From positions 2,728,001 to 2,792,000 of the forward strand of contig NZ_AP014936.1 in NCBI RefSeq assembly GCF_002355415.1: DNA of 64,000 bases, written 5' to 3'. Shown here piece by piece: positions 1 through 64,000 of this stretch. The number at the start of each line of letters is the position of its first letter. The stretch's first letter is position 1. Below the pieces are notes generated by a model. It did no database searches. It was given only the letters and a program-made list of their open reading frames with translations, and was not told where the DNA came from. A program made the position numbers and the translations under genes. Origin of the DNA: Sulfurifustis variabilis. GTDB lineage: Bacteria; Pseudomonadota; Gammaproteobacteria; Acidiferrobacterales; Sulfurifustaceae.

Positions 1-132
1 AACGATCTCGTCGGACATCGCATCCTTCGCCGACGCGACGAAATTGATCGTCTCGACGAGGCTGTTGATGGTCGCCTCGTCCAGCATGGGCGGGAGCTCG
101 GGCGGGAGTTTCGGTGTTTCGTTCGCCTTCAC
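1..132 (-). CDS. DUF1641-like protein, 5' part (runs off the window)
   Basis: Only the first 44 codons are present. The start is a GTG at 132 preceded by AAGGAG at a good distance. The visible N-terminus is proline-rich, then has a short helix-like stretch ending in AKDAMSDEIV. DUF1641 proteins commonly sit directly behind SQR-like flavoproteins and have this kind of opening. The gene starts 11 bases after the SQR-like gene and is the last visible member of the thiocyanate operon. Its function is unknown. The family call rests on context and a short sequence, so it is tentative. Confidence 0.55.
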   Translation of the reverse strand, partial: MKANETPKLPPELPPMLDEATINSLVETINFVASAKDAMSDEIV

Positions 133-143
133 GAGGGTCTCCT

Positions 144-1277
144 TCAAAGCAGTCCACGCACCGTGGTCCAGTACATCTTGTTGTATGCCACCTTGAACCA
201 GTGGATCGCTTTGGACGGCGGCTTCAGTTCGGGCAGATTGACGTAGTCGAAGGCGTTGTAGGTGGCGCGGTCGTAGCCCGCTTCGATGAAGCAGTACACG
301 CGGCCGTCGTACTCCCGAACCGGCGTGCCGGTCTTGATCATGGAGGCGATGTTCTCGGCCACCACTTCCGCCTCGAAATGCGCCGCCGACCCGGTCTTGC
401 TGACCGGTATGTTGGTGGCGTCGCCGATCACATACACGTTGTCATGACCGGTCATGGTCAGCTTGAAGCGGTCGGTCGGGATCCAGCCGCCCTGCGCGAG
501 GTCGTTGCGCTCGACCATTTCCATCCCGCGATGCGGCGGGATCGCGATCAGCAGATCGTACTTGCACTCGGTGCCCTCTTCGCTGTAGACGACCTTGTTG
601 ACCGGATCGACCTCTTTCACGTTGAACAGGGTCTCGTACTCGATGCCGGCCTTGTCGAACTCCGGCTTGGCCCAGCGGGCGACGTTCGCCGTGGCATGGA
701 CGTGGTTGACGGGATACTTGTATTGCAGCTTCACCTTGTCGCGGATGCCGCGCGCCTTGAAGAAGTCGTGGAGCATGAAGATCGCCTCGACCGGCGCCAC
801 GGGGCACTTGTGCGGTATCGATACGACCATGGCCACCGTGCCGCCCTTGAACTCCATCAGGCGCTTGTGCAGGCGGACGGCGCCCTCTTCCGTGTAGAAG
901 GTCTCCGCCCCTTCGCTCATGCCCGGCACTTCCTCCGGCACGATGCGCGCGCCGGTGGCGATGACGAGCAGGTCGTACTCGTGGGTCTTGCCGCTCCGCG
1001 TCCTGACCTGGTTCCGGCCGAGGTGGAAATCGGTGACCGGGTCGACATGGAAATCGATGCTCGGGTCGAGCAGGCTCGCCTCGTCGCGATAGAGCTGATC
1101 CGGCGTCATCTGGCCGAACGCGACGTACAGGAGGCCCGGCTGGTACATGTGCCGGTCGGTGTCCGAGATCAACGTGAGCCGGACCTTGCCGGCACGGACC
1201 TCGCCGGCCAGCCGGCGCGCGAGGTTGTTCGCCACAATGGTGCCGCCCGTGCCGCCGCCAACGATTAGGATTCTCAT
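144..1277 (-). CDS. SQR-like FAD/NAD(P) oxidoreductase
   Basis: This is a 377-residue flavoprotein of the sulfide:quinone oxidoreductase / flavocytochrome c superfamily. The N-terminal dinucleotide fold carries GGGTGG (7-12), a second motif reads LLVIATGA near 104-111, and the C-terminal FAD motif VYVIGDATNIP lies at 281-291. Cys158 (in HKCPVAP) and Cys329 fall roughly where SQR has redox cysteines. I see no clear partner for the first SQR cysteine, so the substrate could be a persulfide or another sulfur species rather than free sulfide. The start ATG has GGAGAA just upstream. Lying behind tusA and dsrE in the thiocyanate operon, it probably feeds electrons from liberated sulfur to quinone; that role is inferred. 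Confidence 0.8.
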   Translation of the reverse strand: MRILIVGGGTGGTIVANNLARRLAGEVRAGKVRLTLISDTDRHMYQPGLLYVAFGQMTPDQLYRDEASLLDPSIDFHVDPVTDFHLGRNQVRTRSGKTHEYDLLVIATGARIVPEEVPGMSEGAETFYTEEGAVRLHKRLMEFKGGTVAMVVSIPHKCPVAPVEAIFMLHDFFKARGIRDKVKLQYKYPVNHVHATANVARWAKPEFDKAGIEYETLFNVKEVDPVNKVVYSEEGTECKYDLLIAIPPHRGMEMVERNDLAQGGWIPTDRFKLTMTGHDNVYVIGDATNIPVSKTGSAAHFEAEVVAENIASMIKTGTPVREYDGRVYCFIEAGYDRATYNAFDYVNLPELKPPSKAIHWFKVAYNKMYWTTVRGLL

Positions 1278-1362
1278 TACTTCTCCTGTTCGGATAGCCG
1301 GGAGCGCTTCCCGGTAAGCGCCCGGTAAGGACCGGACGCGGTCGAGTGATGACGCCGACTGC

Positions 1363-1626
1363 CTACTTCGCCTTGCGAACCTTGATGTGCCAGACCTCGC
1401 CGACCTTCTCGCTGCTGATCATCTCGTGGCCCACCTTCTTGATCCATTCCGGCACGTCGGTGGCCGAGCCCTGGTCGGTCGACAGCAGCTCCAGCGTCTC
1501 CCCCACCTTGGCCTGCTTCATGTAGGTGATGAGTTCCATCAGTGGCCCGGGGCAGAACGTGTTGCGTGCGTCGATGACCTTGCACTGACCCATTACCGTT
1601 TCCTCTTGTAGCTTGGTGTTGCTCAT
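1363..1626 (-). CDS. tusA: TusA-family sulfur carrier
   Basis: This 87-residue protein carries the TusA/SirA signature CPGP, with the persulfide-bearing Cys25, in the context NTFCPGPLMEL. It is the usual length for the family apart from about 10 extra N-terminal residues. The ATG at 1626 has GGGGAA upstream; the ATG at codon 12 is an alternative start. TusA proteins pass sulfane sulfur between partners such as DsrE-type proteins, rhodaneses and sulfur-oxidising enzymes. It lies 17 bases after dsrE and before the SQR-like gene, so it probably carries sulfur in the cytoplasm between those two. Confidence 0.9.
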   Translation of the reverse strand: MSNTKLQEETVMGQCKVIDARNTFCPGPLMELITYMKQAKVGETLELLSTDQGSATDVPEWIKKVGHEMISSEKVGEVWHIKVRKAK

Positions 1627-1643
1627 GATTTCCCCTTCCCGAA

Positions 1644-2033
1644 TCAAAAAGTGAGAAGCTGGCCGCCCTCGGCATCGCTGAGAAAGCGCGTCAGCCCCGT
1701 CGGCGGACCGAACTCCGGGTCCAGCTCGTCTCGCGTGATCTTGAGCAGGTCCATGGCCATCGAGCACGGCAGCAGCTTGGCGTCCCCGAGCTCCGCGGCC
1801 TGCTTGAACAGCTGCTTGAAGGGCGGCACGCCGTGCTGGTTCATCAGCGTCCCGAACTCCCCTTCGGACGGCGCGTCTCCCGCCGCGCCTTTGACGAAAT
1901 GCTTCAGCGCATTCATCGAAAAGAACACCGTCACCGTGTCCCCGGTGGCGGCAGCGACCGACGCGAACATCGCCGCCATCTGCAGCTTCTCGCGCGTGCC
2001 GGAAACGCACACGATGTCGATTTTTCGTGCCAT
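1644..2033 (-). CDS. DsrE-family (DsrE2/DsrE3-like) sulfurtransferase
   Basis: This is a 129-residue soluble protein of the DsrE/DsrF superfamily. The opening beta strand [17 protein letters not shown] is typical of the peroxiredoxin-like DsrE2/3 branch. Cys90, in LLPCSMAMD, matches the position of the sulfur-binding cysteine in DsrE3-type proteins. No membrane segment is seen. The start chosen is the ATG at 2033, where similarity begins and which has a short purine stretch upstream; longer upstream reading lacks family similarity. Pairing with tusA immediately downstream is the standard dsrE-tusA arrangement for cytoplasmic sulfur relay in sulfur oxidisers. Confidence 0.85.
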
Positions 2034-2193
2034 CTTCCTCTTGCCTCGTTCCTCGATCGGGTCGCTCGCGCGAACATCAGTTTCGGACCACGACTGCACC
2101 TTCCTTCCCCGGACCCGGGCCGTGCCACGTGGGAACGCTCGGTCACCGGGGCCGGCCGCGGGACCGGGTCTCCACCCGGTCCCGCCTCGGCGT

Positions 2194-2982
2194 TCAGACG
2201 ACGGATTTCGCGACGAATCGCTGAATCGCCCATCCCGACAGCCCTCCGAGCGCGAGCCAGAATGCTGCGTTGGCGAGCGCCGTTGCCCAGACAAACTGCC
2301 GCGCGAGTCTGTTCATGTCCGCAGCGACGTCGGCGGGGAAGCCCACGAACGGGCTCATGCCGCTTTCAGGGACGCCGATGACATGAGGCAACGCGAGGAG
2401 CGCGAGCCCGCCCCAGCGCCACGGCGACCTTCCGAACACCGTCACGGCCAGACCGGCCGCCGTGCATCCGGCGGCAAGCATCCACCAGAGCTGCCGGGCA
2501 CCGAGGGGCGCGGCAACCGACCCCGGGATCTCGGGCGGATGACCCAGCGACGGGGCCAGGAAGAACACCATGTAGCCGGCAACTCCCCACAACAGGCCGT
2601 AACGCCAGTCCAGCCTGGGCGCCGTCCGACGCGGAGCAAGGGCTTGCTGCCGGACGACCATGGCCATCGCGGCCATCATCATGAGCGCGAAACCGAACGC
2701 GGCGAGCACGTTGGCGAGCACCGTGAAGCCGATCCGTTCCACACCCTCCGCCGGCTCCCAGGCGCCCGCTTCGTGCTCGTGAGCGGCATGCGAATGATCG
2801 CCGTGCGAATGCGCGGGCGCCTCCTCGCTCGCCGCACGGGCCGCCTGCGGTATCCGTGCGTTCTCGAACTGCTCGGCCGCGTTGATGATGGGGATGACCT
2901 GCCACCGCTGGACGGCGCTCAGGAGCAGTCCCGACAGGCCGCCCACCAGCAGCGCGGCAAAGATGATTCGACGGAACAACAT
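2194..2982 (-). CDS. cbtA: CbtA cobalt transporter subunit
   Basis: This is a 262-residue integral membrane protein with about five hydrophobic segments. A histidine-rich loop at 58-70 ([13 protein letters not shown]) is typical of CbtA and could bind metal. CbtA is known as a predicted cobalt importer, usually cobalamin-regulated and paired with CbtB. Here cbtB ends 6 bases upstream, so the pair is complete. The unusual feature is the location: it sits between the thiocyanate importer and the sulfur-relay genes, downstream of a cobalt enzyme. The likely job is to supply Co for ScnC maturation, which is inferred from context. Confidence 0.85.
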
Positions 2983-2988
2983 GGCCGG

Positions 2989-3171
2989 TCAGTGGCAGGG
3001 GAAGCCTGCGGCATGACGCATGTCGTGCGCCGCGTTGTGCACCTCTGACGACTGCACGAAACCCGAGCCGTACAGCACCACGATCCCCAGGAACAGGGCG
3101 GACGCGAGCTGGATCCCCTTCGAAAGCAGGGTAGCGCGGGTGGTTCCAGCAATGGTGGCCTGGCTTTGCAT
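2989..3171 (-). CDS. cbtB: CbtB cobalt transporter subunit
   Basis: This 60-residue protein has one membrane helix (about 24-42) followed by the CbtB signature HNAAHDMRHAAGFPCH at the very C-terminus (45-60), whose His and Cys residues are putative metal ligands. I chose the ATG at 3171 because CGGAGAA lies at normal spacing before it; the ATG at 3177 sits on top of that ribosome site. The length equals the family norm. It is transcribed just ahead of cbtA. No B12 riboswitch is apparent in the 95 bases upstream, unlike many cbtAB loci, which fits control by the operon promoter. Confidence 0.85.
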   Translation of the reverse strand: MQSQATIAGTTRATLLSKGIQLASALFLGIVVLYGSGFVQSSEVHNAAHDMRHAAGFPCH

Positions 3172-3265
3172 GGTCATTTCTCCGAGTTGGTTGATACGAC
3201 TGCGTTGAAACACCCGATAAAACGGACACCGTCGATGGCGGATATCCGACCGGATCCGATGCCCC

Positions 3266-4090
3266 TCATGACTGGCGCGACCAGCAGTAGCGCCGGATGA
3301 TCTGCACGCACGCCGAGTCGAGGACGTAGCCGATGGCGCCGATCACGAGGATCATCGCCATGAGGTGGTCGTACTGGAGCGACTCGCGCGCGTCCTCGAT
3401 CGCGTAGCCGAGGCCCGAGGTCACGCCGAAGAACTCCGCCGGCACGAGCACGATCCACGCGACGCCGATCGCGAGGCGTATGCCGGTCATGACGTCGAAG
3501 GCGATCGCCGGCACGATGATCGTCATCACGACGTGCCAGGGCCTGGCGCCGAGATTGCGCGCCACCTTGAACCAGTTGGGATCCACCTTGGCGAGCCCCG
3601 CGGCCGTGGAGAACATCACGGGCCAGACGGCGGCGATCGCGATCAGGAAGATGATCGCCTGGTCCCACCCGGCGAACACGATCACCGCGATCGGCTCCCA
3701 GGAGAGCGGGCTGATCATGCGCAGCACCTGGAACGGCGAGTTGCTGAGCTCGCGGAACGTCCGGCTGCGGCCCATGAGGATCCCGATGGGGACGCCGACC
3801 GCGATCGCGATCAGCATGCCCATGCCCAGGCGATAGCCGCTCGCCCAGATGGCCTCCTGGATCACGCCTTCGTGCCACAGCTCGGCGACGCCTTCGATAG
3901 CCGGGATGGGCCCGAAGTCGGAAAACAGGGCCGTTTCCGGCTTGCTCGCGATGTAGGCGATACCGAGCCACCAGATAAGGAACAGGATCGCGAGGCCCGC
4001 GAAGAAGTTGAAAAGGCCGTTCCCCGTTGTCTTCAGCAAGCCCAGGGACGCGTGCATTCTCGGTACTGCCGTTACGGGTGTCGCGCTCAT
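3266..4090 (-). CDS. ABC transporter permease (NrtB/SsuC/TauC family), second copy
   Basis: This 274-residue inner-membrane permease has about six hydrophobic segments and the binding-protein-dependent permease loop (ELSNSPFQVLRMISPLSWEP, near 150-170) that contacts the ATPase. It is closely related to the neighbouring permease at 4161-4988 along its whole length, so the pair arose by duplication and probably forms a heterodimer. Such NitT/TauT-type systems import nitrate, cyanate, bicarbonate, sulfonates and similar anions. Position in the operon points to thiocyanate as substrate, but no residue proves it. Confidence 0.85.
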   Translation of the reverse strand: MSATPVTAVPRMHASLGLLKTTGNGLFNFFAGLAILFLIWWLGIAYIASKPETALFSDFGPIPAIEGVAELWHEGVIQEAIWASGYRLGMGMLIAIAVGVPIGILMGRSRTFRELSNSPFQVLRMISPLSWEPIAVIVFAGWDQAIIFLIAIAAVWPVMFSTAAGLAKVDPNWFKVARNLGARPWHVVMTIIVPAIAFDVMTGIRLAIGVAWIVLVPAEFFGVTSGLGYAIEDARESLQYDHLMAMILVIGAIGYVLDSACVQIIRRYCWSRQS

Positions 4091-4160
4091 GGTCTTGTCG
4101 TTCCCGTCCGGGCGCCGCGAACCGAGCCGCCGCTGAAGTGATGCCGGATGATGTTGCCGC

Positions 4161-4988
4161 TCAGCATTCGCTCCCCCTGTGGTGCCAGCTGTAGCGCTTG
4201 ATGAGCGCGACGCAGACGGTGTCGAAGGTCCAGCCGATCACGCCGATGACGAGCACCATCGCCGTGAGCTGGTTGTACGACAGCGTCTCGCGCGCGTCCC
4301 GGATCGCGTAACCGAGCCCCGAGGTGACGCCGAGGAGCTCCGCGGGCACGAGCACCACCCAGGCGACGCCGAGCGCGAGCCGGATACCGGTGAAGATGTC
4401 GAACGCGATCGCGGGCAGGATGACCTGCGTCAGCATGTGCACCGGCCGGGCGCCGAGGTTGCGCGCCACCTTGAACCACGCGGGATCCACCTTGGCGAGA
4501 CCCGCGGCGGTGGCGTAGGCCACTGGCCACACCGAGGCGATGGCAATGAGGAAGACGATTGCCTGGTCCCACCCGATGAACACCAGCACGGCGAGCGGCA
4601 TCCACGCGAGCGGGCTGATCATGCGCAGCAGCTGGAACGGCGAGTTGCTGAGCTCGCGGAACCGCTTGCTCCGCCCCATGAGAATGCCGACCGGGATGCC
4701 GAGGCCGATGGCGATCAGCATCCCGTAGCCGAGGCGCTGGCCGCTCGCGTAGACGGCGCTCTGGATCTTGCCCTGCGCCCACAGCTCCGGGAACGCGGTG
4801 AACGTGGGAACCGGCCCGAAGGTCACGAACGTGCGGGTCTGGGGATTGAGGCCGAGAAGCAGCGTGCCCAATTCCCAGATCGCGACAAACGCCGCGAGGC
4901 CGACGGCGCCGCAAAGCAGGCGCCGCACCACCGGGGACTTCAGGCCGGAAGACGCGAGCCCCCCGGTGGGCGCGACGACCGAGCTCAT
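4161..4988 (-). CDS. ABC transporter permease (NrtB/SsuC/TauC family), first copy
   Basis: This is a 275-residue membrane permease, the paralogue of the gene at 3266-4090. The ATPase-contact loop reads ELSNSPFQLLRMISPLAWMP. Its start overlaps the stop of the substrate-binding protein gene by 4 bases, which indicates translational coupling. Two different permeases with one binding protein and one ATPase is a plausible complete importer. The neighbouring thiocyanate hydrolase suggests thiocyanate or a related pseudohalide as cargo, by context only. Confidence 0.85.
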   Translation of the reverse strand: MSSVVAPTGGLASSGLKSPVVRRLLCGAVGLAAFVAIWELGTLLLGLNPQTRTFVTFGPVPTFTAFPELWAQGKIQSAVYASGQRLGYGMLIAIGLGIPVGILMGRSKRFRELSNSPFQLLRMISPLAWMPLAVLVFIGWDQAIVFLIAIASVWPVAYATAAGLAKVDPAWFKVARNLGARPVHMLTQVILPAIAFDIFTGIRLALGVAWVVLVPAELLGVTSGLGYAIRDARETLSYNQLTAMVLVIGVIGWTFDTVCVALIKRYSWHHRGSEC

Positions 4989-6337
4989 ACCTGGATGACC
5001 TCCTTGCGCGTGTACGGATCGCCCGACTGCGGGACGCTAGGGTCCTTCTTCCAGCTGGGATACTTCTCGAGCGACTTGCGGATGAAGTCGTAGTTGACGA
5101 GGTCCTTCGCCACGAAGTCGGACGAAAGGTTGTCGAGGAACGCCCGGTCGCCGGTGAGCACGACCCGCTTCATCTCCTCCGTGACGACCTTGGTCGCCGA
5201 CGGATAGGGCCAGGCCTGGAAGTTGATGCGGTCCTGTCCCCAGTCCACGTGCTTGATCGCCAGCGGGTTCTTGTAGTACGCGGGATCGTAGAAGTTCATG
5301 GCCCGGTCGATGATCTCGAAGTCGAACGGCAGGTAGTTCGCGCCGTCCTTCGACAGGATCTTCGCCGTCTCCTTCCGGTTCTCCCCCATGAAGAGCTGCG
5401 CGGCGACGATGGCGTTGTGCACCGCCTGCGTCCACGCGGCCCGCGCCGGATCCATGACGTCGGCCTCGTGCATCGCGACCACGCAGCACGGATGGCCCTT
5501 CCACACGTCGCCGGTGAAGCGCAGCATCTTGGCGCGCGCCCGGATCTCGCCCAGGGCGTTGAACGGCTCGGCGACGATGTAGGCGTCGATCTTCTTCGAG
5601 GCGAGCGCCGGCGGCATGTCGGGCGGCGCGAGCACCAGGAGGTTGCACTCGTTCGGCGCGAGCTTCGCGTCCTGCGGGCGGATCACCGGCGTGATGCCGG
5701 CGTCGCGCAGCAGCATCTGCGCGATGATGTTGTGGTTGGAATACCAGTACGGTACCGCGAGCTGCTTACCGCCGAAGTCCTTGATGCTCTTGATGCCCGT
5801 ATGCTGACCGTACACGAAGGCCGAGCCATTGGTGTGGTCCCAGGCCGTGATCTTCACCGGGAACTTGTTGTTGTAGCGCATCCAGATCGGGATCGGATTG
5901 AGCAGGTGCACAACGTTGAACTTGTGCGACTGGAAGGCCTCGACGATCTGCGACCAGCCCCGGACGAGCTCCGGACGCACCGAATCGAGCCCCTCCTTCT
6001 TGAAGAATCCCTGTTCGTGCGCGATCAGGAGCGCTGCCGCATCCGTGATGGGGAGGTAACCCACGCGCACCACCTCGTTGAACTTCTTCTCCTGGGCGAA
6101 GGCGCGCCCGGCCGCGGGCAGCCCGCACCCCATGGCGGCGAGCGCGGCGCCCATCTTGAGCACGTCGCGCCGGGTGACGCCGGTGCCGAGCACCGGGCTG
6201 AAGAGCGGATCGCGCTCCACGACCAGCCTCGGGTCCGGCTTTCCTTCCCTGACCTCGGGATCGTCCGGCAGGATCAGCTCGTCGGGCGGCAAGTCCAGAC
6301 GAGTCTCGACCATCTCCTCGCTTAGTTTCTTTTTCAT
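4985..6337 (-). CDS. ABC transporter substrate-binding protein (NrtA/CmpA/SsuA family), Tat-exported
   Basis: This is a 450-residue periplasmic binding protein. A twin-arginine motif, TRRDVLKMG, occurs at 55-63 and is followed by an Ala-rich hydrophobic run and an AFA-Q cleavage-like site, so export through Tat is likely. The signal is preceded by an unusually long cytoplasmic leader of about 54 charged residues. The mature part starts with VRVGYLPITDAAALLIA, the ligand-pocket strand typical of NrtA/CmpA/SsuA proteins. NrtA and CmpA bind nitrate and bicarbonate, so a small anion such as thiocyanate is reasonable. It lies between the ATPase and permease genes. Confidence 0.85.
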   Translation of the reverse strand: MKKKLSEEMVETRLDLPPDELILPDDPEVREGKPDPRLVVERDPLFSPVLGTGVTRRDVLKMGAALAAMGCGLPAAGRAFAQEKKFNEVVRVGYLPITDAAALLIAHEQGFFKKEGLDSVRPELVRGWSQIVEAFQSHKFNVVHLLNPIPIWMRYNNKFPVKITAWDHTNGSAFVYGQHTGIKSIKDFGGKQLAVPYWYSNHNIIAQMLLRDAGITPVIRPQDAKLAPNECNLLVLAPPDMPPALASKKIDAYIVAEPFNALGEIRARAKMLRFTGDVWKGHPCCVVAMHEADVMDPARAAWTQAVHNAIVAAQLFMGENRKETAKILSKDGANYLPFDFEIIDRAMNFYDPAYYKNPLAIKHVDWGQDRINFQAWPYPSATKVVTEEMKRVVLTGDRAFLDNLSSDFVAKDLVNYDFIRKSLEKYPSWKKDPSVPQSGDPYTRKEVIQV

Positions 6338-6384
6338 TCGGCGTCTCCTCCAAATGGTTGACGGGTTGGAAAAGCGACAGCTCC

Positions 6385-7281
6385 CTACCCGATGTCGGCC
6401 GGCGTGCCGGCGGACATGATCCTGGGCGTTGTTGTAGTTCCTTTACCTCCTGCACCGATACCCTGAATCGACTGCGACGCCGGCTTTGCGGCGTCGTGCG
6501 TGTCCTCGCCGTCGGGCGGCGGCGCGCCGGCGGCCTTGTGGAACGCCTCCATCAGCCGCGCGCGCATCGCCTGCACCGCCGGGTCCTGGCGCTCCCGGGG
6601 ATCCGGCAGGTCGATCTGCAGCTCGTCGTAGATCTTGCCGGGAGATCCGGCCATGATCAGCGCGCGGTCCGCCATCAGCACCGCCTCGTCGATGTCGTGC
6701 GTGACGATCACGAGGTTGATCCCGAGGCGCTTGGTGATCGAGCGGACGTCGCGCTGCAGCGCCGCGCGCGTGAACGCGTCCAGCGCGGAGAACGGCTCGT
6801 CGAGGAGCAGCATCTCGGGCTCCATGACCAGCGAGCGGGCGAGCGCCACGCGCTGCTGCTGGCCGCCGGACAGGTCCTGGACGTTGTTGTCGGCGTAGTC
6901 CTGGAGATGCACGAGCTTGATGGCCTCGGTCACGCGCGCACGCCGCTTCTCCTCGCTCCATCCGGCGAAATGCAGCCCGACGCCGACGTTCTGCGACACC
7001 TTCATCCAGGGGAACAGGTGCGGCGCCTGGAACATCATCACCCAGCGCGGCGACGGCTTGTCGACAACGTCGTTGTCGAGCCGAACGGTTCCGTCCGTCG
7101 GGCGCATGAGACCTGCGAGGATGTGGAGCAGGGTGGACTTGCCGCAGCCCGACCGGCCGATGATGGCGAGCGCCTCGCCGCGCTGCGCCTCGAGCTCCAC
7201 CCGGTCGAACGTCAACGGTGATCGGGCGCTGTAGCGGTGGCTCAGCTTCTCGATCTGGATATGAACTCCGCGTACCGTCAT
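6385..7281 (-). CDS. ABC transporter ATPase (NrtD/SsuB/TauB family)
   Basis: This 298-residue ATPase has Walker A GRSGCGKST (42-50), Q-loop FQAPHLFPW, signature LSGGQ (137-141), Walker B LLLDEP (158-163) and the H-loop VTHD. The ATG at 7281 is preceded by GGAGGAGAG, so the much longer upstream reading is not translated. After the usual domain there is a C-terminal tail of about 45 residues rich in Gly, Thr and Pro. It energises the two-permease importer encoded next. The 173-base gap from the P15K-like gene contains no gene and may hold an internal promoter or processing site. Confidence 0.85.
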   Translation of the reverse strand: MTVRGVHIQIEKLSHRYSARSPLTFDRVELEAQRGEALAIIGRSGCGKSTLLHILAGLMRPTDGTVRLDNDVVDKPSPRWVMMFQAPHLFPWMKVSQNVGVGLHFAGWSEEKRRARVTEAIKLVHLQDYADNNVQDLSGGQQQRVALARSLVMEPEMLLLDEPFSALDAFTRAALQRDVRSITKRLGINLVIVTHDIDEAVLMADRALIMAGSPGKIYDELQIDLPDPRERQDPAVQAMRARLMEAFHKAAGAPPPDGEDTHDAAKPASQSIQGIGAGGKGTTTTPRIMSAGTPADIG

Positions 7282-7454
7282 CTCTCCTCCATCAGCAGTG
7301 GTTGCGCTGGTTTTCGTTTTGTCGCGCACTCGGCGCTGGGTTCGTTCACACACCAGGCAACCGAAAACTTCTTTACTCGCGTTCCGGCCGGCCATCCGGC
7401 AGCCCGCCGCGGCCCGATCGGGCCCCGGCGGGCGGTCCGATCGCCGCGTTCCCG

Positions 7455-7880
7455 CTAGGCGCTGGTCAGCCGTTCGTGCACCTGCTTCATCCGTTGCGCC
7501 AGTTCCTCCTCCTTGAACAGGCCGCGTTTGATCATCGAATGCGCAAGCGCGAGCAGCTGTCGCTCCGGGAACGGGACGTCCGCATAGATCGTCTCGGAGA
7601 GATCGTCCTCTTCTGCACGCCGTTCGAGCGACGGCAGCGCGCAGGAGCCGGGCTCGACCTGGTCGTAGGGCACCACGCACGACTCGGCGGCGAGCATGTC
7701 GCAGGTCGCGTCCAGGGTGATCTTCCAGGGCGGGTCCGGATTCCTCACGCCGTACTGCGCGGCGAGTTCTTCCCACACCCGGCCGCGGCGCCGGATGGTC
7801 TCGAGGAGGGCGATCGGTGTCGTGTCCGTCCCGTGCCAAGGGCCCGTGGAGCCGCGATCCTTCCGGTTCGATGTGTCCAT
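7455..7880 (-). CDS. P15K-like activator of thiocyanate hydrolase
   Basis: This 141-residue protein of about 16 kDa is encoded directly behind scnC (10-base gap). In Thiobacillus thioparus the scnBAC genes are followed by P15K, a 15-kDa protein needed to insert cobalt and mature the enzyme. Size, position and resemblance to the N-terminal part of nitrile hydratase beta/activator proteins (RRGRVWEELAAQYG, then FPERQLLALAHSM) fit that role. The ATG at 7880 has GAGGGG upstream. I infer it works as a self-subunit-swapping type Co chaperone, as nitrile hydratase activators do. The assignment rests largely on synteny. Confidence 0.75.
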   Translation of the reverse strand: MDTSNRKDRGSTGPWHGTDTTPIALLETIRRRGRVWEELAAQYGVRNPDPPWKITLDATCDMLAAESCVVPYDQVEPGSCALPSLERRAEEDDLSETIYADVPFPERQLLALAHSMIKRGLFKEEELAQRMKQVHERLTSA

Positions 7881-7890
7881 GGCGTGCCCC

Positions 7891-8592
7891 TCAGTGGTCG
7901 TGATGGACCGGATGGACCGCAGGACGCACCGGCCGCTTCTCGTTCGTGGTGACGCCCGGCTTCGGCACCGCCACGCCGATCAGACAGTCGCGCGTCACGA
8001 TCTCGGCCAGCTGGTCTTCGGTCCAGCCTTCCGTGCCCGCCGGCCGGACCGGCAGCACGATGTAGCGCGTCTTCTGGTTGGAGTCGGCGACCCGGATCTC
8101 CACGTCAGGCGGCAGCTGAAGACCGAACTCCGCGAGCACCTGCCGCGGCCAGCGGACCAGTCGGCGGCGGTAGTTCGGGGTCCGGTACCACTCCGGGGAC
8201 TGACCGAGGATCGGACGGGGATAGCACGAGCAGAGCGTGCACACGACGACGTGCTTGAGCTTGGGAGTGTCTTCGAGGACGCGCAGGTTGCAGTAGTCGC
8301 TCGGCGTGCCGAAGCCGGTGGGCGGGCTGTTGATCCAGTCGACCCCGACCGCCAGGCTCGCCTTGACGCCGTCCTTCACGGCGAGCTTCTTGTACTCGGG
8401 ATCGAGCCAGGCCTTGGCGACCAGACGCGCCGCGGGCACCGGGCCGAGGGTATGAACATATTCCGTCCAGCGCCGATGGTCCTCGGCGGAGAAAAGCCCT
8501 TTCTCGATGGCCAGTTCGCGCACGGCGGTCTCGAGCACTTCGAAATCGCTGATCTCGTCGACCATCGGCTGGGGTTTGTGCTTGTCTGACAT
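7891..8592 (-). CDS. scnC: Thiocyanate hydrolase gamma (catalytic) subunit
   Basis: This 233-residue protein is homologous to the nitrile hydratase alpha subunit. The metal-binding claw CTLCSCY is complete at 118-124, and the threonine after the first Cys is the cobalt-type variant. In the known enzyme the second and third Cys are oxidised to sulfinic and sulfenic acids. Thiocyanate hydrolase converts SCN- and water to carbonyl sulfide and ammonia in the cytoplasm. The lengths and order B-A-C match the Thiobacillus thioparus operon. Nitrile hydratase proper is an alternative, but the split beta partner genes upstream are specific to thiocyanate hydrolase. Confidence 0.93.
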   Translation of the reverse strand: MSDKHKPQPMVDEISDFEVLETAVRELAIEKGLFSAEDHRRWTEYVHTLGPVPAARLVAKAWLDPEYKKLAVKDGVKASLAVGVDWINSPPTGFGTPSDYCNLRVLEDTPKLKHVVVCTLCSCYPRPILGQSPEWYRTPNYRRRLVRWPRQVLAEFGLQLPPDVEIRVADSNQKTRYIVLPVRPAGTEGWTEDQLAEIVTRDCLIGVAVPKPGVTTNEKRPVRPAVHPVHHDH

Positions 8593-8628
8593 TTCGCTAG
8601 TCCTCTCTATTCAAGATCCGCGGGCGGG

Positions 8629-8997
8629 TTAGGCCTTCTCCAGCCAACGCTCGGAAAACTCCGTCTCCAGCGTGTCGTTCGCGTAGACGTCGTGATACTC
8701 CGGCCAGAGGTCCTTCTGTCGGAACTTCACGCTATAGAACCATTCCGGCTTGTCGGTGTTGTCCCAGGCCTCGTCTTCGGCAGCGGGGCTCTCATAGACC
8801 AGCGCGACCACCGTCCCTACCGCCCCGCGCGTGTAGACCTGGCAGCGGGTGTAGAAGAGATCCGGCAGATCCCTGATCCGCACCTTGTCGCCCACCTTGA
8901 ACTTGGCGGAACCCGCCTCGCCCTTGAAGCACTGCGGATCACCTATGCCGGTCGCCTTCTTGGCGTGGTGCGTTCTATCGTGCTGACTTTTGCTCAT
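8629..8997 (-). CDS. scnA: Thiocyanate hydrolase alpha subunit
   Basis: This 122-residue protein corresponds to the C-terminal half of the nitrile hydratase beta subunit. It contains GIGDPQCFKGEAG, the SH3-like stretch KFKVGDKVRIRDLPDLFYTR and the C-terminal TEFSERWLEKA, all typical of ScnA. Its start overlaps scnB by exactly 23 bases, an overlap also present in the second scn locus. It forms the structural part of the alpha-beta-gamma heterotrimer around the Co site of ScnC. Confidence 0.92.
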   Translation of the reverse strand: MSKSQHDRTHHAKKATGIGDPQCFKGEAGSAKFKVGDKVRIRDLPDLFYTRCQVYTRGAVGTVVALVYESPAAEDEAWDNTDKPEWFYSVKFRQKDLWPEYHDVYANDTLETEFSERWLEKA

Positions 8998-9421
8998 GGC
9001 GCTTTTTCACCTCATCGATCTTGTTGACGAGCTCAGTGAGCGTGACGTATTGCTTGTCGACCAGGATCCGTGCGGCGGTCAGCAGCCACCGCCCGTAGTA
9101 CGGCAGACCGAGGTACTGCGTCTGACCGAGGTCGACGTTCTGCCGGCGACGGCGCTCCTCGGCGTTCCACACGCCGCGCCACGCGAGGCACTCGCAGGTC
9201 GCGAACGTGTTGAGCTCCCACTGCTCTTCTTCCTTCTCTTCCCAGCGAATGGGCACATCGGGCTCGCCGCCGACGTCGTGCGCCGATCGCGTGTACGCCC
9301 GGTAGAGGGTGTGGTCGATTTCGTCGGGAGCGGGCGCATGGGTCGCCTTGTGCAGCGCGGGCTGCAGGTAGCCGACCGTGGTGATGTGGCGCATCACCTT
9401 CTCTCGGATATCAGATGACAT
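8975..9421 (-). CDS. scnB: Thiocyanate hydrolase beta subunit
   Basis: This 148-residue protein is homologous to the N-terminal half of nitrile hydratase beta. It has the conserved block HDVGGE (near 49-54), then WELNTFATCECLAWRGVW and YYGRWLLTAARILVDK, which match ScnB closely. It is the first gene of the operon; AAGGAGG lies about 10 bases before the ATG. The divergent LysR-type gene starts 226 bases away and shares the upstream region. Confidence 0.92.
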   Translation of the reverse strand: MSSDIREKVMRHITTVGYLQPALHKATHAPAPDEIDHTLYRAYTRSAHDVGGEPDVPIRWEEKEEEQWELNTFATCECLAWRGVWNAEERRRRQNVDLGQTQYLGLPYYGRWLLTAARILVDKQYVTLTELVNKIDEVKKRHEQKSAR

Positions 9422-9495
9422 GAACGGAGGTCCTCCTTAGAAGTTCGAACAAGACCGTCTGGCGCGTGGGGCTGTACTTCGTCGGCAGATGCCTA

Positions 9496-9510
9496 ATAGA
9501 CTTTGCCTAT
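9496..9510. promoter_or_regulatory. LysR-type box ATAG-N7-CTAT upstream of scnB
   Basis: A perfect dyad, ATAG-ACTTTGC-CTAT, sits in the divergent scnB/cynR-like region and contains the classic T-N11-A LysR spacing. The same ATAG-N7-CTAT pattern occurs before the second scn operon (14101) and before the MtrA-like gene (17308). ATAAG motifs lie nearby at each of the three sites. It is probably a binding site for the CynR-like regulator; binding itself is inferred. Confidence 0.6.
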
Positions 9511-9534
9511 GGGTCGTAACGGTCGACCATAAGG
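9506..9534. promoter_or_regulatory. Imperfect inverted repeat in the scn/cynR intergenic region
   Basis: Arms CCTATGGGTCG (9506-9516) and CGACCATAAGG (9524-9534) are near-perfect inverted complements around a 7-base centre. The left arm overlaps the ATAG-N7-CTAT box. LysR proteins bind as tetramers at two adjacent half-sites, so this may be the activation part of the same operator. Confidence 0.45.
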
Positions 9535-9541
9535 ACTCGCT

Positions 9542-9558
9542 AATAAGCCTGCTTTATT
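9542..9558. promoter_or_regulatory. Palindrome AATAAGCCTGCTTTATT in the scn/cynR intergenic region
   Basis: This near-perfect A/T-rich dyad stands out in GC-rich DNA, 32 bases past the LysR box. It is a possible second operator or the -10 region of one of the divergent promoters. No experimental support can be drawn from sequence alone. Confidence 0.35.
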
Positions 9559-9633
9559 GCTCTCTCAGTCGACCTGATGGCACTCTATCGTGGAGCGGTT
9601 TGTTCGGTCCAAGACTTAGTTCTTATCGAACCC

Positions 9634-9649
9634 ATAGTGAGATTCTTAT
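9634..9649. promoter_or_regulatory. Near-match LysR box over the cynR-like start codon
   Basis: ATAG-TGAGATT-CTTAT differs from the ATAG-N7-CTAT pattern by one inserted T, and it overlaps the ATG of the LysR-type gene. LysR regulators commonly repress themselves from such a position, so this could be an autoregulatory site. Confidence 0.3.
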
Positions 9650-10652
9650 GCATCGCGTCATCTTTCCGCGCTCCCTCCAGTACCTGCTCGCGATCGCGGA
9701 GCACGGAAGCTTCACGCGCGCGGCCGAGGTACTGCACGTCTCGCAGCCGACGTTGTCGCAGCAGATCAAGAATCTCGAAGAGTCGCTGCACTCGCAGCTG
9801 CTCGATCGATCGGGGCGCGCGGTCAGGCTCACCGACGCGGGTCGGATCTATCTGGAGCACGCGCGTCGCGCGTGGGGCGAGCTTGATGCAGGGATGCGCG
9901 CCATCCACGACGTTCACGATCTGAGCCGCGGGTCGCTCCGTCTCGGCTGGAACCCCATCACGGACTACCTGACCTGCCCGCTGCTGGATCGATATAACAG
10001 CCTCTATCCGGGCATCACCCTGAGCACGCTCGAGATGCCCCAGGAGCACATCGAGACGGCGGTGCTCGAGGACATCATCGACATCGGCATCGCTTTCCGG
10101 GGAAAGCCCGCGAACCTCGTGGAATCGAACGAAATCGAGGCGGAGTTGCTCTTCGAAGAACGGATATGCATGGCTGTCGGCAATGCACATCGCATGGCGG
10201 GGACGGTGGATCACCTGAGCGCGGAAGATTTCGGGAAAGAGTCGCTGGTATTGCTGAACCGCAATTTTGCCCTGCGGCGCCACATCGACGACTACTGCGC
10301 GCAGAACGAGATCAGCCCGCGCATCGCGATGGAAACCAATTCGCTCAGCGTGATCATTCAGATGGTTCAGGTGGGGCCTTTGGCCACTGTGCTCCCCGTC
10401 AGCATCGTTCGCACCCAGTGCGGTCTCTATCCGATCAAGATTTCGCCCGATCTGCCCGGCAAGACGATCACGGTGATCAGCCGGAAGAACGGTTACCGCA
10501 GCCCGGCCTCTCTCGCCTTCATGGCGCTCGCGGCGGATTGGTCGGCGCACGGTCGGCGACAGGTACCCGCTCGCCCCAAGCGGCCCTGCTACCTCGAAAA
10601 GAAGCCGCCTTTCGATCAACAAAAGAAGCGCGTCGTCGATCTGCAGAAGTGA
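9648..10652 (+). CDS. cynR: LysR-family regulator, CynR-like
   Basis: This 334-residue regulator has an N-terminal winged helix (FLAIAEHGSFTRAAEVLHVSQ-type, about residues 8-30) followed by SQQIKNLEESL and the co-inducer domain. Similarity to the E. coli cyanate regulator CynR runs through the protein, including RSGRAVRLTDAGRIY and AIHDVHDLSRGSLRL. The ATG at 9648 places the helix-turn-helix at the usual position; upstream in-frame codons are not expected to be used. It is divergent from scnB, so thiocyanate, cyanate or a product may be the inducer. No cyanase gene is seen in the window. The roughly 30-residue basic C-terminal tail is longer than usual. Confidence 0.8.
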   Translation: MHRVIFPRSLQYLLAIAEHGSFTRAAEVLHVSQPTLSQQIKNLEESLHSQLLDRSGRAVRLTDAGRIYLEHARRAWGELDAGMRAIHDVHDLSRGSLRLGWNPITDYLTCPLLDRYNSLYPGITLSTLEMPQEHIETAVLEDIIDIGIAFRGKPANLVESNEIEAELLFEERICMAVGNAHRMAGTVDHLSAEDFGKESLVLLNRNFALRRHIDDYCAQNEISPRIAMETNSLSVIIQMVQVGPLATVLPVSIVRTQCGLYPIKISPDLPGKTITVISRKNGYRSPASLAFMALAADWSAHGRRQVPARPKRPCYLEKKPPFDQQKKRVVDLQK

Positions 10653-10861
10653 ATGAGGGAAACGGCGGGGCCGAGATAACGACCGGTCCGCCGCTGCCGG
10701 CAACCGACGCTCGGCGGACGCGTTGTCTGCGGGCGTCTCGGAACGGGTCGACACGCGCTGGTCCCGGGACGATTCGCCCCGCCCGATGCCGGGATCCCGT
10801 CTGGTCGCTGGAGGTGCGCTTCCTGCCGGAAGTCCCGCGGGTCGCCTGGCTTTGCACTCGC

Positions 10862-12649
10862 CTAAATTTTTTTGGTCGGGCCCTTCTCGTCCACGGGCGT
10901 AACGGACGCGCCCGCGCGGCTGCCCTGCCCGGCCATCACCGCAACGGGCGCAGCCGCCGTCTGATCGATGACGACGTCGATCACGGCCGGCACGTTCGCA
11001 TCGATCGCCTCCCGTACCGCTCGCCCGAGATGCGCGGGATCGGTCACACGCACGCCCCGTGCACCCATTGCCCGTGCGAGGTCCGCGAAGCGCGTCTCCT
11101 TGAACTCCGACAGCGTGTCGAGGCCGGGCGAACCGGACCAGAACGTCCGCAGCAGATGCGTCTGGAACGCCATCGCCTGGTTGTTCAGCACCACGGTGAT
11201 CACGGGGATGCCGTTGCGCACCGCGGTTTCGAGCTCGCTCAGATGGTAGAAGAACCCGCCGTCGCCGGTGAACGCGACGACCGGTCGATCGGGCGCGGCG
11301 GCCTTGGCGCCGATCGCCGCCGGAAACGCCCACCCGAGGCTCCCCTCGCAGTGGAGGAAATTCCGGCCGGCCGGCAGATCCATGAACACGCCGGCCCACG
11401 TTCCGACGTAACCGGTGTCCGTGACGTAAAGGGTATCGTCCGGGCAGGCCTTCACCAGCTCGACCGCCAGCTGCTCCGGACGGATCGGCGTCCGGTTGCC
11501 CTGCGTGTGCTCGCGTTCGCTTTCGCGCCATGTCCGCAGGCGTGCCTGCGCCTTCGCCACCCAGGCCGCATGCGCGCCGCGCTCCGCCGGGCCCGCCGCC
11601 TCGCGCATCTGCCGCAGCACCGTGCGCGCATCGCCGATCAGGGGCAGCACGTTGGGGTAATTGGCGCCGGGCTGCGCCGGATTGATGTCGACGTGGATGG
11701 CGCGGGTGCCCGGCGCAGGCAGCCGCCGCATGTTCGTCGTGGCGCCGCCGTGGTGGCCACCCACATAGAACACGAGATCCGCTTCCGCGATCACCGGATC
11801 GGTCGAAGGCCTGCGGTAGGAACCGGTCACGCCGAGCGACAGCGGATGCCGCTCGTCGATGCTTCCTTTGCCGCCGAGCGTGGTGGCCACCGGCAGCGCG
11901 AGATGCTCGGCGAGCGCGGTGACTTCGTTCCACGCCTCCGACGCGACCGCGCCCCGACCGCAGACCATGACCGGACGCTCCGCCTCGGTCAGCTCCCGCG
12001 CGGCCTGCTCCACCAGGTCCTCGTCCGCCCGCGGCCGGAAGGCGGGATAGGAGAAGTAGCGCGGATCGAGGAACCGGAAGTCGAACTCCGCTTCTCCCGC
12101 CTCGAGCGCGCCGTCCAGGTAGAGGTGGACCGGCCGCGGCGCGCCCGTGGTCATCTCGCGGTACGCCTTGCCGAAGAACTCGGCCATCCGGTCGAGCGAC
12201 CGCACTTCGGCGTCGTACTTGGTCACCGGCCGGAAGTCGACGTACGCCTCCTGATACGAATTGCCCTGGTAGCGCGAGCTCGGCAGGACGGGCGTGACGG
12301 CGAGCAGCGGCGTGTGACTCTGCCAGGCATCGACCAGGCCGGCGTACAGGTTCGTGGCGCCGGGACCGCCCTGCGCGATCACGACCGTCGGGCGGCCGCA
12401 CGCCTGCGCGTAGCCGTCGGCCATGTAGCCCGCGGCCTTCTCCGAGTGGCAGAGCACGCGCTTGATCCGGGTCTCGGCCAGCTCGACGAGCGTCGGATAG
12501 AGGAACGTCGGGACGAAGAAGACCGCCTTCGTGCCCGAGCGGCGGATCAGCTCCGCGAGGAACTCCTGCCCCTTCATTCTCCGAGGCTGCTCGCTCGCTG
12601 TCTGCCGTCCGGTCGCCGTCTGCTCGCGGCCGGTCGCGATCGATCTCAT
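10862..12649 (-). CDS. ThDP-dependent enzyme, acetolactate-synthase-like
   Basis: This is a 595-residue three-domain ThDP enzyme. The N-terminal pyrimidine domain contains the activating Glu70 in CHSEKAAGYMADGYA, a central domain follows, and the cofactor motif GDGG...NN spans 462-490. AAGGAG precedes the ATG at 12649. It resembles acetolactate synthase/benzoylformate decarboxylase relatives broadly, without features that fix the substrate. It is the last gene of the second scn operon, 59 bases after the DGC gene. That context suggests a role in carbon or sulfur chemistry linked to a thiocyanate-hydrolase-like complex, but the reaction is unknown. Confidence 0.8.
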   Translation of the reverse strand: MRSIATGREQTATGRQTASEQPRRMKGQEFLAELIRRSGTKAVFFVPTFLYPTLVELAETRIKRVLCHSEKAAGYMADGYAQACGRPTVVIAQGGPGATNLYAGLVDAWQSHTPLLAVTPVLPSSRYQGNSYQEAYVDFRPVTKYDAEVRSLDRMAEFFGKAYREMTTGAPRPVHLYLDGALEAGEAEFDFRFLDPRYFSYPAFRPRADEDLVEQAARELTEAERPVMVCGRGAVASEAWNEVTALAEHLALPVATTLGGKGSIDERHPLSLGVTGSYRRPSTDPVIAEADLVFYVGGHHGGATTNMRRLPAPGTRAIHVDINPAQPGANYPNVLPLIGDARTVLRQMREAAGPAERGAHAAWVAKAQARLRTWRESEREHTQGNRTPIRPEQLAVELVKACPDDTLYVTDTGYVGTWAGVFMDLPAGRNFLHCEGSLGWAFPAAIGAKAAAPDRPVVAFTGDGGFFYHLSELETAVRNGIPVITVVLNNQAMAFQTHLLRTFWSGSPGLDTLSEFKETRFADLARAMGARGVRVTDPAHLGRAVREAIDANVPAVIDVVIDQTAAAPVAVMAGQGSRAGASVTPVDEKGPTKKI

Positions 12650-12708
12650 CTGATTCTCCTTCGGTGGCACCGCCGCTGCGCCGGCCGGCCGTACCGGCAC
12701 CACCCCGC

Positions 12709-13128
12709 TCATTGGGCTTCGCCGATCTTGGCCGCAGGCTGCGACCGCTCGCCGTCCGGCCGGATCTCGCGCGCGAGCTGCACGATCCACGGATACAGAC
12801 GCTCCGCGTCTTCCTCCGGCGCATCCTGGCCGTAGCGTTTCTTCACGCCGTGCTTCTGGAGCTGCACGTAGCGGTCGGGCTCGACGTCGTGGCGTCGCAG
12901 GCAGCCGCGCACGCACGCCAGCGGGCAGCCGTCCAGGGCGAGGATCGGGCGACCCGACGTCGCCTGGTGAACGAAGTTCGGCAGGTCGGCACCGACGCCG
13001 GCGATGCAGGACATCTGTGCCTCGCCGTCGCGATCGAGACGCACGGCCAGCGTATTGGCGAGCTGGGCTGCGCTCGAGCATCCCGAGCAGCTGTACACCA
13101 GCGGGAGATGAGGAATCTGTCGAGCCAC
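12709..13128 (-). CDS. DGC-domain putative zinc-binding protein
   Basis: This 139-residue cysteine-rich protein has CSGC at 14-17, Cys41, DGCPLAC at 66-72 and Cys76, the pattern of the DGC family of putative zinc-binding proteins. Translation most likely starts at the GTG at 13128, preceded by GGGAGG at 6 bases. It occupies the slot where scnC would be expected in the second scn operon. Family function is not established; metal delivery or a redox role is possible. Confidence 0.75.
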   Translation of the reverse strand: MARQIPHLPLVYSCSGCSSAAQLANTLAVRLDRDGEAQMSCIAGVGADLPNFVHQATSGRPILALDGCPLACVRGCLRRHDVEPDRYVQLQKHGVKKRYGQDAPEEDAERLYPWIVQLAREIRPDGERSQPAAKIGEAQ

Positions 13129-13190
13129 GTCACGCCTCCCAATACGAGAAGTGAATGGGTTGCCGATTCGGCGCCGGGCAGCCGAGCGGG

Positions 13191-13616
13191 CTACACCGGC
13201 TCGAGCCAACGCTCGGAGATCTCGGTTCGTATCGTGTCGTCCGGATTCGTATCGGGAGAATCGTCGTCCCACAGGTCTTCGTGCCGGAAACACACCACGT
13301 AGAACCACTCGACCTTGTCGATGTGTCCCCACGCCTCGTCTTCCGGGGCGGGGCTCTCGTAGGCGATGTCCTCCACGGTGCCGACGGCGCCGCGGATGTA
13401 GCCGGGCGTCTGGTTGTAAAAGAGATCCGGCTGATCCTTGACCCGCAGGCGGTCGCCGATCTTGAAGCGGGGCGGGCGACCGGCCTTGCCCTTGTAGCAC
13501 TGCGGGTCGCCGATGCCGGCGGCGATCTCGGCAACGCGCAGGTAGTTGTACTTGGGCGCGCTGCTCGCCTTGCCCAATCCCTCGTCGTCTGTCTCAGCGT
13601 GGCGACTTTTGCGCAT
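13191..13616 (-). CDS. Second thiocyanate hydrolase alpha-like subunit (ScnA2)
   Basis: This 141-residue paralogue of ScnA keeps GIGDPQCYKGKAG, the FKIGDRLRVKDQPDLFYN stretch and the TEISERWLE end. It has a longer N-terminus and an insert before the C-terminal strand (DDDSPDTNPDD). It overlaps its scnB-like partner by exactly 23 bases, as in the first operon. No catalytic gamma gene follows. It may serve an alternative heterotrimer with ScnC, or have a new partner. Confidence 0.85.
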   Translation of the reverse strand: MRKSRHAETDDEGLGKASSAPKYNYLRVAEIAAGIGDPQCYKGKAGRPPRFKIGDRLRVKDQPDLFYNQTPGYIRGAVGTVEDIAYESPAPEDEAWGHIDKVEWFYVVCFRHEDLWDDDSPDTNPDDTIRTEISERWLEPV

Positions 13617-13986
13617 GGCGTCTTCTCACCTCCTCGATCTTGTCGGTCAGCTCGGTCAGCGTGATGTGGTCCCGGTCGACCAGCGCCCGCGCAGCGGCGA
13701 GCAGCCAGCGCGCCGAGTACGGCACCGCGAGGTATTTGTCGCCGAGGTCGGCGCCCCGCCGGAGCTTCTCCACGTTGGTCCAGACGCCGCGCCATGAAAG
13801 GCACTCGCAGATCGCGTAGGTGTTGAGCTCCCACGATTTCGGCTTGCTCTCTTCGAGCGGAATCGCTCCGCCCTCCTGGCCGCCGAGATCGTGGACGACG
13901 CGCATGGACTCCTTGAAGCGCGCGTGCTCGAAAGCGGCGGAAGTCGGCGCCGGCTGCGGCGGCCTCGGGACGTTACGCGATGACAT
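13594..13986 (-). CDS. Second thiocyanate hydrolase beta-like subunit (ScnB2)
   Basis: This 130-residue paralogue of ScnB retains VVHDLGGQ, WELNTYAICECLSWRGVW and YSARWLLAAARALVDRD. It is shorter at the N-terminus than the first copy and lacks the long HxAPAPDEIDHTLYRAYTR-type lead-in. AGGAGAA precedes the ATG. It starts the second scn operon, 115 bases from a LysR box identical in layout to the one before scnB. Confidence 0.85.
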   Translation of the reverse strand: MSSRNVPRPPQPAPTSAAFEHARFKESMRVVHDLGGQEGGAIPLEESKPKSWELNTYAICECLSWRGVWTNVEKLRRGADLGDKYLAVPYSARWLLAAARALVDRDHITLTELTDKIEEVRRRHAQKSPR

Positions 13987-14495
13987 GATCTCGTTCTCCT
14001 CTTACGTCGTTCTCTTCACACGGATCGCAATACATGCATCGATGCGAGAATCATGCGGCTCGCACGTCTCGCTGTCCAAGTCTCAATCTCGATCTGTCGC
14101 ATAGGTGCGCCCTATTTTTAATAAGACCAGGTATAGAACGACGACAGGACTGATCGTCTCGCTCGCGCGCGACGCGGCGTCGCTGCGCGCGCGTTGACAT
14201 CGTCGGAACGAATCGAAGCCCGGTGACGATCGCCGATCGGGAAGAGAGCGGGATTGCGCGAACCGCGCGCGGCCCAGTCGCGATGAGCGGCGCAGCGAAT
14301 GAGTACCGAGCCGCCGGTGAACCTCAACTCCGGCCGGGCGAACTGCTCGGAAGATCTCGACGCCCCGCTGCGAGCCGGCGGTGGGACGCACCGCTCGCGC
14401 GAGTCTTCTCAGGTGGACGACATCGAAGGTATCGTACAGGGACGCGTTCGTCGCGGGTCGGGTTCCTGTCCGCGCCCGGCGATCCCGCGCCGCGA
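13987..14495. other. Gene-free stretch upstream of the second scn operon
   Basis: About 510 bases lie between ScnB2 and the end of glcF. The part near ScnB2 holds the LysR box at 14101 and A/T-rich promoter-like DNA (14112-14140). The remainder shows no reading frame with recognisable protein features; the overlapping open frames look like GC-rich noise. Confidence 0.5.
14101..14115. promoter_or_regulatory. LysR-type box ATAG-N7-CTAT upstream of the second scn operon
   Basis: ATAG-GTGCGCC-CTAT has the same arms and spacing as the box before scnB and the one before the MtrA-like gene. The spacer differs completely, so only the arms are conserved, as expected for a protein-binding site. An ATAAG follows at 14121. 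It is likely recognised by the same CynR-like regulator. Confidence 0.6.
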
Positions 14496-15725
14496 CTACG
14501 CGTCGCCTCGCGGAAGCTGGAACAACTCGATCCAGTGTCGCACCGGCAAGTCCGTGCCGCTTTGCAGATGCACGAGACAACCGATGTTGGCGCTCGCAAT
14601 CAGATCCGGCCGGGCGGATTCGAGCGCGGCGACCTTGTTGCGCTTGAGTCGGCTCGCGATCCCCGGTTGCAGCAGCGCGTAGCTGCCGGCCGAGCCGCAG
14701 CAGAGATACCGGTCCGGCACTTCCGTCAGGACGAAGCCAGCCTCGCTCAGGATCTTCTCCACGACGCCGTTCAACCGCTGCCCGTGCTGCAGCGAGCAGG
14801 GAGACTGGAACGCAACCTTCGTTCCGGCCGGCACGCCCGGTTCGAGCCGCCCGAGGTCCTCTCGCGCGACCACTTCGGAAAGGTCCCTTGCCATCTGCGA
14901 CACGCGCTTCGCCCTCGCGGCATACGTCGGATCACCGCGCAACAGGTGACCGTATTCCTTGACGTGAAGGCCGCAGCCGCTGGCCGTCGTCACGATCGCT
15001 TCGCAGCCGGCTTCGACGTGCGGCCACCAGGCGTCGATGTTGCGCCGGGCGAAGTCGAGCGCTCCGGAGGGATCGGAAGTGTGCTGGTGCAGCGCGCCAC
15101 AGCAGCCGGCGCTTTGGGCGCGCACCAGTGAAATGCCGAGCCGGTCCAGCACGCGCGCGGCGGCCGCGTTGATGTTCGGCGCGATCGCCGGCTGCACGCA
15201 GCCGTCGAGAACGAGCATCCGCCGTGCATGCCGCGACGCCGGCCACTCGACCGCGCGGCGGCGTGCCGGGATCCGGCGCTTCAACGCAGTGGGCATCAAC
15301 GGCCGCACGAGCTGCCCGAGGCGCAGCAACGGCGTGAACCGTCCCGGATGGGGAATCACGGATCGCACCAGCGCGCGCGCCACCCGCTCGCGCCAGGGGC
15401 GCGCTACGCGGCCTTCGATCAGCACGCGCCCGATGTCGAGGAGCGCCGCGTAGTGCATGCCCGAGGCGCAAACGGCCTCACAGGTGCGGCAGCCCAGGCA
15501 GCGATCGAGGTGAGCGAGGGTCTCCCGGGTCGCAGGGCGGCGACCCTCGAGCACCATCTTCATCTGATAGATGCGGCCACGCGGGCTGTCGAGCTCGTCG
15601 CCCAGGAGCTGGAAAGTCGGGCAGGTCGGCGCGCACGCGCCGCAGTGCACGCACGCGCGCAGGAGGGCCGCGGCGTCGCGTCCGAGGGGCGTATCGCGGA
15701 CGAAATTGACGAGCACTGGCTTCAT
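14496..15725 (-). CDS. glcF: Glycolate oxidase iron-sulfur subunit-like protein (GlcF)
   Basis: This 409-residue iron-sulfur protein has two CxxCxxCxxxC clusters (Cys25/28/31/35 and Cys76/79/82/86) and two CCG domains (AGCCGALHQHT and LCCGSAGSYALLQ) that may bind a further centre. The layout and length fit GlcF. The ATG at 15725 opens the conserved region. The flavin subunits GlcD and GlcE are not next to it, so the gene is either orphaned or pairs with subunits encoded elsewhere. It lies among decayed scn sequence, which hints at local rearrangement. Confidence 0.8.
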   Translation of the reverse strand: MKPVLVNFVRDTPLGRDAAALLRACVHCGACAPTCPTFQLLGDELDSPRGRIYQMKMVLEGRRPATRETLAHLDRCLGCRTCEAVCASGMHYAALLDIGRVLIEGRVARPWRERVARALVRSVIPHPGRFTPLLRLGQLVRPLMPTALKRRIPARRRAVEWPASRHARRMLVLDGCVQPAIAPNINAAAARVLDRLGISLVRAQSAGCCGALHQHTSDPSGALDFARRNIDAWWPHVEAGCEAIVTTASGCGLHVKEYGHLLRGDPTYAARAKRVSQMARDLSEVVAREDLGRLEPGVPAGTKVAFQSPCSLQHGQRLNGVVEKILSEAGFVLTEVPDRYLCCGSAGSYALLQPGIASRLKRNKVAALESARPDLIASANIGCLVHLQSGTDLPVRHWIELFQLPRGDA

Positions 15726-16144
15726 CGGGAGTCGGCCTATGATACCGGAGCCAGGTTGGCGGAACAGCTTTCCCGTCGCCTCCCCGCCTTCTCCGGTCGG
15801 AACGAGCGACCACTCGAGCACCTGGCGTGTGGCGGTGAGCTTCTCGGTGCTGTCGAAACGTGCGACGCGGCGACGCGCACGATCATCTTGTGCTCGAAGT
15901 AACGACCCTCTTCGCTATGCAGGTAGCTCGAGCCGCTCGTCGTGACGCCGTGATGCGGGACGATCGCGCGCAGCGTCTCCGCGCTGCAGTAGTTCTTCTC
16001 GGATAAAGCGCAGAGCAGACACGCGAGCGAGAGCGTCGCCGCGGCGATCTGGACCCACTGCAAAGGTGACGTGGTGCCACGCTCGAGGCGGGTCAGGCCG
16101 ACGGCAAAAGGCGTCCCGACCAATGCAACAGAATCTCACCTTTG
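15726..16144. other. Stretch without a recognisable gene, beside the scnA remnant
   Basis: Several short overlapping frames on the minus strand (for example 15737-16123, with a possible hydrophobic segment) give no recognisable family. Together with the adjacent scnA remnant, this looks like decayed coding DNA, but no parent gene could be identified. Confidence 0.4.
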
Positions 16145-16283
16145 TCGTGGGGGCGGGTCTGGCACCGGCTGCAGGAGATGTCAGCCAGATCCTTGATGCG
16201 CAGGTGGTCGCCTGCCCCTAACCTGGAGGGATCAGCCTCGCCCTTGAACACCGCGGATCGTCGATGCCGTCGTCTTCCTGGCT
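16145..16283 (-). pseudogene. Decayed scnA fragment
   Basis: Read on the minus strand this DNA aligns base by base with the middle of scnA: the block for GIGDPQCFKGEA, then the block for VRIRDLPDLFYTRCQ, here read as LRIKDLADISCSRCQ. A one-base deletion in the QCFKG codons shifts the frame, and both ends are missing. It is thus a third, broken scnA-like copy, directly downstream of the MtrA-like gene. It shows that more scn DNA was once present here. Confidence 0.75.
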
Positions 16284-16316
16284 CTGAGGGAGCACAGCGC
16301 GCGTGGCGGGGCAGCG

Positions 16317-17180
16317 CTACGCGCCGTCCTGGACGAAAGGCAGCCCCTGCTTCATGCACCACTCGGCCCGCGCGAGCTCCTTGCCGAAATACGCCGCGTG
16401 GTCGAGCCGCGATACCCAGCCGTTCCGGACCGCCGTCAGGTAGATGCTCCTCGCATCGCGCCCCTCGATCACGCGGAGCAGCTTCTCGCGGTAGTCGTAG
16501 TGCTCGACCAGCAGGGCGTCGCCTTCCACGTGGATCACGAAATAGCCGGCCTCGTCGAGCTTGATGCGCCTGGGGTCGACGCCGACGGCGACCACGCGCT
16601 CGACCTCCGTCTCCCCGCCCGCCTCGCGCCCGCGATCGAACCGCGGCCCGGTCGCGGGCGCGGCGCTCCGCGTCAGCTCGGCCACCCGGGCGTGAATGGC
16701 GGACACGTCCGTGCAACCGATCATGTCGACGGGCTGCACCTGCTCGCGGAATGCCTGCACCTCGGCGGCGGAGGTATTCGGCAGAACCGGCCGCATGCCG
16801 GGCGAGCCGGGTATCCGTTTGCGCTCGTCGATGCCGTTCGCGAACAGGGCCAGGAGGGTCGCGCCCGTCAGGTGACGGGGCGGCTCGTTTCCCGCGCAGA
16901 CGAGATAGCGGATCGCCGGATTCGACAGGACGTTCTTCACGATCTTTTCGATGCCGATGTTCTCGGTTTCGACCTTACCGACGATGCAGAGACCCGACGG
17001 CGGATTCCGGCTGACGGCTTCGGCGAGCGCCACGCTGCCGAGGGTCGTGACGGCGACAGGCGCGTCCGGATCCGAAACGAAATAGCTGCCGGGCACGTAG
17101 GGCCAGGTCCGGCGCCGGGGCTTCGTGCTCGCGAACGCACGGCTCAAGAAGAATCCGAAGTTCTCCATCGCGGTCCGCAT
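16317..17180 (-). CDS. MtrA-like corrinoid-domain protein with C-terminal DUF4346
   Basis: This 287-residue protein has an N-terminal two thirds resembling subunit A of methanogen tetrahydromethanopterin S-methyltransferase, which carries a B12 cofactor: WPYVPGSYFV, VAVTTLGS, CIVGKVETENIGIEKIVKN, and CAGNEPPRHLTG with a candidate axial histidine. The end (KLDEAGYFVIHVE to the C-terminus) fits DUF4346. The ATG at 17180 has CGGAGG 7 bases upstream. There is no membrane anchor and no other mtr gene nearby. The promoter has the LysR box shared with both scn operons. Corrinoid binding and any methyl-transfer role are inferred. Confidence 0.7.
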   Translation of the reverse strand: MRTAMENFGFFLSRAFASTKPRRRTWPYVPGSYFVSDPDAPVAVTTLGSVALAEAVSRNPPSGLCIVGKVETENIGIEKIVKNVLSNPAIRYLVCAGNEPPRHLTGATLLALFANGIDERKRIPGSPGMRPVLPNTSAAEVQAFREQVQPVDMIGCTDVSAIHARVAELTRSAAPATGPRFDRGREAGGETEVERVVAVGVDPRRIKLDEAGYFVIHVEGDALLVEHYDYREKLLRVIEGRDARSIYLTAVRNGWVSRLDHAAYFGKELARAEWCMKQGLPFVQDGA

Positions 17181-17307
17181 CGCTGCCCCTCCGGTCTTCA
17201 ACCAAACAAGATCCGACGACGATCGTTCGACAAACTATCAAGCGCGGGTCGACATCCGCAATACGGCGCTGCGATGCAACGCCCGCGTCGTCGTGTCCCG
17301 GGCTTGC

Positions 17308-17322
17308 ATAGCAATGCCCTAT
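17308..17322. promoter_or_regulatory. LysR-type box ATAG-N7-CTAT upstream of the MtrA-like gene
   Basis: ATAG-CAATGCC-CTAT is the third copy of the pattern, about 130 bases before the ATG of the MtrA-like gene. An ATAAG lies at 17330. Its presence ties this gene to the scn operons as a common regulon. Confidence 0.6.
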
Positions 17323-17627
17323 CGAGTCGATAAGAACAAAGTTTTGGCCTCCGAGAGGGCTGTTGGCTACATTTGCTCGCGGGTTTCCATTCCGCGGATG
17401 CGGCACGGCTACAACCGCTTACGCGCCCATCGCCTCGCGCATGCACGACCCATGCGGAGGATTACGGCGGGGCGTCCGAGCAGCTGTAATCCGCGCCGTC
17501 GCGCGGGCGGTGGGCCCGGTGAGACTCTTCCTCCCTCTTGGGGGGCGTCAAGCCCCCTTTTTTTCTGCAGGGAGACACCCGCGGCACGATCGCTCGCCTC
17601 GCCGGGAGAAACGCATTGCAGAGGGAC
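17323..17627. other. Intergenic stretch with a hairpin and terminator ahead of the DUF6765 gene
   Basis: No protein gene is evident here. On the plus strand a 7-bp stem (GGATTAC 17459-17465 with GTAATCC 17486-17492) is followed by a strong terminator at 17541-17564. The order hairpin, terminator, gene could be a leader with attenuation, or a small RNA. Nothing matches a riboswitch class I can recognise. Confidence 0.4.
17541..17564 (+). terminator. Rho-independent terminator-like hairpin
   Basis: GGGGGC (17541-17546), loop GTCAA, GCCCCC (17552-17557), then seven T. The T-run is only on the plus-strand side. No plus-strand gene ends upstream, so it either ends an unannotated RNA or attenuates the DUF6765 gene, which starts 64 bases later. 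Confidence 0.75.
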
Positions 17628-18686
17628 ATGCATTACTACGCGACGTACGCTCTCGCGCGCGCCGCCGGTTTGCGCGCGGACGCCGCGCGCGAGATCGCGA
17701 CCTGCGCCGAGTACGTCGATCACGCCGACCGCGTGGCCGTCGTCTGTCAGGACGGCTTCGAGATCCGGGCCGAGCCGACCTCGCACCACCCTTCCGGTCG
17801 CGCCGACTACACGACGCCGCGGGACCAGCGCCGCACGTGGATCCCGTTTCACTTCCTGCCGGGGAACCAGGGCGACTCGCTCGACGAGCGGCTGCTGTGC
17901 GCCATGGACAGCCCGATCGCCCGCGCCGTCCTCGATCATGCCCTGGAGCGCCTCGACCGGGATCTCGGGGTCCCGCTGCTCGGGATCGTCGCCCACGCGT
18001 ATGCGGACACCTTCGCGCACTACGGGTTCTCCGGGATATCGTCCCCGATGAATCGGGTCGACGAGGCATCGTTCGTCTTCCACTGCTCGGCCGCCGCCCG
18101 CGCGGCCCTCGCCGCACGTCGCGACCGCTTCGTGGCGCGGTACGCAAGCGGCCCCCTGGCCGGTCGACTGCTGTGCCTCGGACACGGGTCCGTCGCGACG
18201 TTCCCCGACGAGCCGTACCTCGCATGGGAGTTCGACTATGCCAGTCCGGCGCGACCGTCGGGAAAGCGCGAAAACGCGAAGACCTTCCTCGTGTGCTGCG
18301 AGCGCCTCCACGACTTCTTCGTGCGCGCGCGAGCGCGGCTCGACGGCGGGTACGACGACCCCGGCGCCTACCGCGACTTCGCCCACATGCGCAGCACGAT
18401 TCGGGCGATTCTGGCCGTCGAAGGCGACGTGCGAGAGCGGGTGGACGCATGGAAGGGCGCCGCGGGCGCGGGCCTCCTTTACAGGCGGCCCGAGCCCATC
18501 CCCGACTACGACGCGCACATGCTCGATGGCGAAATTCGCGCGTTTGCGCTGCAGGACCGGGAACGGGTCGAGCGCACGCTCGCCTGCCGTTTTCTGCAGG
18601 CGGCGAACCTCCACCGCGGCTACCTGCTCGACGAGCTGTTGCCGGCGAACGGGTTGAATGTCGAATCGGTGCCGATCGACTGGTGA
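17628..18686 (+). CDS. DUF6765-family protein
   Basis: This 352-residue protein begins MHYYATYALARAAGL and contains WIPFHFLPGNQGDS and LGIVAHAYADTFAHYGFSG. These motifs fit DUF6765, a family of unknown function with histidine/aspartate motifs suggesting a metal-dependent or phospholipase C/zinc-dependent-like helical fold. The ATG at 17628 has GAGGG upstream and coincides with the conserved start. It follows a terminator-like leader and is convergent with the methyltransferase gene. Confidence 0.6.
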   Translation: MHYYATYALARAAGLRADAAREIATCAEYVDHADRVAVVCQDGFEIRAEPTSHHPSGRADYTTPRDQRRTWIPFHFLPGNQGDSLDERLLCAMDSPIARAVLDHALERLDRDLGVPLLGIVAHAYADTFAHYGFSGISSPMNRVDEASFVFHCSAAARAALAARRDRFVARYASGPLAGRLLCLGHGSVATFPDEPYLAWEFDYASPARPSGKRENAKTFLVCCERLHDFFVRARARLDGGYDDPGAYRDFAHMRSTIRAILAVEGDVRERVDAWKGAAGAGLLYRRPEPIPDYDAHMLDGEIRAFALQDRERVERTLACRFLQAANLHRGYLLDELLPANGLNVESVPIDW

Positions 18687-18707
18687 GATCGCGACCGGGC
18701 AGGCGCG

Positions 18708-19529
18708 TTACGCCGGCCGGGCCAGATAGGTGTAGTAGTTGCAGGAGGCGAAGAAGGTTCCGCCCTCCATCGCCCGGCGCTGCGCCGCGAGCCACGCCTC
18801 GATCGTCTCCGCCGGCAGCAGGCCGGCCTTGATCACGGCCGGCACGTAGGTCTCGGCGAAAGTGCGAAAGTAACTCCCCTTTCCGATCTCGGCCACGACC
18901 TCGCCCCAGGCTTCGATCAGATCGAGGCCGAGTTCCCGGAACAGCCGCGGCAGCTCGCGCATGATCAGCGGGTTGTTGAAGGTGGCGTTCACCAGAGCGG
19001 CGTCCACGCGGCGGCCGAGCCCGGCGTCCGGGAACGCGTACGTCAGGGAGGCGTAGTCGCCGTCGAACACGGCCACGGTCCCGCCGGAGCGGACCACGCG
19101 CGCCATCTCCCGCAGGACCGCGGCCGGGTCGGTGACGTGGCTGATCACGGTGTGGGCGATGACCGCGTCGAACGTCGCGGCCGGGAAGTCCAGGCGATGG
19201 GCGTCGCCGACCCGGAACGCGATGCGGTCCCCGACGCCTTCCGCCTGCGCGTGGCGTCGTGCCGCCTCGATGAACGGCGGGCTGTGGTCGACGCCCACCG
19301 CGCGGCCGGTGAAGTCCGGGCGGCGCGCGAGAAAGCGCGTCATGGCCCCGGTCCCGCACCCCACCTCCAGCACCTGCGCCGAGTCGGGCAGATTGAGCCG
19401 CGCGGCGTACTTGTCGAACAGCCGCGCGAACACGGCGTCCTTGGCGCGGTTCTCGAGCCGCGCGATGAGCCGCTCCACCGAGGCCGGGTCGAGCTCGTTG
19501 ACGAATCGATGCGGATCGCGTGCAGCCAT
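18708..19529 (-). CDS. SAM-dependent methyltransferase, class I
   Basis: This 273-residue protein has the Rossmann motif I VLEVGCGTGAMTRFLA (about 53-68), the acidic motif GVDHSP, motif VGDAHRLDFP and IAHTVISHV, typical of UbiE/Methyltransf_11-type enzymes. The C-terminal third is helical and less conserved and would determine substrate. It stands alone between convergent and divergent neighbours, so the substrate is unknown. Confidence 0.8.
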   Translation of the reverse strand: MAARDPHRFVNELDPASVERLIARLENRAKDAVFARLFDKYAARLNLPDSAQVLEVGCGTGAMTRFLARRPDFTGRAVGVDHSPPFIEAARRHAQAEGVGDRIAFRVGDAHRLDFPAATFDAVIAHTVISHVTDPAAVLREMARVVRSGGTVAVFDGDYASLTYAFPDAGLGRRVDAALVNATFNNPLIMRELPRLFRELGLDLIEAWGEVVAEIGKGSYFRTFAETYVPAVIKAGLLPAETIEAWLAAQRRAMEGGTFFASCNYYTYLARPA

Positions 19530-19792
19530 GCTTCACCTTCTGTTCTGCGACGGCGCTTGACAATGACACCGGATCGGCGCGGCGTAAATCCCCGGCGATC
19601 GCCGGTTGCGCCGACGGAGGCTCCCGGTAAACGGACGGTGCCGCGACCGGTGTACCGCGGCGCCCTTCGGGCAGGACTCGGCGGCAACAAAGCGATAACA
19701 AACGAGAAACACCCGGCGACGCGGCATCGTGGTAACGTGCGACTTCACCGGGCCCGACCCAAGCGGCACGAACGCGACGAGACCGAAGCACG

Positions 19793-21019
19793 ATGATTGC
19801 CGAAAAACGCCGCGTCCTGCTGCTGGCCGCCTCCCAGTCCGTCACGCTCACCGTGATCGTGCTCGCGTTCACGCTCGGGGCGATCCTCGGGCACGAGCTG
19901 GCCGCCGACAAGTCGCTCGCGACCCTGCCGAACGCGCTGATGGTCGTCGGCACCGCCGTCGCGACGGTCCCGGCCTCGCTCCTGGTACGCCGCCTCGGCT
20001 GGCGCGGAGCCTTCCTCGTCGGCACGGGCCTCGGCCTCGGCGGGGGCCTCCTCGGTTTCTACGCGCTGCAGGCCGGCAGTTTCGCGGTGTTCGCCCTCGC
20101 CTACGGATTGCTCGGCATGTACCAGTCCTTCGGCAACTATCACCGCTTCGCGGCGGCGGACGCGGCGAGCGACGCCTTTCGAAGCCGCGCGGTCTCGTGG
20201 GTGCTGGCGGGCGGCGTGGTCGCGGCCGTCGCCGGGCCGAAGCTCGCCGAGTGGGGCCAGTCGCTCATGGGAAATGCGCCCTACACCGGCGCTTTTGCGC
20301 TGGCCGCGCTGCTCGCCGTGTCGGCGATCCTGGTCCTGCTCTTCCTCGACATGGGCCGGCCCGGCGCGGGCGGCGACACGACGCCGGCGCGCCCGCTCAT
20401 CGCGGTGGCGCGGCAGCCGGCGTTCTTCATTGCGACGGTGTCCGCCGCGATCGGCTACGGGGCGATGGTGCTCGCGATGACGGCCGCGCCGCTCGCCATG
20501 GTCGGCCATCACCGGCACGGCATCGGCGATGCCGCCTTCGCCATCCAGCTGCACGTGCTCGGCATGTTTCTGCCCTCGTTCTTCACGGGCGCGCTGATCC
20601 GGCGCTTCGGCCTCCTGCGCGTCATGAGCGCGGGGATCGTGCTGCTCGCGGGCCACGTCGTCATCGCGCTGTCGGGCGTCGCCGTCGCCCACTTCGGGTC
20701 GGCGCTGGTCCTGCTCGGGATCGGCTGGAACTTCCTCTATGTCGGCGGCACGGTCCTCCTGACGGCAACCTACCGTCCGTCGGAGCGGGCGAAGGCACAG
20801 GCGCTGAACGATTTCGTCGTCTTCGGCGTGGTCGCCGCGGCCTCGCTCTCCGCCGGCTGGTTGCTGCACCATTTCGGCTGGGAGGCCGTGAACTATGCCA
20901 TCCTGCCGTTCCTGGCGCTGGCCGGCGGCCTGATCGTCTGGTTCGGCCTGCGGTGCCGCGCGGTCCGCGCGGCCGGGGGCATCGCGCCGGAGTACGCGAT
21001 TACCAAGAGTCTGTCCTGA
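19793..21019 (+). CDS. MFS transporter
   Basis: This 408-residue membrane protein has about twelve hydrophobic segments, with the MFS loop motif LLVRRLGWRGAFL between helices 2 and 3 and a second-half counterpart at ALIRRFGLLRVM. The sequence resembles YbfB/YgaY-like or riboflavin-like MFS carriers only in general terms. No neighbour suggests a substrate. The ATG at 19793 is the natural start. Confidence 0.8.
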   Translation: MIAEKRRVLLLAASQSVTLTVIVLAFTLGAILGHELAADKSLATLPNALMVVGTAVATVPASLLVRRLGWRGAFLVGTGLGLGGGLLGFYALQAGSFAVFALAYGLLGMYQSFGNYHRFAAADAASDAFRSRAVSWVLAGGVVAAVAGPKLAEWGQSLMGNAPYTGAFALAALLAVSAILVLLFLDMGRPGAGGDTTPARPLIAVARQPAFFIATVSAAIGYGAMVLAMTAAPLAMVGHHRHGIGDAAFAIQLHVLGMFLPSFFTGALIRRFGLLRVMSAGIVLLAGHVVIALSGVAVAHFGSALVLLGIGWNFLYVGGTVLLTATYRPSERAKAQALNDFVVFGVVAAASLSAGWLLHHFGWEAVNYAILPFLALAGGLIVWFGLRCRAVRAAGGIAPEYAITKSLS

Positions 21020-21091
21020 GGAGCCGGACGCCCGCCCGCTTCTTGATGAGGGTCAAATTTACGGGGCACGGTGCGAGCGTATACTTATCTC

Positions 21092-21472
21092 ATGATCTGG
21101 GCTTCCACCCGTCGATCCATCGCCCGCCGGCTCCTTGTCGCCTTCACCGGCGTGTGGCTCTACGCCGCGCTTTCACCCTGCCTCATGGCGGCGGACGACC
21201 CCCACTGCCCGGACTGTCCGTCGTCGTCGACGGCCGCGCCGCTGGATGAGAACGCCTGCCAGCCGGCCATGACCGTCGACTGTGCCCTGCCGGAACTGAA
21301 CCCCGTGACGCTCGACGGTTCCCTGGACGTACCGGCGCCGATCCACGTGCTCGCGATCGTCCCCGCCGACGCGGCGGCCGTGCCGATCGCGCCTTTCGAG
21401 CATCATGCCGCCAACGCGGCGGTTCGTGCCCCGCCGCCCCTCGCGCTGAGACCCGCCGTCCTGCTGAGGTAG
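21092..21472 (+). CDS. Small exported protein ahead of the Cus-type efflux genes
   Basis: This protein of about 126 residues begins with a basic stretch and a hydrophobic signal ending near CLMAADDPHCPDCP. The mature part has a CPDC pair and further Cys and His residues, which could bind metal. It is not a recognised family. The reading can be extended to a GTG at 21071, but the ATG at 21092 gives a clean signal peptide. It leads the RND efflux operon, so a periplasmic copper-related role is likely but unproven. Confidence 0.55.
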   Translation: MIWASTRRSIARRLLVAFTGVWLYAALSPCLMAADDPHCPDCPSSSTAAPLDENACQPAMTVDCALPELNPVTLDGSLDVPAPIHVLAIVPADAAAVPIAPFEHHAANAAVRAPPPLALRPAVLLR

Positions 21473-21516
21473 CCCGCTCCTTCGATCGTCCCGTCCACGA
21501 TTGAAGGAGAGGATCC

Positions 21517-22737
21517 ATGCGTGCGTTGTTCAGCGGCCGCCGGGCGGCCGCCATCATACTAGTAAGTCACTTTGCCATTGCCCTTGACGCCCCTGCCGCC
21601 GAGCTGACGCTCGCGCGCGCGGAGACACTCGCGCTCGAACGCGCGCCGTCGCTCGCGCGGCTGCAGAGCAACGTGGCGGCGGCATCGGAGCGCGTCGCCT
21701 ATGCCGGGCAACTGCCCGACCCGGCGCTCACGCTCGGCGCGATCAACGTCCCCACCGACAGCCTGAGCCTCACCGAAGACGACATGACGATGGTCGGTAT
21801 CGGGCTGCGTCAGGCGTTCCCGCCCGGCGATGCCCGGGCGCAACGGACGCGCGGCGCCTCGGCCGGCGTCGAGCGCGAGGCCGCGCGGCTCGAGGCCGGG
21901 CGCCGCCGGCTGCTGCGCGAGGTGCGCGCCGCCTGGCTCGAGGTGTACGCGGCCGAGACCTCGCTCCGGCTCGTCGACGAGCTGAGGCGGCTTGCGCGCC
22001 GCGACCTCGAATCGGCGGAGGGGCGTTATCGCGCTGCCCAGGACGCGCAACGCGCCGTGCTCCGCGCCCGGTCCGCGCTCGCCCGCGTGAACGAACGTGA
22101 GCCGATGTTCCGCGCGCAGGCGAAACGCGCCCGCGCCGTGCTCGCCCGCTGGCTCGGCGACGCCGCCGACGAGCCGGTTCCGGCCGCGCTGCCACCGCTC
22201 GGCGTCGGTACACCGGGCTTCGATCCCGACAACCATCCCGAGATGCGCATGGCCGTCGCCGAGATCGAGGCCATGCGCTCGGAGGCGGGCATGGCGCGCG
22301 CCGAGTACCGGCCGGGCTACATGGTCGACGTCATGTACGGCGTGCGGCAGGACCGGCCGGACATGATCACGGCACAGGTGAGCCTCGATCTCCCGATCTT
22401 CCGGGCGAAGCGCCAGGACCCGCGCCTCTCCGAGCGCGTGCAGCTCGAACGCGCGGCGGAGCTCGAGGCCGAGGACAAGCGCCGGGAGCTTCGAGCCATG
22501 CACGCCGCGGTGCGGGCCGAGCACGAGGAGCACGGCGAGCGCCTGCGGATCTTCGAGAACGAGCTGCTGCCGGCGCTCAAGCGCGAGGCGAGCGTCACGG
22601 CCGCGGGCTTCGCACGCGAGCAGGCGGAGCTGCGCGACGCACGCATGCGCGAGCTCGATGCGCGTCTCGAGCTCGTGCGTCTCAGGGTAGACCACGCCAG
22701 GACGCAGGCCGAACTGCTGTATCTCACCGGAGAATGA
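21517..22737 (+). CDS. TolC-family outer-membrane efflux protein (CusC/CzcC type)
   Basis: This 406-residue protein has a signal peptide of about 28 residues and the long alpha-helical repeats of TolC-type channels (ETLALERAPSLARLQS, ARRDLESAEGRY, ELRDARMRELDARLELVRLRVDHARTQAEL). GAAGGAGAGG precedes the ATG. Its stop overlaps the start of the adaptor gene by 4 bases. It would form the outer-membrane exit duct of the metal efflux pump encoded next. Confidence 0.85.
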   Translation: MRALFSGRRAAAIILVSHFAIALDAPAAELTLARAETLALERAPSLARLQSNVAAASERVAYAGQLPDPALTLGAINVPTDSLSLTEDDMTMVGIGLRQAFPPGDARAQRTRGASAGVEREAARLEAGRRRLLREVRAAWLEVYAAETSLRLVDELRRLARRDLESAEGRYRAAQDAQRAVLRARSALARVNEREPMFRAQAKRARAVLARWLGDAADEPVPAALPPLGVGTPGFDPDNHPEMRMAVAEIEAMRSEAGMARAEYRPGYMVDVMYGVRQDRPDMITAQVSLDLPIFRAKRQDPRLSERVQLERAAELEAEDKRRELRAMHAAVRAEHEEHGERLRIFENELLPALKREASVTAAGFAREQAELRDARMRELDARLELVRLRVDHARTQAELLYLTGE

Positions 22738-23666
22738 GCATGAACGCGAAAACGACCGCACTGATGCTGGCCGCCGCCCTGGTCGGCGCTTTGCTCGGTA
22801 TCACCGGCTGGACCTATACGAATGACGCCGGCAACGGCGTAGCTCGCGCGACGACGGCTGCCGCGAGCGCCGGGCGCAAGGTGCTTTACTGGCACGACCC
22901 GATGGTGCCCGGCCAGCGGTTCGACAAGCCCGGCAGATCGCCCTTCATGGACATGGACCTGGTGCCCGTCTACGCCGACGACGCGCCGGCCGGGGACACG
23001 GCGATCGTCACCGTGCGGCCCGAGGTCGTGAACACGCTCGGCGTGCGCACGGCCCGCGCGGCGCGCAGCAGCGCGCCGCGGCGCCTCGAGACCGACGGCT
23101 ACGTGTTTCGCGACGAGCGCGGGTTCGGCGTACTCGTCGACATTTTCGATCGCGATGCCGGTTGGGTGCGCCGGGGCCTCGCGGCCGAGATCCGCATTCC
23201 GGAGCTCGGTGACCGGAATCTCAAGGGAACCGTCAGCTGGGTCTCGCCGGACGTGGAGTTCGGCGCGCGCTCTCTCAAGGCGCGAGTTCGCCTGACCTCG
23301 CCGGCGGCCGGGCTTCGCGCGAACACCTACGCCCAGGTCGCGGTGCTCGGCCCGCGTCCCGCGCAGGCACGGCTGCTCGTGCCGCGCGAAGCGCTGATCC
23401 GGACCGGCACGCGCACGAGCGTGGTGCTCGCGCTGGACGCCGGCCGCTTCAAGCCGGTCGACGTCGTCGTCGGGCCGGAGATCGGCGAGCACGTCGAGAT
23501 CGTCGACGGCCTCGCGGACGGCGATCGCGTGGTGACGTCGGGGCAATTCCTCCTCGACTCGGAGGCGAGCATCCGCGCGAGCTTCGCCCGGATGGAGTCG
23601 GCGGAACCGTCGGCGGCCGCCGACGAGCCCGCACGCACGGATCACTCCGGTCACGCGGGACGCTGA
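22734..23666 (+). CDS. cusB: RND periplasmic adaptor (CusB-like) with heavy-metal-binding domain
   Basis: This 310-residue membrane-fusion protein has an N-terminal anchor or signal (8-28), then the YHMDP-like metal-binding module YWHDPMVPGQRFDKPGRSPF with MDMDLVPVY, then beta-barrel and hairpin parts. It is shorter than typical CusB (about 400), mostly because the coiled-coil hairpin is reduced. The Met-rich module indicates copper or silver. It is translationally coupled to the channel gene. Confidence 0.85.
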   Translation: MSMNAKTTALMLAAALVGALLGITGWTYTNDAGNGVARATTAAASAGRKVLYWHDPMVPGQRFDKPGRSPFMDMDLVPVYADDAPAGDTAIVTVRPEVVNTLGVRTARAARSSAPRRLETDGYVFRDERGFGVLVDIFDRDAGWVRRGLAAEIRIPELGDRNLKGTVSWVSPDVEFGARSLKARVRLTSPAAGLRANTYAQVAVLGPRPAQARLLVPREALIRTGTRTSVVLALDAGRFKPVDVVVGPEIGEHVEIVDGLADGDRVVTSGQFLLDSEASIRASFARMESAEPSAAADEPARTDHSGHAGR

Positions 23667-23667
23667 G

Positions 23668-26600
23668 ATGATTGCGCACATCATCGGCTGGTCGGTCCGC
23701 AACCGCTTTCTCGTCCTGCTCCTTACCGCCCTGTTCATAGGCTGGGGCATCCTCGCGCTCGCGCGCACGCCGCTCGACGCGATCCCCGATCTCTCCGACG
23801 TGCAGGTCATCATCAAGACGAGCTACCCCGGTCAGGCGCCGCAGGTGGTCGAGGACCAGGTGACCTACCCGCTCACGACGGCGATGCTCTCGGTGCCGCG
23901 GGCCGTCACGGTTCGCGGCTTCTCCATGTTCGGCGACTCGTTCGTGTACGTGATCTTCAAGGACGGCACGGACCTCTACTGGGCGCGCTCTCGCGTGCTC
24001 GAGTACCTGAGTCAGGTCGTCCCGCGCCTGCCGCGGAACGCCCGGCCGGCGCTCGGCCCGGACGCGACCGGCGTCGGCTGGGTGTACGAGTACGCGCTGG
24101 TCGACCGGACCGGGCGGCACGACCTCGCGCAGCTCCGGGCCATCCAGGACTGGTTCCTGAAGTACGAGCTGCGCACGGTGCCCGGCGTCGCGGAAGTCGC
24201 CTCGGTCGGCGGGATGGTAAAGCAGTACCAGGTCGTCCTCGATCCCGCGCGCCTGCGCGCCCACCGCCTCACCCTCATGGACGTACGCCGCGCGATCGAG
24301 CAGGCGAACCGGGAGACGGGCGGCTCGGTGGTCGAGATGGCCGAAGCCGAGTACATGGTCCGCGCCCGCGGCTACCTGCAGGGCGAGAGCGACCTGCGGG
24401 CGATTCCCCTCGGGATCGCGAGCGACGGCACGCCGATCCGGCTCGCGCACGTCGCGGAGATCCGGCTCGGGCCCGAGATGCGTCGGGGCATCGCCGAGCT
24501 CGACGGCGAGGGCGAGGTCGCCGGCGGCATCATCGTCATGCGCCACGGCGAGAACGCGCTCAGCACCATCCGCGCCGTGAGGGAGAAACTCGAGGCGCTC
24601 GAGGACAGCCTGCCGGAAGGGGTGGAGCTCGTGCCGACCTACGATCGCTCGCAGCTCATCCACCGGGCGGTCGACAATCTCACCGGCACGCTGATCGAGG
24701 AGTTCGTCATCGTCGCGCTGGTGTGCGCCGCGTTCCTGTTCCACCTGCGTTCGGCGCTGGTCGCCATCCTCACCCTGCCCATCGGCGTGCTCATGGCCTT
24801 CATCGTGATGCAACGACAGGGCATCAACGCCAACATCATGTCGCTCGGCGGCATTGCGATCGCGATCGGGGCGATGGTGGACGCGGCGATCGTGATGATA
24901 GAAAACGTGCACAAGCACATCGAGCGCGCCGGCGGCGTCATCGCCGACCGCTGGGCGCTCGTCCGGACGGCCGCGCAGGAGCTGGGCGCGCCGCTCTTCT
25001 ACTCGCTGCTCGTCATCACGCTCAGCTTCCTGCCGGTGTTCGCGCTCGAGGCACAGGAGGGGCGGCTCTTCTCGCCGCTCGCCTACACCAAGACCTATGC
25101 CATGGCGGCCGCCGCCGGGCTCTCGATCACGCTCGTGCCGGTGCTGATGGGTTACTTCGTCCGCGGGCGCATCCGCCCGGAGCACGAGAACCCGATCAAC
25201 CGCGCACTGCTCGCCGCCTACCGGCCGTTTCTCGGCTGGGTGCTGCGCTGGCCCAAGGCGGTCCTCGTGCTCGCTGCCGCGCTCGTGCTCGCCGGCGTCT
25301 ACCCGGCGACGAGGCTCGGGGCCGAATTCATGCCGGACATGGACGAAGGCGACCTGCTCTACATGCCGACGACGCTGCCGGGGCTCTCGCCCGGCAAGGC
25401 GGTGCAGGTACTGCAGCAGACCGACCGTCTTCTGAAGACGCTCCCCGAGGTCGAGACGGTCTTCGGCAAGGCGGGCCGCGCCGAGACCGCGACCGACCCG
25501 GCGCCGCTCTCGATGTTCGAGACGACGATCCAGTTGAAACCGCGCTCGGAGTGGAGGGAGGGCATGACCACGGAGAAGCTGATCGCGGAGATGAACGCAC
25601 TCGTGAAGATGCCGGGACTCTCCAACGTCTTTGTGATGCCGATCAAGACCCGCATCGACATGCTCACGACCGGCATCCGCACGCCCGTCGGCATCAAGGT
25701 GACGGGACCGTCGCTCGCCACGCTCGAAGACGTCGGCCGTCAGATCGAGCAGGCGATCCGGGCAGTCCCGGGTACCACTTCGGTCTACGCCGAGCGGGTG
25801 ACCGGCGCACGCTACGTCGACGTGCGTGTCGACCGGAACCGCGCGGCGCGCTTCGGCCTGAACGTCTCGGACGTGCAGGATGCGGTGGAAACGGCCATTG
25901 GCGGGATGAACGTGACCGAGACGATCGAGGGTCGCGAGCGCTACCCGGTGAACCTGCGCTACCCGCCCGACGCGCGCGACTCGCTCGAGCGGCTGCGCCG
26001 GCTTCCGATCGTCGTGGGCAACGGCTTGCCGATCGCGCTCGGGGAGGTGGCCGATGTGCGCATCGTCGACGGCCCCGACATGATCCGCAGCGAGAACGCG
26101 CGCCTCTCCGGCTGGACCTACGTCGACTTCGCCGGGCGGGACATCGCCGCCTACATCGCCGACGCGAAGCGCGCGGTCGCCGGGCAGGTCCGGCTGCCGC
26201 CCGGCTACGCGCTCGCGTGGTCCGGCCAGTACGAGTACCTCGAGCGTGCGGTCGGGCGCCTCAAGGTGGTGATTCCGTTCACCGTGGCGATCATCCTGCT
26301 CCTGCTCTACCTCAACTTCCGAAACGGCATGGAGGTGCTCATCATCGTCGCGACGCTGCCGCTCGCGCTCGTCGGCGGCTTCTGGCTGCTCTGGGCGCTC
26401 GGCTACCACCTCTCGGTCGCGGTCGCCGTGGGCTTCATCGCGCTCGGCGGCGTGGCGGTCGAGATCGGCGTCGTCATGCTCGCCTACCTCGACCAGGCGA
26501 TGAAACGGCGGCGCGAAGACCGCACCGCGCGCGGCGAAGACATGACGGGAGAGGACGTGCACGAGGCGATCGTCGAAGGCGCGCTGCTGCGCGTGCGGCC

Positions 26601-26847
26601 GGTGACCATGACCAAGATCGCGATCATCGCCGCGCTGCTCCCGATCCTCTGGAGCTCGGGCACCGGCTCCGAGGCGATGCAGCGGATCGCCGCGCCGATG
26701 GTGGGCGGGATGGTAAGCGTGGCGCTACTGACGCTCGCCGTCATTCCTGCGGCGTACCTGCTCTGGCAGCGGTGGCGGGTGGCACGGCAGACGCAGGCCG
26801 CGAGGGCGAGCAGGCCGCCGACTTCCGTCTTGCCGGCGCGCGACTGA
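23668..26847 (+). CDS. cusA: Heavy-metal RND efflux pump, CusA type
   Basis: This 1059-residue inner-membrane pump has twelve hydrophobic segments and two large periplasmic loops. The helix-4 motif GAMVDAAIVMIENVHKHIE matches the Cu/Ag (HME4, CusA) branch. The periplasmic part is relatively rich in Met, as in the CusA methionine relay. It lies 1 base after the adaptor gene, completing a CBA tripartite efflux system that expels Cu(I)/Ag(I) from the periplasm. Confidence 0.9.
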   Translation: MIAHIIGWSVRNRFLVLLLTALFIGWGILALARTPLDAIPDLSDVQVIIKTSYPGQAPQVVEDQVTYPLTTAMLSVPRAVTVRGFSMFGDSFVYVIFKDGTDLYWARSRVLEYLSQVVPRLPRNARPALGPDATGVGWVYEYALVDRTGRHDLAQLRAIQDWFLKYELRTVPGVAEVASVGGMVKQYQVVLDPARLRAHRLTLMDVRRAIEQANRETGGSVVEMAEAEYMVRARGYLQGESDLRAIPLGIASDGTPIRLAHVAEIRLGPEMRRGIAELDGEGEVAGGIIVMRHGENALSTIRAVREKLEALEDSLPEGVELVPTYDRSQLIHRAVDNLTGTLIEEFVIVALVCAAFLFHLRSALVAILTLPIGVLMAFIVMQRQGINANIMSLGGIAIAIGAMVDAAIVMIENVHKHIERAGGVIADRWALVRTAAQELGAPLFYSLLVITLSFLPVFALEAQEGRLFSPLAYTKTYAMAAAAGLSITLVPVLMGYFVRGRIRPEHENPINRALLAAYRPFLGWVLRWPKAVLVLAAALVLAGVYPATRLGAEFMPDMDEGDLLYMPTTLPGLSPGKAVQVLQQTDRLLKTLPEVETVFGKAGRAETATDPAPLSMFETTIQLKPRSEWREGMTTEKLIAEMNALVKMPGLSNVFVMPIKTRIDMLTTGIRTPVGIKVTGPSLATLEDVGRQIEQAIRAVPGTTSVYAERVTGARYVDVRVDRNRAARFGLNVSDVQDAVETAIGGMNVTETIEGRERYPVNLRYPPDARDSLERLRRLPIVVGNGLPIALGEVADVRIVDGPDMIRSENARLSGWTYVDFAGRDIAAYIADAKRAVAGQVRLPPGYALAWSGQYEYLERAVGRLKVVIPFTVAIILLLLYLNFRNGMEVLIIVATLPLALVGGFWLLWALGYHLSVAVAVGFIALGGVAVEIGVVMLAYLDQAMKRRREDRTARGEDMTGEDVHEAIVEGALLRVRPVTMTKIAIIAALLPILWSSGTGSEAMQRIAAPMVGGMVSVALLTLAVIPAAYLLWQRWRVARQTQAARASRPPTSVLPARD

Positions 26848-26894
26848 CCGGAGACCGAGATGGCGAGACACGGCGATCACCGGGATCGTCGCGC

Positions 26895-26929
26895 AAAAAA
26901 AAGCTCCGCGTCCCGAGGGAGCGCGGAGC
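26895..26929 (-). terminator. Rho-independent terminator of the GGGGQP peptide gene
   Basis: Read on the minus strand: an 8-bp stem GCTCCGCG (26922-26929) with CGCGGAGC (26903-26910), an inner loop that can pair further, then eight T (26895-26902). It lies 72 bases beyond the stop of the peptide gene and shows that a short minus-strand transcript ends here. Confidence 0.85.
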
Positions 26930-27000
26930 ACACGGTTTCGAAAGCGACCTGAGTGGGGCTCGGCCGTACGGGCCGATACCGTTCGTACGAAATAGTTATG

Positions 27001-27168
27001 TCAGAGGACGGGCGGTTGTCCGCCGCCGCCCGTGGGCTTGGGCTGTCCGCCGCCGCCCATTCGGGGGGGCTGACCTCCGCCGCCGCGGATGAGGTCGTTC
27101 GGCTGTCCGCCGCCGCCGATCGAGTTTGGCGGCTGCCCGCCACCGCCGATTGCGTGCTTGCTTCTCAT
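27001..27168 (-). CDS. GGGGQP-repeat peptide, candidate RiPP precursor or small structural peptide
   Basis: This 55-residue peptide starts MRSKHAI, followed by five exact GGGGQP units (residues 8-13, 18-23, 29-34, 38-43, 47-52) separated by variable 3-5-residue spacers and ending PVL. GGAGGT lies 7 bases before the ATG, and a strong terminator follows, so the unit has its own expression signals. All base differences among the five repeats are at third codon positions and silent, so selection acts on the protein in this frame. No signal peptide, Cys, Ser/Thr-rich core or known leader is seen. The divergent neighbour is an asparagine-synthetase-like enzyme. I know no described family of this kind; function is unknown. 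Confidence 0.8.
   Translation of the reverse strand: MRSKHAIGGGGQPPNSIGGGGQPNDLIRGGGGQPPRMGGGGQPKPTGGGGQPPVL
27013..27147 (-). repeat. Five tandem GGGGQP-coding units
   Basis: Units lie at 27130-27147, 27100-27117, 27067-27084, 27040-27057 and 27013-27030, with spacer lengths of 12, 15, 9 and 9 bases. The units differ from each other only at wobble positions of the minus-strand frame (GGT/GGC/GGA/GGG, CAG/CAA, CCG/CCC). Confidence 0.9.
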
Positions 27169-27405
27169 CGTTGTTACCTCCATGTCGATTATTGTTCCGG
27201 TCGCCCGGAAGAGAGGCGCGACTTCCTTGCGCCGCCCCGCCGGGCGACGATTAGTGTCGACCGATCGCGCGAAGCGGGCAAGCGGCGCTTTGCAAGACCC
27301 TACAAGCCCCGTTTGAGCGGCGACGATCGCGTGGTCGAGAATGAAGCGCCGGTCGCGCTTCCTGAGCGCGCTCCGCACGCCAAACCCGCGCCAAGACCAA
27401 TAACG

Positions 27406-28980
27406 ATGACGGGTACCGAACGGTGGCAGTCTCTCGTCTCCCCGGAAACGCCGCGGGCATGCGCGCACGCGCATTCGAGCGAGCCGGGCTTCCCCTACGT
27501 CGCGCAGTTTCTGCTGGGTCCGCGCTTCGTGGAGCATCTGGCGCAGTGGCGAAGGAAGCGCGTCGCCGGCCGATTCAGCCTCACGCTGCACCCGTCGCTC
27601 GCGTGCACGCAGGTCGCGGATGCCGGCCGCGAACTGACGTTGATCGGACATATCCTCGACCCGCGGCGCCCGGAAGCGGGTAACGCCGAAATCCTGCAAG
27701 CCCTCCTCTCCCGCTTTCGCACCCGAGAGGACCTCGTCGATGCGACGACCGGGTACGGCGGTCGCTGGCTTCTGATCGCCGCCCGAGGACAGGAGTCGTT
27801 CCTCTTCCACGATGCGCTCGGGCTGCGCCAGGTGTTCTACACCGATCCGGCGAGCACCGGCGAGCTCTGGGCCGTGTCGCAGCCGGGCATCGCCGCCGAG
27901 GCGTTGGCGCTGGCCCCGGACGAGCAGGCCCTCGATTACATGGACACCGAGACCTACCGTCGCACCAACGAATACAGATGGCCGGGAACGGCTTCGACGT
28001 TCACCGGGCTCAGGCACCTGCCGCCCAACCACCGGCTCGACCTCGCGACAGGCGCGAGCCACCGCTACTGGCCGTCGAAGCCGCTCGATACGTTCACGCT
28101 CGACGCGGCGGTCGAGCGCCTGCTCGCGCTCGTCCCCGGGCTGGTTCGCGCGGCGACCGCGCGCTTCGACGTCGCCCTGTCACTGACCGCCGGCGTCGAC
28201 AGCCGCTTCGTCCTCGCCGCCGCCCGCGACCTGGTCGATCGCCTGCGCTTCGTCACCGTGCGGCAGGGCCGACTGCCGGACGGCCATCCGGACGTCGAGA
28301 TCCCCGCCCGCCTGCTCGCGCGGCTCGGGCTGCCGCACGACGTGATCTCCGCCACGTCGACCATGTCGCCGGAGTTCAGCCTTCGGTTCAAGCGCAACGT
28401 ATACCGTGCCCACGATCACTACGGGCACGACGCGGAAGCGATTCTGGACTACTACGGCCGCACGCGCGCCGTACTCACGGGCAGCGGCGCCGAGGTCGGC
28501 CGCCGTCCTTTCCGCACGAAGCTCCCCCACGCCGACCGTGTCCGGCTGACGCCGGAGACGCTCGCCTGGCTCGAGTACGGTTCCACCCATCCGTTCCTGG
28601 TGAAACACTTCGCGGAGTGGCTGGACGGCGCCCGCGGACAGGAGCACGTGAAGCTGCTCGACCTGTTCGAATGGGAGCAGGACTACGGCAACTGGCTGGC
28701 CCAGACCCAGCTCGAGTTCGACGTCGCCTGGCGCGAGATCGTCACTCCTTATAATTGTCGCGCGGTGCTCGCGACGCTGCTCGGCACCCCCGAGCGCTAC
28801 CGCGGGCCGGACGCCCTGCTCTGGCGCGAGTTCATCCGCCGCGCCTGGCCGGAGCTCTTGGCCGAGCCGATCAATCCGCACAAGCGAACCGGTCGCTTCG
28901 GCCGGACCGTGGCCGATGCGAAGGCCATCGCCCATTACTGGTCCTTCCGGCGACGGTGCGCGCGGCCCGCGGAGGCGTAG
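27406..28980 (+). CDS. Asparagine-synthetase-like adenylating enzyme
   Basis: This protein of about 524 residues has a degenerate N-terminal amidotransferase-like half, with no Cys2 nucleophile, then an ATP-pyrophosphatase domain with the variant P-loop LTAGVDSR at 260-267 instead of SGGxDS. The end carries EPINPHK. An N-terminal-nucleophile-free asparagine-synthetase fold is typical of enzymes that adenylate a carboxylate for amide or lactam formation (lasso cyclases, beta-lactam synthetase). Start at 27406 is the best ATG, though no strong ribosome site is seen. A homologue is at 62871-64000. It is divergent from the GGGGQP peptide gene, its possible substrate; that link is inferred. Confidence 0.75.
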   Translation: MTGTERWQSLVSPETPRACAHAHSSEPGFPYVAQFLLGPRFVEHLAQWRRKRVAGRFSLTLHPSLACTQVADAGRELTLIGHILDPRRPEAGNAEILQALLSRFRTREDLVDATTGYGGRWLLIAARGQESFLFHDALGLRQVFYTDPASTGELWAVSQPGIAAEALALAPDEQALDYMDTETYRRTNEYRWPGTASTFTGLRHLPPNHRLDLATGASHRYWPSKPLDTFTLDAAVERLLALVPGLVRAATARFDVALSLTAGVDSRFVLAAARDLVDRLRFVTVRQGRLPDGHPDVEIPARLLARLGLPHDVISATSTMSPEFSLRFKRNVYRAHDHYGHDAEAILDYYGRTRAVLTGSGAEVGRRPFRTKLPHADRVRLTPETLAWLEYGSTHPFLVKHFAEWLDGARGQEHVKLLDLFEWEQDYGNWLAQTQLEFDVAWREIVTPYNCRAVLATLLGTPERYRGPDALLWREFIRRAWPELLAEPINPHKRTGRFGRTVADAKAIAHYWSFRRRCARPAEA

Positions 28981-29157
28981 GTCCGGCGCGCTGAGAAAGC
29001 GTCGATGGTGCGCTCATCCGCCACGCGGCCGGACGCCGCCCGTTACCTCGGACGGCGACCGCCTGATTCGAGCCGGCCGCGCCATCAGGCGGCCAGACCG
29101 GTGGGGTGAGACGCGGCGGGCGAGCGCGTCATTCCGCTTCGGCATTTTGTTTCTCGT

Positions 29158-29180
29158 TATCGAATGGCGATATAGTCGCC
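29158..29180. promoter_or_regulatory. Overlapping dyads before the PadR gene
   Basis: Two perfect inverted repeats overlap: TATCG-AATGG-CGATA (29158-29172) and GGCGA-TATAG-TCGCC (29166-29180), ending 5 bases before the ATG. They sit where a PadR autoregulatory operator would be and would block both promoter and ribosome access. Confidence 0.5.
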
Positions 29181-29185
29181 GGGCG

Positions 29186-29524
29186 ATGCAAACACCACGC
29201 CAACTCCGACCGGCTCGCGGCACGGACGATCACGAGCTTTACGCGGGTCTGGTGCGCCTGCACATCCTGTACCACGCCGCCCGGGAGCCGTTCTACGGGT
29301 TGTGGCTGATCGAGGAGCTGCGCCGGCACGGTTACGTCCTGAGTCCCGGCACGCTCTATCCGATGCTCCACCGCCTCGAGCGCCAGGGATACCTGCGGTC
29401 CCGCCCGGTGCAGGAAGGACGGCGGCAGCGCCGGCTCTACCAGGCGACCGCACGCGGGCGCCGGGCGCTCGCCGCCGCGCGCGAGCGGGTGCGCGAGCTC
29501 TTCGGCGAGCTCTTCGAGGACTGA
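29186..29524 (+). CDS. PadR-family transcriptional regulator
   Basis: This 112-residue winged-helix protein contains LHILYHAAREPFYGLWLIEELRRHGY and LSPGTLYPMLHRLERQGYL, the PadR signature. The ATG at 29186 follows directly on the dyads described for 29158-29180. It is separated from chrA by 3 bases, so it most likely regulates chromate transport, a gene order seen in other chr loci. Confidence 0.85.
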   Translation: MQTPRQLRPARGTDDHELYAGLVRLHILYHAAREPFYGLWLIEELRRHGYVLSPGTLYPMLHRLERQGYLRSRPVQEGRRQRRLYQATARGRRALAAARERVRELFGELFED

Positions 29525-29527
29525 GCC

Positions 29528-30772
29528 GTGGACGACAGGCGCGCAACCGGCGACGCGTCCTCCGTCGGCCAGGCGGCCGGCAGTCGGGTCACGTCTTCGC
29601 TCCGCACCGTCTTCGCGGCGTTTCTGAAGCTCGGGCTCGTTTCCTTCGGCGGCCCGATCGCCCACCTCGGGTACCTGCGCACCGAGTTCGTCGAGCGGCG
29701 CAGGTGGCTCGACGACGCGGCCTACGCCGATCTCGTCGCGCTCTGCAAGTTTCTTCCCGGCCCGGCGAGCAGCCAGGTGGGCATCGCGCTCGGGGCGCTG
29801 CGTGCCGGCCTGCCGGGCGCCGTCGCGGCGTGGGTCGGCTTCACCCTCCCCTCCGCGGCGATCATGATCGCTTTCGGGTACGGCTTTCAGTTTTTCGAGG
29901 GCGGGGGCGAGCCCGGCTGGCTGCACGGGCTCAAGATCGCCGCGGTCGCGGTCGTCGCCCAGGCCGTCTGGAGCATGGGGCGACAGCTCACGCCCGATCG
30001 GGCGCGCGCGTCCGTGGCGGTCGCCGCGGCGCTCCTCGTGCTCGCGTGGCCGAGCACGCTCGCGCAGATCGCCGTGATTGCGATCGGCGGTCTCATCGGC
30101 TGGCGCTTGCTCCCGGCGGCGGACGGCAGCGGCGGCGCACACGTCGATTTTCGCATCGGCCGACGGACGCCCTCCATGGCGTGGATCCTTTTCTTCGGGT
30201 TGCTCGTGCTTTTGCCGGTGCTCGCACGCACGACCGGCCGGCATGCGCTCGCGCTCGTCGACAGCTTCTACCGTTCGGGCTCGCTCGTCTTCGGCGGCGG
30301 TCACGTCGTGCTGCCGCTGCTCCGCGCCGAGGTGGTCCCGCCCGGCTGGATATCCGACGAGGCGTTCCTCGCCGGCTACGGCATGGCGCAGGCGCTGCCG
30401 GGTCCGCTGTTCACGTTCAGCGCGTATCTCGGCACGGTGATGGAAGGCCGGCCCAGCGGCTGGGCCGGCGGCCTCCTGACCCTTGCGGCGATCTTCCTCC
30501 CGTCGTTCCTGCTCGTGCTCGGCGCGCTGCCGCACTGGAACGCGTGGCGGCGGAAGGCCGGCATGCGCGCGGCGCTGAACGGCATCAACGCCGCGGTCGT
30601 CGGCATCCTGCTCGCCGCCCTCTACGATCCGATCTTCACGAGCGCCGTCGCGAGCCGCGGCGACTTCGCGCTGGCCGCGGCCGCCTTCGCGCTGCTCGTC
30701 CACAGGAAAGCGTCGCCGCTGTGGGTCGTCCTCTTCGCCGCAGGCGGCGGTACGCTGCTCGCGCTGGCGTGA
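29528..30772 (+). CDS. chrA: Chromate transporter ChrA, two-domain form
   Basis: This 414-residue membrane protein has two homologous CHR halves: FLKLGLVSFGGPIAHLGYLR (about 29-48) and SFYRSGSLVFGGGHVVLPLL near 250. FLPGPASSQVGIALG and ALPGPLFTFSAYLG are the matching motifs in each half. It starts at GTG 29528 with GAGG upstream. It exports chromate from the cytoplasm. It is followed after 7 bases by an orphan atpC. Confidence 0.9.
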   Translation: MDDRRATGDASSVGQAAGSRVTSSLRTVFAAFLKLGLVSFGGPIAHLGYLRTEFVERRRWLDDAAYADLVALCKFLPGPASSQVGIALGALRAGLPGAVAAWVGFTLPSAAIMIAFGYGFQFFEGGGEPGWLHGLKIAAVAVVAQAVWSMGRQLTPDRARASVAVAAALLVLAWPSTLAQIAVIAIGGLIGWRLLPAADGSGGAHVDFRIGRRTPSMAWILFFGLLVLLPVLARTTGRHALALVDSFYRSGSLVFGGGHVVLPLLRAEVVPPGWISDEAFLAGYGMAQALPGPLFTFSAYLGTVMEGRPSGWAGGLLTLAAIFLPSFLLVLGALPHWNAWRRKAGMRAALNGINAAVVGILLAALYDPIFTSAVASRGDFALAAAAFALLVHRKASPLWVVLFAAGGGTLLALA

Positions 30773-30779
30773 GGCGCGG

Positions 30780-31193
30780 ATGACCATCCATGTCGACATC
30801 GTCAGCGCCGAAGCGCTGATCTACTCCGGCAGGGCGACGAAGCTCGTGGTCACGGCATACCACGGCGAGCTCTGCGTGCTGCCCGGTCACGCGCCGTTGA
30901 TCGCGCGCCTGCACCCGGGAGCGATGCGCCTGACGGACACCTTCGGGCGGGAGCGGCACTTCATGGTCTCGTCGGGGCTGCTCGAGGTGCAGCCGCACCT
31001 CGCCACCGTCCTGGCCGATACCGTTTTGCGCAACGACGAGCTCGACGCCGACTCCGCGCTGGCGGCCAAGACGCGCGCGGAGGAAAACATGCGCTGCGCC
31101 TGCTCCAAGCGCGATTACGAGCGCTGCAAGTCGGAGGCGGAGTTGCTTACGCTGCTCCTGCGGCAACTGGGCGAGGCGCGCGTCAGGCGGTGA
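30780..31193 (+). CDS. atpC: F-type ATP synthase epsilon subunit, orphan copy
   Basis: This 137-residue protein has the epsilon beta-sandwich (IHVDIVSAEALIYSGRATKLVVTAYHGELCVLPGHAPLIARL) and the C-terminal helical hairpin. No other atp gene is near, and it sits 7 bases after chrA. Unusual for the family are three Cys in the helical end (CACSKRDYERC). It could be a duplicate with a regulatory or moonlighting role, or a stray copy from an N-ATPase-type operon. Confidence 0.85.
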   Translation: MTIHVDIVSAEALIYSGRATKLVVTAYHGELCVLPGHAPLIARLHPGAMRLTDTFGRERHFMVSSGLLEVQPHLATVLADTVLRNDELDADSALAAKTRAEENMRCACSKRDYERCKSEAELLTLLLRQLGEARVRR

Positions 31194-31217
31194 GGCTGCT
31201 TGCCCAGGGTCGCGCGC

Positions 31218-31463
31218 TCACGCGAGCAGGTCGCGCTTCTTCTGCTCGAACTCCTCCTTGCCGATGTCGCCGCGCGCGTAGCGCTCCTTCAGGATCTCGA
31301 GCGCGCGCCCGTCCTCGCGGCGCGCGCCGTCCCGGCCGCCGCCCGGTGTCCCGAAGACCCATTTGACGAGCGCCACGATGAGCAGGATGAGAAGCCCCCA
31401 GTAGATCAGCATGTGCAGCGCCCCGAAGCCCCACCACCAGTAACCGCCGTCGCCCCACATCAT
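31218..31463 (-). CDS. SHOCT-domain small membrane protein
   Basis: This 81-residue protein has an aromatic N-terminus (MMWGDGGYWWWGFG), one membrane helix (about 15-37) and a C-terminal SHOCT motif (ALEILKERYARGDIGKEEFEQKKRDL). GGAGG lies 5 bases before the ATG. Such proteins commonly accompany copper ATPase genes, as here, where the CopB-type gene is 2 bases upstream. Its role is not known. Confidence 0.8.
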   Translation of the reverse strand: MMWGDGGYWWWGFGALHMLIYWGLLILLIVALVKWVFGTPGGGRDGARREDGRALEILKERYARGDIGKEEFEQKKRDLLA

Positions 31464-31465
31464 CT

Positions 31466-33604
31466 TCACCTCCGTTTTCGCGTAGCCGGATGATTTCGCT
31501 GGCGATGCGCCGCGTGGACCGGCTCGGGCTCGCGGCGCACGCCGGCCGCGCCCTTCGCCGTGCCGTGCCGCTCGAGCAGCTGCGCGTTGATCGCGACGAT
31601 CACGGTGCTGGCCGACATCAGCACCGCGCCGATCGCCGGGGTGAGCAGCACGCCCCACGCCGCCGCGACGCCGGCCGCGAGAGGGATCGCGATCGTGTTG
31701 TAACCCGTCGCCCAGAGCAGGTTCTGCACCATCTTGCGGTAGGTCGCGCGAGAGAGATCGAGGATCGCGACGACGTCACGGGGATCGCTCCGCACGAGCA
31801 CGACGTCGGCCGACTCGATCGCGACGTCCGTGCCGGCGCCGACCGCGATGCCGAGATCGGACTCGACCAGCGCCGGCGCGTCGTTCACCCCGTCGCCGAC
31901 CATCGCCACCGTGAGCCCCCGCGCTTTCACTTCCCGGATCTTGGCGGCCTTCTGCTCCGGGAGCACCTCGGCGAAGTAATCGTCGAGCCCGAGCTCCCGT
32001 GCCACCGTACGGGCTACGGCGCTCGCGTCGCCGGTCAGCATCATCGGACGAATGTCCATGCGCTTGAGCGCCTCGACGGCCGCGCGGGACTCGGGGCGAA
32101 CGAGGTCGGCGAGCGCGATCGCCGCGGCAAGCCGTCCATCGACGATGAGGTACACGACCGTTTTGCCCTGCTCCTCGATTTGCCGCACGCGCGCGTCGTC
32201 GGTCGCGAGTCCCTGCTCGCGTGCGTAACCCGGGCTCACGACCTTGATCTCCCGGCCCTCGACCCGCGCCTGCGCCCCGCGGCCGGTGATGTTGCGAAAG
32301 CCCGAGACCTCGGGCGGAGCCAGCCCGCGCTCGCTCGCCGCCTGGACGATGCCCCGCGCAATCGGGTGTTCCGATTGGCTCTCGAGTGCGGCAGCGAGCC
32401 GCAGGCACTCGTCGGCCGGCAGATCGCCCAGGGCCACGGTATCGCTCACGCCGAAGCGTCCCTGGGTGAGCGTGCCGGTCTTGTCGAAGACGACCGCTTG
32501 CAGCTCGCGCGCACGTTCGAACGCGGCGCGGTCGCGGACCAGGAGACCGCGCCGGGCCGAGAGGCTGGTGCTCACGGCGACCACGAGCGGCACGGCGAGC
32601 CCGAGTGCGTGCGGGCAGGCGATCACCATGACGGTCACCGCGCGCTCCATCGCGAAGGCGAAATCGGGCCGGATGGCGAGCCACGCGATCAGGGTCGCCG
32701 CGCCCCCACCGAGCGCGACGAGCACGAGCACGACCGCCGCCCGGTTCGCGAGGTCCTGCGTGCGCGAGCGCGAGGCCTGCGCCGCGCGCACCATCTCCAT
32801 CACCTGGGCGAGGTACGTCTCGCCGCCGGTCTTTTTCACCTCGATCGTGATCGCGCCTTCGCCGTTGACCGAGCCGCCGATCACGCCTGCGCCTTCCGCG
32901 CGCTCCACCGGTTTCGATTCCCCCGTGAGCATCGACTCGTCGAGGCTGGTCCGCCCCTTGACGATGTCGCCGTCGGTCGGCACGCGCTCGCCCGGCCGGA
33001 TCAGTACGCGATCGCCGGTGGTGAGCGCCGAGACCGGCACGTCCTCGGTCGAACCGTCGGTGCGCAGGCGATGCGCCTCCGACGGCAGCAGACGCACGAG
33101 CGCCTCGAGCGCACGGGATGCACCCATCACCGAACGCATCTCGATCCAGTGCCCGAGCAGCATGATGTCGATCAGCGTTGCGAGCTCCCAGTAGAAGCCC
33201 ATGCCCGGAAGCCCGAAGATCACGGCCGTGGAGTACGCGTACGCCGCGGTGATGGCGACGGCGATCAACGTCATCATGCCGGGCAGGCGACGGCCCAGTT
33301 CCTCGACGATGCCGCGCAGGAAGGGCCAGCCGCCGTAGAAGTAGACGACGCTCGAGAGCCCGAAGAGGACCAGGTCCTCGCCGGGAAAACGAATTGGCGC
33401 CTTGAACCCGAAAAGCTCCCAGAAGCCGTGCGAGAGCAGCAGGATCGGTACGGTGAGGACCAGCGAGACCCAGAAACGCCGGCGATACTCGGCGATCATC
33501 CCCGCGTGGTCGTGGCCGGTCGCATGGCTCGCGGCCGTGCTCGCCGCACGGGTCTCGGGTGCGGCTCCGTGCGGCGGCGCGTGTTCGTGGTGTCTGTCCT
33601 CCAT
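31466..33604 (-). CDS. copB: Copper-exporting P-type ATPase, CopB (CPH) type
   Basis: This 712-residue P1B ATPase has a His-rich N-terminal tail (residues 4-36, HHEHAPPH and HATGHDH) in place of a CxxC domain, the membrane motif CPH (330-332), phosphorylation motif DKTGTLT (374-380), TGES and GDGVNDAP. CPH defines the P1B-3 CopB group, which moves Cu(II)/Cu(I) or Ag outward. The ATG at 33604 begins the His-rich tail. A His- and Pro-rich extension at the C-terminus is also present. Confidence 0.88.
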   Translation of the reverse strand: MEDRHHEHAPPHGAAPETRAASTAASHATGHDHAGMIAEYRRRFWVSLVLTVPILLLSHGFWELFGFKAPIRFPGEDLVLFGLSSVVYFYGGWPFLRGIVEELGRRLPGMMTLIAVAITAAYAYSTAVIFGLPGMGFYWELATLIDIMLLGHWIEMRSVMGASRALEALVRLLPSEAHRLRTDGSTEDVPVSALTTGDRVLIRPGERVPTDGDIVKGRTSLDESMLTGESKPVERAEGAGVIGGSVNGEGAITIEVKKTGGETYLAQVMEMVRAAQASRSRTQDLANRAAVVLVLVALGGGAATLIAWLAIRPDFAFAMERAVTVMVIACPHALGLAVPLVVAVSTSLSARRGLLVRDRAAFERARELQAVVFDKTGTLTQGRFGVSDTVALGDLPADECLRLAAALESQSEHPIARGIVQAASERGLAPPEVSGFRNITGRGAQARVEGREIKVVSPGYAREQGLATDDARVRQIEEQGKTVVYLIVDGRLAAAIALADLVRPESRAAVEALKRMDIRPMMLTGDASAVARTVARELGLDDYFAEVLPEQKAAKIREVKARGLTVAMVGDGVNDAPALVESDLGIAVGAGTDVAIESADVVLVRSDPRDVVAILDLSRATYRKMVQNLLWATGYNTIAIPLAAGVAAAWGVLLTPAIGAVLMSASTVIVAINAQLLERHGTAKGAAGVRREPEPVHAAHRQRNHPATRKRR

Positions 33605-33709
33605 GTGGGCCTCAGTGTACCGAACCCCTCTACGCGCTCCGCCCACGCTTTCCGTAGTGAATCGGCCGAGGGCAGACGAGTGGTTTCCCAAGGCCCGCCC
33701 GTCGGCCGG

Positions 33710-34126
33710 TCATGCCGGCCTGGATCGCGCGCGTGGCCCGAGGCGCCAGAGGACATCGTATCGCCGCAGCAGGAACAGACTCACGAAACCTGCCAGCACC
33801 GGAATGGCGGCAAGGTATAAATGGTTGTCGCCGAACGGCGAAAGCAGCTCCTCGTAGGTTGCGAGCGTCGAGACGGCGTGCACGAGCAGGCCCAGTCCGT
33901 AGCTCCAGGTTTGCCGGATTCCGGCCAGGATCGCGACGGCAAGCGCGATTTCGAGCACCCCTGCGATGTAAGCCGCCGACGGCGGCATATCGGTGAAATC
34001 GTAGTAACGGGCGAACACCTCGACGGTGGTATACGGCGCGACGAGCTTGTCGATGCCGAAGAGCAGCAGGAACGCGCCGAGGCCAAGCCGCAACACGAGT
34101 AGACCCAGCTCCATTCGGTTGTTCAT
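33710..34126 (-). CDS. DoxX-family membrane protein
   Basis: This 138-residue protein has four predicted helices and the DoxX motifs LRLGLGAFLLLFGIDKL and AGVLEIALAVAILAG. DoxX-like proteins include the thiosulfate:quinone oxidoreductase subunit DoxD relatives and unrelated stress proteins, so no catalytic role can be assigned. It lies in the copper-stress cluster. Confidence 0.7.
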   Translation of the reverse strand: MNNRMELGLLVLRLGLGAFLLLFGIDKLVAPYTTVEVFARYYDFTDMPPSAAYIAGVLEIALAVAILAGIRQTWSYGLGLLVHAVSTLATYEELLSPFGDNHLYLAAIPVLAGFVSLFLLRRYDVLWRLGPRARSRPA

Positions 34127-34145
34127 CCCGAACCTCCTGGGCGCA

Positions 34146-34601
34146 TCAGGAGCGCCCCCATTCGAAGCGCGCCCGAACCGGCGTGCTACGCCCGGGCAAG
34201 AGGATCTGGAGATCGATGCGATACGGGCCGCTGCCGCTCAGATAGAAGTAATTGCCGAAAGTGAGCGCACCGGCCACCGTCATGGGCTCGAGCCTCTTTT
34301 CGAGTTTGGCGCCCGCGTCTCCGGTGACGCTCGCGGCGATTCGTGCGTCCGTGATGCGGTTGCCCGTTTTTGCATCGAAAAGCGCGACCATCAGATGACT
34401 CTCGCCGACCGGCGCACCGCCGTGCATGCCGCTCTCCGGGTGTTCGCGCGGATGCCCGCGCACCAGCTCGGCCGGCACCACGCCGAAGTAGATCGCGATG
34501 CCGTCGACCACTTGCTCGTAGCTGGCCGCGTGGCCCGCCGAAGATATCGCCAAAGCGAGCACGCCGACCAGGCGCAATCCCATCATGTATCCCGTTCGCA
34601 T
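34146..34601 (-). CDS. Exported protein of unknown function
   Basis: This protein of about 151 residues has a signal peptide (MGLRLVGVLALAISSAGHAA) and a beta-rich mature part: YEQVVDGIAIYFGVVPAELV, SHLMVALFDAKTGNRITDA and the terminal strand YRIDLQILLPG. The pattern resembles periplasmic proteins near copper or haem genes that are annotated only as hypothetical. The ATG at 34601 is preceded by GGAGGT. It follows the 149-residue protein gene in the same operon. Confidence 0.65.
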   Translation of the reverse strand: MRTGYMMGLRLVGVLALAISSAGHAASYEQVVDGIAIYFGVVPAELVRGHPREHPESGMHGGAPVGESHLMVALFDAKTGNRITDARIAASVTGDAGAKLEKRLEPMTVAGALTFGNYFYLSGSGPYRIDLQILLPGRSTPVRARFEWGRS

Positions 34602-34654
34602 GAGCCACCTCCACGGCGACCGGCGGCCGCCCATCGGGCCCGATCCACGCTTCG

Positions 34655-35104
34655 TCAACGCAAACGCCAGCGAAATGCGCGCCGGGGCACGCCGCCCACG
34701 CCGCTCAGGCGCAATTCCACGAACTCGGTTTCTTCGGCCGACCGGGAGAAGCGCAGCACGCCTTTGCGGTGATGGCCTCCGGGGGGATCGCCCTCCCAGC
34801 CGAGCGGCGGTCGTGCGGTCCCGGAGGCATCGATCAGCACGGCGACGCGCGTGAGATCCTGATCGAGCGAGGCCGAGTGCGTCTCGAGCGTTACCTCGAA
34901 ATCCCAGGTTTCCGCCTGCGGCGAAATCTCTTTGGGTGTTACCGTGACGGTCACCGGACCCTCCCGGTTCGTCCGGGTATCGAGCTTGCCGATCGCAACC
35001 TGTGACGCATGCAGGGGCAGCACCCCGCCCGATTCCGATCCCGACGACATCCAGGCGACAAAGGGGACGGCGAACAGGAGAACGACTGCCGATGAGCGCT
35101 TCAC
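34655..35104 (-). CDS. Hypothetical exported or anchored protein
   Basis: This 149-residue protein has an N-terminal hydrophobic segment (8-20), and the rest looks like a single immunoglobulin-like beta-sandwich (VTVTVTPKEISPQAETWDFEVTLETHS). Its start overlaps the preceding membrane protein gene by 4 bases. It is not a family I recognise. Coupling suggests it works with the membrane protein at 35101-35565. Confidence 0.6.
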   Translation of the reverse strand: MKRSSAVVLLFAVPFVAWMSSGSESGGVLPLHASQVAIGKLDTRTNREGPVTVTVTPKEISPQAETWDFEVTLETHSASLDQDLTRVAVLIDASGTARPPLGWEGDPPGGHHRKGVLRFSRSAEETEFVELRLSGVGGVPRRAFRWRLR

Positions 35105-35565
35105 GAATGCGCCTCCATGAACGCCATGTGCCGGGAGGCCTCCAGCGCCTTGCGACCGATGTAGAGCACTCCGGCGAGGTTGAAGGCGAGCCCCACCCAG
35201 AAGAGCTGCACCTGGTATTGAGCGACGAGCGCCACCACACCGGTGACGCCGAGGACCGGCAGCACATTCGCCAGGTAGTGCGTGCAGCAGGAGATCATGG
35301 CGCCGGTCGAGGTCGCGCCCGAGACGGCCACGACCTTGCCGGACGCGTTCGGATGACGCGTGGCCTGCTTCAGGTAAACGTAGAGTCCGATCTGCACACC
35401 GAAGCCGGCGGCAAGCGCGATCACGAAGTACCAGAAGTCAACGAACTGAGTCCAGGCGAAGTTCCAGCCGGATACCAGACTCAGGATCAGGAAATACGCG
35501 GCGAGCAGGCCGAAGCTGGCGACGGCACCGGCTCGCGCGGGTTTGACGAGCGTACGCAATTGCAT
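35101..35565 (-). CDS. Membrane protein with a CCTH motif
   Basis: This protein of about 154 residues has four predicted helices. Between helices 2 and 3 it has GATSTGAMISCCTHYLANVLP; the CCTH group inside or next to a helix could bind a soft metal or haem. The chosen start (35565) has GGAGG at 5 bases; an ATG 4 codons upstream would lie over that site. The family is unknown to me. Confidence 0.6.
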   Translation of the reverse strand: MQLRTLVKPARAGAVASFGLLAAYFLILSLVSGWNFAWTQFVDFWYFVIALAAGFGVQIGLYVYLKQATRHPNASGKVVAVSGATSTGAMISCCTHYLANVLPVLGVTGVVALVAQYQVQLFWVGLAFNLAGVLYIGRKALEASRHMAFMEAHS

Positions 35566-35628
35566 GCTGCCCTCCATGTCGGTCGGTCCCGTCCGCCGGT
35601 GGAACGGGCGGACGGGTGACCGGCTATC

Positions 35629-36258
35629 TCATGCGGCGACTTTGCGACCGGTCCGCTCGGGAGAGCGGGCGGCCGCGCGCGAAGCCGCGCTGGCTTCACC
35701 GCCCGGAACCGCACGCTCCGCGCGGCCCCACCAGCCGAGCGCCACGAAACCGATCGCGGCGACGACGAGCAGAACCAGAACGAACGTCGGCAGATAGAAC
35801 GTGCGGTAGACCTCCCAGCCGAGGGCGCGCAAGACCTGCGACACCGCCGTCGGGTTGCCGACGAGGTGGCCGCCGAGCGTACCGGTGATGGTGAGGAGCC
35901 CGGCCCCGAGCGCCGCGAGACCGAGCATGATCCAGCGGTTGACGCCGTCCCACACCGCCTCGCCCAGCCGCGCGCGCGTGACCCAGAGCAGCGCCCAGTA
36001 GGCGAGCGTCCAGGTGCCGAGCAACAGGTGATTGCGCCCCAGGGGCGACGATGTCATCGCCTCGAAGGGCCACACCAGCAGCCCGACGACGTAGGCGGCG
36101 AGCCCCATGAACGCGCCGAGGAGCAGCAACGGCGCGAGGACGCGGTCGGCCGCGCGCGCGAACGTGCCGTCCGAGACGGCCCGGATGGCGATCACGAGCG
36201 CCGCGGTGGTCCACAGCGCCAGCGGGAAGTGCACGAGCATTGCGTGATAGGCACCCAT
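35629..36258 (-). CDS. DUF2231-like membrane protein
   Basis: This 209-residue protein has four or five helices, beginning MGAYHAMLVHFPLALW, the His-containing opening of DUF2231 proteins, which may bind haem b. GTLGGHLVG near 148-156 is a second conserved patch. The gene starts 1 base after the EB_dh-like gene, suggesting the two form a membrane cytochrome unit. Confidence 0.65.
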   Translation of the reverse strand: MGAYHAMLVHFPLALWTTAALVIAIRAVSDGTFARAADRVLAPLLLLGAFMGLAAYVVGLLVWPFEAMTSSPLGRNHLLLGTWTLAYWALLWVTRARLGEAVWDGVNRWIMLGLAALGAGLLTITGTLGGHLVGNPTAVSQVLRALGWEVYRTFYLPTFVLVLLVVAAIGFVALGWWGRAERAVPGGEASAASRAAARSPERTGRKVAA

Positions 36259-36259
36259 G

Positions 36260-37675
36260 TCAGTTCCTCCTCCGCGGGATCAAGAGGTTGACGGCGGTAC
36301 CGAAGCCGCCGATGAGCAGCACGCCGGCGAACAGCGTGTAACCCCATTGGCCGCGGATCGCCTCGTTGAACTCCACCTCGACGCCGTAGTTCGCGAGCTG
36401 GATCTCGCTGTGCCGGAACTTGACCGGCACGCCCTTCCGGATGTTGTCGGCCCCGGCGTGGCGCTGGCTGTTCAACATCGGCCAGCTCACCTGGCCGGGA
36501 TAGAACAGCTTCACTTCGTGCCACGGCTGGTTCCACGGCGGCGTCTCGCCGGTGAAGCGCACCGCGGTGAGGTCGGCGTTGCGCGCGAGGCCCAGCGAGA
36601 CGGGGAGGGAGACGTAGTGCCAGCGGCTTCCGTTCGTGTCGCGGTGCACGGCGAATGCCACGGTGTAGCGGCCCTGATCGCGCAGAATCTTGTCGTCGAG
36701 CGGATGGCCCGTGTCCATGGCCCGCATCAGGGTCACGTCCCAGTACCCGTCCTTCCAGCGGGCCTTGCCGACGACCGAAATGTCGGCCCGCGATCCCTCG
36801 CCGGCGCGCAGTACCCGTCTCGGGATGGTATCGCCCTCCTTCCAGGCGTGATTGGGATCGAACGGCTTCGCCTGATCCTCCCGCATGTAGTAGAGATCGT
36901 CGAAACCGAGCTTGCGGCGCGCGAGGTCATCCCACTTGAGCGCCGCGGTGCCGGCTTTCGCCGGGTCGAACATGAGCTTCGGCTGCTTCTTGTCCCCGTC
37001 CCAGTTCGTGAAGAAGACACCCTTGCCGCCGTCGCCGTAGCGCGCCTCGGCCACGAACTGATCGTCCGACTTGTCGATGGGGTTCGAGCGGTGCGCGCGC
37101 CAGTGCCAGAGATCGAGGAAGTATCCGGCCTGGCGCTGCGCCGCGAGCTGCTCCTCCGGGACCACCGAACGCCAATCCCCCGGATTCGTGCGCGTCCCGG
37201 GCAGGTGCTTGCCGACCTCGTTCTGCTTCTTCTTGCCGAGATACGGGTGCGCGTTCACCTCCGCCTTGGTCGCCTCGCCCGTAAAGAAGCGCATGCGGTC
37301 GCCGATCGTGATGTAGCCGCCGTACTTCTCGAACTCCGGCACCGACCCGTCGTCGACGAGCATCGTGACCCGATCCTCGTAGATCCCCTGCGGCTGGGGC
37401 CCCACGGTGCTGTTGCCGACGCGTTCCCACTTGCCGCCCCGATAGACCAGCATGTCGTGGTAGATGGACGGCTGCCTGGCAGGCCAGCGATAGCGGAAGA
37501 ACATCCGCTCGCCGTCGTAGGCCGCCTGCACCTGCAACGGCATCGTCAGCTCTTTCGGGATGTAGACGTTTTGTTTCAGGTCGTCCTTCACCACGCCCGT
37601 GCCGTGCGTCAGCCACGAAACGAGCAGCATGGCCGCGAACAGACCGGCGACGACAACCACCAATTGCTTTTTCAT
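36260..37675 (-). CDS. EB_dh-like haem-b periplasmic protein, membrane anchored
   Basis: This 471-residue protein has an N-terminal signal anchor (4-22), a large periplasmic part related to the ethylbenzene-dehydrogenase gamma/NapE-like haem-binding domain (FFRYRWPARQPSIYHDMLVY, FLDLWHWRAHRSNP, YWDVTLMRAMDTGH), and a C-terminal membrane helix (448-466). In that family a Met/Lys or His pair binds haem b. No molybdenum subunit is next to it, so it may act as an electron carrier with the DUF2231 protein that follows. Confidence 0.7.
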   Translation of the reverse strand: MKKQLVVVVAGLFAAMLLVSWLTHGTGVVKDDLKQNVYIPKELTMPLQVQAAYDGERMFFRYRWPARQPSIYHDMLVYRGGKWERVGNSTVGPQPQGIYEDRVTMLVDDGSVPEFEKYGGYITIGDRMRFFTGEATKAEVNAHPYLGKKKQNEVGKHLPGTRTNPGDWRSVVPEEQLAAQRQAGYFLDLWHWRAHRSNPIDKSDDQFVAEARYGDGGKGVFFTNWDGDKKQPKLMFDPAKAGTAALKWDDLARRKLGFDDLYYMREDQAKPFDPNHAWKEGDTIPRRVLRAGEGSRADISVVGKARWKDGYWDVTLMRAMDTGHPLDDKILRDQGRYTVAFAVHRDTNGSRWHYVSLPVSLGLARNADLTAVRFTGETPPWNQPWHEVKLFYPGQVSWPMLNSQRHAGADNIRKGVPVKFRHSEIQLANYGVEVEFNEAIRGQWGYTLFAGVLLIGGFGTAVNLLIPRRRN

Positions 37676-37818
37676 ACTCCCTCCTTCGGCAGCGGTCCGT
37701 CAGGGTCACCACGGCCGCCGCTTGCGATGCAGGCGCGACGCAATGCGCCGCGCGCGAAGATCGGCGCCGGAAGCTGCACGCGGGAGACGTCTCGTGCGTC
37801 CAGCCTGCGCCGATGCGG

Positions 37819-38202
37819 TCAGGCCGCGGCGCGGGGAGGCTCGGTATCGGTCGGAACGAGGAAGCTCAGGGAAGGCGAGGACCAGTGGAATTGCGTAACG
37901 ACGACACCGGGATCGGCACCGGCCACACCCGGCGTAAACGCCGCCGCGCCGTGGCTCGCACAGCCGGTGCTCGCGACGCAGGACAGGCAGCCTGCGCAAT
38001 CGCACTCGCAAGCCGCGCCGGAGGCGACCGCGCCGATCGCGACGTTCGTGTCCGGAAGACCTTGCGCTTCTGCCGGTGCCCTGGTGGTCCCGGCCGCTCC
38101 CGGATCGGCGTGCGCATCGGCACATGCGTTTGCGACCGGTACATATCCCACTCCCGCCAGGAGGACGGAAGCCGCCAGGAGCATGCTCGCGAGCTTCGAC
38201 AT
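37819..38202 (-). CDS. Cysteine-rich exported protein
   Basis: This 127-residue protein has a signal peptide (MSKLASMLLAASVLLAGVGYV) and a cluster of six Cys in CECDCAGCLSCVASTGC, which could bind metal. The C-terminus is Pro-rich. The chosen ATG at 38202 opens the signal. No family is recognised. The neighbours (Met-rich protein, copper ATPase) point to metal handling. Confidence 0.5.
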   Translation of the reverse strand: MSKLASMLLAASVLLAGVGYVPVANACADAHADPGAAGTTRAPAEAQGLPDTNVAIGAVASGAACECDCAGCLSCVASTGCASHGAAAFTPGVAGADPGVVVTQFHWSSPSLSFLVPTDTEPPRAAA

Positions 38203-38312
38203 GGTGTCTTTATGCGCCCGGCCGCCGTAACGATCTTTGACCCCGGTCAAGATTCCTTTCCAGGGGCGGACAGGGCGCCGGCCGGCCGACGCCCTGCAAC
38301 GAGGCCCGGTAC

Positions 38313-39110
38313 TTACTGGGAGCCGGACGGCGAACCGCCACCGGGAGGAGTTCCGCGGTACATCATTCCCGGACCCATGCCGCGCCCCGGGCCGTAGCCC
38401 CGCGGTCCCATGCCCCCTCGCGCCATGCCGCGACGCCACTGGGTCAGCTGTTCGCGCTGCTCCTTGGTCAGCACGTCGAGCATCTGGTTCTGGGCCTGCA
38501 CGTTGCCCTCGATGATCTCCTGCTGGAGCTTCGCGATGTTGCCGTAGGCCTGGCCGATCTGTTTTGCGTCCGGCTTTTCGGCCCCGTAGAGCTCGCTCAG
38601 GCGTGCCTGCTCCTCGAGAATCTTCCCTTGGGTGTTCCAGTGGCGCTTGCGCACGTCCTCCTGGATCTTGGCGATCCGCTGGCGTTGCTCGTCCGAGAGA
38701 TCGAGCATGGCGAACGGACCCGCGCCCGTCCCGGGGCCCCACCCCATCCCCATGCCGCCCATCATGCCGGGGCCCATGCCCATTCCGGGACTCATGCCCC
38801 ACCCCCCTTGGCCCATCATTCCGGGCCCCATCATGCCCGGACCCATCATGCCCATGCCCGGACCCATGCCCCAGCCGCCCTGGCCCATCATTCCGGGTCC
38901 CATCATTCCGGGCCCCATCATTCCCGGGCCCATCCCCCATCCCGGGCCGTAACCGTAGCCGTACCCCGGCGCGTATTCGCCCGTCACGGGCGCCGTCCCC
39001 TCCTCGCTCATCATGCCCGCCTGCGGGAAAGCGACGGCAGGCGCAAGCAGCAGCGCGAGCGCGGCCGCGCGAGGAATCGGTCGAACTTGAAAAGACGTTT
39101 TCCAGGTCAT
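38313..39110 (-). CDS. Met/Gly-rich periplasmic protein with a CpxP/Spy-like helical domain
   Basis: This 265-residue protein has a signal peptide and then about 80 residues of repeated GPGMM/GMGPG units (about 50-125) with a very high Met content. A helical part follows, LSDEQRQRIAKIQEDVRKRHWNTQG, then LTKEQREQLTQWRRGMA, resembling LTXXQ repeats of CpxP/Spy chaperones, and then a second Met/Gly-rich tail. Met clusters of this type bind Cu(I). The likely job is periplasmic copper buffering and envelope protection. Tandem repeats make length change by slippage likely. Confidence 0.7.
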   Translation of the reverse strand: MTWKTSFQVRPIPRAAALALLLAPAVAFPQAGMMSEEGTAPVTGEYAPGYGYGYGPGWGMGPGMMGPGMMGPGMMGQGGWGMGPGMGMMGPGMMGPGMMGQGGWGMSPGMGMGPGMMGGMGMGWGPGTGAGPFAMLDLSDEQRQRIAKIQEDVRKRHWNTQGKILEEQARLSELYGAEKPDAKQIGQAYGNIAKLQQEIIEGNVQAQNQMLDVLTKEQREQLTQWRRGMARGGMGPRGYGPGRGMGPGMMYRGTPPGGGSPSGSQ

Positions 39111-39135
39111 GCGTCACCTCCGTTGTTGAACATGT

Positions 39136-39681
39136 TCACTTTTCGTTGCCGGCGCCACCGCATCGCGTCTGTCGAGGACCGCGCGGCCGGAAGCAGCGCC
39201 AGATGAAAACCATCGCCGACGGAACCAGAAGCCATTGAAGCAGCGGCGTCACGCCGATGCCTGCGACCAGAGGCATCGCATCGGTGTACGCCCAGGATCC
39301 GAGGCGATGAACGTTGAGCCATTCGCTGAAGGCCGTGTAGCCGACGCCGGACAGCGCCGCGGCCGTCGTTCCGCGTATAGGCGCGATGTTCGGCCAGTCG
39401 ACGGCGCGGCCGCACGCCGCGCCGGCCAGATACGACACCCCGGCGATCAGCGCGTCCCCGGCCGTGCAATGCGCGATCGAGTAGGCGACGACCGAACCGC
39501 TTGCGCCACGCCAGAGCGTATACAACGTCGCGTGCGCCCACTCCCAGGCGAAGTGCAGCGGCGCGGCGAGCGCGATCCAGAAGACGAGATTCGAAAGAAG
39601 GCCGCCGGGACCGCCGCGCACCTCTTTCGGAAGGCGGGTCCTGGCTTCAATCTCCGAGACTGTGATTTCCTGCCGCTGCAC
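39136..39681 (-). CDS. Hypothetical membrane protein
   Basis: This 181-residue protein has about four hydrophobic segments (near 30-48, 66-90, 105-120, 138-162). Start is probably the GTG at 39681. No family is recognised. It lies between the Met-rich protein and a Cys/His exported protein in the metal-stress cluster. Confidence 0.5.
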   Translation of the reverse strand: MQRQEITVSEIEARTRLPKEVRGGPGGLLSNLVFWIALAAPLHFAWEWAHATLYTLWRGASGSVVAYSIAHCTAGDALIAGVSYLAGAACGRAVDWPNIAPIRGTTAAALSGVGYTAFSEWLNVHRLGSWAYTDAMPLVAGIGVTPLLQWLLVPSAMVFIWRCFRPRGPRQTRCGGAGNEK

Positions 39682-39748
39682 GCCGCGTCACCTCGCTGAT
39701 GTCCACGCGCACGACAAGACGTCGTGCGCGGACCGCATGGCCACGCGG

Positions 39749-40132
39749 CTACAACAGCAGCCGATGGAACTCGAGGTACAGCGGCCCGGGCGGGCCGCGG
39801 GAGAGCCCGATGTGCGACACGGCCCGCACGGCGACGGCCGGCGCGGTCCGCGATGGCACGGGAGGGAGGACATCGCATCCGGCGTGCGCACCCGGCGCCA
39901 TCTCCGGGAGCGCAACGTCGCCCGCGTCCATCCAGGCACAGGGTCCCGGACCGGGGTCGTGCGTCACGCCGCCGTGCTGCGCCTGACCGGAGTGCGGGGG
40001 TGAACCCGCGAAGAGCTCGCAGCAGGGCCACAGCGAGAAAGCGAAGGAGAGCGCGAGCATCGCGACAGTCAGGACACCGGCATGTCGCCGGCGACGACCG
40101 AGAATGCGGCGCGAAAGGTCGGGCAGCCTCAT
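39749..40132 (-). CDS. Small exported Cys/His-containing protein
   Basis: This 127-residue protein has a signal segment (AGVLTVAMLALSFAFSLWPCCELFA), a CC pair at its end, and scattered His and Cys in the remainder. The layout (signal, a central HSGQAQHGG, C-terminal Pro-rich tail) recalls small proteins placed before copper-resistance genes. No confident family. Confidence 0.45.
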   Translation of the reverse strand: MRLPDLSRRILGRRRRHAGVLTVAMLALSFAFSLWPCCELFAGSPPHSGQAQHGGVTHDPGPGPCAWMDAGDVALPEMAPGAHAGCDVLPPVPSRTAPAVAVRAVSHIGLSRGPPGPLYLEFHRLLL

Positions 40133-40255
40133 CGCTCCCTCTCTACGGACTTCCCGCGTACGAGTATCGGGAAACGGCGCGGCGCGCGCAAACGTTGCGA
40201 ACCTGGCTCGGGCCGATTTCCCTTTCATCCGCAGGGAAACCGGTCGCCGCGTGGC

Positions 40256-40900
40256 CTAGGGGGATTTGGTCAGACACACGGCGAGGAACCCCCCGAACGG
40301 GAGAAAACCGGGGGCGAGCCGCTCGACCCGTCGAGCCAACGGGCCGGCGGACGGCATGAAGACGGCGCTGCGCGCAACGATGTCGGGAGCAGGAACGAGC
40401 CGCGCCGCCCACACTCGGATTTCCCGCAACGTGTCCCAGCGCGCGCCGCGATATCCGCCGTGCTCGTGCTTTTGAAGGTAGAGCAGGCTGCGTCGGTTCA
40501 GCAGGCCGAGGAGCACCGCGCGGCGCGCGGCGCGCCACAGTTCGCCGAGTGCGCGCGCGGGCTCCTCCACGAAGCACAGGCTCGTTACCGCGACGACGTG
40601 ATCGAAGGAGGAATCCCGCACGGGAATCGACTTTGCGTCCCCGATCAGAAACGGAATCCCGGGCGCAAGCCGGCGCGCGTAGGCCACGCTCGCGCGCTCC
40701 CGTTCGAGACCGACGGCCGCCAGGCCGGCGCCCGCGAAGCGACGCGTGAAGTAGCCGGTGCCGCTGCCGACATCGAGCAGCGTCTCCCCTTCCCGCGGCG
40801 AGAGGAGCCGCATCATCACCCCGAACTCCGTCTCGCCGATCCACCGGCCGCGATCGGTTTGGTACCAGGCGTCGTACTCGGCAGGGCTCGTGGGCGTCAC
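40256..40900 (-). CDS. SAM-dependent methyltransferase (Methyltransf_11 type)
   Basis: This 214-residue protein has motif I LLDVGSGTGYFTRRFAG (about 39-55), VGLERERASVAYAR, and the motif IV region SFDHVVAVTSLCFVEEP. Start is the GTG at 40900, where similarity begins. It lies 17 bases after the pentahaem cytochrome gene, in the same operon. The substrate is unknown. Confidence 0.78.
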   Translation of the reverse strand: MTPTSPAEYDAWYQTDRGRWIGETEFGVMMRLLSPREGETLLDVGSGTGYFTRRFAGAGLAAVGLERERASVAYARRLAPGIPFLIGDAKSIPVRDSSFDHVVAVTSLCFVEEPARALGELWRAARRAVLLGLLNRRSLLYLQKHEHGGYRGARWDTLREIRVWAARLVPAPDIVARSAVFMPSAGPLARRVERLAPGFLPFGGFLAVCLTKSP

Positions 40901-40917
40901 GGGAAAAGGGCGCCGAC

Positions 40918-41754
40918 TCAGCGCGGCAGGGCAAGCCGCCGTTCGCGCTCCGACACGATTCCCTTGACGCGCAGGAGATCGCCGTCGAGCGCCGGGTGCC
41001 CGTGCCACCACTGGTAATCCGGCGACTGGTGAGCGACCCCGATCCGAACGTTGCGCGCGTGGCGCTCCATGCCGAGAAGCAGCCGGGCGACCTCGGCCCG
41101 CTCGGGTTCGGTGAGGGCATCGTGGTGACGTGCGGCGACGTCGCGTGCCTCTCGGATCTTCATGCGCGCGAGCTCGAGCATGCGCGCCCCGGTCGCAAGC
41201 TGCTCGCCGACATAGCGCGGCGCGTGGCAAGCGCCGCAGACAGCGGCCGTGCGCTCGCGCACGAATTCTTCGCCGTCGGTCGACGCATACGGCTTCCAGC
41301 CCGAAACACCCCTGCCGGTGTCGTGCTCGCCCGCGTGCATGTGGCAATAGGCGCAGCCCGGCGCGCGGTAGTTCCCGCGCGCGAGCGGCTGCGACGAGTC
41401 CCATCCGTCCTGCTCGAGCTTCACGATCACCGCGTGCTTCGACGTCGCGTAGCTGTGCACGCTCGCCCGATCGCGCTTCTCGTGACACGCGACGCAAGTC
41501 GCGTCGCGCCGCGCCCGCACCGCAGCACCGTCGTGCGTCCTGCCGTGGCAGGCGACACAATCCGCCTTCGGTGCCGCGCGTGCGTGCGCGCTGCGCTTCC
41601 ATGCGGCGACGAGCTCCGGGCTGCGCCCGGCGTGACAGCTCAGGCACTGGCCGTTACGGAATGGGCCGTCCGGCGCTTCGGCGCCGAGTGCCGGCCGCAT
41701 GAGGAGCGCGGTGAGCGAAAGAACCAAAAGGACGGGCACGCACCTCGGTTGCAT
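40918..41754 (-). CDS. Pentahaem c-type cytochrome
   Basis: This 278-residue protein has a signal peptide ending at ALGAEAP and five CxxCH motifs: CLSCH, CVACH (twice), CAYCH and CGACH. The order of motifs matches part of the octahaem neighbour, with similar NYRAPGCAYCHMHAGEHD and NYPAPSCAYCHMRDGKH stretches, so it is a relative shortened at the end. Start overlaps nothing; the octahaem gene ends 1 base upstream. It likely passes electrons in the periplasm to or from the octahaem protein. Confidence 0.8.
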   Translation of the reverse strand: MQPRCVPVLLVLSLTALLMRPALGAEAPDGPFRNGQCLSCHAGRSPELVAAWKRSAHARAAPKADCVACHGRTHDGAAVRARRDATCVACHEKRDRASVHSYATSKHAVIVKLEQDGWDSSQPLARGNYRAPGCAYCHMHAGEHDTGRGVSGWKPYASTDGEEFVRERTAAVCGACHAPRYVGEQLATGARMLELARMKIREARDVAARHHDALTEPERAEVARLLLGMERHARNVRIGVAHQSPDYQWWHGHPALDGDLLRVKGIVSERERRLALPR

Positions 41755-41755
41755 G

Positions 41756-43117
41756 TCAGTTACGATCCCGGTTGTGCGTCGTGTACTCGCCCTCGAGCCA
41801 CGCCGGTCCCGGGTCGTGGCGGCGGCCGAGCGCGTTCTTCTCCGCCTCGCCCTGCTCCTCGAGCGCCTGCGCGCGCTGCTCGATCGACTCGAGCGCGCGG
41901 TCCATCTGCGCGTGCCAGCTCGAGGTGGAGCCCGCGTCGCCGTGCGCCGCGCTCTTGTAGGCGCCGAGGTTCGCGAAGTACCACATCTCGAAGTAGTCGC
42001 GCTCGATCGGCGAGACGTTGTAGAACGCCGAGGCCTGGCCGTCGTAATAGCCGATGCGGGCGTGCGGCAGGAGGCGCTCCATCAAGTCCATCGGGTACGG
42101 CGGTCGCTCGCCCGCGCCCGGGTGCAGGAGGTCCTTCGAGCGCAGGTTCTTGAGCACGGTCTCGGCGCGGTCGAGCTTGGCCCACGCCGTCCGCCGCTCC
42201 CGATCGAGCTCTCTCAGCCGCTCCGCGGACCATTGGGCCTCGTGGCAGTCGCTGCACACCTCGACCCAGGCGTTTCGGCGCACCTCGTTGCCCGAGGTGT
42301 TCGGGTTCACCTCGAGCAGCCCGAACTTCCAGATCGTCTTGTCCGCGACCTGGTGTTTCCCGTCGCGCATGTGGCAGTAGGCGCAGGAGGGGGCCGGGTA
42401 GTTGCCCTTCGTGAGCGTCTTCGACCAGTCCCACCGATCGCCCTCGGCGAGATACCGCTTGCCGTGCGCGGAGGCGAAGTAGCTGTCGTCGTCCGGGTGG
42501 GGCGGACCGCTGTGGCAGGTGATGCAGGCCTCGGGGCGGCGTGCCTCGGCGGCGGTGAAGCGATGGCGCGTGTGGCACGAGTCGCACTTGGTCGCGACCG
42601 AGTGGCACTGCAGGCACGAGGCCACCTCGGCCTTGGGCTTGTCGGCGAAGTGCTTCGCGTCGACCGCGCGCTCCATCGCGAGCGCGTGGCTCGGAAAACC
42701 GAAACGCTTCTCGTCGACGAACTCCGCGTGACGATTCTCGTGGCACTGCGCGCACACCTTCGGGGTCGGCATCTTCAGTGCCTGGTGGTTCGTGCCATGG
42801 CACGAAGAACAATAGACCGGCTCCTTCCCGGGGCCGGGGCTCGCATGGCGGCTCGCGCGCCAGTCCTTGACGATGCCGGGCGTCACCGCCTGATGGCATG
42901 CGAGGCACTCCTCGCCCTTGAACTCGCCCTGCACCGTCTGCACCGACTGGTAGAAGCGGTCCGGGTCCCAGTAGGCGTGCACCGGCTCGGGCGTCCACGC
43001 GCGCGAGTACACCCCGCTGCCCGGCCCGCTCTTGCTCCACTGCACATAGGCGTAACCGGCGGGCACCAGCACGAGCGTGGCGAGGAGCGTGATCCAGATG
43101 TACGCGCGCCGCTTCAT
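41756..43117 (-). CDS. Octahaem c-type cytochrome, hydroxylamine-oxidoreductase-like
   Basis: This 453-residue protein has an N-terminal signal anchor and eight CxxCH motifs (CLACH, CSSCH, CAQCH, CLQCH, CDSCH, CITCH, CAYCH, CSDCH), the count and spacing of the HAO/octahaem cytochrome family. Whether a tyrosine crosslinks the P460-type haem cannot be shown here; WYFANLGAYKSAAHG is the candidate region. The family oxidises hydroxylamine or hydrazine, or reduces nitrite. Which direction applies is not fixed by sequence. It is 4-base overlapped with the dihaem gene. Confidence 0.82.
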   Translation of the reverse strand: MKRRAYIWITLLATLVLVPAGYAYVQWSKSGPGSGVYSRAWTPEPVHAYWDPDRFYQSVQTVQGEFKGEECLACHQAVTPGIVKDWRASRHASPGPGKEPVYCSSCHGTNHQALKMPTPKVCAQCHENRHAEFVDEKRFGFPSHALAMERAVDAKHFADKPKAEVASCLQCHSVATKCDSCHTRHRFTAAEARRPEACITCHSGPPHPDDDSYFASAHGKRYLAEGDRWDWSKTLTKGNYPAPSCAYCHMRDGKHQVADKTIWKFGLLEVNPNTSGNEVRRNAWVEVCSDCHEAQWSAERLRELDRERRTAWAKLDRAETVLKNLRSKDLLHPGAGERPPYPMDLMERLLPHARIGYYDGQASAFYNVSPIERDYFEMWYFANLGAYKSAAHGDAGSTSSWHAQMDRALESIEQRAQALEEQGEAEKNALGRRHDPGPAWLEGEYTTHNRDRN

Positions 43118-43881
43118 CGCAGTGCCCTTCGCGCACGCGCGGCGCGCCACCAGCGCAGGACGCCGAGCGCGGCAACGGCGAAGAACGGCGACAGGTATGC
43201 GAGCCGCCGGAGCGTCCAGTCGGACGGCTCGGAATCCGACGCCGGCTGGCGCGACGGCTGCACGCCGGCGCCGTGCGGGTCGCTCGTGTACCGGTCACCG
43301 GCGGCGGAAGCGAGGTAGGTGAGGATCGCCTGCTCCGCCCGCGCATCGAACGCGCCGCGTTGCATGATCGCGGCGTTGCGCTGCATGCGCGCGACGACGT
43401 CGCCCCACTCCTCCGGGGCGTGCTGGCCCGGCGCGGGCAGGGCGTGGCAGCCGGCGCAGGCTTGCGCGAACTCAGCGGCTCCCGGCCCCCGGGGCGTGCC
43501 GCGCATCGGCGCGAGGGCGTGCGCCGACAGATACGCCTCGAGCGCGGCCCGCTCGTCGGTGTTCGGCGCCGCGATCCTGCCCATCAGGCCGCGGAAACGC
43601 TGCGACACGTCCATCAGGACCGCCATGCGCTCGAGCACGGCGGGCCACTCCTCGGCCGTATGCCGGCCGGGACCCGGCAGCTCGTGGCATTGCGTGCAGT
43701 ACTGTTTCAGAAGTCGCGCGCCGCGCGCGTCCGGCTCCGGCAGGAGCATCGGGTCGAGCCCGGGCGGGACGCGGTCGCGATAGGTCTTGCACACGTCGAT
43801 GCCGCCCCAGTCGTGGCTCGCCTCAACGATGGGGGTCCCGAGCATGAGGCAGGCAAACGCGCCGACGAGGGCGGCTCTCAC
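43114..43881 (-). CDS. Dihaem c-type cytochrome with C-terminal anchor
   Basis: This 255-residue protein has a signal peptide, two CxxCH motifs (CTQCH near 62 and CAGCH near 143) in duplicated domains (ELPGPGRHTAEEWPAV, ALPAPGQHAPEEW), and a C-terminal hydrophobic helix near 230. The two halves show internal duplication. Start overlaps the end of the polyferredoxin-flavoprotein gene by 4 bases. Confidence 0.85.
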   Translation of the reverse strand: MRAALVGAFACLMLGTPIVEASHDWGGIDVCKTYRDRVPPGLDPMLLPEPDARGARLLKQYCTQCHELPGPGRHTAEEWPAVLERMAVLMDVSQRFRGLMGRIAAPNTDERAALEAYLSAHALAPMRGTPRGPGAAEFAQACAGCHALPAPGQHAPEEWGDVVARMQRNAAIMQRGAFDARAEQAILTYLASAAGDRYTSDPHGAGVQPSRQPASDSEPSDWTLRRLAYLSPFFAVAALGVLRWWRAARARRALR

Positions 43882-46319
43882 GCGCCGACACCCGAGAGCG
43901 ACTGCTTCGCGGCCAGCGGCGCGGCGTCCGGCGCGGGCGCCGGCCGCCGAAGCGCGAGCGCGTGCACGGCCCGCCGCCAGCCGGCCGTATCCTTAATAAT
44001 TGTTTCGGCCGCCCGCCGGCCGGCCGCCATGGCCGTGACGACCAGGTCGGGCCCGCTGACGTTGTCGCCGCCGGCGTAGAGGCGGGGGCGGGTCGTGCGC
44101 CCGCGCCCGTCCACGCGAATCCGTCCCGTTTCGTCCGTCTCCACGCCGAGATCGGCGAGCCACGCGGGCGGCTCGCTCTCGAACCCGAAGGCGAGCACCA
44201 CGACGTCCGCCTGCTCGTCGCGGATGCCGCCTTTCGCTTCGAACCGCACGCCGCTCGCCCGGCCCTCTCCGACGATGGCGATCGGCGCGTGGCCGAATTG
44301 GAACTCGACGCCCTCCTCCCGGGCGACCTTCACCTCTCGTGGCGATGCACGCAGCCGGTCCGCGCCGGCGCGCGCATGGATCGTCGCGCTCGCGCCGAGC
44401 CGCCGGGCGTGGCGGGCGCAGTCGATCGCCGTGTCTCCGGCGCCGAGCACCGCGACCCGCCGGCCGCGAAGCGCGACGGACTGCGACAGAAAATCGAGCG
44501 CGGCATGGACGCCCGGCAATGCGCGCCCGGGCAGCGGCACCTCGCGCGCCTTCTGCGTGCCGGTGCCGATGAACACGGCGTCGTGGTCGGCGACGAGCCG
44601 GGCGAGCGCCGCCCGATCGACGTCCGTACCGAGCGCAAAGCGAATACCTGCTGCCTCGAACAGTGCGCGGCGCGTCGCGAGCACCGAGCGATCGAGCTTG
44701 AACGGCGGGACGCCGTGCCCGAGCAGGCCGCCGATCTCCTCGGCGCGGTCGTACACGGTCACGGTGACGCCTGCGCGATTGAGAAAATCGGCGCACGACA
44801 GGCCCGCGGGGCCCGCGCCCACGACCGCCACACGCCGGCCGTCGCGGCGCGCCGGCTCGCCCGGCCCCCATCCCTGCTCGAACGCGATCTCGGTGACGTA
44901 GCGCTCGATCGCGCCGATCGTGACCGCGCCGTCTTCCTTTGCCTTCGTGCAGCTTCCCTCGCACAGCCGGTGCTGCGGGCAGAGGCGGCCGCAGACCTCG
45001 GGAAGCGCGCTCGTCGACTGCGCGATGGCGGCGGCCTCGACGAAGTCGCCGCGTGCGGCCGCCTGCATCCAGTCGGGGATGCGATTCTGCAAGGGGCAGC
45101 CGGTGCGGCAGCCGGGCACGCCGCAGTCGAGGCAGCGCGCCGCCTGCTTCTCGATCTCGGCGAGCGCGGGGCGGAGGTAGATCTCGTCGTCGTCGCGCAC
45201 GCGCTCCGCGACCGGCCGTGGCTCCGGATCGATCCGCGGCACGAGAGGCACTGGCCGCTTCTTCATGAGATGGCTGCCGTTCTGCACGAGGCCGGGCCGG
45301 AACAGGTTGCGCACGTCGCGGATCTCGAGGGCGTCCGTCGGGCACGACACCACGCAGCGCGCGCAGCCCATGCAGTCCTCGATGCCGGTGATGCGCCCGT
45401 GCTTCTTCCCCTGCTCCCACACCGGAATGCCCATGTCGCACACCTGTTCGCAGCGCCGGCAGTCGTTGCACTTCGTGCTGTCCAGGCGCACGTCGTAGAA
45501 GCCCGCGTGGTTCAGGAGCCCGAAGGTCGCGCCGTAGGGGCAGAGATAGCGGCAGTAGAACCGGTTGCCGGTGATCGGCGCGACGAAGAAGGTGCCGAAG
45601 TAGGTGAGGCCGACGACGAGATAGAACATTCCGACGAAGCTCACGGTCCAGGAGTTCGGCGGATACTGCGTGACCACCATCACGCCGACGTAGAACACGA
45701 AGAAGAACCACTTCGTGTGGCGCAGCCGCCACGCCCATTTGCCGCGCACCGTGCGGTCACGGAAGGCGAAGCCCACGGTCTCGCGGATGCCGACGCAGGG
45801 ACAGTTCCAGCCGCAGATCACGCGACGGCCGAAGAGGAACACCGCGGCCAGCACGAGGAAGAAGGTCACCGTCCCGGGCACGTGCAGCCCCGGAAACACC
45901 GGCTGGCTCCAAAGATAGCCGACGTAAGGCTCGAAGAACGGCGTGAGCCAGGGAATGAGCCACCACAGCACGGTGACGGCGGCGACGAGCACCGTCAGGC
46001 GCAGGCGGGTGTAGCGGTTCTGCTCGGCGTAGATTCGCCAGAGGCCGAAGCCGAGAATGATCGCGTACTCGGTATAGCGGTTGAGCCACACCGGATTCTC
46101 GAACAGGAACAGCCACGACTCGTTGAGCCAGCCGACGAAGGCGAGCGTGAACGCGGCGAAGGCGAAGAGCTGCACGCCGAGCGAGTACTTGCGGGGCAGG
46201 ACATCCTGCTCGCTCCCATCGCTCGCGCGCGGTGCGTGCGTGATCGGCTGGATGAGGATCACCCGCCGCGCGCCGGTCGACGGGACGGACTGGGGCAGCA
46301 CCGGGGCGATCGCGTTCAT
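43878..46319 (-). CDS. Polyferredoxin (NapH/CcoG-like) fused to a GltD-like NAD(P)H flavoprotein
   Basis: This is an 813-residue two-part protein. The first part has about five membrane helices with CGWNCPCVG and CRYLCPYGA clusters, then CNDCRRCEQVCDMG and CMGCARCVVSCP (4Fe-4S). From about residue 390 a GltD-type module follows: CLDCGVPGCRTGCP, FAD motif VGAGPAGLSCADFL, NAD(P)H motif VLGAGDTAIDCARHA and C-terminal YAGGDNVSGPDLVVTAMAAGR. It could link cytoplasmic NAD(P)H to membrane or periplasmic carriers, coupled to the multihaem cytochromes by operon. Direction is unknown. Confidence 0.85.
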   Translation of the reverse strand: MNAIAPVLPQSVPSTGARRVILIQPITHAPRASDGSEQDVLPRKYSLGVQLFAFAAFTLAFVGWLNESWLFLFENPVWLNRYTEYAIILGFGLWRIYAEQNRYTRLRLTVLVAAVTVLWWLIPWLTPFFEPYVGYLWSQPVFPGLHVPGTVTFFLVLAAVFLFGRRVICGWNCPCVGIRETVGFAFRDRTVRGKWAWRLRHTKWFFFVFYVGVMVVTQYPPNSWTVSFVGMFYLVVGLTYFGTFFVAPITGNRFYCRYLCPYGATFGLLNHAGFYDVRLDSTKCNDCRRCEQVCDMGIPVWEQGKKHGRITGIEDCMGCARCVVSCPTDALEIRDVRNLFRPGLVQNGSHLMKKRPVPLVPRIDPEPRPVAERVRDDDEIYLRPALAEIEKQAARCLDCGVPGCRTGCPLQNRIPDWMQAAARGDFVEAAAIAQSTSALPEVCGRLCPQHRLCEGSCTKAKEDGAVTIGAIERYVTEIAFEQGWGPGEPARRDGRRVAVVGAGPAGLSCADFLNRAGVTVTVYDRAEEIGGLLGHGVPPFKLDRSVLATRRALFEAAGIRFALGTDVDRAALARLVADHDAVFIGTGTQKAREVPLPGRALPGVHAALDFLSQSVALRGRRVAVLGAGDTAIDCARHARRLGASATIHARAGADRLRASPREVKVAREEGVEFQFGHAPIAIVGEGRASGVRFEAKGGIRDEQADVVVLAFGFESEPPAWLADLGVETDETGRIRVDGRGRTTRPRLYAGGDNVSGPDLVVTAMAAGRRAAETIIKDTAGWRRAVHALALRRPAPAPDAAPLAAKQSLSGVGA

Positions 46320-46329
46320 CGGCAGCCTC

Positions 46330-47052
46330 TCAATTCAATCGCAGGATCTGCTCGCCGGAGCGGAACACCCGGAGTTCGCCCGGGGCGAACGGTTCCCAGG
46401 CATCCGCCGTCAGCGGCTCGGTGGCGACGAGCGTGCGGCTGTAGCGGTCGGCGCGCTGCGTGAGCCGGTGCAGCCGGTCGTGCCCGTACGCGAGCAACAC
46501 GTCGCCATCCGACAGCAGGAAGTTGAACCGGCCGTAGCCGGCGATGAGCGCGCCGAGCTTCGCGACAGTCTCGACCCATGGCACTTCACCGGCCTCGCCG
46601 GCCGCCACGACGCCCGCGATCTCCTCCAGCAGGAAATGGAACGCGCGTTCCGAGTCCGTGTCGCCGAGGCACATCGGGACACGCGGCCGGCAGCACCCGT
46701 TCGGCTCGAGCAGCGTCGGAATCCTGCCGTTATGGGCGAAGACCCATGACCGCCCGCAGCAGTCGCGGACGAACGGGTGGGTGTTCGCCTCGATGCGATC
46801 GGTCGGCGGATTGGCCTTGCGCACGTGGGCGATCACGAGGGTCGAGCGCACGGTATCCGCGAGCTGCGCGTACTGCGCGCTTCCCGCGGCCGGCTCGGGC
46901 GCCTTGTCGATCACGAGCCGTTCCTCCTCGAGACGGGCGATACCCCAGCCGTCCGGATTGTCCGCGGTCTCGCCACCATGCCGGGCAAGCTCGCGTAGCG
47001 GCGCCACCGCCCGGACCGGGAGCCCGCTGCTCATGCCGAAAAGCTCGCACAT
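46330..47052 (-). CDS. Class II glutamine amidotransferase (YafJ-like)
   Basis: This 240-residue Ntn hydrolase has Cys2 exposed after Met removal (MCELFGMSS), and conserved NPDGWGI, HVRKAN, ANTHPFVRD and VFAHNGRI motifs. It is shorter than glutamate synthase and lacks a synthase half. The stop is 10 bases before the polyferredoxin-GltD gene, so the locus places a stand-alone glutaminase-type domain beside a GltD-like domain, reminiscent of a split glutamate synthase. Confidence 0.85.
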   Translation of the reverse strand: MCELFGMSSGLPVRAVAPLRELARHGGETADNPDGWGIARLEEERLVIDKAPEPAAGSAQYAQLADTVRSTLVIAHVRKANPPTDRIEANTHPFVRDCCGRSWVFAHNGRIPTLLEPNGCCRPRVPMCLGDTDSERAFHFLLEEIAGVVAAGEAGEVPWVETVAKLGALIAGYGRFNFLLSDGDVLLAYGHDRLHRLTQRADRYSRTLVATEPLTADAWEPFAPGELRVFRSGEQILRLN

Positions 47053-47073
47053 GTCTCCTCCCGATGCCGTCGC

Positions 47074-48000
47074 CTACTCCCACTCCATCTCCTGGTAGAC
47101 CTGCTGGGCGTTCCGGCCCTTGAGCTCCTCGTAGACCTGCAGGTACCTGAAGCGCGACTGGTCGATCTTTCCGATCTCCTCGATGCCGCCGCCCCGGGCG
47201 ATGAACTCCTTCACGCTCGCGCGCAGCGCAACCAGATAGTCGTACGTATCCGCCCGCGCGCGCTCGAGCGTCGTGGCCCTGCCGTGGCCGGGGACGACGT
47301 ACTTCGGTTCGAGTGCCGCGATTTCATCGAAGACCTTGACCCAGTTACCGCTCTTCGACTCGGCGCCCACGCCCAGCATGCGCTCGACGTAGACGACGTC
47401 GCCGGTGAAGACGACTTTCTCGCGGGGCAACCACACGAAGCTGTCGCCGGGCGTATGCGCCGGTCCGGCGTGACGGAGCACGAGCTTCGTGCCGCCGAGC
47501 GTGAGCTCTTTGCGCTCCTCGAAGGTCTCGTCGGCATAGACCGGCGTCGTGCCGGCCATGCCCTTCGCGCCCACCAGGTTGTCGAGCAGGATCAGCTGAT
47601 CGCGGGCGCGGGCGCGTTGATCCGCCACGGCCGCCTTGGATGCCACGATGCGCACACCCTTCGCCTTGAAGTAACCGTTGCCGAGCCAGCGGTGGTCCTG
47701 CCCGCCCGTATTGATCACGAGCGTCACCGGTTTGTCCGTCACGGTGCGGATGGCGGCCTCTATGCGCTGCGCACCCTCGCGGCTCCCGCCCGGATCGACG
47801 AGGACGACGCCGTCCTTCGTCACGACGACGCCGAACGTGGCATTGTTCCCAAGGTTTTCCGGCGAACGTTGCCCGAGCTCGCCGACCAGCGCATAGACGC
47901 CCTCGGTCACTTTCTGGACTTCGAGGGCGGCGGCCGGGAAGGCGGGCGCAAGCAGGAGGAAGGGCAACAAGGGCAACAGGAACTTGAAGAGCCGGGTCAT
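47074..48000 (-). CDS. Metallo-beta-lactamase-fold protein (SoxH-like), altered metal motif
   Basis: This protein of about 308 residues has a signal peptide (FLLPLLPFLLLAPAFPAAA) and an MBL fold. The usual HxHxDH loop is replaced by GGQDHR (residues 99-104, after VINT), while HAGPAHTPGD, VFTGDVVY and VPGHGRAT remain. The family includes SoxH-like hydrolases in sulfur oxidisers. Loss of the first ligands suggests a mononuclear or inactive site. It is the last gene of the sulfur-stress operon. Confidence 0.75.
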   Translation of the reverse strand: MTRLFKFLLPLLPFLLLAPAFPAAALEVQKVTEGVYALVGELGQRSPENLGNNATFGVVVTKDGVVLVDPGGSREGAQRIEAAIRTVTDKPVTLVINTGGQDHRWLGNGYFKAKGVRIVASKAAVADQRARARDQLILLDNLVGAKGMAGTTPVYADETFEERKELTLGGTKLVLRHAGPAHTPGDSFVWLPREKVVFTGDVVYVERMLGVGAESKSGNWVKVFDEIAALEPKYVVPGHGRATTLERARADTYDYLVALRASVKEFIARGGGIEEIGKIDQSRFRYLQVYEELKGRNAQQVYQEMEWE

Positions 48001-48131
48001 GGGTTGTTCTCGATTGGGAAGGAATGGGTTACGCCGAAAGGATGATCGGTACCGCGACTGCCTTCGGCCCATGTCGCAGTCCGGCGTGCGCGCCTCGCCT
48101 CCGCCCGCCGGCCCGGAAGGGTAAGCCGTCC

Positions 48132-48488
48132 TCAAAAGACGAGCGCCTTGTCCGACCACTGCGTCCACTCGGCGAGCTCCGCCAGTGAGCCCCGATGCGT
48201 GCCTTCGATCAGCTCCGCGTCCGCGATCCCGCGCGCGTCCAGGCAGGTGCTGCACACGCCGACGGCCGCGCCCGCGCGCAAGAGCATCTTGATGAACGAC
48301 TCGAGATGGTAGTACCCCTGCGGAACCTTCTGGTTCGCCTTGGCGCACGCCGCGGCATCGCCGAGCAGGAACACCCTCACCTCGTTCCCGGCCGCGGGGT
48401 TCTTCAGCAGCTCGCGCGCCAGCCGCAAGCCGTTGTAGCTGCGCTCGGTGCCGTAGGGCGGATCATTGAGTACGAACAGATGCTTCAT
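48132..48488 (-). CDS. DsrE-family protein (YchN-like)
   Basis: This 118-residue protein starts MKHLFVLNDPPYGTERSYNGLRLARELL, the YchN/DsrE pattern, with VGVCSTCLDARG carrying two Cys at the usual site. It lies 17 bases after the three-domain fusion protein gene, which ends in a related DsrE domain. A sulfur-transfer role is inferred. Confidence 0.8.
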   Translation of the reverse strand: MKHLFVLNDPPYGTERSYNGLRLARELLKNPAAGNEVRVFLLGDAAACAKANQKVPQGYYHLESFIKMLLRAGAAVGVCSTCLDARGIADAELIEGTHRGSLAELAEWTQWSDKALVF

Positions 48489-48505
48489 GGTCGCTGCTCC
48501 TTTCC

Positions 48506-49924
48506 TTAGAACGTCAGCACGAGATCGCTTTCCTTGACCCAGCCCGCGAGTGCCGTCATCGATCCCGACTGCACGCCCGGGATCAGGTCGCGCTCGTCCA
48601 GCTTGCAGTCGTTCAGCGCCATGCCGCACGCGCGCACCTCGAGGCCGAACTCCATGAGCTGCGTCAGCAGCTTCTCGAGATCCGCTGCACCTTCCGGCAC
48701 GACGTGCCCTTTGCGCGCGAGCTGTGCCCCGTCGTCGAGCAGATGCACGCGCACCTTCATGTCCCCAGCGAGCGCCGCGCCGGCGAAGCGCAGGGCATGC
48801 CATGCCTTGTTGTCGCCCCTGTACGGCGCGTTCTGGATGATGAGGGTCACCGTCTTGCCGGTACCCGCGCTCGGCTGCGCGGGCGCCGCGGCGCCGCACG
48901 CGCCGGACTGCGCGGGTGCTCCGGCCTTCCCGGTCCATCCGACCATGCCGTCCTCGACCAGCAGCGCCTGCTTGAAACCGAGGTCGCGCAGCATGCCCAC
49001 CGCCTTGCCGGACTGCCGGTTCGTCCGGCAAATCACCGCGAGCGGTCGCTCCCGGCGGTCCTCGATCTCGGGCAGCCGCTTGGGCAACTCATCGAGCGGG
49101 ATGTTGATGGAACCGGGAATGTGCCCAAGCTCGCCCGCATAGTCCTTCGCCGGGCGCACGTCGAGCACGGCGATGTCCTCGCCCCGGTCGAGGCGGGCCT
49201 TCAGCTCGGAGGATTTCAGCCCGGCGACGCCCGTGGCCGCTCCCTGCCGCCACCGTTTGATGAGCTTCGGGAGAAAGAGCGCGACGGCGAGCAGCGCCAG
49301 CGCGAGCAGTATGATCCGGATCATGTTTTCGGAACCCTCCGCGGCGGCGCGCCCCGCGTAGCCCAGGTACGTGTACGCGAGCGCGCCCGGGAACATGCAG
49401 ACGAGCGAGGCCACCACGTAGTGCGCGAGCGGGATGCGCGTCAGACCCAGCGCGTAGTTCAGCAGGTTGAAGGGAAAGAGAGGCACGAGCCGTACGAACG
49501 CAACGAAGCGCCAGCCTTCGGCCTCGACGCCGTCGATCAGCGTCTTCAGCCGCCCGCCCGCCTTGCGTGCGACCCAGTCGCCGGCCACATGACGGGCGAT
49601 GAGGAACGCCGCCGTTGCGCCGATGGTCGCGCCGATGAGGCTGTACGCCGTGCCGGCGACGGGACCGAAGAGAGCCCCGCCCGCCAGCGTGAGCACGGAA
49701 CCCGGCAGGAACAGCACGGTCGCGAGCACGTAGAACGCGACGAAGGCGAAAGGCGCCGCTGCCCCCTGCCCTTCCAGCCAGAGCTGGAGTGCCGCGACGT
49801 CGATCCGGTCGCGGTAGGCGAACGCCACGACGACGGCGAGAACAAGCAGGCCGAAAAGCGCGAGACGCGCGATCTGTGCCGGCCGCGGGGAAGACATCTT
49901 GTGCAGGGCCTCAGGCTGGCTCAT
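48506..49924 (-). CDS. TVP38/DedA membrane domain fused to rhodanese and DsrE domains
   Basis: This 472-residue protein has three parts. Residues 1-220 are a TVP38/DedA (SNARE-associated Golgi) membrane domain, including FLPGSVLTLAGGALFGP. Residues 235-335 form a rhodanese domain with Cys299 in AVICRTNRQSG. A Gly/Ala/Pro linker then leads to a DsrE domain (357-472) ending LVLTF. The chosen start is the ATG at 49924. The fusion ties a membrane protein to two sulfur-transfer modules. It overlaps the sterol-desaturase gene by 14 bases. Confidence 0.85.
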   Translation of the reverse strand: MSQPEALHKMSSPRPAQIARLALFGLLVLAVVVAFAYRDRIDVAALQLWLEGQGAAAPFAFVAFYVLATVLFLPGSVLTLAGGALFGPVAGTAYSLIGATIGATAAFLIARHVAGDWVARKAGGRLKTLIDGVEAEGWRFVAFVRLVPLFPFNLLNYALGLTRIPLAHYVVASLVCMFPGALAYTYLGYAGRAAAEGSENMIRIILLALALLAVALFLPKLIKRWRQGAATGVAGLKSSELKARLDRGEDIAVLDVRPAKDYAGELGHIPGSINIPLDELPKRLPEIEDRRERPLAVICRTNRQSGKAVGMLRDLGFKQALLVEDGMVGWTGKAGAPAQSGACGAAAPAQPSAGTGKTVTLIIQNAPYRGDNKAWHALRFAGAALAGDMKVRVHLLDDGAQLARKGHVVPEGAADLEKLLTQLMEFGLEVRACGMALNDCKLDERDLIPGVQSGSMTALAGWVKESDLVLTF

Positions 49925-50777
49925 TGGTCTTCCTCCAGGCCCGGCGGTTGATGGCATAGTCGGTCACTGCACCCACGAACGGCATCGCAAGCATGCCGGC
50001 GAGCCCGTCGCACTGCGTCGGGTCCCGGAAGGTGCGGATGCCGATGGTCATCGCCTCGTGGCCGGCGCGCGGCTGGTCGCGGTAGGTGCCAAAAAGACGA
50101 TCCCACCACGGCAGGTTGAAACCGAAGTTCGAGTTGGTCTCGTCGTCCTCGACCGAGTGGTGCACGCGATGCATGTCGGGCGTCACGACGAATAGCCGCA
50201 GGAAGCGGTCGAGGCCGAGCGGCAACCGCACGTTCGAGTGGTTGAACATCGCGGTCGCGTTCAGCAGCACCTCGAAGACCAGCACGGCGAGCACCGGCGG
50301 GCCGAGCACCGCGATGACGGCGAACTTGATGAGCATCGAGAGTACGATCTCGATCGTGTGAAACCGCGCGCCGGTGGTCACATCGAAGTCGAGATCGGCG
50401 TGGTGCACGCGGTGCAGGCGCCAGAGTGCCGGCACCGAGTGCATCATGACGTGCTGGAGGTAGATCGCGAGATCGAGCAGGAGGACCGAGGCCAGCACGG
50501 CCAGCCACCCCGGGACGGCGTAGTAGTTGAACAGCCCCCAGCCGTTCGCCGCCGCGAACGCGGCCATGCCGATGCCCGCCGCCGGGAAGAGCAGGCGGAG
50601 GACCACGGTATTAAGTATGACGAGGCCGAGGTTGCTCGCCCAACGGCGCCCTTTCGGGATGGCCAACGCCCGTCGGGGCGCGACCACCTCGACGAGGGCC
50701 ATGACCGCGAAAATGCCGAAAAAAAAGCCGAGGCGGATGGGCGCCTCGTAGCTCAGAATCGCCTCGCCGATACCCAT
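49911..50777 (-). CDS. Sterol desaturase / fatty-acid hydroxylase superfamily protein
   Basis: This 288-residue membrane protein has about five hydrophobic segments and the superfamily's His clusters: HVMMHSVPALWRLHRVHHADLD, FNHSN and DMHRVHHS. These bind a di-iron centre in characterised members. Substrate is unknown. It is the first gene of the minus-strand operon, divergent from the ArsR-rhodanese regulator and sharing its operator. Confidence 0.85.
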   Translation of the reverse strand: MGIGEAILSYEAPIRLGFFFGIFAVMALVEVVAPRRALAIPKGRRWASNLGLVILNTVVLRLLFPAAGIGMAAFAAANGWGLFNYYAVPGWLAVLASVLLLDLAIYLQHVMMHSVPALWRLHRVHHADLDFDVTTGARFHTIEIVLSMLIKFAVIAVLGPPVLAVLVFEVLLNATAMFNHSNVRLPLGLDRFLRLFVVTPDMHRVHHSVEDDETNSNFGFNLPWWDRLFGTYRDQPRAGHEAMTIGIRTFRDPTQCDGLAGMLAMPFVGAVTDYAINRRAWRKTNEPA

Positions 50778-50832
50778 ATCGTTCTCCTCGGTGGAAACAG
50801 CACTGCGGATTGGTTATTCTCGATTTGTATAT

Positions 50833-50852
50833 ATTCAATTGATTAATTGAAT
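50833..50852. promoter_or_regulatory. Perfect palindromic operator of the ArsR-rhodanese regulator
   Basis: ATTCAATT-GATT-AATTGAAT is a perfect 8+4+8 dyad in A/T-rich DNA between the divergent genes, 16 bases before the regulator's ATG. This is the size and composition of ArsR/BigR-type operators, and its position would let one dimer control both directions. Confidence 0.75.
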
Positions 50853-50868
50853 ACGATAGGATAGCAGG

Positions 50869-51528
50869 ATGTCAAGCACCGGTTTCAAGCAGCAGCTGTT
50901 CGTGGAGTTCGCCCGGATCGCCAGGGCCTTGGCGAGCCCGGTCCGCCTGGAGCTTCTCGACTTTCTGGCCCAGGGAGAGCGCAACGTGGAAAGCCTGGCC
51001 CACGCAGCCAAGCTCTCCATCGCCAATACCTCGCAGCATCTGCAGCAATTGCGTCAGTCCGGGCTCGTCGGTGCGCGCAAGCAGGGACAGCAGGTGTTCT
51101 ACCGCCTCGCGAGCGAGGACGTGGTGGAGCTGCTGATCGCCCTTCGCCACGCAGCCGAGCGCCACATCGCGGAAGTCGACCGCCTGGTCGATGCCTACCT
51201 GAGCGTGAAGGACAACCTCGAGCCGGTGCCGCGCGCGGAACTGCTCGAGCGGGCACGACAGGGCTTGATCACCGTGCTCGACGTACGCCCGCCCGAGGAA
51301 TACGCGGCGGGTCACGTGCCCGGCGCGGTCAACGTACCGCTCGCCGAGCTCGAGAAGCATTTGAAGCAGTTGCCGAAAGATCGCGAAGTCGTCGCGTACT
51401 GCCGCGGTCCTTACTGCGTGCTCGCCTATGAGGCGGTCGCGCGGTTGCGGGAGAAGGGCTTCCGTGCGCGGCGCCTTCAGGACGGTTTCCCGGAGTGGCG
51501 AATCGCGGGCCTTCCGGTCGAGGATTGA
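50869..51528 (+). CDS. ArsR-family regulator fused to a rhodanese domain
   Basis: This 219-residue protein has residues 1-105 as an ArsR winged helix (LASPVRLELLDFLAQGERNVESLA, ANTSQHLQQLRQSGLV) and residues 120-215 as a rhodanese domain with the loop YCRGPYCVLA containing Cys178 and Cys183. The ArsR part has no cysteine at all, so the Cys pair used by BigR/SqrR sulfide sensors is absent. The rhodanese loop is then the probable persulfide sensor. It is divergent from the sulfur-stress operon and followed by the cysteine desulfurase gene. Confidence 0.85.
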   Translation: MSSTGFKQQLFVEFARIARALASPVRLELLDFLAQGERNVESLAHAAKLSIANTSQHLQQLRQSGLVGARKQGQQVFYRLASEDVVELLIALRHAAERHIAEVDRLVDAYLSVKDNLEPVPRAELLERARQGLITVLDVRPPEEYAAGHVPGAVNVPLAELEKHLKQLPKDREVVAYCRGPYCVLAYEAVARLREKGFRARRLQDGFPEWRIAGLPVED

Positions 51529-51653
51529 GCGTTGGACACCCGCCAATCCGGCGCTCGGGAACTTCCGAATCGCTGCCCTCCCCACGCGCCGCGCTTACAC
51601 GTTCGCTGCTCGCCCCGAATAATCCGACCGCCGATCCCGAGCAGGCACCCCGG

Positions 51654-52802
51654 ATGAGCCTTCCCGTCTACCTCGATTACAACGCGACCACGCCGGTCGC
51701 GCCCGAGGTGCTCGAGGCCATGGAACCGTTCCTGCGCGGGCAATTCGGCAATCCGTCTTCCGCACATGCCTATGGCGCGCAGGCAGCCGATGCCGTGGCG
51801 AAGGCCCGCCGGCAGGTGGCGGGCCTGATCGGCGCCCACGAGCGCGAGATGGTGTTCACCGGGTGCGCCACGGAGGCCAACAACCTGGCGATCGCGGGTG
51901 CGGCCTGGGCACGGTCCGAAAAGGGGCGACATCTGATCACGAGCACCATCGAACATCCTTCGGTGGCTGCGCCGTTTCGGCGGTTGCAGGCGCAGGGATG
52001 GGAGGTCACGGTCCTGCCCGTGGACGCGTACGGCCGGGTGGATCCCGCGAACCTCGCCGCCGCGCTGCGCCCGGATACGGTGCTGGTTTCGGTCATGCAT
52101 GCCAACAACGAGGTGGGCACGATACAACCCGTTGCCGAGATGGCGCGGCTCGCAAGGCGGCACGGCGCCCTGTTCCACACCGACGCCGCGCAATCCGTCG
52201 GCAAGATCGTCGTGAACGTGGATGAACTGGCGGTTGACCTCCTCACCCTCGCCGGCCACAAGTTCTACGCGCCCAAGGGGGTCGGCGCGCTCTATGTCCG
52301 CACCGGCACGCCCCTGACGCCTGTGCTCGTGGGGGCCGGACAGGAGCATAGGCTGCGACCGGGAACGGAGAACGTGCCCTGCATTGTGGGGCTCGGCAGC
52401 GCCGCCGAATCGGCACGCCGCATGCTTCCCGAGCTATCCCGGCAACTGCGGCGGGTCCGCGACACGCTGCACGACGGTCTGCTCGAGGCCGTCGCGGGTC
52501 TCGCTCTGAACGGTCACCCGGTGGAACGTCTGCCCAACACGCTGAACGTATCGTTCCCGGACGTCAGCGGGCGTGATCTGCTGGCGCACGTCGAGGCGGT
52601 TGCCGCTTCGGTAGGGTCGGCCTGTCATGAAGACGAGGACACCGTCAGCGGCGTCCTGGCTGCCATGGGCATCAGCCTCCTTCGGGCACGCGGTGCGATT
52701 CGATTGTCGACGGGTCGCTTCACGACAGTGGAACAGGCGAGAGAAGCCTGCAACTCGCTGGTCGCGGCATGGCGCTCGTTGGCTCGCGCAGCGCACCCTT
52801 GA
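51654..52802 (+). CDS. Cysteine desulfurase (IscS/NifS family)
   Basis: This 382-residue PLP enzyme begins with YLDYNATTPVAPEVLEAM, has EANNLAI, NNEVGTIQP, the PLP lysine Lys203 in AGHKFYAPKG, and catalytic Cys324 in GSACHEDEDT. The ATG at 51654 starts just before the conserved YLDYNAT. It releases sulfane sulfur from cysteine and may provide or accept sulfur with the neighbouring rhodanese and DsrE proteins. No isc genes are next to it. Confidence 0.88.
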   Translation: MSLPVYLDYNATTPVAPEVLEAMEPFLRGQFGNPSSAHAYGAQAADAVAKARRQVAGLIGAHEREMVFTGCATEANNLAIAGAAWARSEKGRHLITSTIEHPSVAAPFRRLQAQGWEVTVLPVDAYGRVDPANLAAALRPDTVLVSVMHANNEVGTIQPVAEMARLARRHGALFHTDAAQSVGKIVVNVDELAVDLLTLAGHKFYAPKGVGALYVRTGTPLTPVLVGAGQEHRLRPGTENVPCIVGLGSAAESARRMLPELSRQLRRVRDTLHDGLLEAVAGLALNGHPVERLPNTLNVSFPDVSGRDLLAHVEAVAASVGSACHEDEDTVSGVLAAMGISLLRARGAIRLSTGRFTTVEQAREACNSLVAAWRSLARAAHP

Positions 52803-52915
52803 TGCAGCGCTCGATCGCCTGTCCCCGTCGGGACGCTCGAGCGTTGAGGATTACTTGCAATCCTCGACCGACCGGCATGGAATGAGCTGGACGTCATCGG
52901 AGAGGAGCACCGCCC

Positions 52916-53137
52916 ATGGACAGGGAGCTCATTACCGCCGACATGCGGGTTTGGACGGTTTTCCAGCGCTACCCGCAGACCATCGACGTCTTCCTGCAGC
53001 ACGGCTGCCCCGACATGCGCAAAGGTATTTTTCCCTTCATGGCGCGCGCAATGAAAGTGCGCTGGGCGGCTCGCGTGCACAAGATCCCGCTCGGTGAGCT
53101 GATGCGCGATCTCAACGCCGCCGTGACCCGACACTGA
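52916..53137 (+). CDS. DUF1858-domain small protein
   Basis: This 73-residue protein begins MDRELITADMRVWTVFQRYPQTIDVFLQHGCPDMRKG. The TIDVFLQHGC pattern is that of DUF1858/ScdA N-terminal domains, with one conserved Cys. These small proteins are associated with sulfur and nitrosative stress or hybrid-cluster proteins. It follows the desulfurase gene by 113 bases. Confidence 0.75.
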   Translation: MDRELITADMRVWTVFQRYPQTIDVFLQHGCPDMRKGIFPFMARAMKVRWAARVHKIPLGELMRDLNAAVTRH

Positions 53138-53225
53138 GCGCCTGCCGTCGGAGCACGTCAGCATGTGGCGTGGCCGACCACCGATCGACCCGAGCGGGTG
53201 CACCGCGCGTTTCCGCGCGTCGTTA

Positions 53226-53870
53226 TCACTCCGAGCTAGCGCTCTTCGGGATCACCCTGGGCGGTGGGCTGTTCTTTATCGTGCGGAAGGTGATCGAGTA
53301 GCGGAGCGCAGCCACCGGCGGAATGCGATGCTGCCAGCGAAAACGCGCGGTACCGGCGAAGACGTAGAGCGAGCGCGGCGCGAGCTCCGTGGCATACACC
53401 TCATAACCCGTCTCCGTGGACAGTCGCAGGCGCATCTCGCAGGACGCCGCGAGCGACAAGCCGGCGACTACCGGCCCGAACGGGGGCGCATCGCGGTGCC
53501 AGCCGATGCCGGCGCCGGGCGGATAGCGCGTGACCAGCGTCTCGAGCGGAGCCTGCGGCGGAAACCGCGCGGCGTGCGAAACGCGTGTCGCGACCGCCGC
53601 CAAAAACGCCGGCAACCCGTCCGCCGCCTCGAGCGCGCCCGCGTCGTACTGATACCGCACCCCGAAGTGGGCCACCTGACGGCGCGCTTCGACGCCGTGC
53701 ATGCGCACCGGCTCGAACGCGAGCCGCTCGATGTGCGCCAGCAGCTCGCGCTCCTCGGCGACGGACAGGAAGTCCGGCTGGTAGCGAAACCCGCGTGGCG
53801 CCTCCCGGGCGACGGAGGAACGGCGCCGCGAGGGCACGGCGGCCGGGCCGGCTTGGCGTTTCCGGGACAC
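53226..53870 (-). CDS. AlkB-like Fe(II)/2-oxoglutarate dioxygenase
   Basis: This 214-residue protein has GAGIGWHRDAPPFGP with the HxD iron ligands, the distal His in FRWQHRIPP, and the 2-oxoglutarate Arg in RYSITFRT. The N-terminal part is basic and Arg-rich. Members repair alkylated nucleic acids or modify other substrates. It stands alone, convergent with the DUF1858 gene. Confidence 0.82.
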   Translation of the reverse strand: MSRKRQAGPAAVPSRRRSSVAREAPRGFRYQPDFLSVAEERELLAHIERLAFEPVRMHGVEARRQVAHFGVRYQYDAGALEAADGLPAFLAAVATRVSHAARFPPQAPLETLVTRYPPGAGIGWHRDAPPFGPVVAGLSLAASCEMRLRLSTETGYEVYATELAPRSLYVFAGTARFRWQHRIPPVAALRYSITFRTIKNSPPPRVIPKSASSE

Positions 53871-53918
53871 GAGGCTTAGACCGCCGGCGACCGGTCCGTC
53901 ACCGGCCGGCGAATCGGA

Positions 53919-54896
53919 TCAGGAAACGACCTGGTAGTAGAGGTTTTGCGGGTGGTTGGCCTGCGCGAAGAAGAACCAGCGCTCGGCGAGCAGTCCGGCA
54001 TACTGTACGAGAAAGGCGATCACAATCGGCCCGGCGCTCCCCGCCGTCATGCCGACGTAGAGCAGCACGACCGGCACCGGGAAAACGAGCGCCAGGAACA
54101 CCCATTTGATCGATCGGAACACGGCGGGGCGCGCGCCGTGGAAGAACTCGCGCGTGTTGAACGAGCCGCCCATGAATCCCTGCGACTTCTGCTCGATACG
54201 CCGGTGGCGCACGCCGATCGCCGTCTGGAGGGTGGACTTGCGCTTGAGCCTGCTGTTTCGGATCAGCGACGCCAGGCGCGTCACCATCGCGGCGAAGGTG
54301 ATGACCAGCGTCCACACGCCGTAGAACGCGACCAGCGACGGGGCGGTGTAGGCCGCATACGCCGTCGCGAACAGGAAGCCGGAGGCGAGCCCGAAGAGCG
54401 TGTAGTTCACGACCGTCAGCCAGCTCGCCCACTCCTGCAGGAACTTGATGCAGGCGTAGATCATCCCGGTGCACAGAAAGAGCAGGAACGCGAGCCCTGT
54501 CGCGCCCGCCCCGATCACCAGCGACAGGTCGCTCGGCTCGCCGGTACGGATACCGACGATGCCGAGGTCCCAGTCGAGGTAGTGCACGAGACCGTACACG
54601 AACACGGCGCCCATGAGCGCCGGCAGGACGATGACCTCGCGCGAAAGCCACGACGTGCGCCAGCGCGCAGCCGAACGCCACGCGCGCTCCGGATGGCCAA
54701 GGTGGAAGAACGAGGCCACGAGCCCGGCGACGAGAAACGCGAACGCGATCAGGCTGCCGGCCACGTAGAAGAGCGCCGGCTGCCGCGGCAACAGCTCCAC
54801 CGCCGCGTACACCTCGGCGGTGTAGAGCGCGAGAAAGAAGCCCTGCCCGACGCCGATCAGGGTCGTGAGCAGGATGACGGAGATGGCGGGATGCAT
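53919..54896 (-). CDS. soeC: SoeC, membrane anchor of sulfite dehydrogenase (NrfD/DmsC-like)
   Basis: This 325-residue protein has eight or nine hydrophobic segments and the DmsC-like opening MHPAISVILLTTLIGVGQG, plus FHLGHPERAWR. In SoeABC it delivers electrons from the iron-sulfur subunit to quinone. It is separated from soeB by the S23 element, and no clear ribosome site remains between that element and the ATG, so coupling to soeB may be lost. Confidence 0.85.
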   Translation of the reverse strand: MHPAISVILLTTLIGVGQGFFLALYTAEVYAAVELLPRQPALFYVAGSLIAFAFLVAGLVASFFHLGHPERAWRSAARWRTSWLSREVIVLPALMGAVFVYGLVHYLDWDLGIVGIRTGEPSDLSLVIGAGATGLAFLLFLCTGMIYACIKFLQEWASWLTVVNYTLFGLASGFLFATAYAAYTAPSLVAFYGVWTLVITFAAMVTRLASLIRNSRLKRKSTLQTAIGVRHRRIEQKSQGFMGGSFNTREFFHGARPAVFRSIKWVFLALVFPVPVVLLYVGMTAGSAGPIVIAFLVQYAGLLAERWFFFAQANHPQNLYYQVVS

Positions 54897-54912
54897 CGGT
54901 TTCGTTAGATAC

Positions 54913-54946
54913 GAATTTTGAATTTTGAATGCTTAATGTTGAATTG
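54913..54946. repeat. Left inverted arm of the S23 element
   Basis: This arm is A/T-rich, and its reverse complement starts CAATTCAACATTAAGCATT, identical to the first 19 bases of the right arm. It lies 17 bases before the soeC ATG. Confidence 0.8.
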
Positions 54947-54981
54947 CGGTGTGCGCTTCGCGCACGCTTTCACTATCCGAG

Positions 54982-55353
54982 CTAACGAGTCCGACCAGAA
55001 GGCCTGCTTTGCGATGTTTTCACGATAGCCGTCAGAATGCGAATCAACTCATCCGAGCGCTCGAGAAGCTCGGAGGCTGCCTTGGCGTCCAACAGTCCCA
55101 CGTCTGTCAGGAGCCGCAACCAGTATCTCGACTCGCGCGCTTCCTTCGACGCAACGGCCATCTTTGCTGTGAAATCCTTCCGAGTCTGGCCGGCGAGCGC
55201 CTCTTCCACATTCGCACCGATGCTTGTCGCGGAGCGGACCAACTGGCCGGAGAGTTCGAACTCCCGTTCTGCCTTGCGAAGTTGTTGCACTGCTCTGATC
55301 GCCAGGATCGCAAAGGCATAGCTCTTGTCGCGGATCGCGTTCCCTGTTTCCAC
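54982..55353 (-). CDS. Four-helix-bundle protein (S23 / 23S rRNA IVP family)
   Basis: This 123-residue all-helical protein has FELSGQLVRSATSIGANVEEALAGQTRKDFTAKM and AVASKEARESRYWLRLL, the S23 signature. It starts at the GTG at 55353 with GGGAGGG upstream. It is the only gene of the inverted-repeat element. Function of the family is uncertain; members bind nucleic acid or are domesticated intervening-sequence proteins. It has no known role in sulfite oxidation. Confidence 0.82.
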   Translation of the reverse strand: METGNAIRDKSYAFAILAIRAVQQLRKAEREFELSGQLVRSATSIGANVEEALAGQTRKDFTAKMAVASKEARESRYWLRLLTDVGLLDAKAASELLERSDELIRILTAIVKTSQSRPSGRTR

Positions 55354-55403
55354 GCTCCCTCCCCCATTGGAATTTCTTATTACTGCGCGCGAAGCGCGCT
55401 CAT

Positions 55404-55437
55404 CAATTCAACATTAAGCATTAAACATTCAAAATTG
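55404..55437. repeat. Right inverted arm of the S23 element
   Basis: It begins CAATTCAACATTAAGCATT and ends CATTCAAAATTG, 2 bases before the soeB stop codon. The outer half of the arm differs slightly from the left arm. Confidence 0.8.
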
Positions 55438-55439
55438 CC

Positions 55440-56171
55440 TCACCACGACGTCACGTCATCGAGCGATGGCTCCGTGATGGACGGCTTCGGCTGCACGCCT
55501 TCCTTCTTGAGCGGGTTGTCCGCGCGTACGAGCTCGTCCTTGTGGATGGTGATGCGCTGCTTGCGGCGCGGCAAGTAATGATTGGCCGGCTTCGTGCCCC
55601 ACTCCGGCATGAGTGCGTAGCCGCCGTTCTCGCGGATCGCGACCGACACCTGCGATTCGGGGTCGTGCACGTCGCCGAAGAGGCGCGCGTTCGTCGGGCA
55701 GGCGAGCACGCATGCGGGCTTGCGCCGGTCCTCGGGCAGCGACTCGTCGTAGATGCGGTCGACGCAGAGCGTGCACTTCTTCATCACCTTCTGGTGCTCG
55801 TCGATCTCGCGCACGCCGTAGGGACAGGCCCACGAGCAGTACTTGCAGCCGATGCACTTGTCGTAGTCGACCAGCACGATGCCGTCCTCGGGCCGCTTGT
55901 AGCTGGCACCCGTCGGGCAGACGGGCACGCAGGGCGGGTCTTCGCAGTGCAGGCACGACTTCGGGAAATGCACCGTGTCGGTGTTCGGGAACTCGCCGAC
56001 CTCGAAGGTCTGCACGCGGTTGAAGAAGCAGCCGGTCGGGTCCTCGCCATAGGGACGATCGTCCGACAGGTAGCCCGCCGCGCCCGACGTGTTCCACTCC
56101 TTGCACGAGGTGACGCAGGCGTGGCAGCCGACGCAGACGTTGAGATCGATGACCAGTGCGAGCTGGGTCAT
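55440..56171 (-). CDS. soeB: SoeB, iron-sulfur subunit of sulfite dehydrogenase
   Basis: This 243-residue protein carries four 4Fe-4S motifs, starting CVGCHACVTSCKEWN and including CLHCEDPPCVPVCPTG and CIGCKYCSWACPYG. It resembles DmsB/SoeB in length and layout. It starts 1 base after soeA. It passes electrons from the molybdenum centre to SoeC. Confidence 0.88.
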   Translation of the reverse strand: MTQLALVIDLNVCVGCHACVTSCKEWNTSGAAGYLSDDRPYGEDPTGCFFNRVQTFEVGEFPNTDTVHFPKSCLHCEDPPCVPVCPTGASYKRPEDGIVLVDYDKCIGCKYCSWACPYGVREIDEHQKVMKKCTLCVDRIYDESLPEDRRKPACVLACPTNARLFGDVHDPESQVSVAIRENGGYALMPEWGTKPANHYLPRRKQRITIHKDELVRADNPLKKEGVQPKPSITEPSLDDVTSW

Positions 56172-56172
56172 G

Positions 56173-59082
56173 TCAGGACGCTTTCTTTCCCGCGAGGTAG
56201 GCGAGCCAGGACGGCCGCCTGGGCTGTCCCGACGTGGGCTTCAGCGTCGGAAACTGCGGCGAGGTGACCTCGGGTTCGGACGCGTCCGCCTTATAGATGC
56301 GCACGCGCACGTCGTACCAGCCGGCCTGGCCGGTGACCGGGTCCGAGTTGGACAGGTGCTCGCCCTCGGGCGTCGGCGGCAGCTCTTCGGAGATGACGTG
56401 ATTGAGCAGGAATCCCTTGCGCGCCTCGTTCGCGCGCGGATCGAGGTTCCACGCGCCCGGCTGCTTTCCGATCGCGTTCCAGGTCCACACGGTTCCCGGT
56501 TCCGTGGCTTCGCTGTAGCGCGCCATGCAGCGCACCCGGCCCCACATCGACTCGACCCACATCCAGTCGCCGTCGGCGATGCCCTGCGCGCGCGCCGTAA
56601 CGGGGTTCACGAAGAGGTAGTTGTGCGTATGGATCTGGCGCAGCCAGGCGTTCTGCGAGTCCCACGAGTGGTACATCGCCATCGGCCGCTGCGTGACCGC
56701 GTTCAGCGGGTACTTCTGCTTGTCGGTCAGCTGCGCCTCGAGCGGCTCGTAGTAGAACGGCAGCGGATCGAAGAACGTCTCGATGCGGTTGCGCAGGTGC
56801 TTCGGCGGCTGCTTGCCGTGCGTCTTGCCCTGCGCCGCGAGCCGGAACTGCTGCAGGATGTCGGAGTAGACGTGGATCAGGATCGGCTCGGCGTAGCGCG
56901 TGAGTCGATGACGCTGTGCCCACTCGAGGTAGCCCTTGTTCCAGTTCCGCATGTACTGAAAGCTCTTGGGCAGCTCGTAGTGGTACACGCAGTTGTTCTT
57001 CGCGTACATCTCCCACTGGTTGGGGTTCGGCTCGCCCTTCATGAACTTCTCGCCGCCCTTGCCGCGCCAGCCGGCGAGGAAGCCGATGCCGGAGCCGGGC
57101 TCGATCTCGTAGTTCACGATGAAATCGGGATAGTTCCTGAACTTGCGTGCGCCGTCCGGATGGACGAACGCCGGGAGCTTGAGGCGCGAGCCGAGCTCGA
57201 TCAGGACCTCCTGGAACGGCTTGCACTCGCCCGTCGGCGGCACCACGGGGATGCGCACGGAGTCGACCGGCCCGTCGTACTCGGAGATCGGCCGGTCGAG
57301 CATGCTCATCACGTCGTGGCGCTCGAGGTACGTCGTGTCCGGCAGCACGAGATCCGCGTACGACACCATCTCCGACTGGAAGGCGTCACAGACGACGATG
57401 AACGGGATCTTGTACTCGCCGCGCTCGTCCTTGTCGTTCAGCATCTTGCGGATCTCGACCGTGTTCATGGTCGAGTTCCAGGCCATGTTGGCCATGAAGA
57501 TCAGCAGCGTGTCGATCGGATACGGATCGCCGCGCCAGGCGTTGGTGATGACGTTGTGCATCAGCCCGTGCACCGAGAGCGGATACTCCCAGGAGAAACC
57601 CTTGTCGATGCGCACCGGCGTACCGGACTCGTCGACGAACAGGTCGTCCGGGTCGGCGGGCCAGCCGAGCGCCATGCCGTCGAGCGGTTTGTTGGGCTGC
57701 ACCGCCTCGGGCCCGCGCGGCGTCTTGGCGCACGGCGGGATCGGGCGCGGGAACGGCGCCTTGTGGCGAAAGCCGCCCGGCCGGTCGATGGTGCCGAGCA
57801 CCGTCATCAGGATGGCAAGCGCGCGGATCGTGTGGAAGCCGTTCGAGTGCGCGGCCAGCCCGCGCATAGCATGAAACGCGACGGGATTGCCGGTCACCGT
57901 CTCGTGGTCCTTGCCCCAGATGTCCGTCCACGCGATGGGCAGCTCGATCTTCTGATCGCGCGCCGTGACGCCCATCTCGTGCGCAAGGCGGCGGATCGTC
58001 TCGACCGGGATGCCGGTGATGGCCGAGGCCCACTCGGGCGTGTAGTCCTTCACGCGCTCGACGAGGAGCTGGAACGACGGCTTCACCGGCGTGCCGTCGG
58101 GAAGCTGGAACTGCCCGAGCAGCCTCGGATCGGCGCCCTCGGCGTGGGTGACCACCGCCCTGTTCGCGTTCCGATCCCACCAGAGCTTGTTCTGCGGATC
58201 GAAGCACCCTTCCTCCACCGGCACCTCGGCGCGCACGAACATGCCGTACTCGGACGACGACTTGTCCATGTTCACGAGCTGCGCCGCGTTCGTGTACTGC
58301 ACGAGGAACTCCCGGTCGTACAATCCCTGGTTCACGAGCTCGTGGATCAGCGCGAGGAACAGCGCGCCGTCGGTGCCCGGTTTGATCGGCACCCACTCGT
58401 CCGCGATCGCCGAGTAACCCGTGCGCACCGGATTGATGGAGATGAACTTGCCGCCGCTGCGCTTGAACCTGGAGATGGCGATTTTCAGGGGATTGCTGTG
58501 ATGGTCCTCGGCGGTGCCGATCATCACGAAGAGCTTGGCGCGGTCAAGATCCGGGCCGCCGAACTCCCAGAACGAGCCGCCGATGGTGTAGATCATGCCG
58601 GCGGCCATGTTGACCGAGCAGAAGCCGCCGTGTGCGGCGTAGTTCGGTGTGCCGAACTGCTTGGCGAAGAGGCCGGTGAGCGCCTGCATCTGGTCGCGCC
58701 CGGTGAAGAGCGCGAATTTTTTCGGGTCGGTCGCGCGGATCCGCTTCAACCGCTCTTCGAGGAGCGCGAATGCCTCTTCCCAGGAGATCGCCTCGAACTC
58801 GTTCGCGCCGCGCGCCGCGCCCTCTCTTCGCTTGAGCGGCCGCGTGAGCCGCGCCGGCGAATACTGCTTCATGATGCCCGAGGCGCCTTTGGCGCAGATC
58901 ACACCCTTATTAAGAGGATGGTTCGGGTTCCCCTCGATGTAGCGCACGGCACCGTCCTGCACGTGCACGTTGATGCCGCAGCGGCAGGCGCACATGTAGC
59001 AGGTGGTGGACTTCACCTCGATACGGGCGGCGGACCGGGATTCCATGACGACGTCAGCGGCGCGCCGGGGCGGCGCGGACAA
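56173..59082 (-). CDS. soeA: SoeA, molybdenum subunit of sulfite dehydrogenase
   Basis: This 969-residue DMSO-reductase-family enzyme has the N-terminal 4Fe-4S motif Cys28, 31, 35 and 63 (CYMCACRCG then GVICAKG), and the molybdopterin domains follow. No Tat signal is visible, which fits the cytoplasmic SoeABC type that oxidises sulfite to sulfate and feeds quinone. Length matches SoeA of purple sulfur bacteria. Thiosulfate/polysulfide reductase catalytic subunits are the main alternative; SoeB/SoeC context supports the assignment. Confidence 0.85.
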   Translation of the reverse strand: MSAPPRRAADVVMESRSAARIEVKSTTCYMCACRCGINVHVQDGAVRYIEGNPNHPLNKGVICAKGASGIMKQYSPARLTRPLKRREGAARGANEFEAISWEEAFALLEERLKRIRATDPKKFALFTGRDQMQALTGLFAKQFGTPNYAAHGGFCSVNMAAGMIYTIGGSFWEFGGPDLDRAKLFVMIGTAEDHHSNPLKIAISRFKRSGGKFISINPVRTGYSAIADEWVPIKPGTDGALFLALIHELVNQGLYDREFLVQYTNAAQLVNMDKSSSEYGMFVRAEVPVEEGCFDPQNKLWWDRNANRAVVTHAEGADPRLLGQFQLPDGTPVKPSFQLLVERVKDYTPEWASAITGIPVETIRRLAHEMGVTARDQKIELPIAWTDIWGKDHETVTGNPVAFHAMRGLAAHSNGFHTIRALAILMTVLGTIDRPGGFRHKAPFPRPIPPCAKTPRGPEAVQPNKPLDGMALGWPADPDDLFVDESGTPVRIDKGFSWEYPLSVHGLMHNVITNAWRGDPYPIDTLLIFMANMAWNSTMNTVEIRKMLNDKDERGEYKIPFIVVCDAFQSEMVSYADLVLPDTTYLERHDVMSMLDRPISEYDGPVDSVRIPVVPPTGECKPFQEVLIELGSRLKLPAFVHPDGARKFRNYPDFIVNYEIEPGSGIGFLAGWRGKGGEKFMKGEPNPNQWEMYAKNNCVYHYELPKSFQYMRNWNKGYLEWAQRHRLTRYAEPILIHVYSDILQQFRLAAQGKTHGKQPPKHLRNRIETFFDPLPFYYEPLEAQLTDKQKYPLNAVTQRPMAMYHSWDSQNAWLRQIHTHNYLFVNPVTARAQGIADGDWMWVESMWGRVRCMARYSEATEPGTVWTWNAIGKQPGAWNLDPRANEARKGFLLNHVISEELPPTPEGEHLSNSDPVTGQAGWYDVRVRIYKADASEPEVTSPQFPTLKPTSGQPRRPSWLAYLAGKKAS

Positions 59083-59193
59083 TCACTATAGGGAGCGCCG
59101 GCTTTTGCGCCAAATTAGAATGACTAAGGGGTATATAAGAGAACGCCGATCGGGGCCGTGTGCCCGGCGCTCGTGTGCTTTAATAGGCCCGCC

Positions 59194-59796
59194 ATGAAGA
59201 AAGGGCACCTGCCGGCCGCGGCCGCCGGCCTGATTCTCCTGACGTCGAACGCCGCCTGGCCCGACCCTGTCGAACCGGTACATGCGATCGACCCGAACAC
59301 CGGCAGCCATTCCTGGACGTTGCGTACGCAGGGCATCTCGCTCACGCTCGCGCAGATCCTGCCCGACCAGGTCCGCGGTTTCTACGCGGCGCGCGGTTTT
59401 CCGCCCGACGCGATCGAGCACCTCGCCGCGCGTCATTGCGTCTTCCAGACGATACTGCGCAACGAGTCGGACACGGGTGCCATTCGCTTCGACCTCGCCG
59501 ACTGGCGCGTCCGGACTCCGGCGGGCGTTCGTCCGCTCAAACTGGTGCGCGAGTGGCTGCCCGAGTGGGAACGGTATGGCGTCCCCGAGAGCGGCCGGCT
59601 GGCCTTTCGCTGGGCGCTGTTTCCGACGGAACACACGTACGAGCTCGGCGACTGGAACATGGGCATGACCACCTACGCGCTCCCGCTCGGCACGCGCTTC
59701 GACCTGCGCGTCGTCTACTGGCGCGATCGCCACCGCCGCTCGCTCGTCCTGCCCGGTGTTCGATGCGCGACCGAAGCGGAGCCGGCGGCCCGATGA
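59194..59796 (+). CDS. Hypothetical exported protein
   Basis: This protein of about 200 residues has a signal peptide (LPAAAAGLILLTSNAAWPD) and a mature part rich in aromatic and charged residues (RGFYAARGFPPDAIEHLAARHCVFQT, LVREWLPEWERYGVPESGRL). Not a family I recognise. Its stop overlaps the start of the TlpA-like gene by 4 bases, so the two are translated together. Confidence 0.6.
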   Translation: MKKGHLPAAAAGLILLTSNAAWPDPVEPVHAIDPNTGSHSWTLRTQGISLTLAQILPDQVRGFYAARGFPPDAIEHLAARHCVFQTILRNESDTGAIRFDLADWRVRTPAGVRPLKLVREWLPEWERYGVPESGRLAFRWALFPTEHTYELGDWNMGMTTYALPLGTRFDLRVVYWRDRHRRSLVLPGVRCATEAEPAAR

Positions 59797-60344
59797 GAAC
59801 GGCGCTTGCCGTGCTGCTCGCGCTCGGGCTATCCAGCGCGGCCGCGCAGCCCCAGACGATGACACCCGTTCCCGGTCGTCCGAACGCGCCCGATTTCACT
59901 CTTCCCGACATCGACGGCAAGACGCGGCGGCTCTCGTCGAACCGCGGCAAGGTCGTGCTCGTCAACTTCTGGGCCACCTGGTGTCCGCCGTGCCGCCGGG
60001 AGATGCCGTCCATGCAACGCGCCTGGGACCAGCTCAAGAACGAGAACTTCGTCATCTACGCGGTCGACGTCGGCGAGGACGAGGAAACCATCTTCGGCTT
60101 CACCTTCTCGACCGGCGTGGAGATCACGTTCCCCATCCTGCTCGACAAGGAAGGCAAGGTCGTGAAACAGTGGCCGGTGCGCGGGCTTCCCACCACCTTC
60201 CTCATCGACGCCGAAGGCCGCATCGCCTACTCCGCGGTCGGCGGGCGCGAGTGGGACGACCCGGCCCTGATCGCGCAGATCCGCCGGCTCATGCGGCACG
60301 CGCCCGCGGCCGAACGCGTCTCCTCTTCCCCGCCGCCCCCCTAG
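59793..60344 (+). CDS. TlpA/ResA-like periplasmic thioredoxin
   Basis: This 183-residue protein has a signal peptide (to about residue 18) and a thioredoxin domain with WATWCPPCRRE (Cys64, Cys67) and the cis-Pro region RGLPTTFLID. The C-terminus ends in a short Pro-rich tail. Such proteins reduce apocytochrome or metal-binding thiols in the periplasm. Coupled to the upstream hypothetical gene. Confidence 0.85.
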   Translation: MRTALAVLLALGLSSAAAQPQTMTPVPGRPNAPDFTLPDIDGKTRRLSSNRGKVVLVNFWATWCPPCRREMPSMQRAWDQLKNENFVIYAVDVGEDEETIFGFTFSTGVEITFPILLDKEGKVVKQWPVRGLPTTFLIDAEGRIAYSAVGGREWDDPALIAQIRRLMRHAPAAERVSSSPPPP

Positions 60345-60353
60345 CCGGTCCCC

Positions 60354-61589
60354 TTGGCCCGCCGCTCCCGTCCGCAGGCCCGCCCGCGCTCCGGTGGCGC
60401 CGGCCGAGCGAAGCGGCGAACCGGTCTGCCCCGACCGGTGATCGTTCTGGGCGTCGTGAGCCTGTTCAACGACCTGGCGAGCGAGATGGTCGTGCCGTTG
60501 ATCCCGCTGCTGCTCGCGACCGTGCTCGCGGCCGGCCCGGCGGCGCTCGGGTTGATCGAAGGCACGGCCGACACCGTGTCGAACCTGCTCAAGCTATGGT
60601 CCGGCCGGCGATCGGACCTCGAAGGACAGCGCCGAAAGCCGTTCGTGGTGTTCGGCTACGCGTTGTCCAACGTCGCGCGGCCGCTCGTCGCCATCTCCGG
60701 AAGCTGGGTGACCGTGCTCGCCATCCGCGTGACCGACCGCGTCGGCAAGGGCCTGCGCTCCGCGCCGCGCGATGCCCTGCTCGCCGATGCGATCCAGGAC
60801 GGCGCGGCCGGACGGGCCTACGGCTTTACGCGCGCGCTCGACCACGCCGGCGCGGTGCTCGGCGCGCTCGCGGCGGCCGCCGTGGTCCACTTCGGCACGG
60901 AGCGCCTCGACGTCGTCATCGCCGCTTCGGCGATACCCGGCACGCTCGCCGTCTTCCTGGTGGGGCTCGGTGTCCGGGAGTCGGCACCGCGCGGGCTGCG
61001 GTCGGAAAATCTTCCGCCGCTGCGCTGGTCCGCCCTGCGCAGCCCGATCCGGCGCTACCTCGTCGTGCTCGGGCTTTTCGCGCTCGGCCGCATCCCGGAA
61101 ACGTTTCTGCTGCTGCGCGGCCACGAGATCGGCCTCGGGGTGGTCGAGCTGCTGCTGCTGTGGGCCGCCCTGCACGCCGCCAAGGCCGCGCTCTCGGAGT
61201 ACGCCGGCCGGCTCGCGGACCGCCACGGCCGGCGTCCCTTGATCGTCGGCGGCTGGACCGTTTACGCGGTCGCAATCGGCGCGCTCGCCTTCGCGGAGAC
61301 ACGCGAGGCGTTGTGGATAGGAGCGCTGGTGCTCGGCGTCTACTTCGGCGCCTCGGAGGGCGCCGAGCGCGCGCTCGTACGCGACCTCGCGGATGCCACC
61401 GAGCGCGGGACCGCGTTCGGCTGGTATCACATGCTCATCGGACTGGCGGCGATCCCGGCCGGGGTCACGCTCGGCGGCGTCTGGACGCTCTACGGCGTGA
61501 CGCCGGCGTTCCTCGTCTCGGCGGCGCTCGCGGCCGTAGCCGCCGCCGGGTTCTGGCGCTTCGTTCGCCCCTGCCCTTCCATGGGGTGA
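60354..61589 (+). CDS. MFS transporter
   Basis: This 411-residue carrier has twelve hydrophobic segments. The helix 2-3 loop reads LLKLWSGRRSDLEGQRRKPF, and VVSLFNDLASEMVVPLIPLLL opens the first helix, a pattern of arabinose-efflux-like MFS proteins. The start at TTG 60354 has no ribosome site; a later GTG (60438) is possible. Substrate unknown. Confidence 0.75.
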   Translation: MARRSRPQARPRSGGAGRAKRRTGLPRPVIVLGVVSLFNDLASEMVVPLIPLLLATVLAAGPAALGLIEGTADTVSNLLKLWSGRRSDLEGQRRKPFVVFGYALSNVARPLVAISGSWVTVLAIRVTDRVGKGLRSAPRDALLADAIQDGAAGRAYGFTRALDHAGAVLGALAAAAVVHFGTERLDVVIAASAIPGTLAVFLVGLGVRESAPRGLRSENLPPLRWSALRSPIRRYLVVLGLFALGRIPETFLLLRGHEIGLGVVELLLLWAALHAAKAALSEYAGRLADRHGRRPLIVGGWTVYAVAIGALAFAETREALWIGALVLGVYFGASEGAERALVRDLADATERGTAFGWYHMLIGLAAIPAGVTLGGVWTLYGVTPAFLVSAALAAVAAAGFWRFVRPCPSMG

Positions 61590-61686
61590 GGATCGGGCGA
61601 AAGATGGAACTTTTGCGCCGCGCCCCGGTACTCCATAAGAAGGACGGGCAACAGGCTCAATGAAGGAATGCTCATGAAGAGGGGTC

Positions 61687-62796
61687 ATGGACGCTAACCC
61701 GTTGCGGGCGCTGCACGAGCTCGGCCAGAGCGTCTGGCTCGACGACATCCGCCGCGCCTGGCTGGACGACGGTACCCTCGCGCGCCTGATCGCGGACGAC
61801 GGCGTGGCCGGCGTCACGTCGAACCCGGCGATCTTCGAGAAGGCGATCAGCGGCGGCGGCGAGTACGACGGCGCGATCGCGGAGCTGACGCGCCTCGGCA
61901 AGACGCCCGGTACCGTGTACGAGACGCTGGCGATCGACGACGTGCGCCGCGCCGCCGATCTGCTGCGACCCGCCTGGGACGCCACGAACGGCGCAGACGG
62001 CTTCGTGAGCCTCGAGGTGTCGCCGCACTTCGCCGATTATGCGGACGCGACCGTGCGCGAAGCGAAGCGGCTCTGGGCGGCGTTCGACCGCCCGAATGCC
62101 ATGATCAAGGTGCCGGGCACGCACGCCGGCCTGACCGCCGTCCGTGCCCTGCTGCGCGATGGCGTGAACGTCAACGTGACGCTGCTGTTCGGGCTCAGCC
62201 GCTACCGCGAGGTGGCGGAGTCGTTCCTTGCCGGTCTCGAGGCGCGCCTGGCCGACGGCCGCCCGGTGGATCGCGTCGCCTCCGTAGCGAGCTTTTTCCT
62301 CAGCCGCATCGACACGCTCGTCGACAGGAAGCTCGACGAAATAGGGACGGCCCCGGCGCGCGCGCTGCGGGGCCGGGCGGCGATCGCGAGCGCACGGCTC
62401 GCGTACCGGCACTACCGGGGCTGGACGGCCGGCGAGCGCTGGCGGCGCCTGGCCGCGGCAGGCGCGCGGGCGCAGCGGCTGCTCTGGGCCTCGACCTCTA
62501 CCAAGGACCCGGCCTACGCGGACACCAAGTACGTCGAGGCGCTGATCGGTCCGGAGACGATCAACACGATGCCGCTCGGTACGCTGACGGCGTACCGGGA
62601 CCACGGGCGCCCGGCACCGCGCCTGGAGGAAGACCTCCAGGGGGCGCTCGACCTGCCCGATGACCTGGCCGGGCTCGGCATCAATCTCGATCGCACCGCC
62701 GAGCAGCTCGAGCGCGACGGCGTACAGAAGTTCATCGAGCCGTTCGATGCGCTGCACGCGGCGCTCGCCCGCCGCCAGCGGGAACTCCGGTCGTAA
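61687..62796 (+). CDS. tal: Transaldolase, long form
   Basis: This protein of about 369 residues opens with NPLRALHELGQSVWLDDIRR and GVTSNPAIFEKAI and has the catalytic Lys in AMIKVPGT (near 140), the TalB-type Schiff-base site. SRIDTLVD and LWASTSTKDPAYADTKYVEALIGPETINTMP are typical of the long transaldolase group. It serves the pentose phosphate or Calvin cycle carbon interconversion. It stands alone. Confidence 0.9.
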   Translation: MDANPLRALHELGQSVWLDDIRRAWLDDGTLARLIADDGVAGVTSNPAIFEKAISGGGEYDGAIAELTRLGKTPGTVYETLAIDDVRRAADLLRPAWDATNGADGFVSLEVSPHFADYADATVREAKRLWAAFDRPNAMIKVPGTHAGLTAVRALLRDGVNVNVTLLFGLSRYREVAESFLAGLEARLADGRPVDRVASVASFFLSRIDTLVDRKLDEIGTAPARALRGRAAIASARLAYRHYRGWTAGERWRRLAAAGARAQRLLWASTSTKDPAYADTKYVEALIGPETINTMPLGTLTAYRDHGRPAPRLEEDLQGALDLPDDLAGLGINLDRTAEQLERDGVQKFIEPFDALHAALARRQRELRS

Positions 62797-62870
62797 TTGG
62801 ATTCGAAGATCGACCGCCCGGGACCGCTGCGCGGTGGGCCGTTCCCCATGCCGCCTGCGCACTCCGAACG

Positions 62871-64000
62871 CTACGATCCTCCGGCGTCCGCAGACGGCTT
62901 GCGCGCGCCGCTCGCGTAGAGCCGGCACGCGGTGCGCCACCGCGCCAGGCAGCGGCGCAGACCCGGAAGGCGCTCCACCTTGTGCGGATTGATCGGCTCG
63001 CAGAGGACCTCCGGCCACAACTTCTCGATGATGCGCCGGAAGAGCGTGTAACCGGGCGCCCGCCGGTGGCGGTCGTGCACGGCGAGCAGGTTGGCGAGCA
63101 CGTCACGGCAGTTGTAGGCGGCGATGATGTCGCGCCACGCCGTGTCGAACTCGAGCTGTGTCATCGCCAGCCAGTTGCCGTGCTCCTGCTCCCACTCGTA
63201 GAGCTCGATGGCCGACGTGCCGTGGAGCGGGCCCAGACCGTTCAGCCAGGCACGATTGGCCTCGATGACGAAGTCGTTGCCGCCGTATCCCTTCACGTAA
63301 GCGAGGTACCCGGGGCTCAACGGTTGCCGCGGCCGTATGAATTCCAGGTACGGGCTGCGGCCGATTTCGGCGCCGCTCCCCGTGACCGCCACCCGGCGCA
63401 GCGCGAAGTGCGCGTAGATGGCCTCCGCGTCCGCGCCGTAGTGGTCGTGCGCGAGGAAGACGTGCCGCTTGAAGAAGCTGCTGAACTCGGCGGACATGGA
63501 CGCGGCGGCGCGGATGGTTTCGTGCTCGAGCCCGAGCCGCGCGAGCAGTCGCGGCGGGATCGAGAGGTCGGCGCTGTCGTCCGCCATCCGCCCCTGGCGC
63601 ACCGTGAAGTAGACCGCGCGATGCCTGATGTCGCGCGAGGCGGCCAGCACGAGGCGGCTGTCGAGACCGGCGGTGACGGGAATCGCGAGCTCGAAGCGCT
63701 CCGCCGCCGCCAGAAGCAGACCGCGCAGCGTGGCCGCGACCCGCTCCGCCCCTTCCTCGACGCCGAGCCGCGGCAACGGCCGCTTCGGCCAGTAACGCTC
63801 CGCGCGGCCGCTCTCGAGATCCAGACAGTGGTTGGGCAGCAGATGGCGGACCTCGCGGTACGGCGTCGTATCCCCGGGCCACCAGAACTCCTGCTGCCGG
63901 CGGAACGCGTACGAGTCCATGAATCGCGCGGCCGCCTCGGAAACGCGAAAGTCGAGCAGGTCCGCGAGCAGCTTCGGCTGCGAGGCCGCCCAGCACGCGC
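62871..64000 (-). CDS. Asparagine-synthetase-like enzyme, 3' part (runs off the window)
   Basis: The frame is open to the right edge, so only the C-terminal part (at least 376 residues) is seen. Its variant P-loop is VTAGLDSR, and FRRQQEFWWPG, HLLPNHCLDL and CEPINPHKVERL align with the homologue at 27406-28980. The two share the TAG(V/L)DSR replacement of SGGxDS. Its partner genes lie outside the window. Confidence 0.78.
   Translation of the reverse strand, partial: ACWAASQPKLLADLLDFRVSEAAARFMDSYAFRRQQEFWWPGDTTPYREVRHLLPNHCLDLESGRAERYWPKRPLPRLGVEEGAERVAATLRGLLLAAAERFELAIPVTAGLDSRLVLAASRDIRHRAVYFTVRQGRMADDSADLSIPPRLLARLGLEHETIRAAASMSAEFSSFFKRHVFLAHDHYGADAEAIYAHFALRRVAVTGSGAEIGRSPYLEFIRPRQPLSPGYLAYVKGYGGNDFVIEANRAWLNGLGPLHGTSAIELYEWEQEHGNWLAMTQLEFDTAWRDIIAAYNCRDVLANLLAVHDRHRRAPGYTLFRRIIEKLWPEVLCEPINPHKVERLPGLRRCLARWRTACRLYASGARKPSADAGGS

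Follow-up and report, generated by a model that had tools for sequence, protein, structure and literature searches.

A GGGGQ-repeat peptide gene and a divergent asparagine-synthetase-like enzyme gene form a candidate two-gene module in Sulfurifustis variabilis and two related bacteria

In Sulfurifustis variabilis, a minus-strand gene for a short peptide built of GGGGQP units lies beside a divergent gene for an asparagine-synthetase-like enzyme, and the pair recurs in two further genera. The peptide gene is very likely real and its product likely functions together with the enzyme. We assign a probability of about one half to a RiPP-like module of two genes, with the enzyme modifying a short precursor that has several units and almost no leader. 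A sequence-only reading of this DNA had proposed a new type of ribosomally made peptide or small protein; the conserved enzyme gene, which that reading lacked, turns the proposal into a concrete two-gene hypothesis. The window, that is, the whole 64,000-nt stretch that was analysed, contains these features of the candidate module:

26895..26929, minus strand: predicted intrinsic terminator, a 27-nt hairpin followed by eight U (fold and T-run)
27001..27168, minus strand: peptide gene, 55 aa, five GGGGQP units, stop codon at 27001-27003 (translation and homologues in two further genomes)
27176..27181, minus strand: GGAGGT ribosome-binding site, 7 nt before the ATG (read from sequence)
27169..27405, no strand: region between the divergent peptide and enzyme genes, 237 bp
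27406..28980, plus strand: asparagine-synthetase-like enzyme, 524 aa, without an N-terminal Cys and with the pyrophosphate-loop motif TAGVDS

Translation of 27001-27168 gives MRSKHAIGGGGQPPNSIGGGGQPNDLIRGGGGQPPRMGGGGQPKPTGGGGQPPVL, in agreement with the sequence-only reading, which had described a minus-strand peptide of 55 residues with five exact GGGGQP units; a comparison of these units likewise upheld its claim that all base differences among them are silent. Only 2 of 20,000 shuffles of the peptide's residues reached five or more copies of the hexapeptide, so the five copies are not a composition effect. Across the entire 64-kb window, 27001-27168 on the minus strand is the only frame with at least two GGGGQ. 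The window peptide had no match in Pfam at E 0.1, and the three peptides described here had none in NCBIfam except one chance match (E 9.1). No description of such a GGGGQP peptide was found in the literature, judging by titles and abstract openings, and the literature match for IGGGGQ concerned algal hydrogenases only, as judged from its listing entry.

Two homologues were reached through a peptide search of 96 related genomes and an enzyme scan of genome contigs, the latter yielding a single locus (G014:C51). They belong to other genera of the same family, here called G008 and G014. The G008 peptide, MIHAKGCSIGGGGQPSVGGGGQPTVGGGGQPPTVQGGGGQPPT, has 43 residues and four GGGGQP; the G014 peptide, MRNIFIGGGGQTDPRIGGGGQTDTI, has 25 residues and two GGGGQT. 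Each gene has its own ribosome site and terminator, and the three peptides have one layout, in which 6-9 residues precede two to five GGGGQ(P/T) units, with short, variable linkers between them. The sequence-only reading had named, among its checks, conservation of the frame in relatives, freedom from frameshifts and a count of silent versus amino-acid-changing differences over orthologues. Both homologues keep the frame intact together with GGGGQ, and among the 11 units of the three genomes all 151 of 151 pairwise base differences fall at codon position 3, with none at positions 1 or 2. By this measure the frame and motif are under protein-level constraint. The homologues and the lack of Pfam matches, or of NCBIfam matches beyond chance, also support the suggestion of a new peptide type.

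A chance ORF in a G+C-rich simple repeat might be suspected in a window of 68% G+C, but the homologue stretches, at 59% and 54% G+C, retain the protein motif with different codons, which makes this explanation hardly credible. The opposite-strand frame, which reads CPPPP, is interrupted by a stop in S. variabilis. The plus-strand frame of the enzyme stays open through the peptide region in the window and closes before the peptide is reached in G008 and G014.

The GGAGGT that had been noted ahead of the ATG is present at 27176-27181. A second in-frame ATG, five codons upstream, overlaps the ribosome site in the window locus and in G014; at the equivalent place in G008 an ATG opens a frame that ends after only four codons, which makes the downstream ATG the probable start. 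The terminator placed at 26895 by the sequence-only reading was recovered as the hairpin and eight U listed above. The 56-nt stretch that was folded gave -26.1 kcal/mol, matched by 1 of 200 shuffles; a simple consensus scan of 26800-27500 returned 0 terminators, so the call rests on fold and T-run. A hairpin and U-run stand behind all three peptide genes (-26.1, -23.9 and -28.3 kcal/mol; z -3.6, -7.8 and -5.5).

The intergenic distance between peptide and enzyme is 224-297 bp across the three genomes. The three upstream regions have no 7-mer in common and two common 6-mers, ATGGAG, which lies at the ribosome site (-14/-15) in all three loci, and CGGTCG, which occurs at unlike distances. A common promoter or upstream RNA element was rejected, as the consensus scan of 26800-27500 gave 0 sigma-70-like promoters and no 7-mer is common. 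Position-3-only differences, no common upstream 7-mer and the terminators together indicate selection on the peptide rather than on DNA or RNA letters. These data also bear on whether the transcript itself acts as an RNA through its GGA or GGCGG repeats, for instance by acting as a sponge for a GGA-binding protein. In 7 of the 11 units GGA is the codon of the fourth Gly, and the transcript ends in a predicted terminator, as such a role would suggest. Yet the unit changes are all silent in the sole frame with an ATG and ribosome site, and third positions, GGA included, vary freely. Rfam offers no family either: its single match (E 0.49, limit 0.5) lies elsewhere, was taken as chance and was rejected. 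An RNA role is therefore very unlikely.

The peptide gene is divergent from the same enzyme gene in 3/3 genomes, and the peptide was found in all 3 searched genomes that hold this enzyme group; the paired enzymes are 60-65% identical. We took 19.5, 18.0 and 13.5 kb around the three loci and compared every ORF of 80 aa or longer between them (E 1e-5). The cross-matches were confined to the enzyme and ORFs overlapping it. The window neighbours include an RND pump (PF00873) with a CusB/HlyD-type protein, a PadR regulator and a chromate transporter; G008 has a HutF-type amidohydrolase and a redoxin; G014 has a membrane transport protein and a true asparagine synthetase (PF00733). Since no other gene is common to the three loci, peptide and enzyme genes keep together in unlike surroundings, and adjacency in three related bacteria argues that they probably work together. 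The G014 asparagine synthetase gene (L024:3501-5414, minus strand; 637 aa, N-terminal MCGI, PF00733 1.6e-53) lies directly downstream of the peptide gene's terminator.

A peptide that acts on its own, as a secreted, cell-surface or signalling molecule with the enzyme as merely a stable neighbour, would fit the divergent arrangement and the peptide gene's own ribosome site and terminator, and no direct functional link between the two products is known. We nevertheless consider this doubtful, because three genera retain the pair although its surroundings in each are otherwise unrelated, and the peptide was never seen without the enzyme. Nine of 67 sequences examined have at least two GGGGQ per open frame, and all nine are copies of the three loci; the loci read contain no other such frame. 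Some peptide match was obtained in 44/96 relatives at E ≤1 and in 20/369 genomes of the class at E ≤0.03, the own genome included in both, and in none of the plasmids or phages searched. The G014 match was placed through locus L024, and other matches without an extracted locus lie outside the set of loci read. Absence of the peptide elsewhere is thus a statement about the sampled genomes, plasmids and phages.

The window enzyme had no Pfam match at E 0.1, PF00733 included, and 0/13 enzyme members matched PF00733 at E 0.01, while a true asparagine synthetase run against the same library as a control gave 1.6e-53. One member matched GATase_7 (E 6e-4). TIGR01536, the NCBIfam model for glutamine-hydrolysing asparagine synthetase, gave 19.6 bits with the window enzyme, short of the curated cut-off of 267.1. 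Profile comparison with three true asparagine synthetases yielded E 2e-10 over 238 columns; with a single one the match was weak (probability 8.6%, E 0.004). A sequence search of solved structures gave four matches to unlike proteins (E 0.016 to 0.33), which were taken as chance and set aside.

An AlphaFold2 model of the window enzyme (mean pLDDT 87.1) gave structural matches with Z 18.3-21.6 over 366-412 residues. Beta-lactam synthetase (Z 21.6, 366 residues, 3.9 Å), carbapenam synthetase (Z 21.6, 392 residues, 4.1 Å) and asparagine synthetase B (Z 21.5, 371 residues, 3.7 Å) are tied as the best matches of the model. The predicted fold is that of these synthetases, and the activity is putative. 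Beta-lactam and carbapenam synthetases form amides without using glutamine and act on small molecules; alike in predicted structure, they differ from the window enzyme in sequence, with 12-19% identity. Beta-lactam synthetase has a known catalytic lysine; the ends of the structural match ranges differ by a residue or two between rows, which is too coarse to place it.

The matched range of E. coli asparagine synthetase B (1ct9) begins at model residue 33, an Ala at the place of the Cys in glutamine-hydrolysing enzymes, and none of the 13 members (among them L045, which has no clear start) carries Cys at position 2, so that hydrolysis of glutamine is unlikely. The pyrophosphate loop SGGxDS is present as the variant T(A/S)GxDS, aligned in 13/13 members. 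At the next motif, GADELFGGY of the true synthetase is replaced by GSGAEVGR in the three paired enzymes, the chemistry of which may therefore differ.

The enzyme profile gave 12 matches in 6/57 genomes of the order, all six in one family; 3/369 genomes of the class sample, the own genome included, and, at a stricter limit, 1/398 of the phylum sample (the own genome) had a match, and viral contigs had none. Three matches exceed 1,000 bits and are those with the peptide; the rest score 630 bits and below, a gap that is partly built in because the profile was made from those three enzymes. In the stretches read, 0/11 other copies (nine from the order and two distant ones from the class) have a repeat peptide; one of the eleven, a partial match with masked letters in G003 (L048), was left out of the alignment (A3) and tree. 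In the tree, a branch supported at 99/100 sets the three paired enzymes apart; the branches leading to two distant rows are long. Of 500 label shuffles, 11 gave equal clustering, a test limited by the few rows. At 26 positions the three paired enzymes share an invariant residue that the 8 closest other copies lack, and 14 of the 26 fall between residues 341 and 427.

At least three other copies (the second in this genome, one in G012 and the third in G008) have glycosyltransferases and hexapeptide transferases as neighbours, and two distant relatives on plasmids lie among polysaccharide genes. An ancestral role in polysaccharide or glycan modification may be read from these neighbours, and the peptide-paired group may, from the same gene contexts, be a recruitment from it. 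A further copy in S. variabilis (G000:C1:2790976-2792406; window 62976-64000, minus strand, running past the window) is 43% identical to the window enzyme, begins ~34 kb away and has no adjoining repeat peptide; another lies at 1554946-1556400 of the genome.

The main rival is a small protein that stays unmodified and binds the enzyme as a multivalent regulator or activator. Its units would be repeated binding motifs, and the enzyme would act on a different substrate, for instance a glycan. Variation in unit number (5, 4 and 2) and in linkers suits multivalent binding, as do the copies and plasmid relatives among polysaccharide genes the notion of another substrate. On the other side, the enzyme is the only gene common to the three paired loci, and the other copies that were read do without the peptide. 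On balance we regard such a binding protein as rather unlikely.

Known systems show how far the RiPP-like module would resemble described chemistry. In lasso peptides, an Asp or Glu at core position 7-9 closes a ring with the N-terminal Gly. Counted from the first Gly, an acid occurs at 7-9 in 1/5 window units (GGGGQPND, position 8), 0/4 units of G008 and 2/2 of G014 (GGGGQTD, position 7); a lasso-like ring is thus conceivable in G014 and is no common feature. As in lasso systems (precursor A, protease B, cyclase C), a small precursor adjoins an asparagine-synthetase-like enzyme, and PMC13060819 counts lasso cyclases among this enzyme family. Unlike them, the present peptide has nearly no leader, several units and no acidic ring residue that is conserved; the 12 neighbours scanned with Pfam included no B1/B2 leader-binding or protease gene, and the enzyme lacks a PF00733 match. 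The predicted fold agrees with that of a lasso cyclase; none of the 13 members matched PF00733.

PesC of the nitrilobacillin pathway is likewise an asparagine-synthetase-like enzyme that acts on a ribosomal peptide, and it can adenylate an amide; it is described as using glutamine or ammonia and needing a hydroxylated Asp before the C-terminal Asn, with a Glu and a Tyr of the substrate pocket that matter for activity (PMC13060819). By our reading of the spacing, GADELFGGY may be the site of this Glu and Tyr. In contrast to PesC as described there, the paired enzymes lack the glutaminase Cys and an obvious counterpart of the Tyr, and no oxidative partner gene is common to the three loci. Judged by these comparisons, the names lasso peptide and asparagine synthetase become less likely, and the chance that the enzyme forms an amide-type bond in the peptide is not reduced. 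Microviridins are made by ATP-grasp enzymes and have a leader and other core chemistry. Their precursors carry several cores each (PMC5934393), as the GGGGQ peptide would.

Several features favour the RiPP-like module. Enzymes of the asparagine-synthetase-like kind activate a carboxylate by adenylation, and PesC can do so with an amide as well; a nitrogen then attacks the activated group. Members of the family (lasso cyclases, TsrC, ScdTA and PesC) modify ribosomal peptides (PMC13060819). The silent-only differences, ribosome site and homologues point to the ribosomal precursor gene that a broad definition of RiPPs calls for, with translation presumed. Because the unit repeats with variable linkers, each unit is probably a site of action or recognition, and this repetition favours the RiPP-like module. 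We infer that the neighbouring enzyme acts on the peptide and modifies it. The evidence comes from three genomes, and several points stand against the module: no RiPP protease or recognition domain occurs in the 12 neighbours scanned with Pfam (3 + 9 ORFs), there is hardly any leader, the three loci have no common neighbour besides the enzyme, and at least three other enzyme copies sit among glycosyltransferases without a peptide. The missing counterpart of the PesC Tyr, the weak profile match to a single true asparagine synthetase and the 11/500 equally clustered label shuffles also count against it.

In the module as proposed, the minus-strand gene would yield a very short precursor with two to five GGGGQ(P/T) units, and the divergent gene an ATP-dependent asparagine-synthetase-like enzyme with an inactive glutaminase half. 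The enzyme would adenylate a group of the peptide and create a new bond inside each GGGGQ unit or at its end. As there is almost no leader, it would recognise the unit itself; as the glutaminase half would be inactive, either the substrate or free ammonia would supply the nitrogen. The constant GGGGQ has no acid, thiol, hydroxyl or amine, and Gln and the backbone amides remain besides the C-terminus. Our guess for the activated group is the C-terminal carboxylate, the Gln side-chain amide or a Gly backbone amide. Host proteases and exporters might finish the product, a guess that assumes transport and cleavage. If the enzyme modifies the peptide, the pair would be a minimal one-enzyme peptide-modifying system and would point to new chemistry of the asparagine-synthetase fold, because GGGGQ lacks the side chains that usually react. 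Both genes are short and easy to co-express.

A more specific version, a new and almost leaderless RiPP class, appears improbable. Here a glutaminase-dead enzyme would adenylate the Gln carboxamide, the one side chain of the constant GGGGQ that could react, or a Gly backbone amide, giving an amidine ring, nitrile or cross-link repeated two to five times per precursor. Mining based on PF00733 does not see the enzyme; having no match to that family, it would fall outside the about 300 uncharacterised candidates left by a survey that started from PF00733 (PMC13060819).

The surroundings of the window module hold further features. The RND efflux set at 21517-26847 comprises the PF00873 pump and the CusB/HlyD-type protein, the latter with a heavy metal binding domain. 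The gene at 31466-33691 encodes what we take, from its translation, to be a metal P-type ATPase. Together they form a metal-resistance neighbourhood that flanks the module and is not common to the other two loci. An ATP synthase epsilon-type gene (PF02823; 30780-31193, plus strand) directly follows the chromate transporter gene. A 265-aa ORF at 38313-39110 on the minus strand carries tandem GPGMM/GQGGWGMGPGM repeats in its first half, with tandem repeats of 15 and 72 bp at the DNA level, and is presumably a Met-rich periplasmic protein related to metal or stress.
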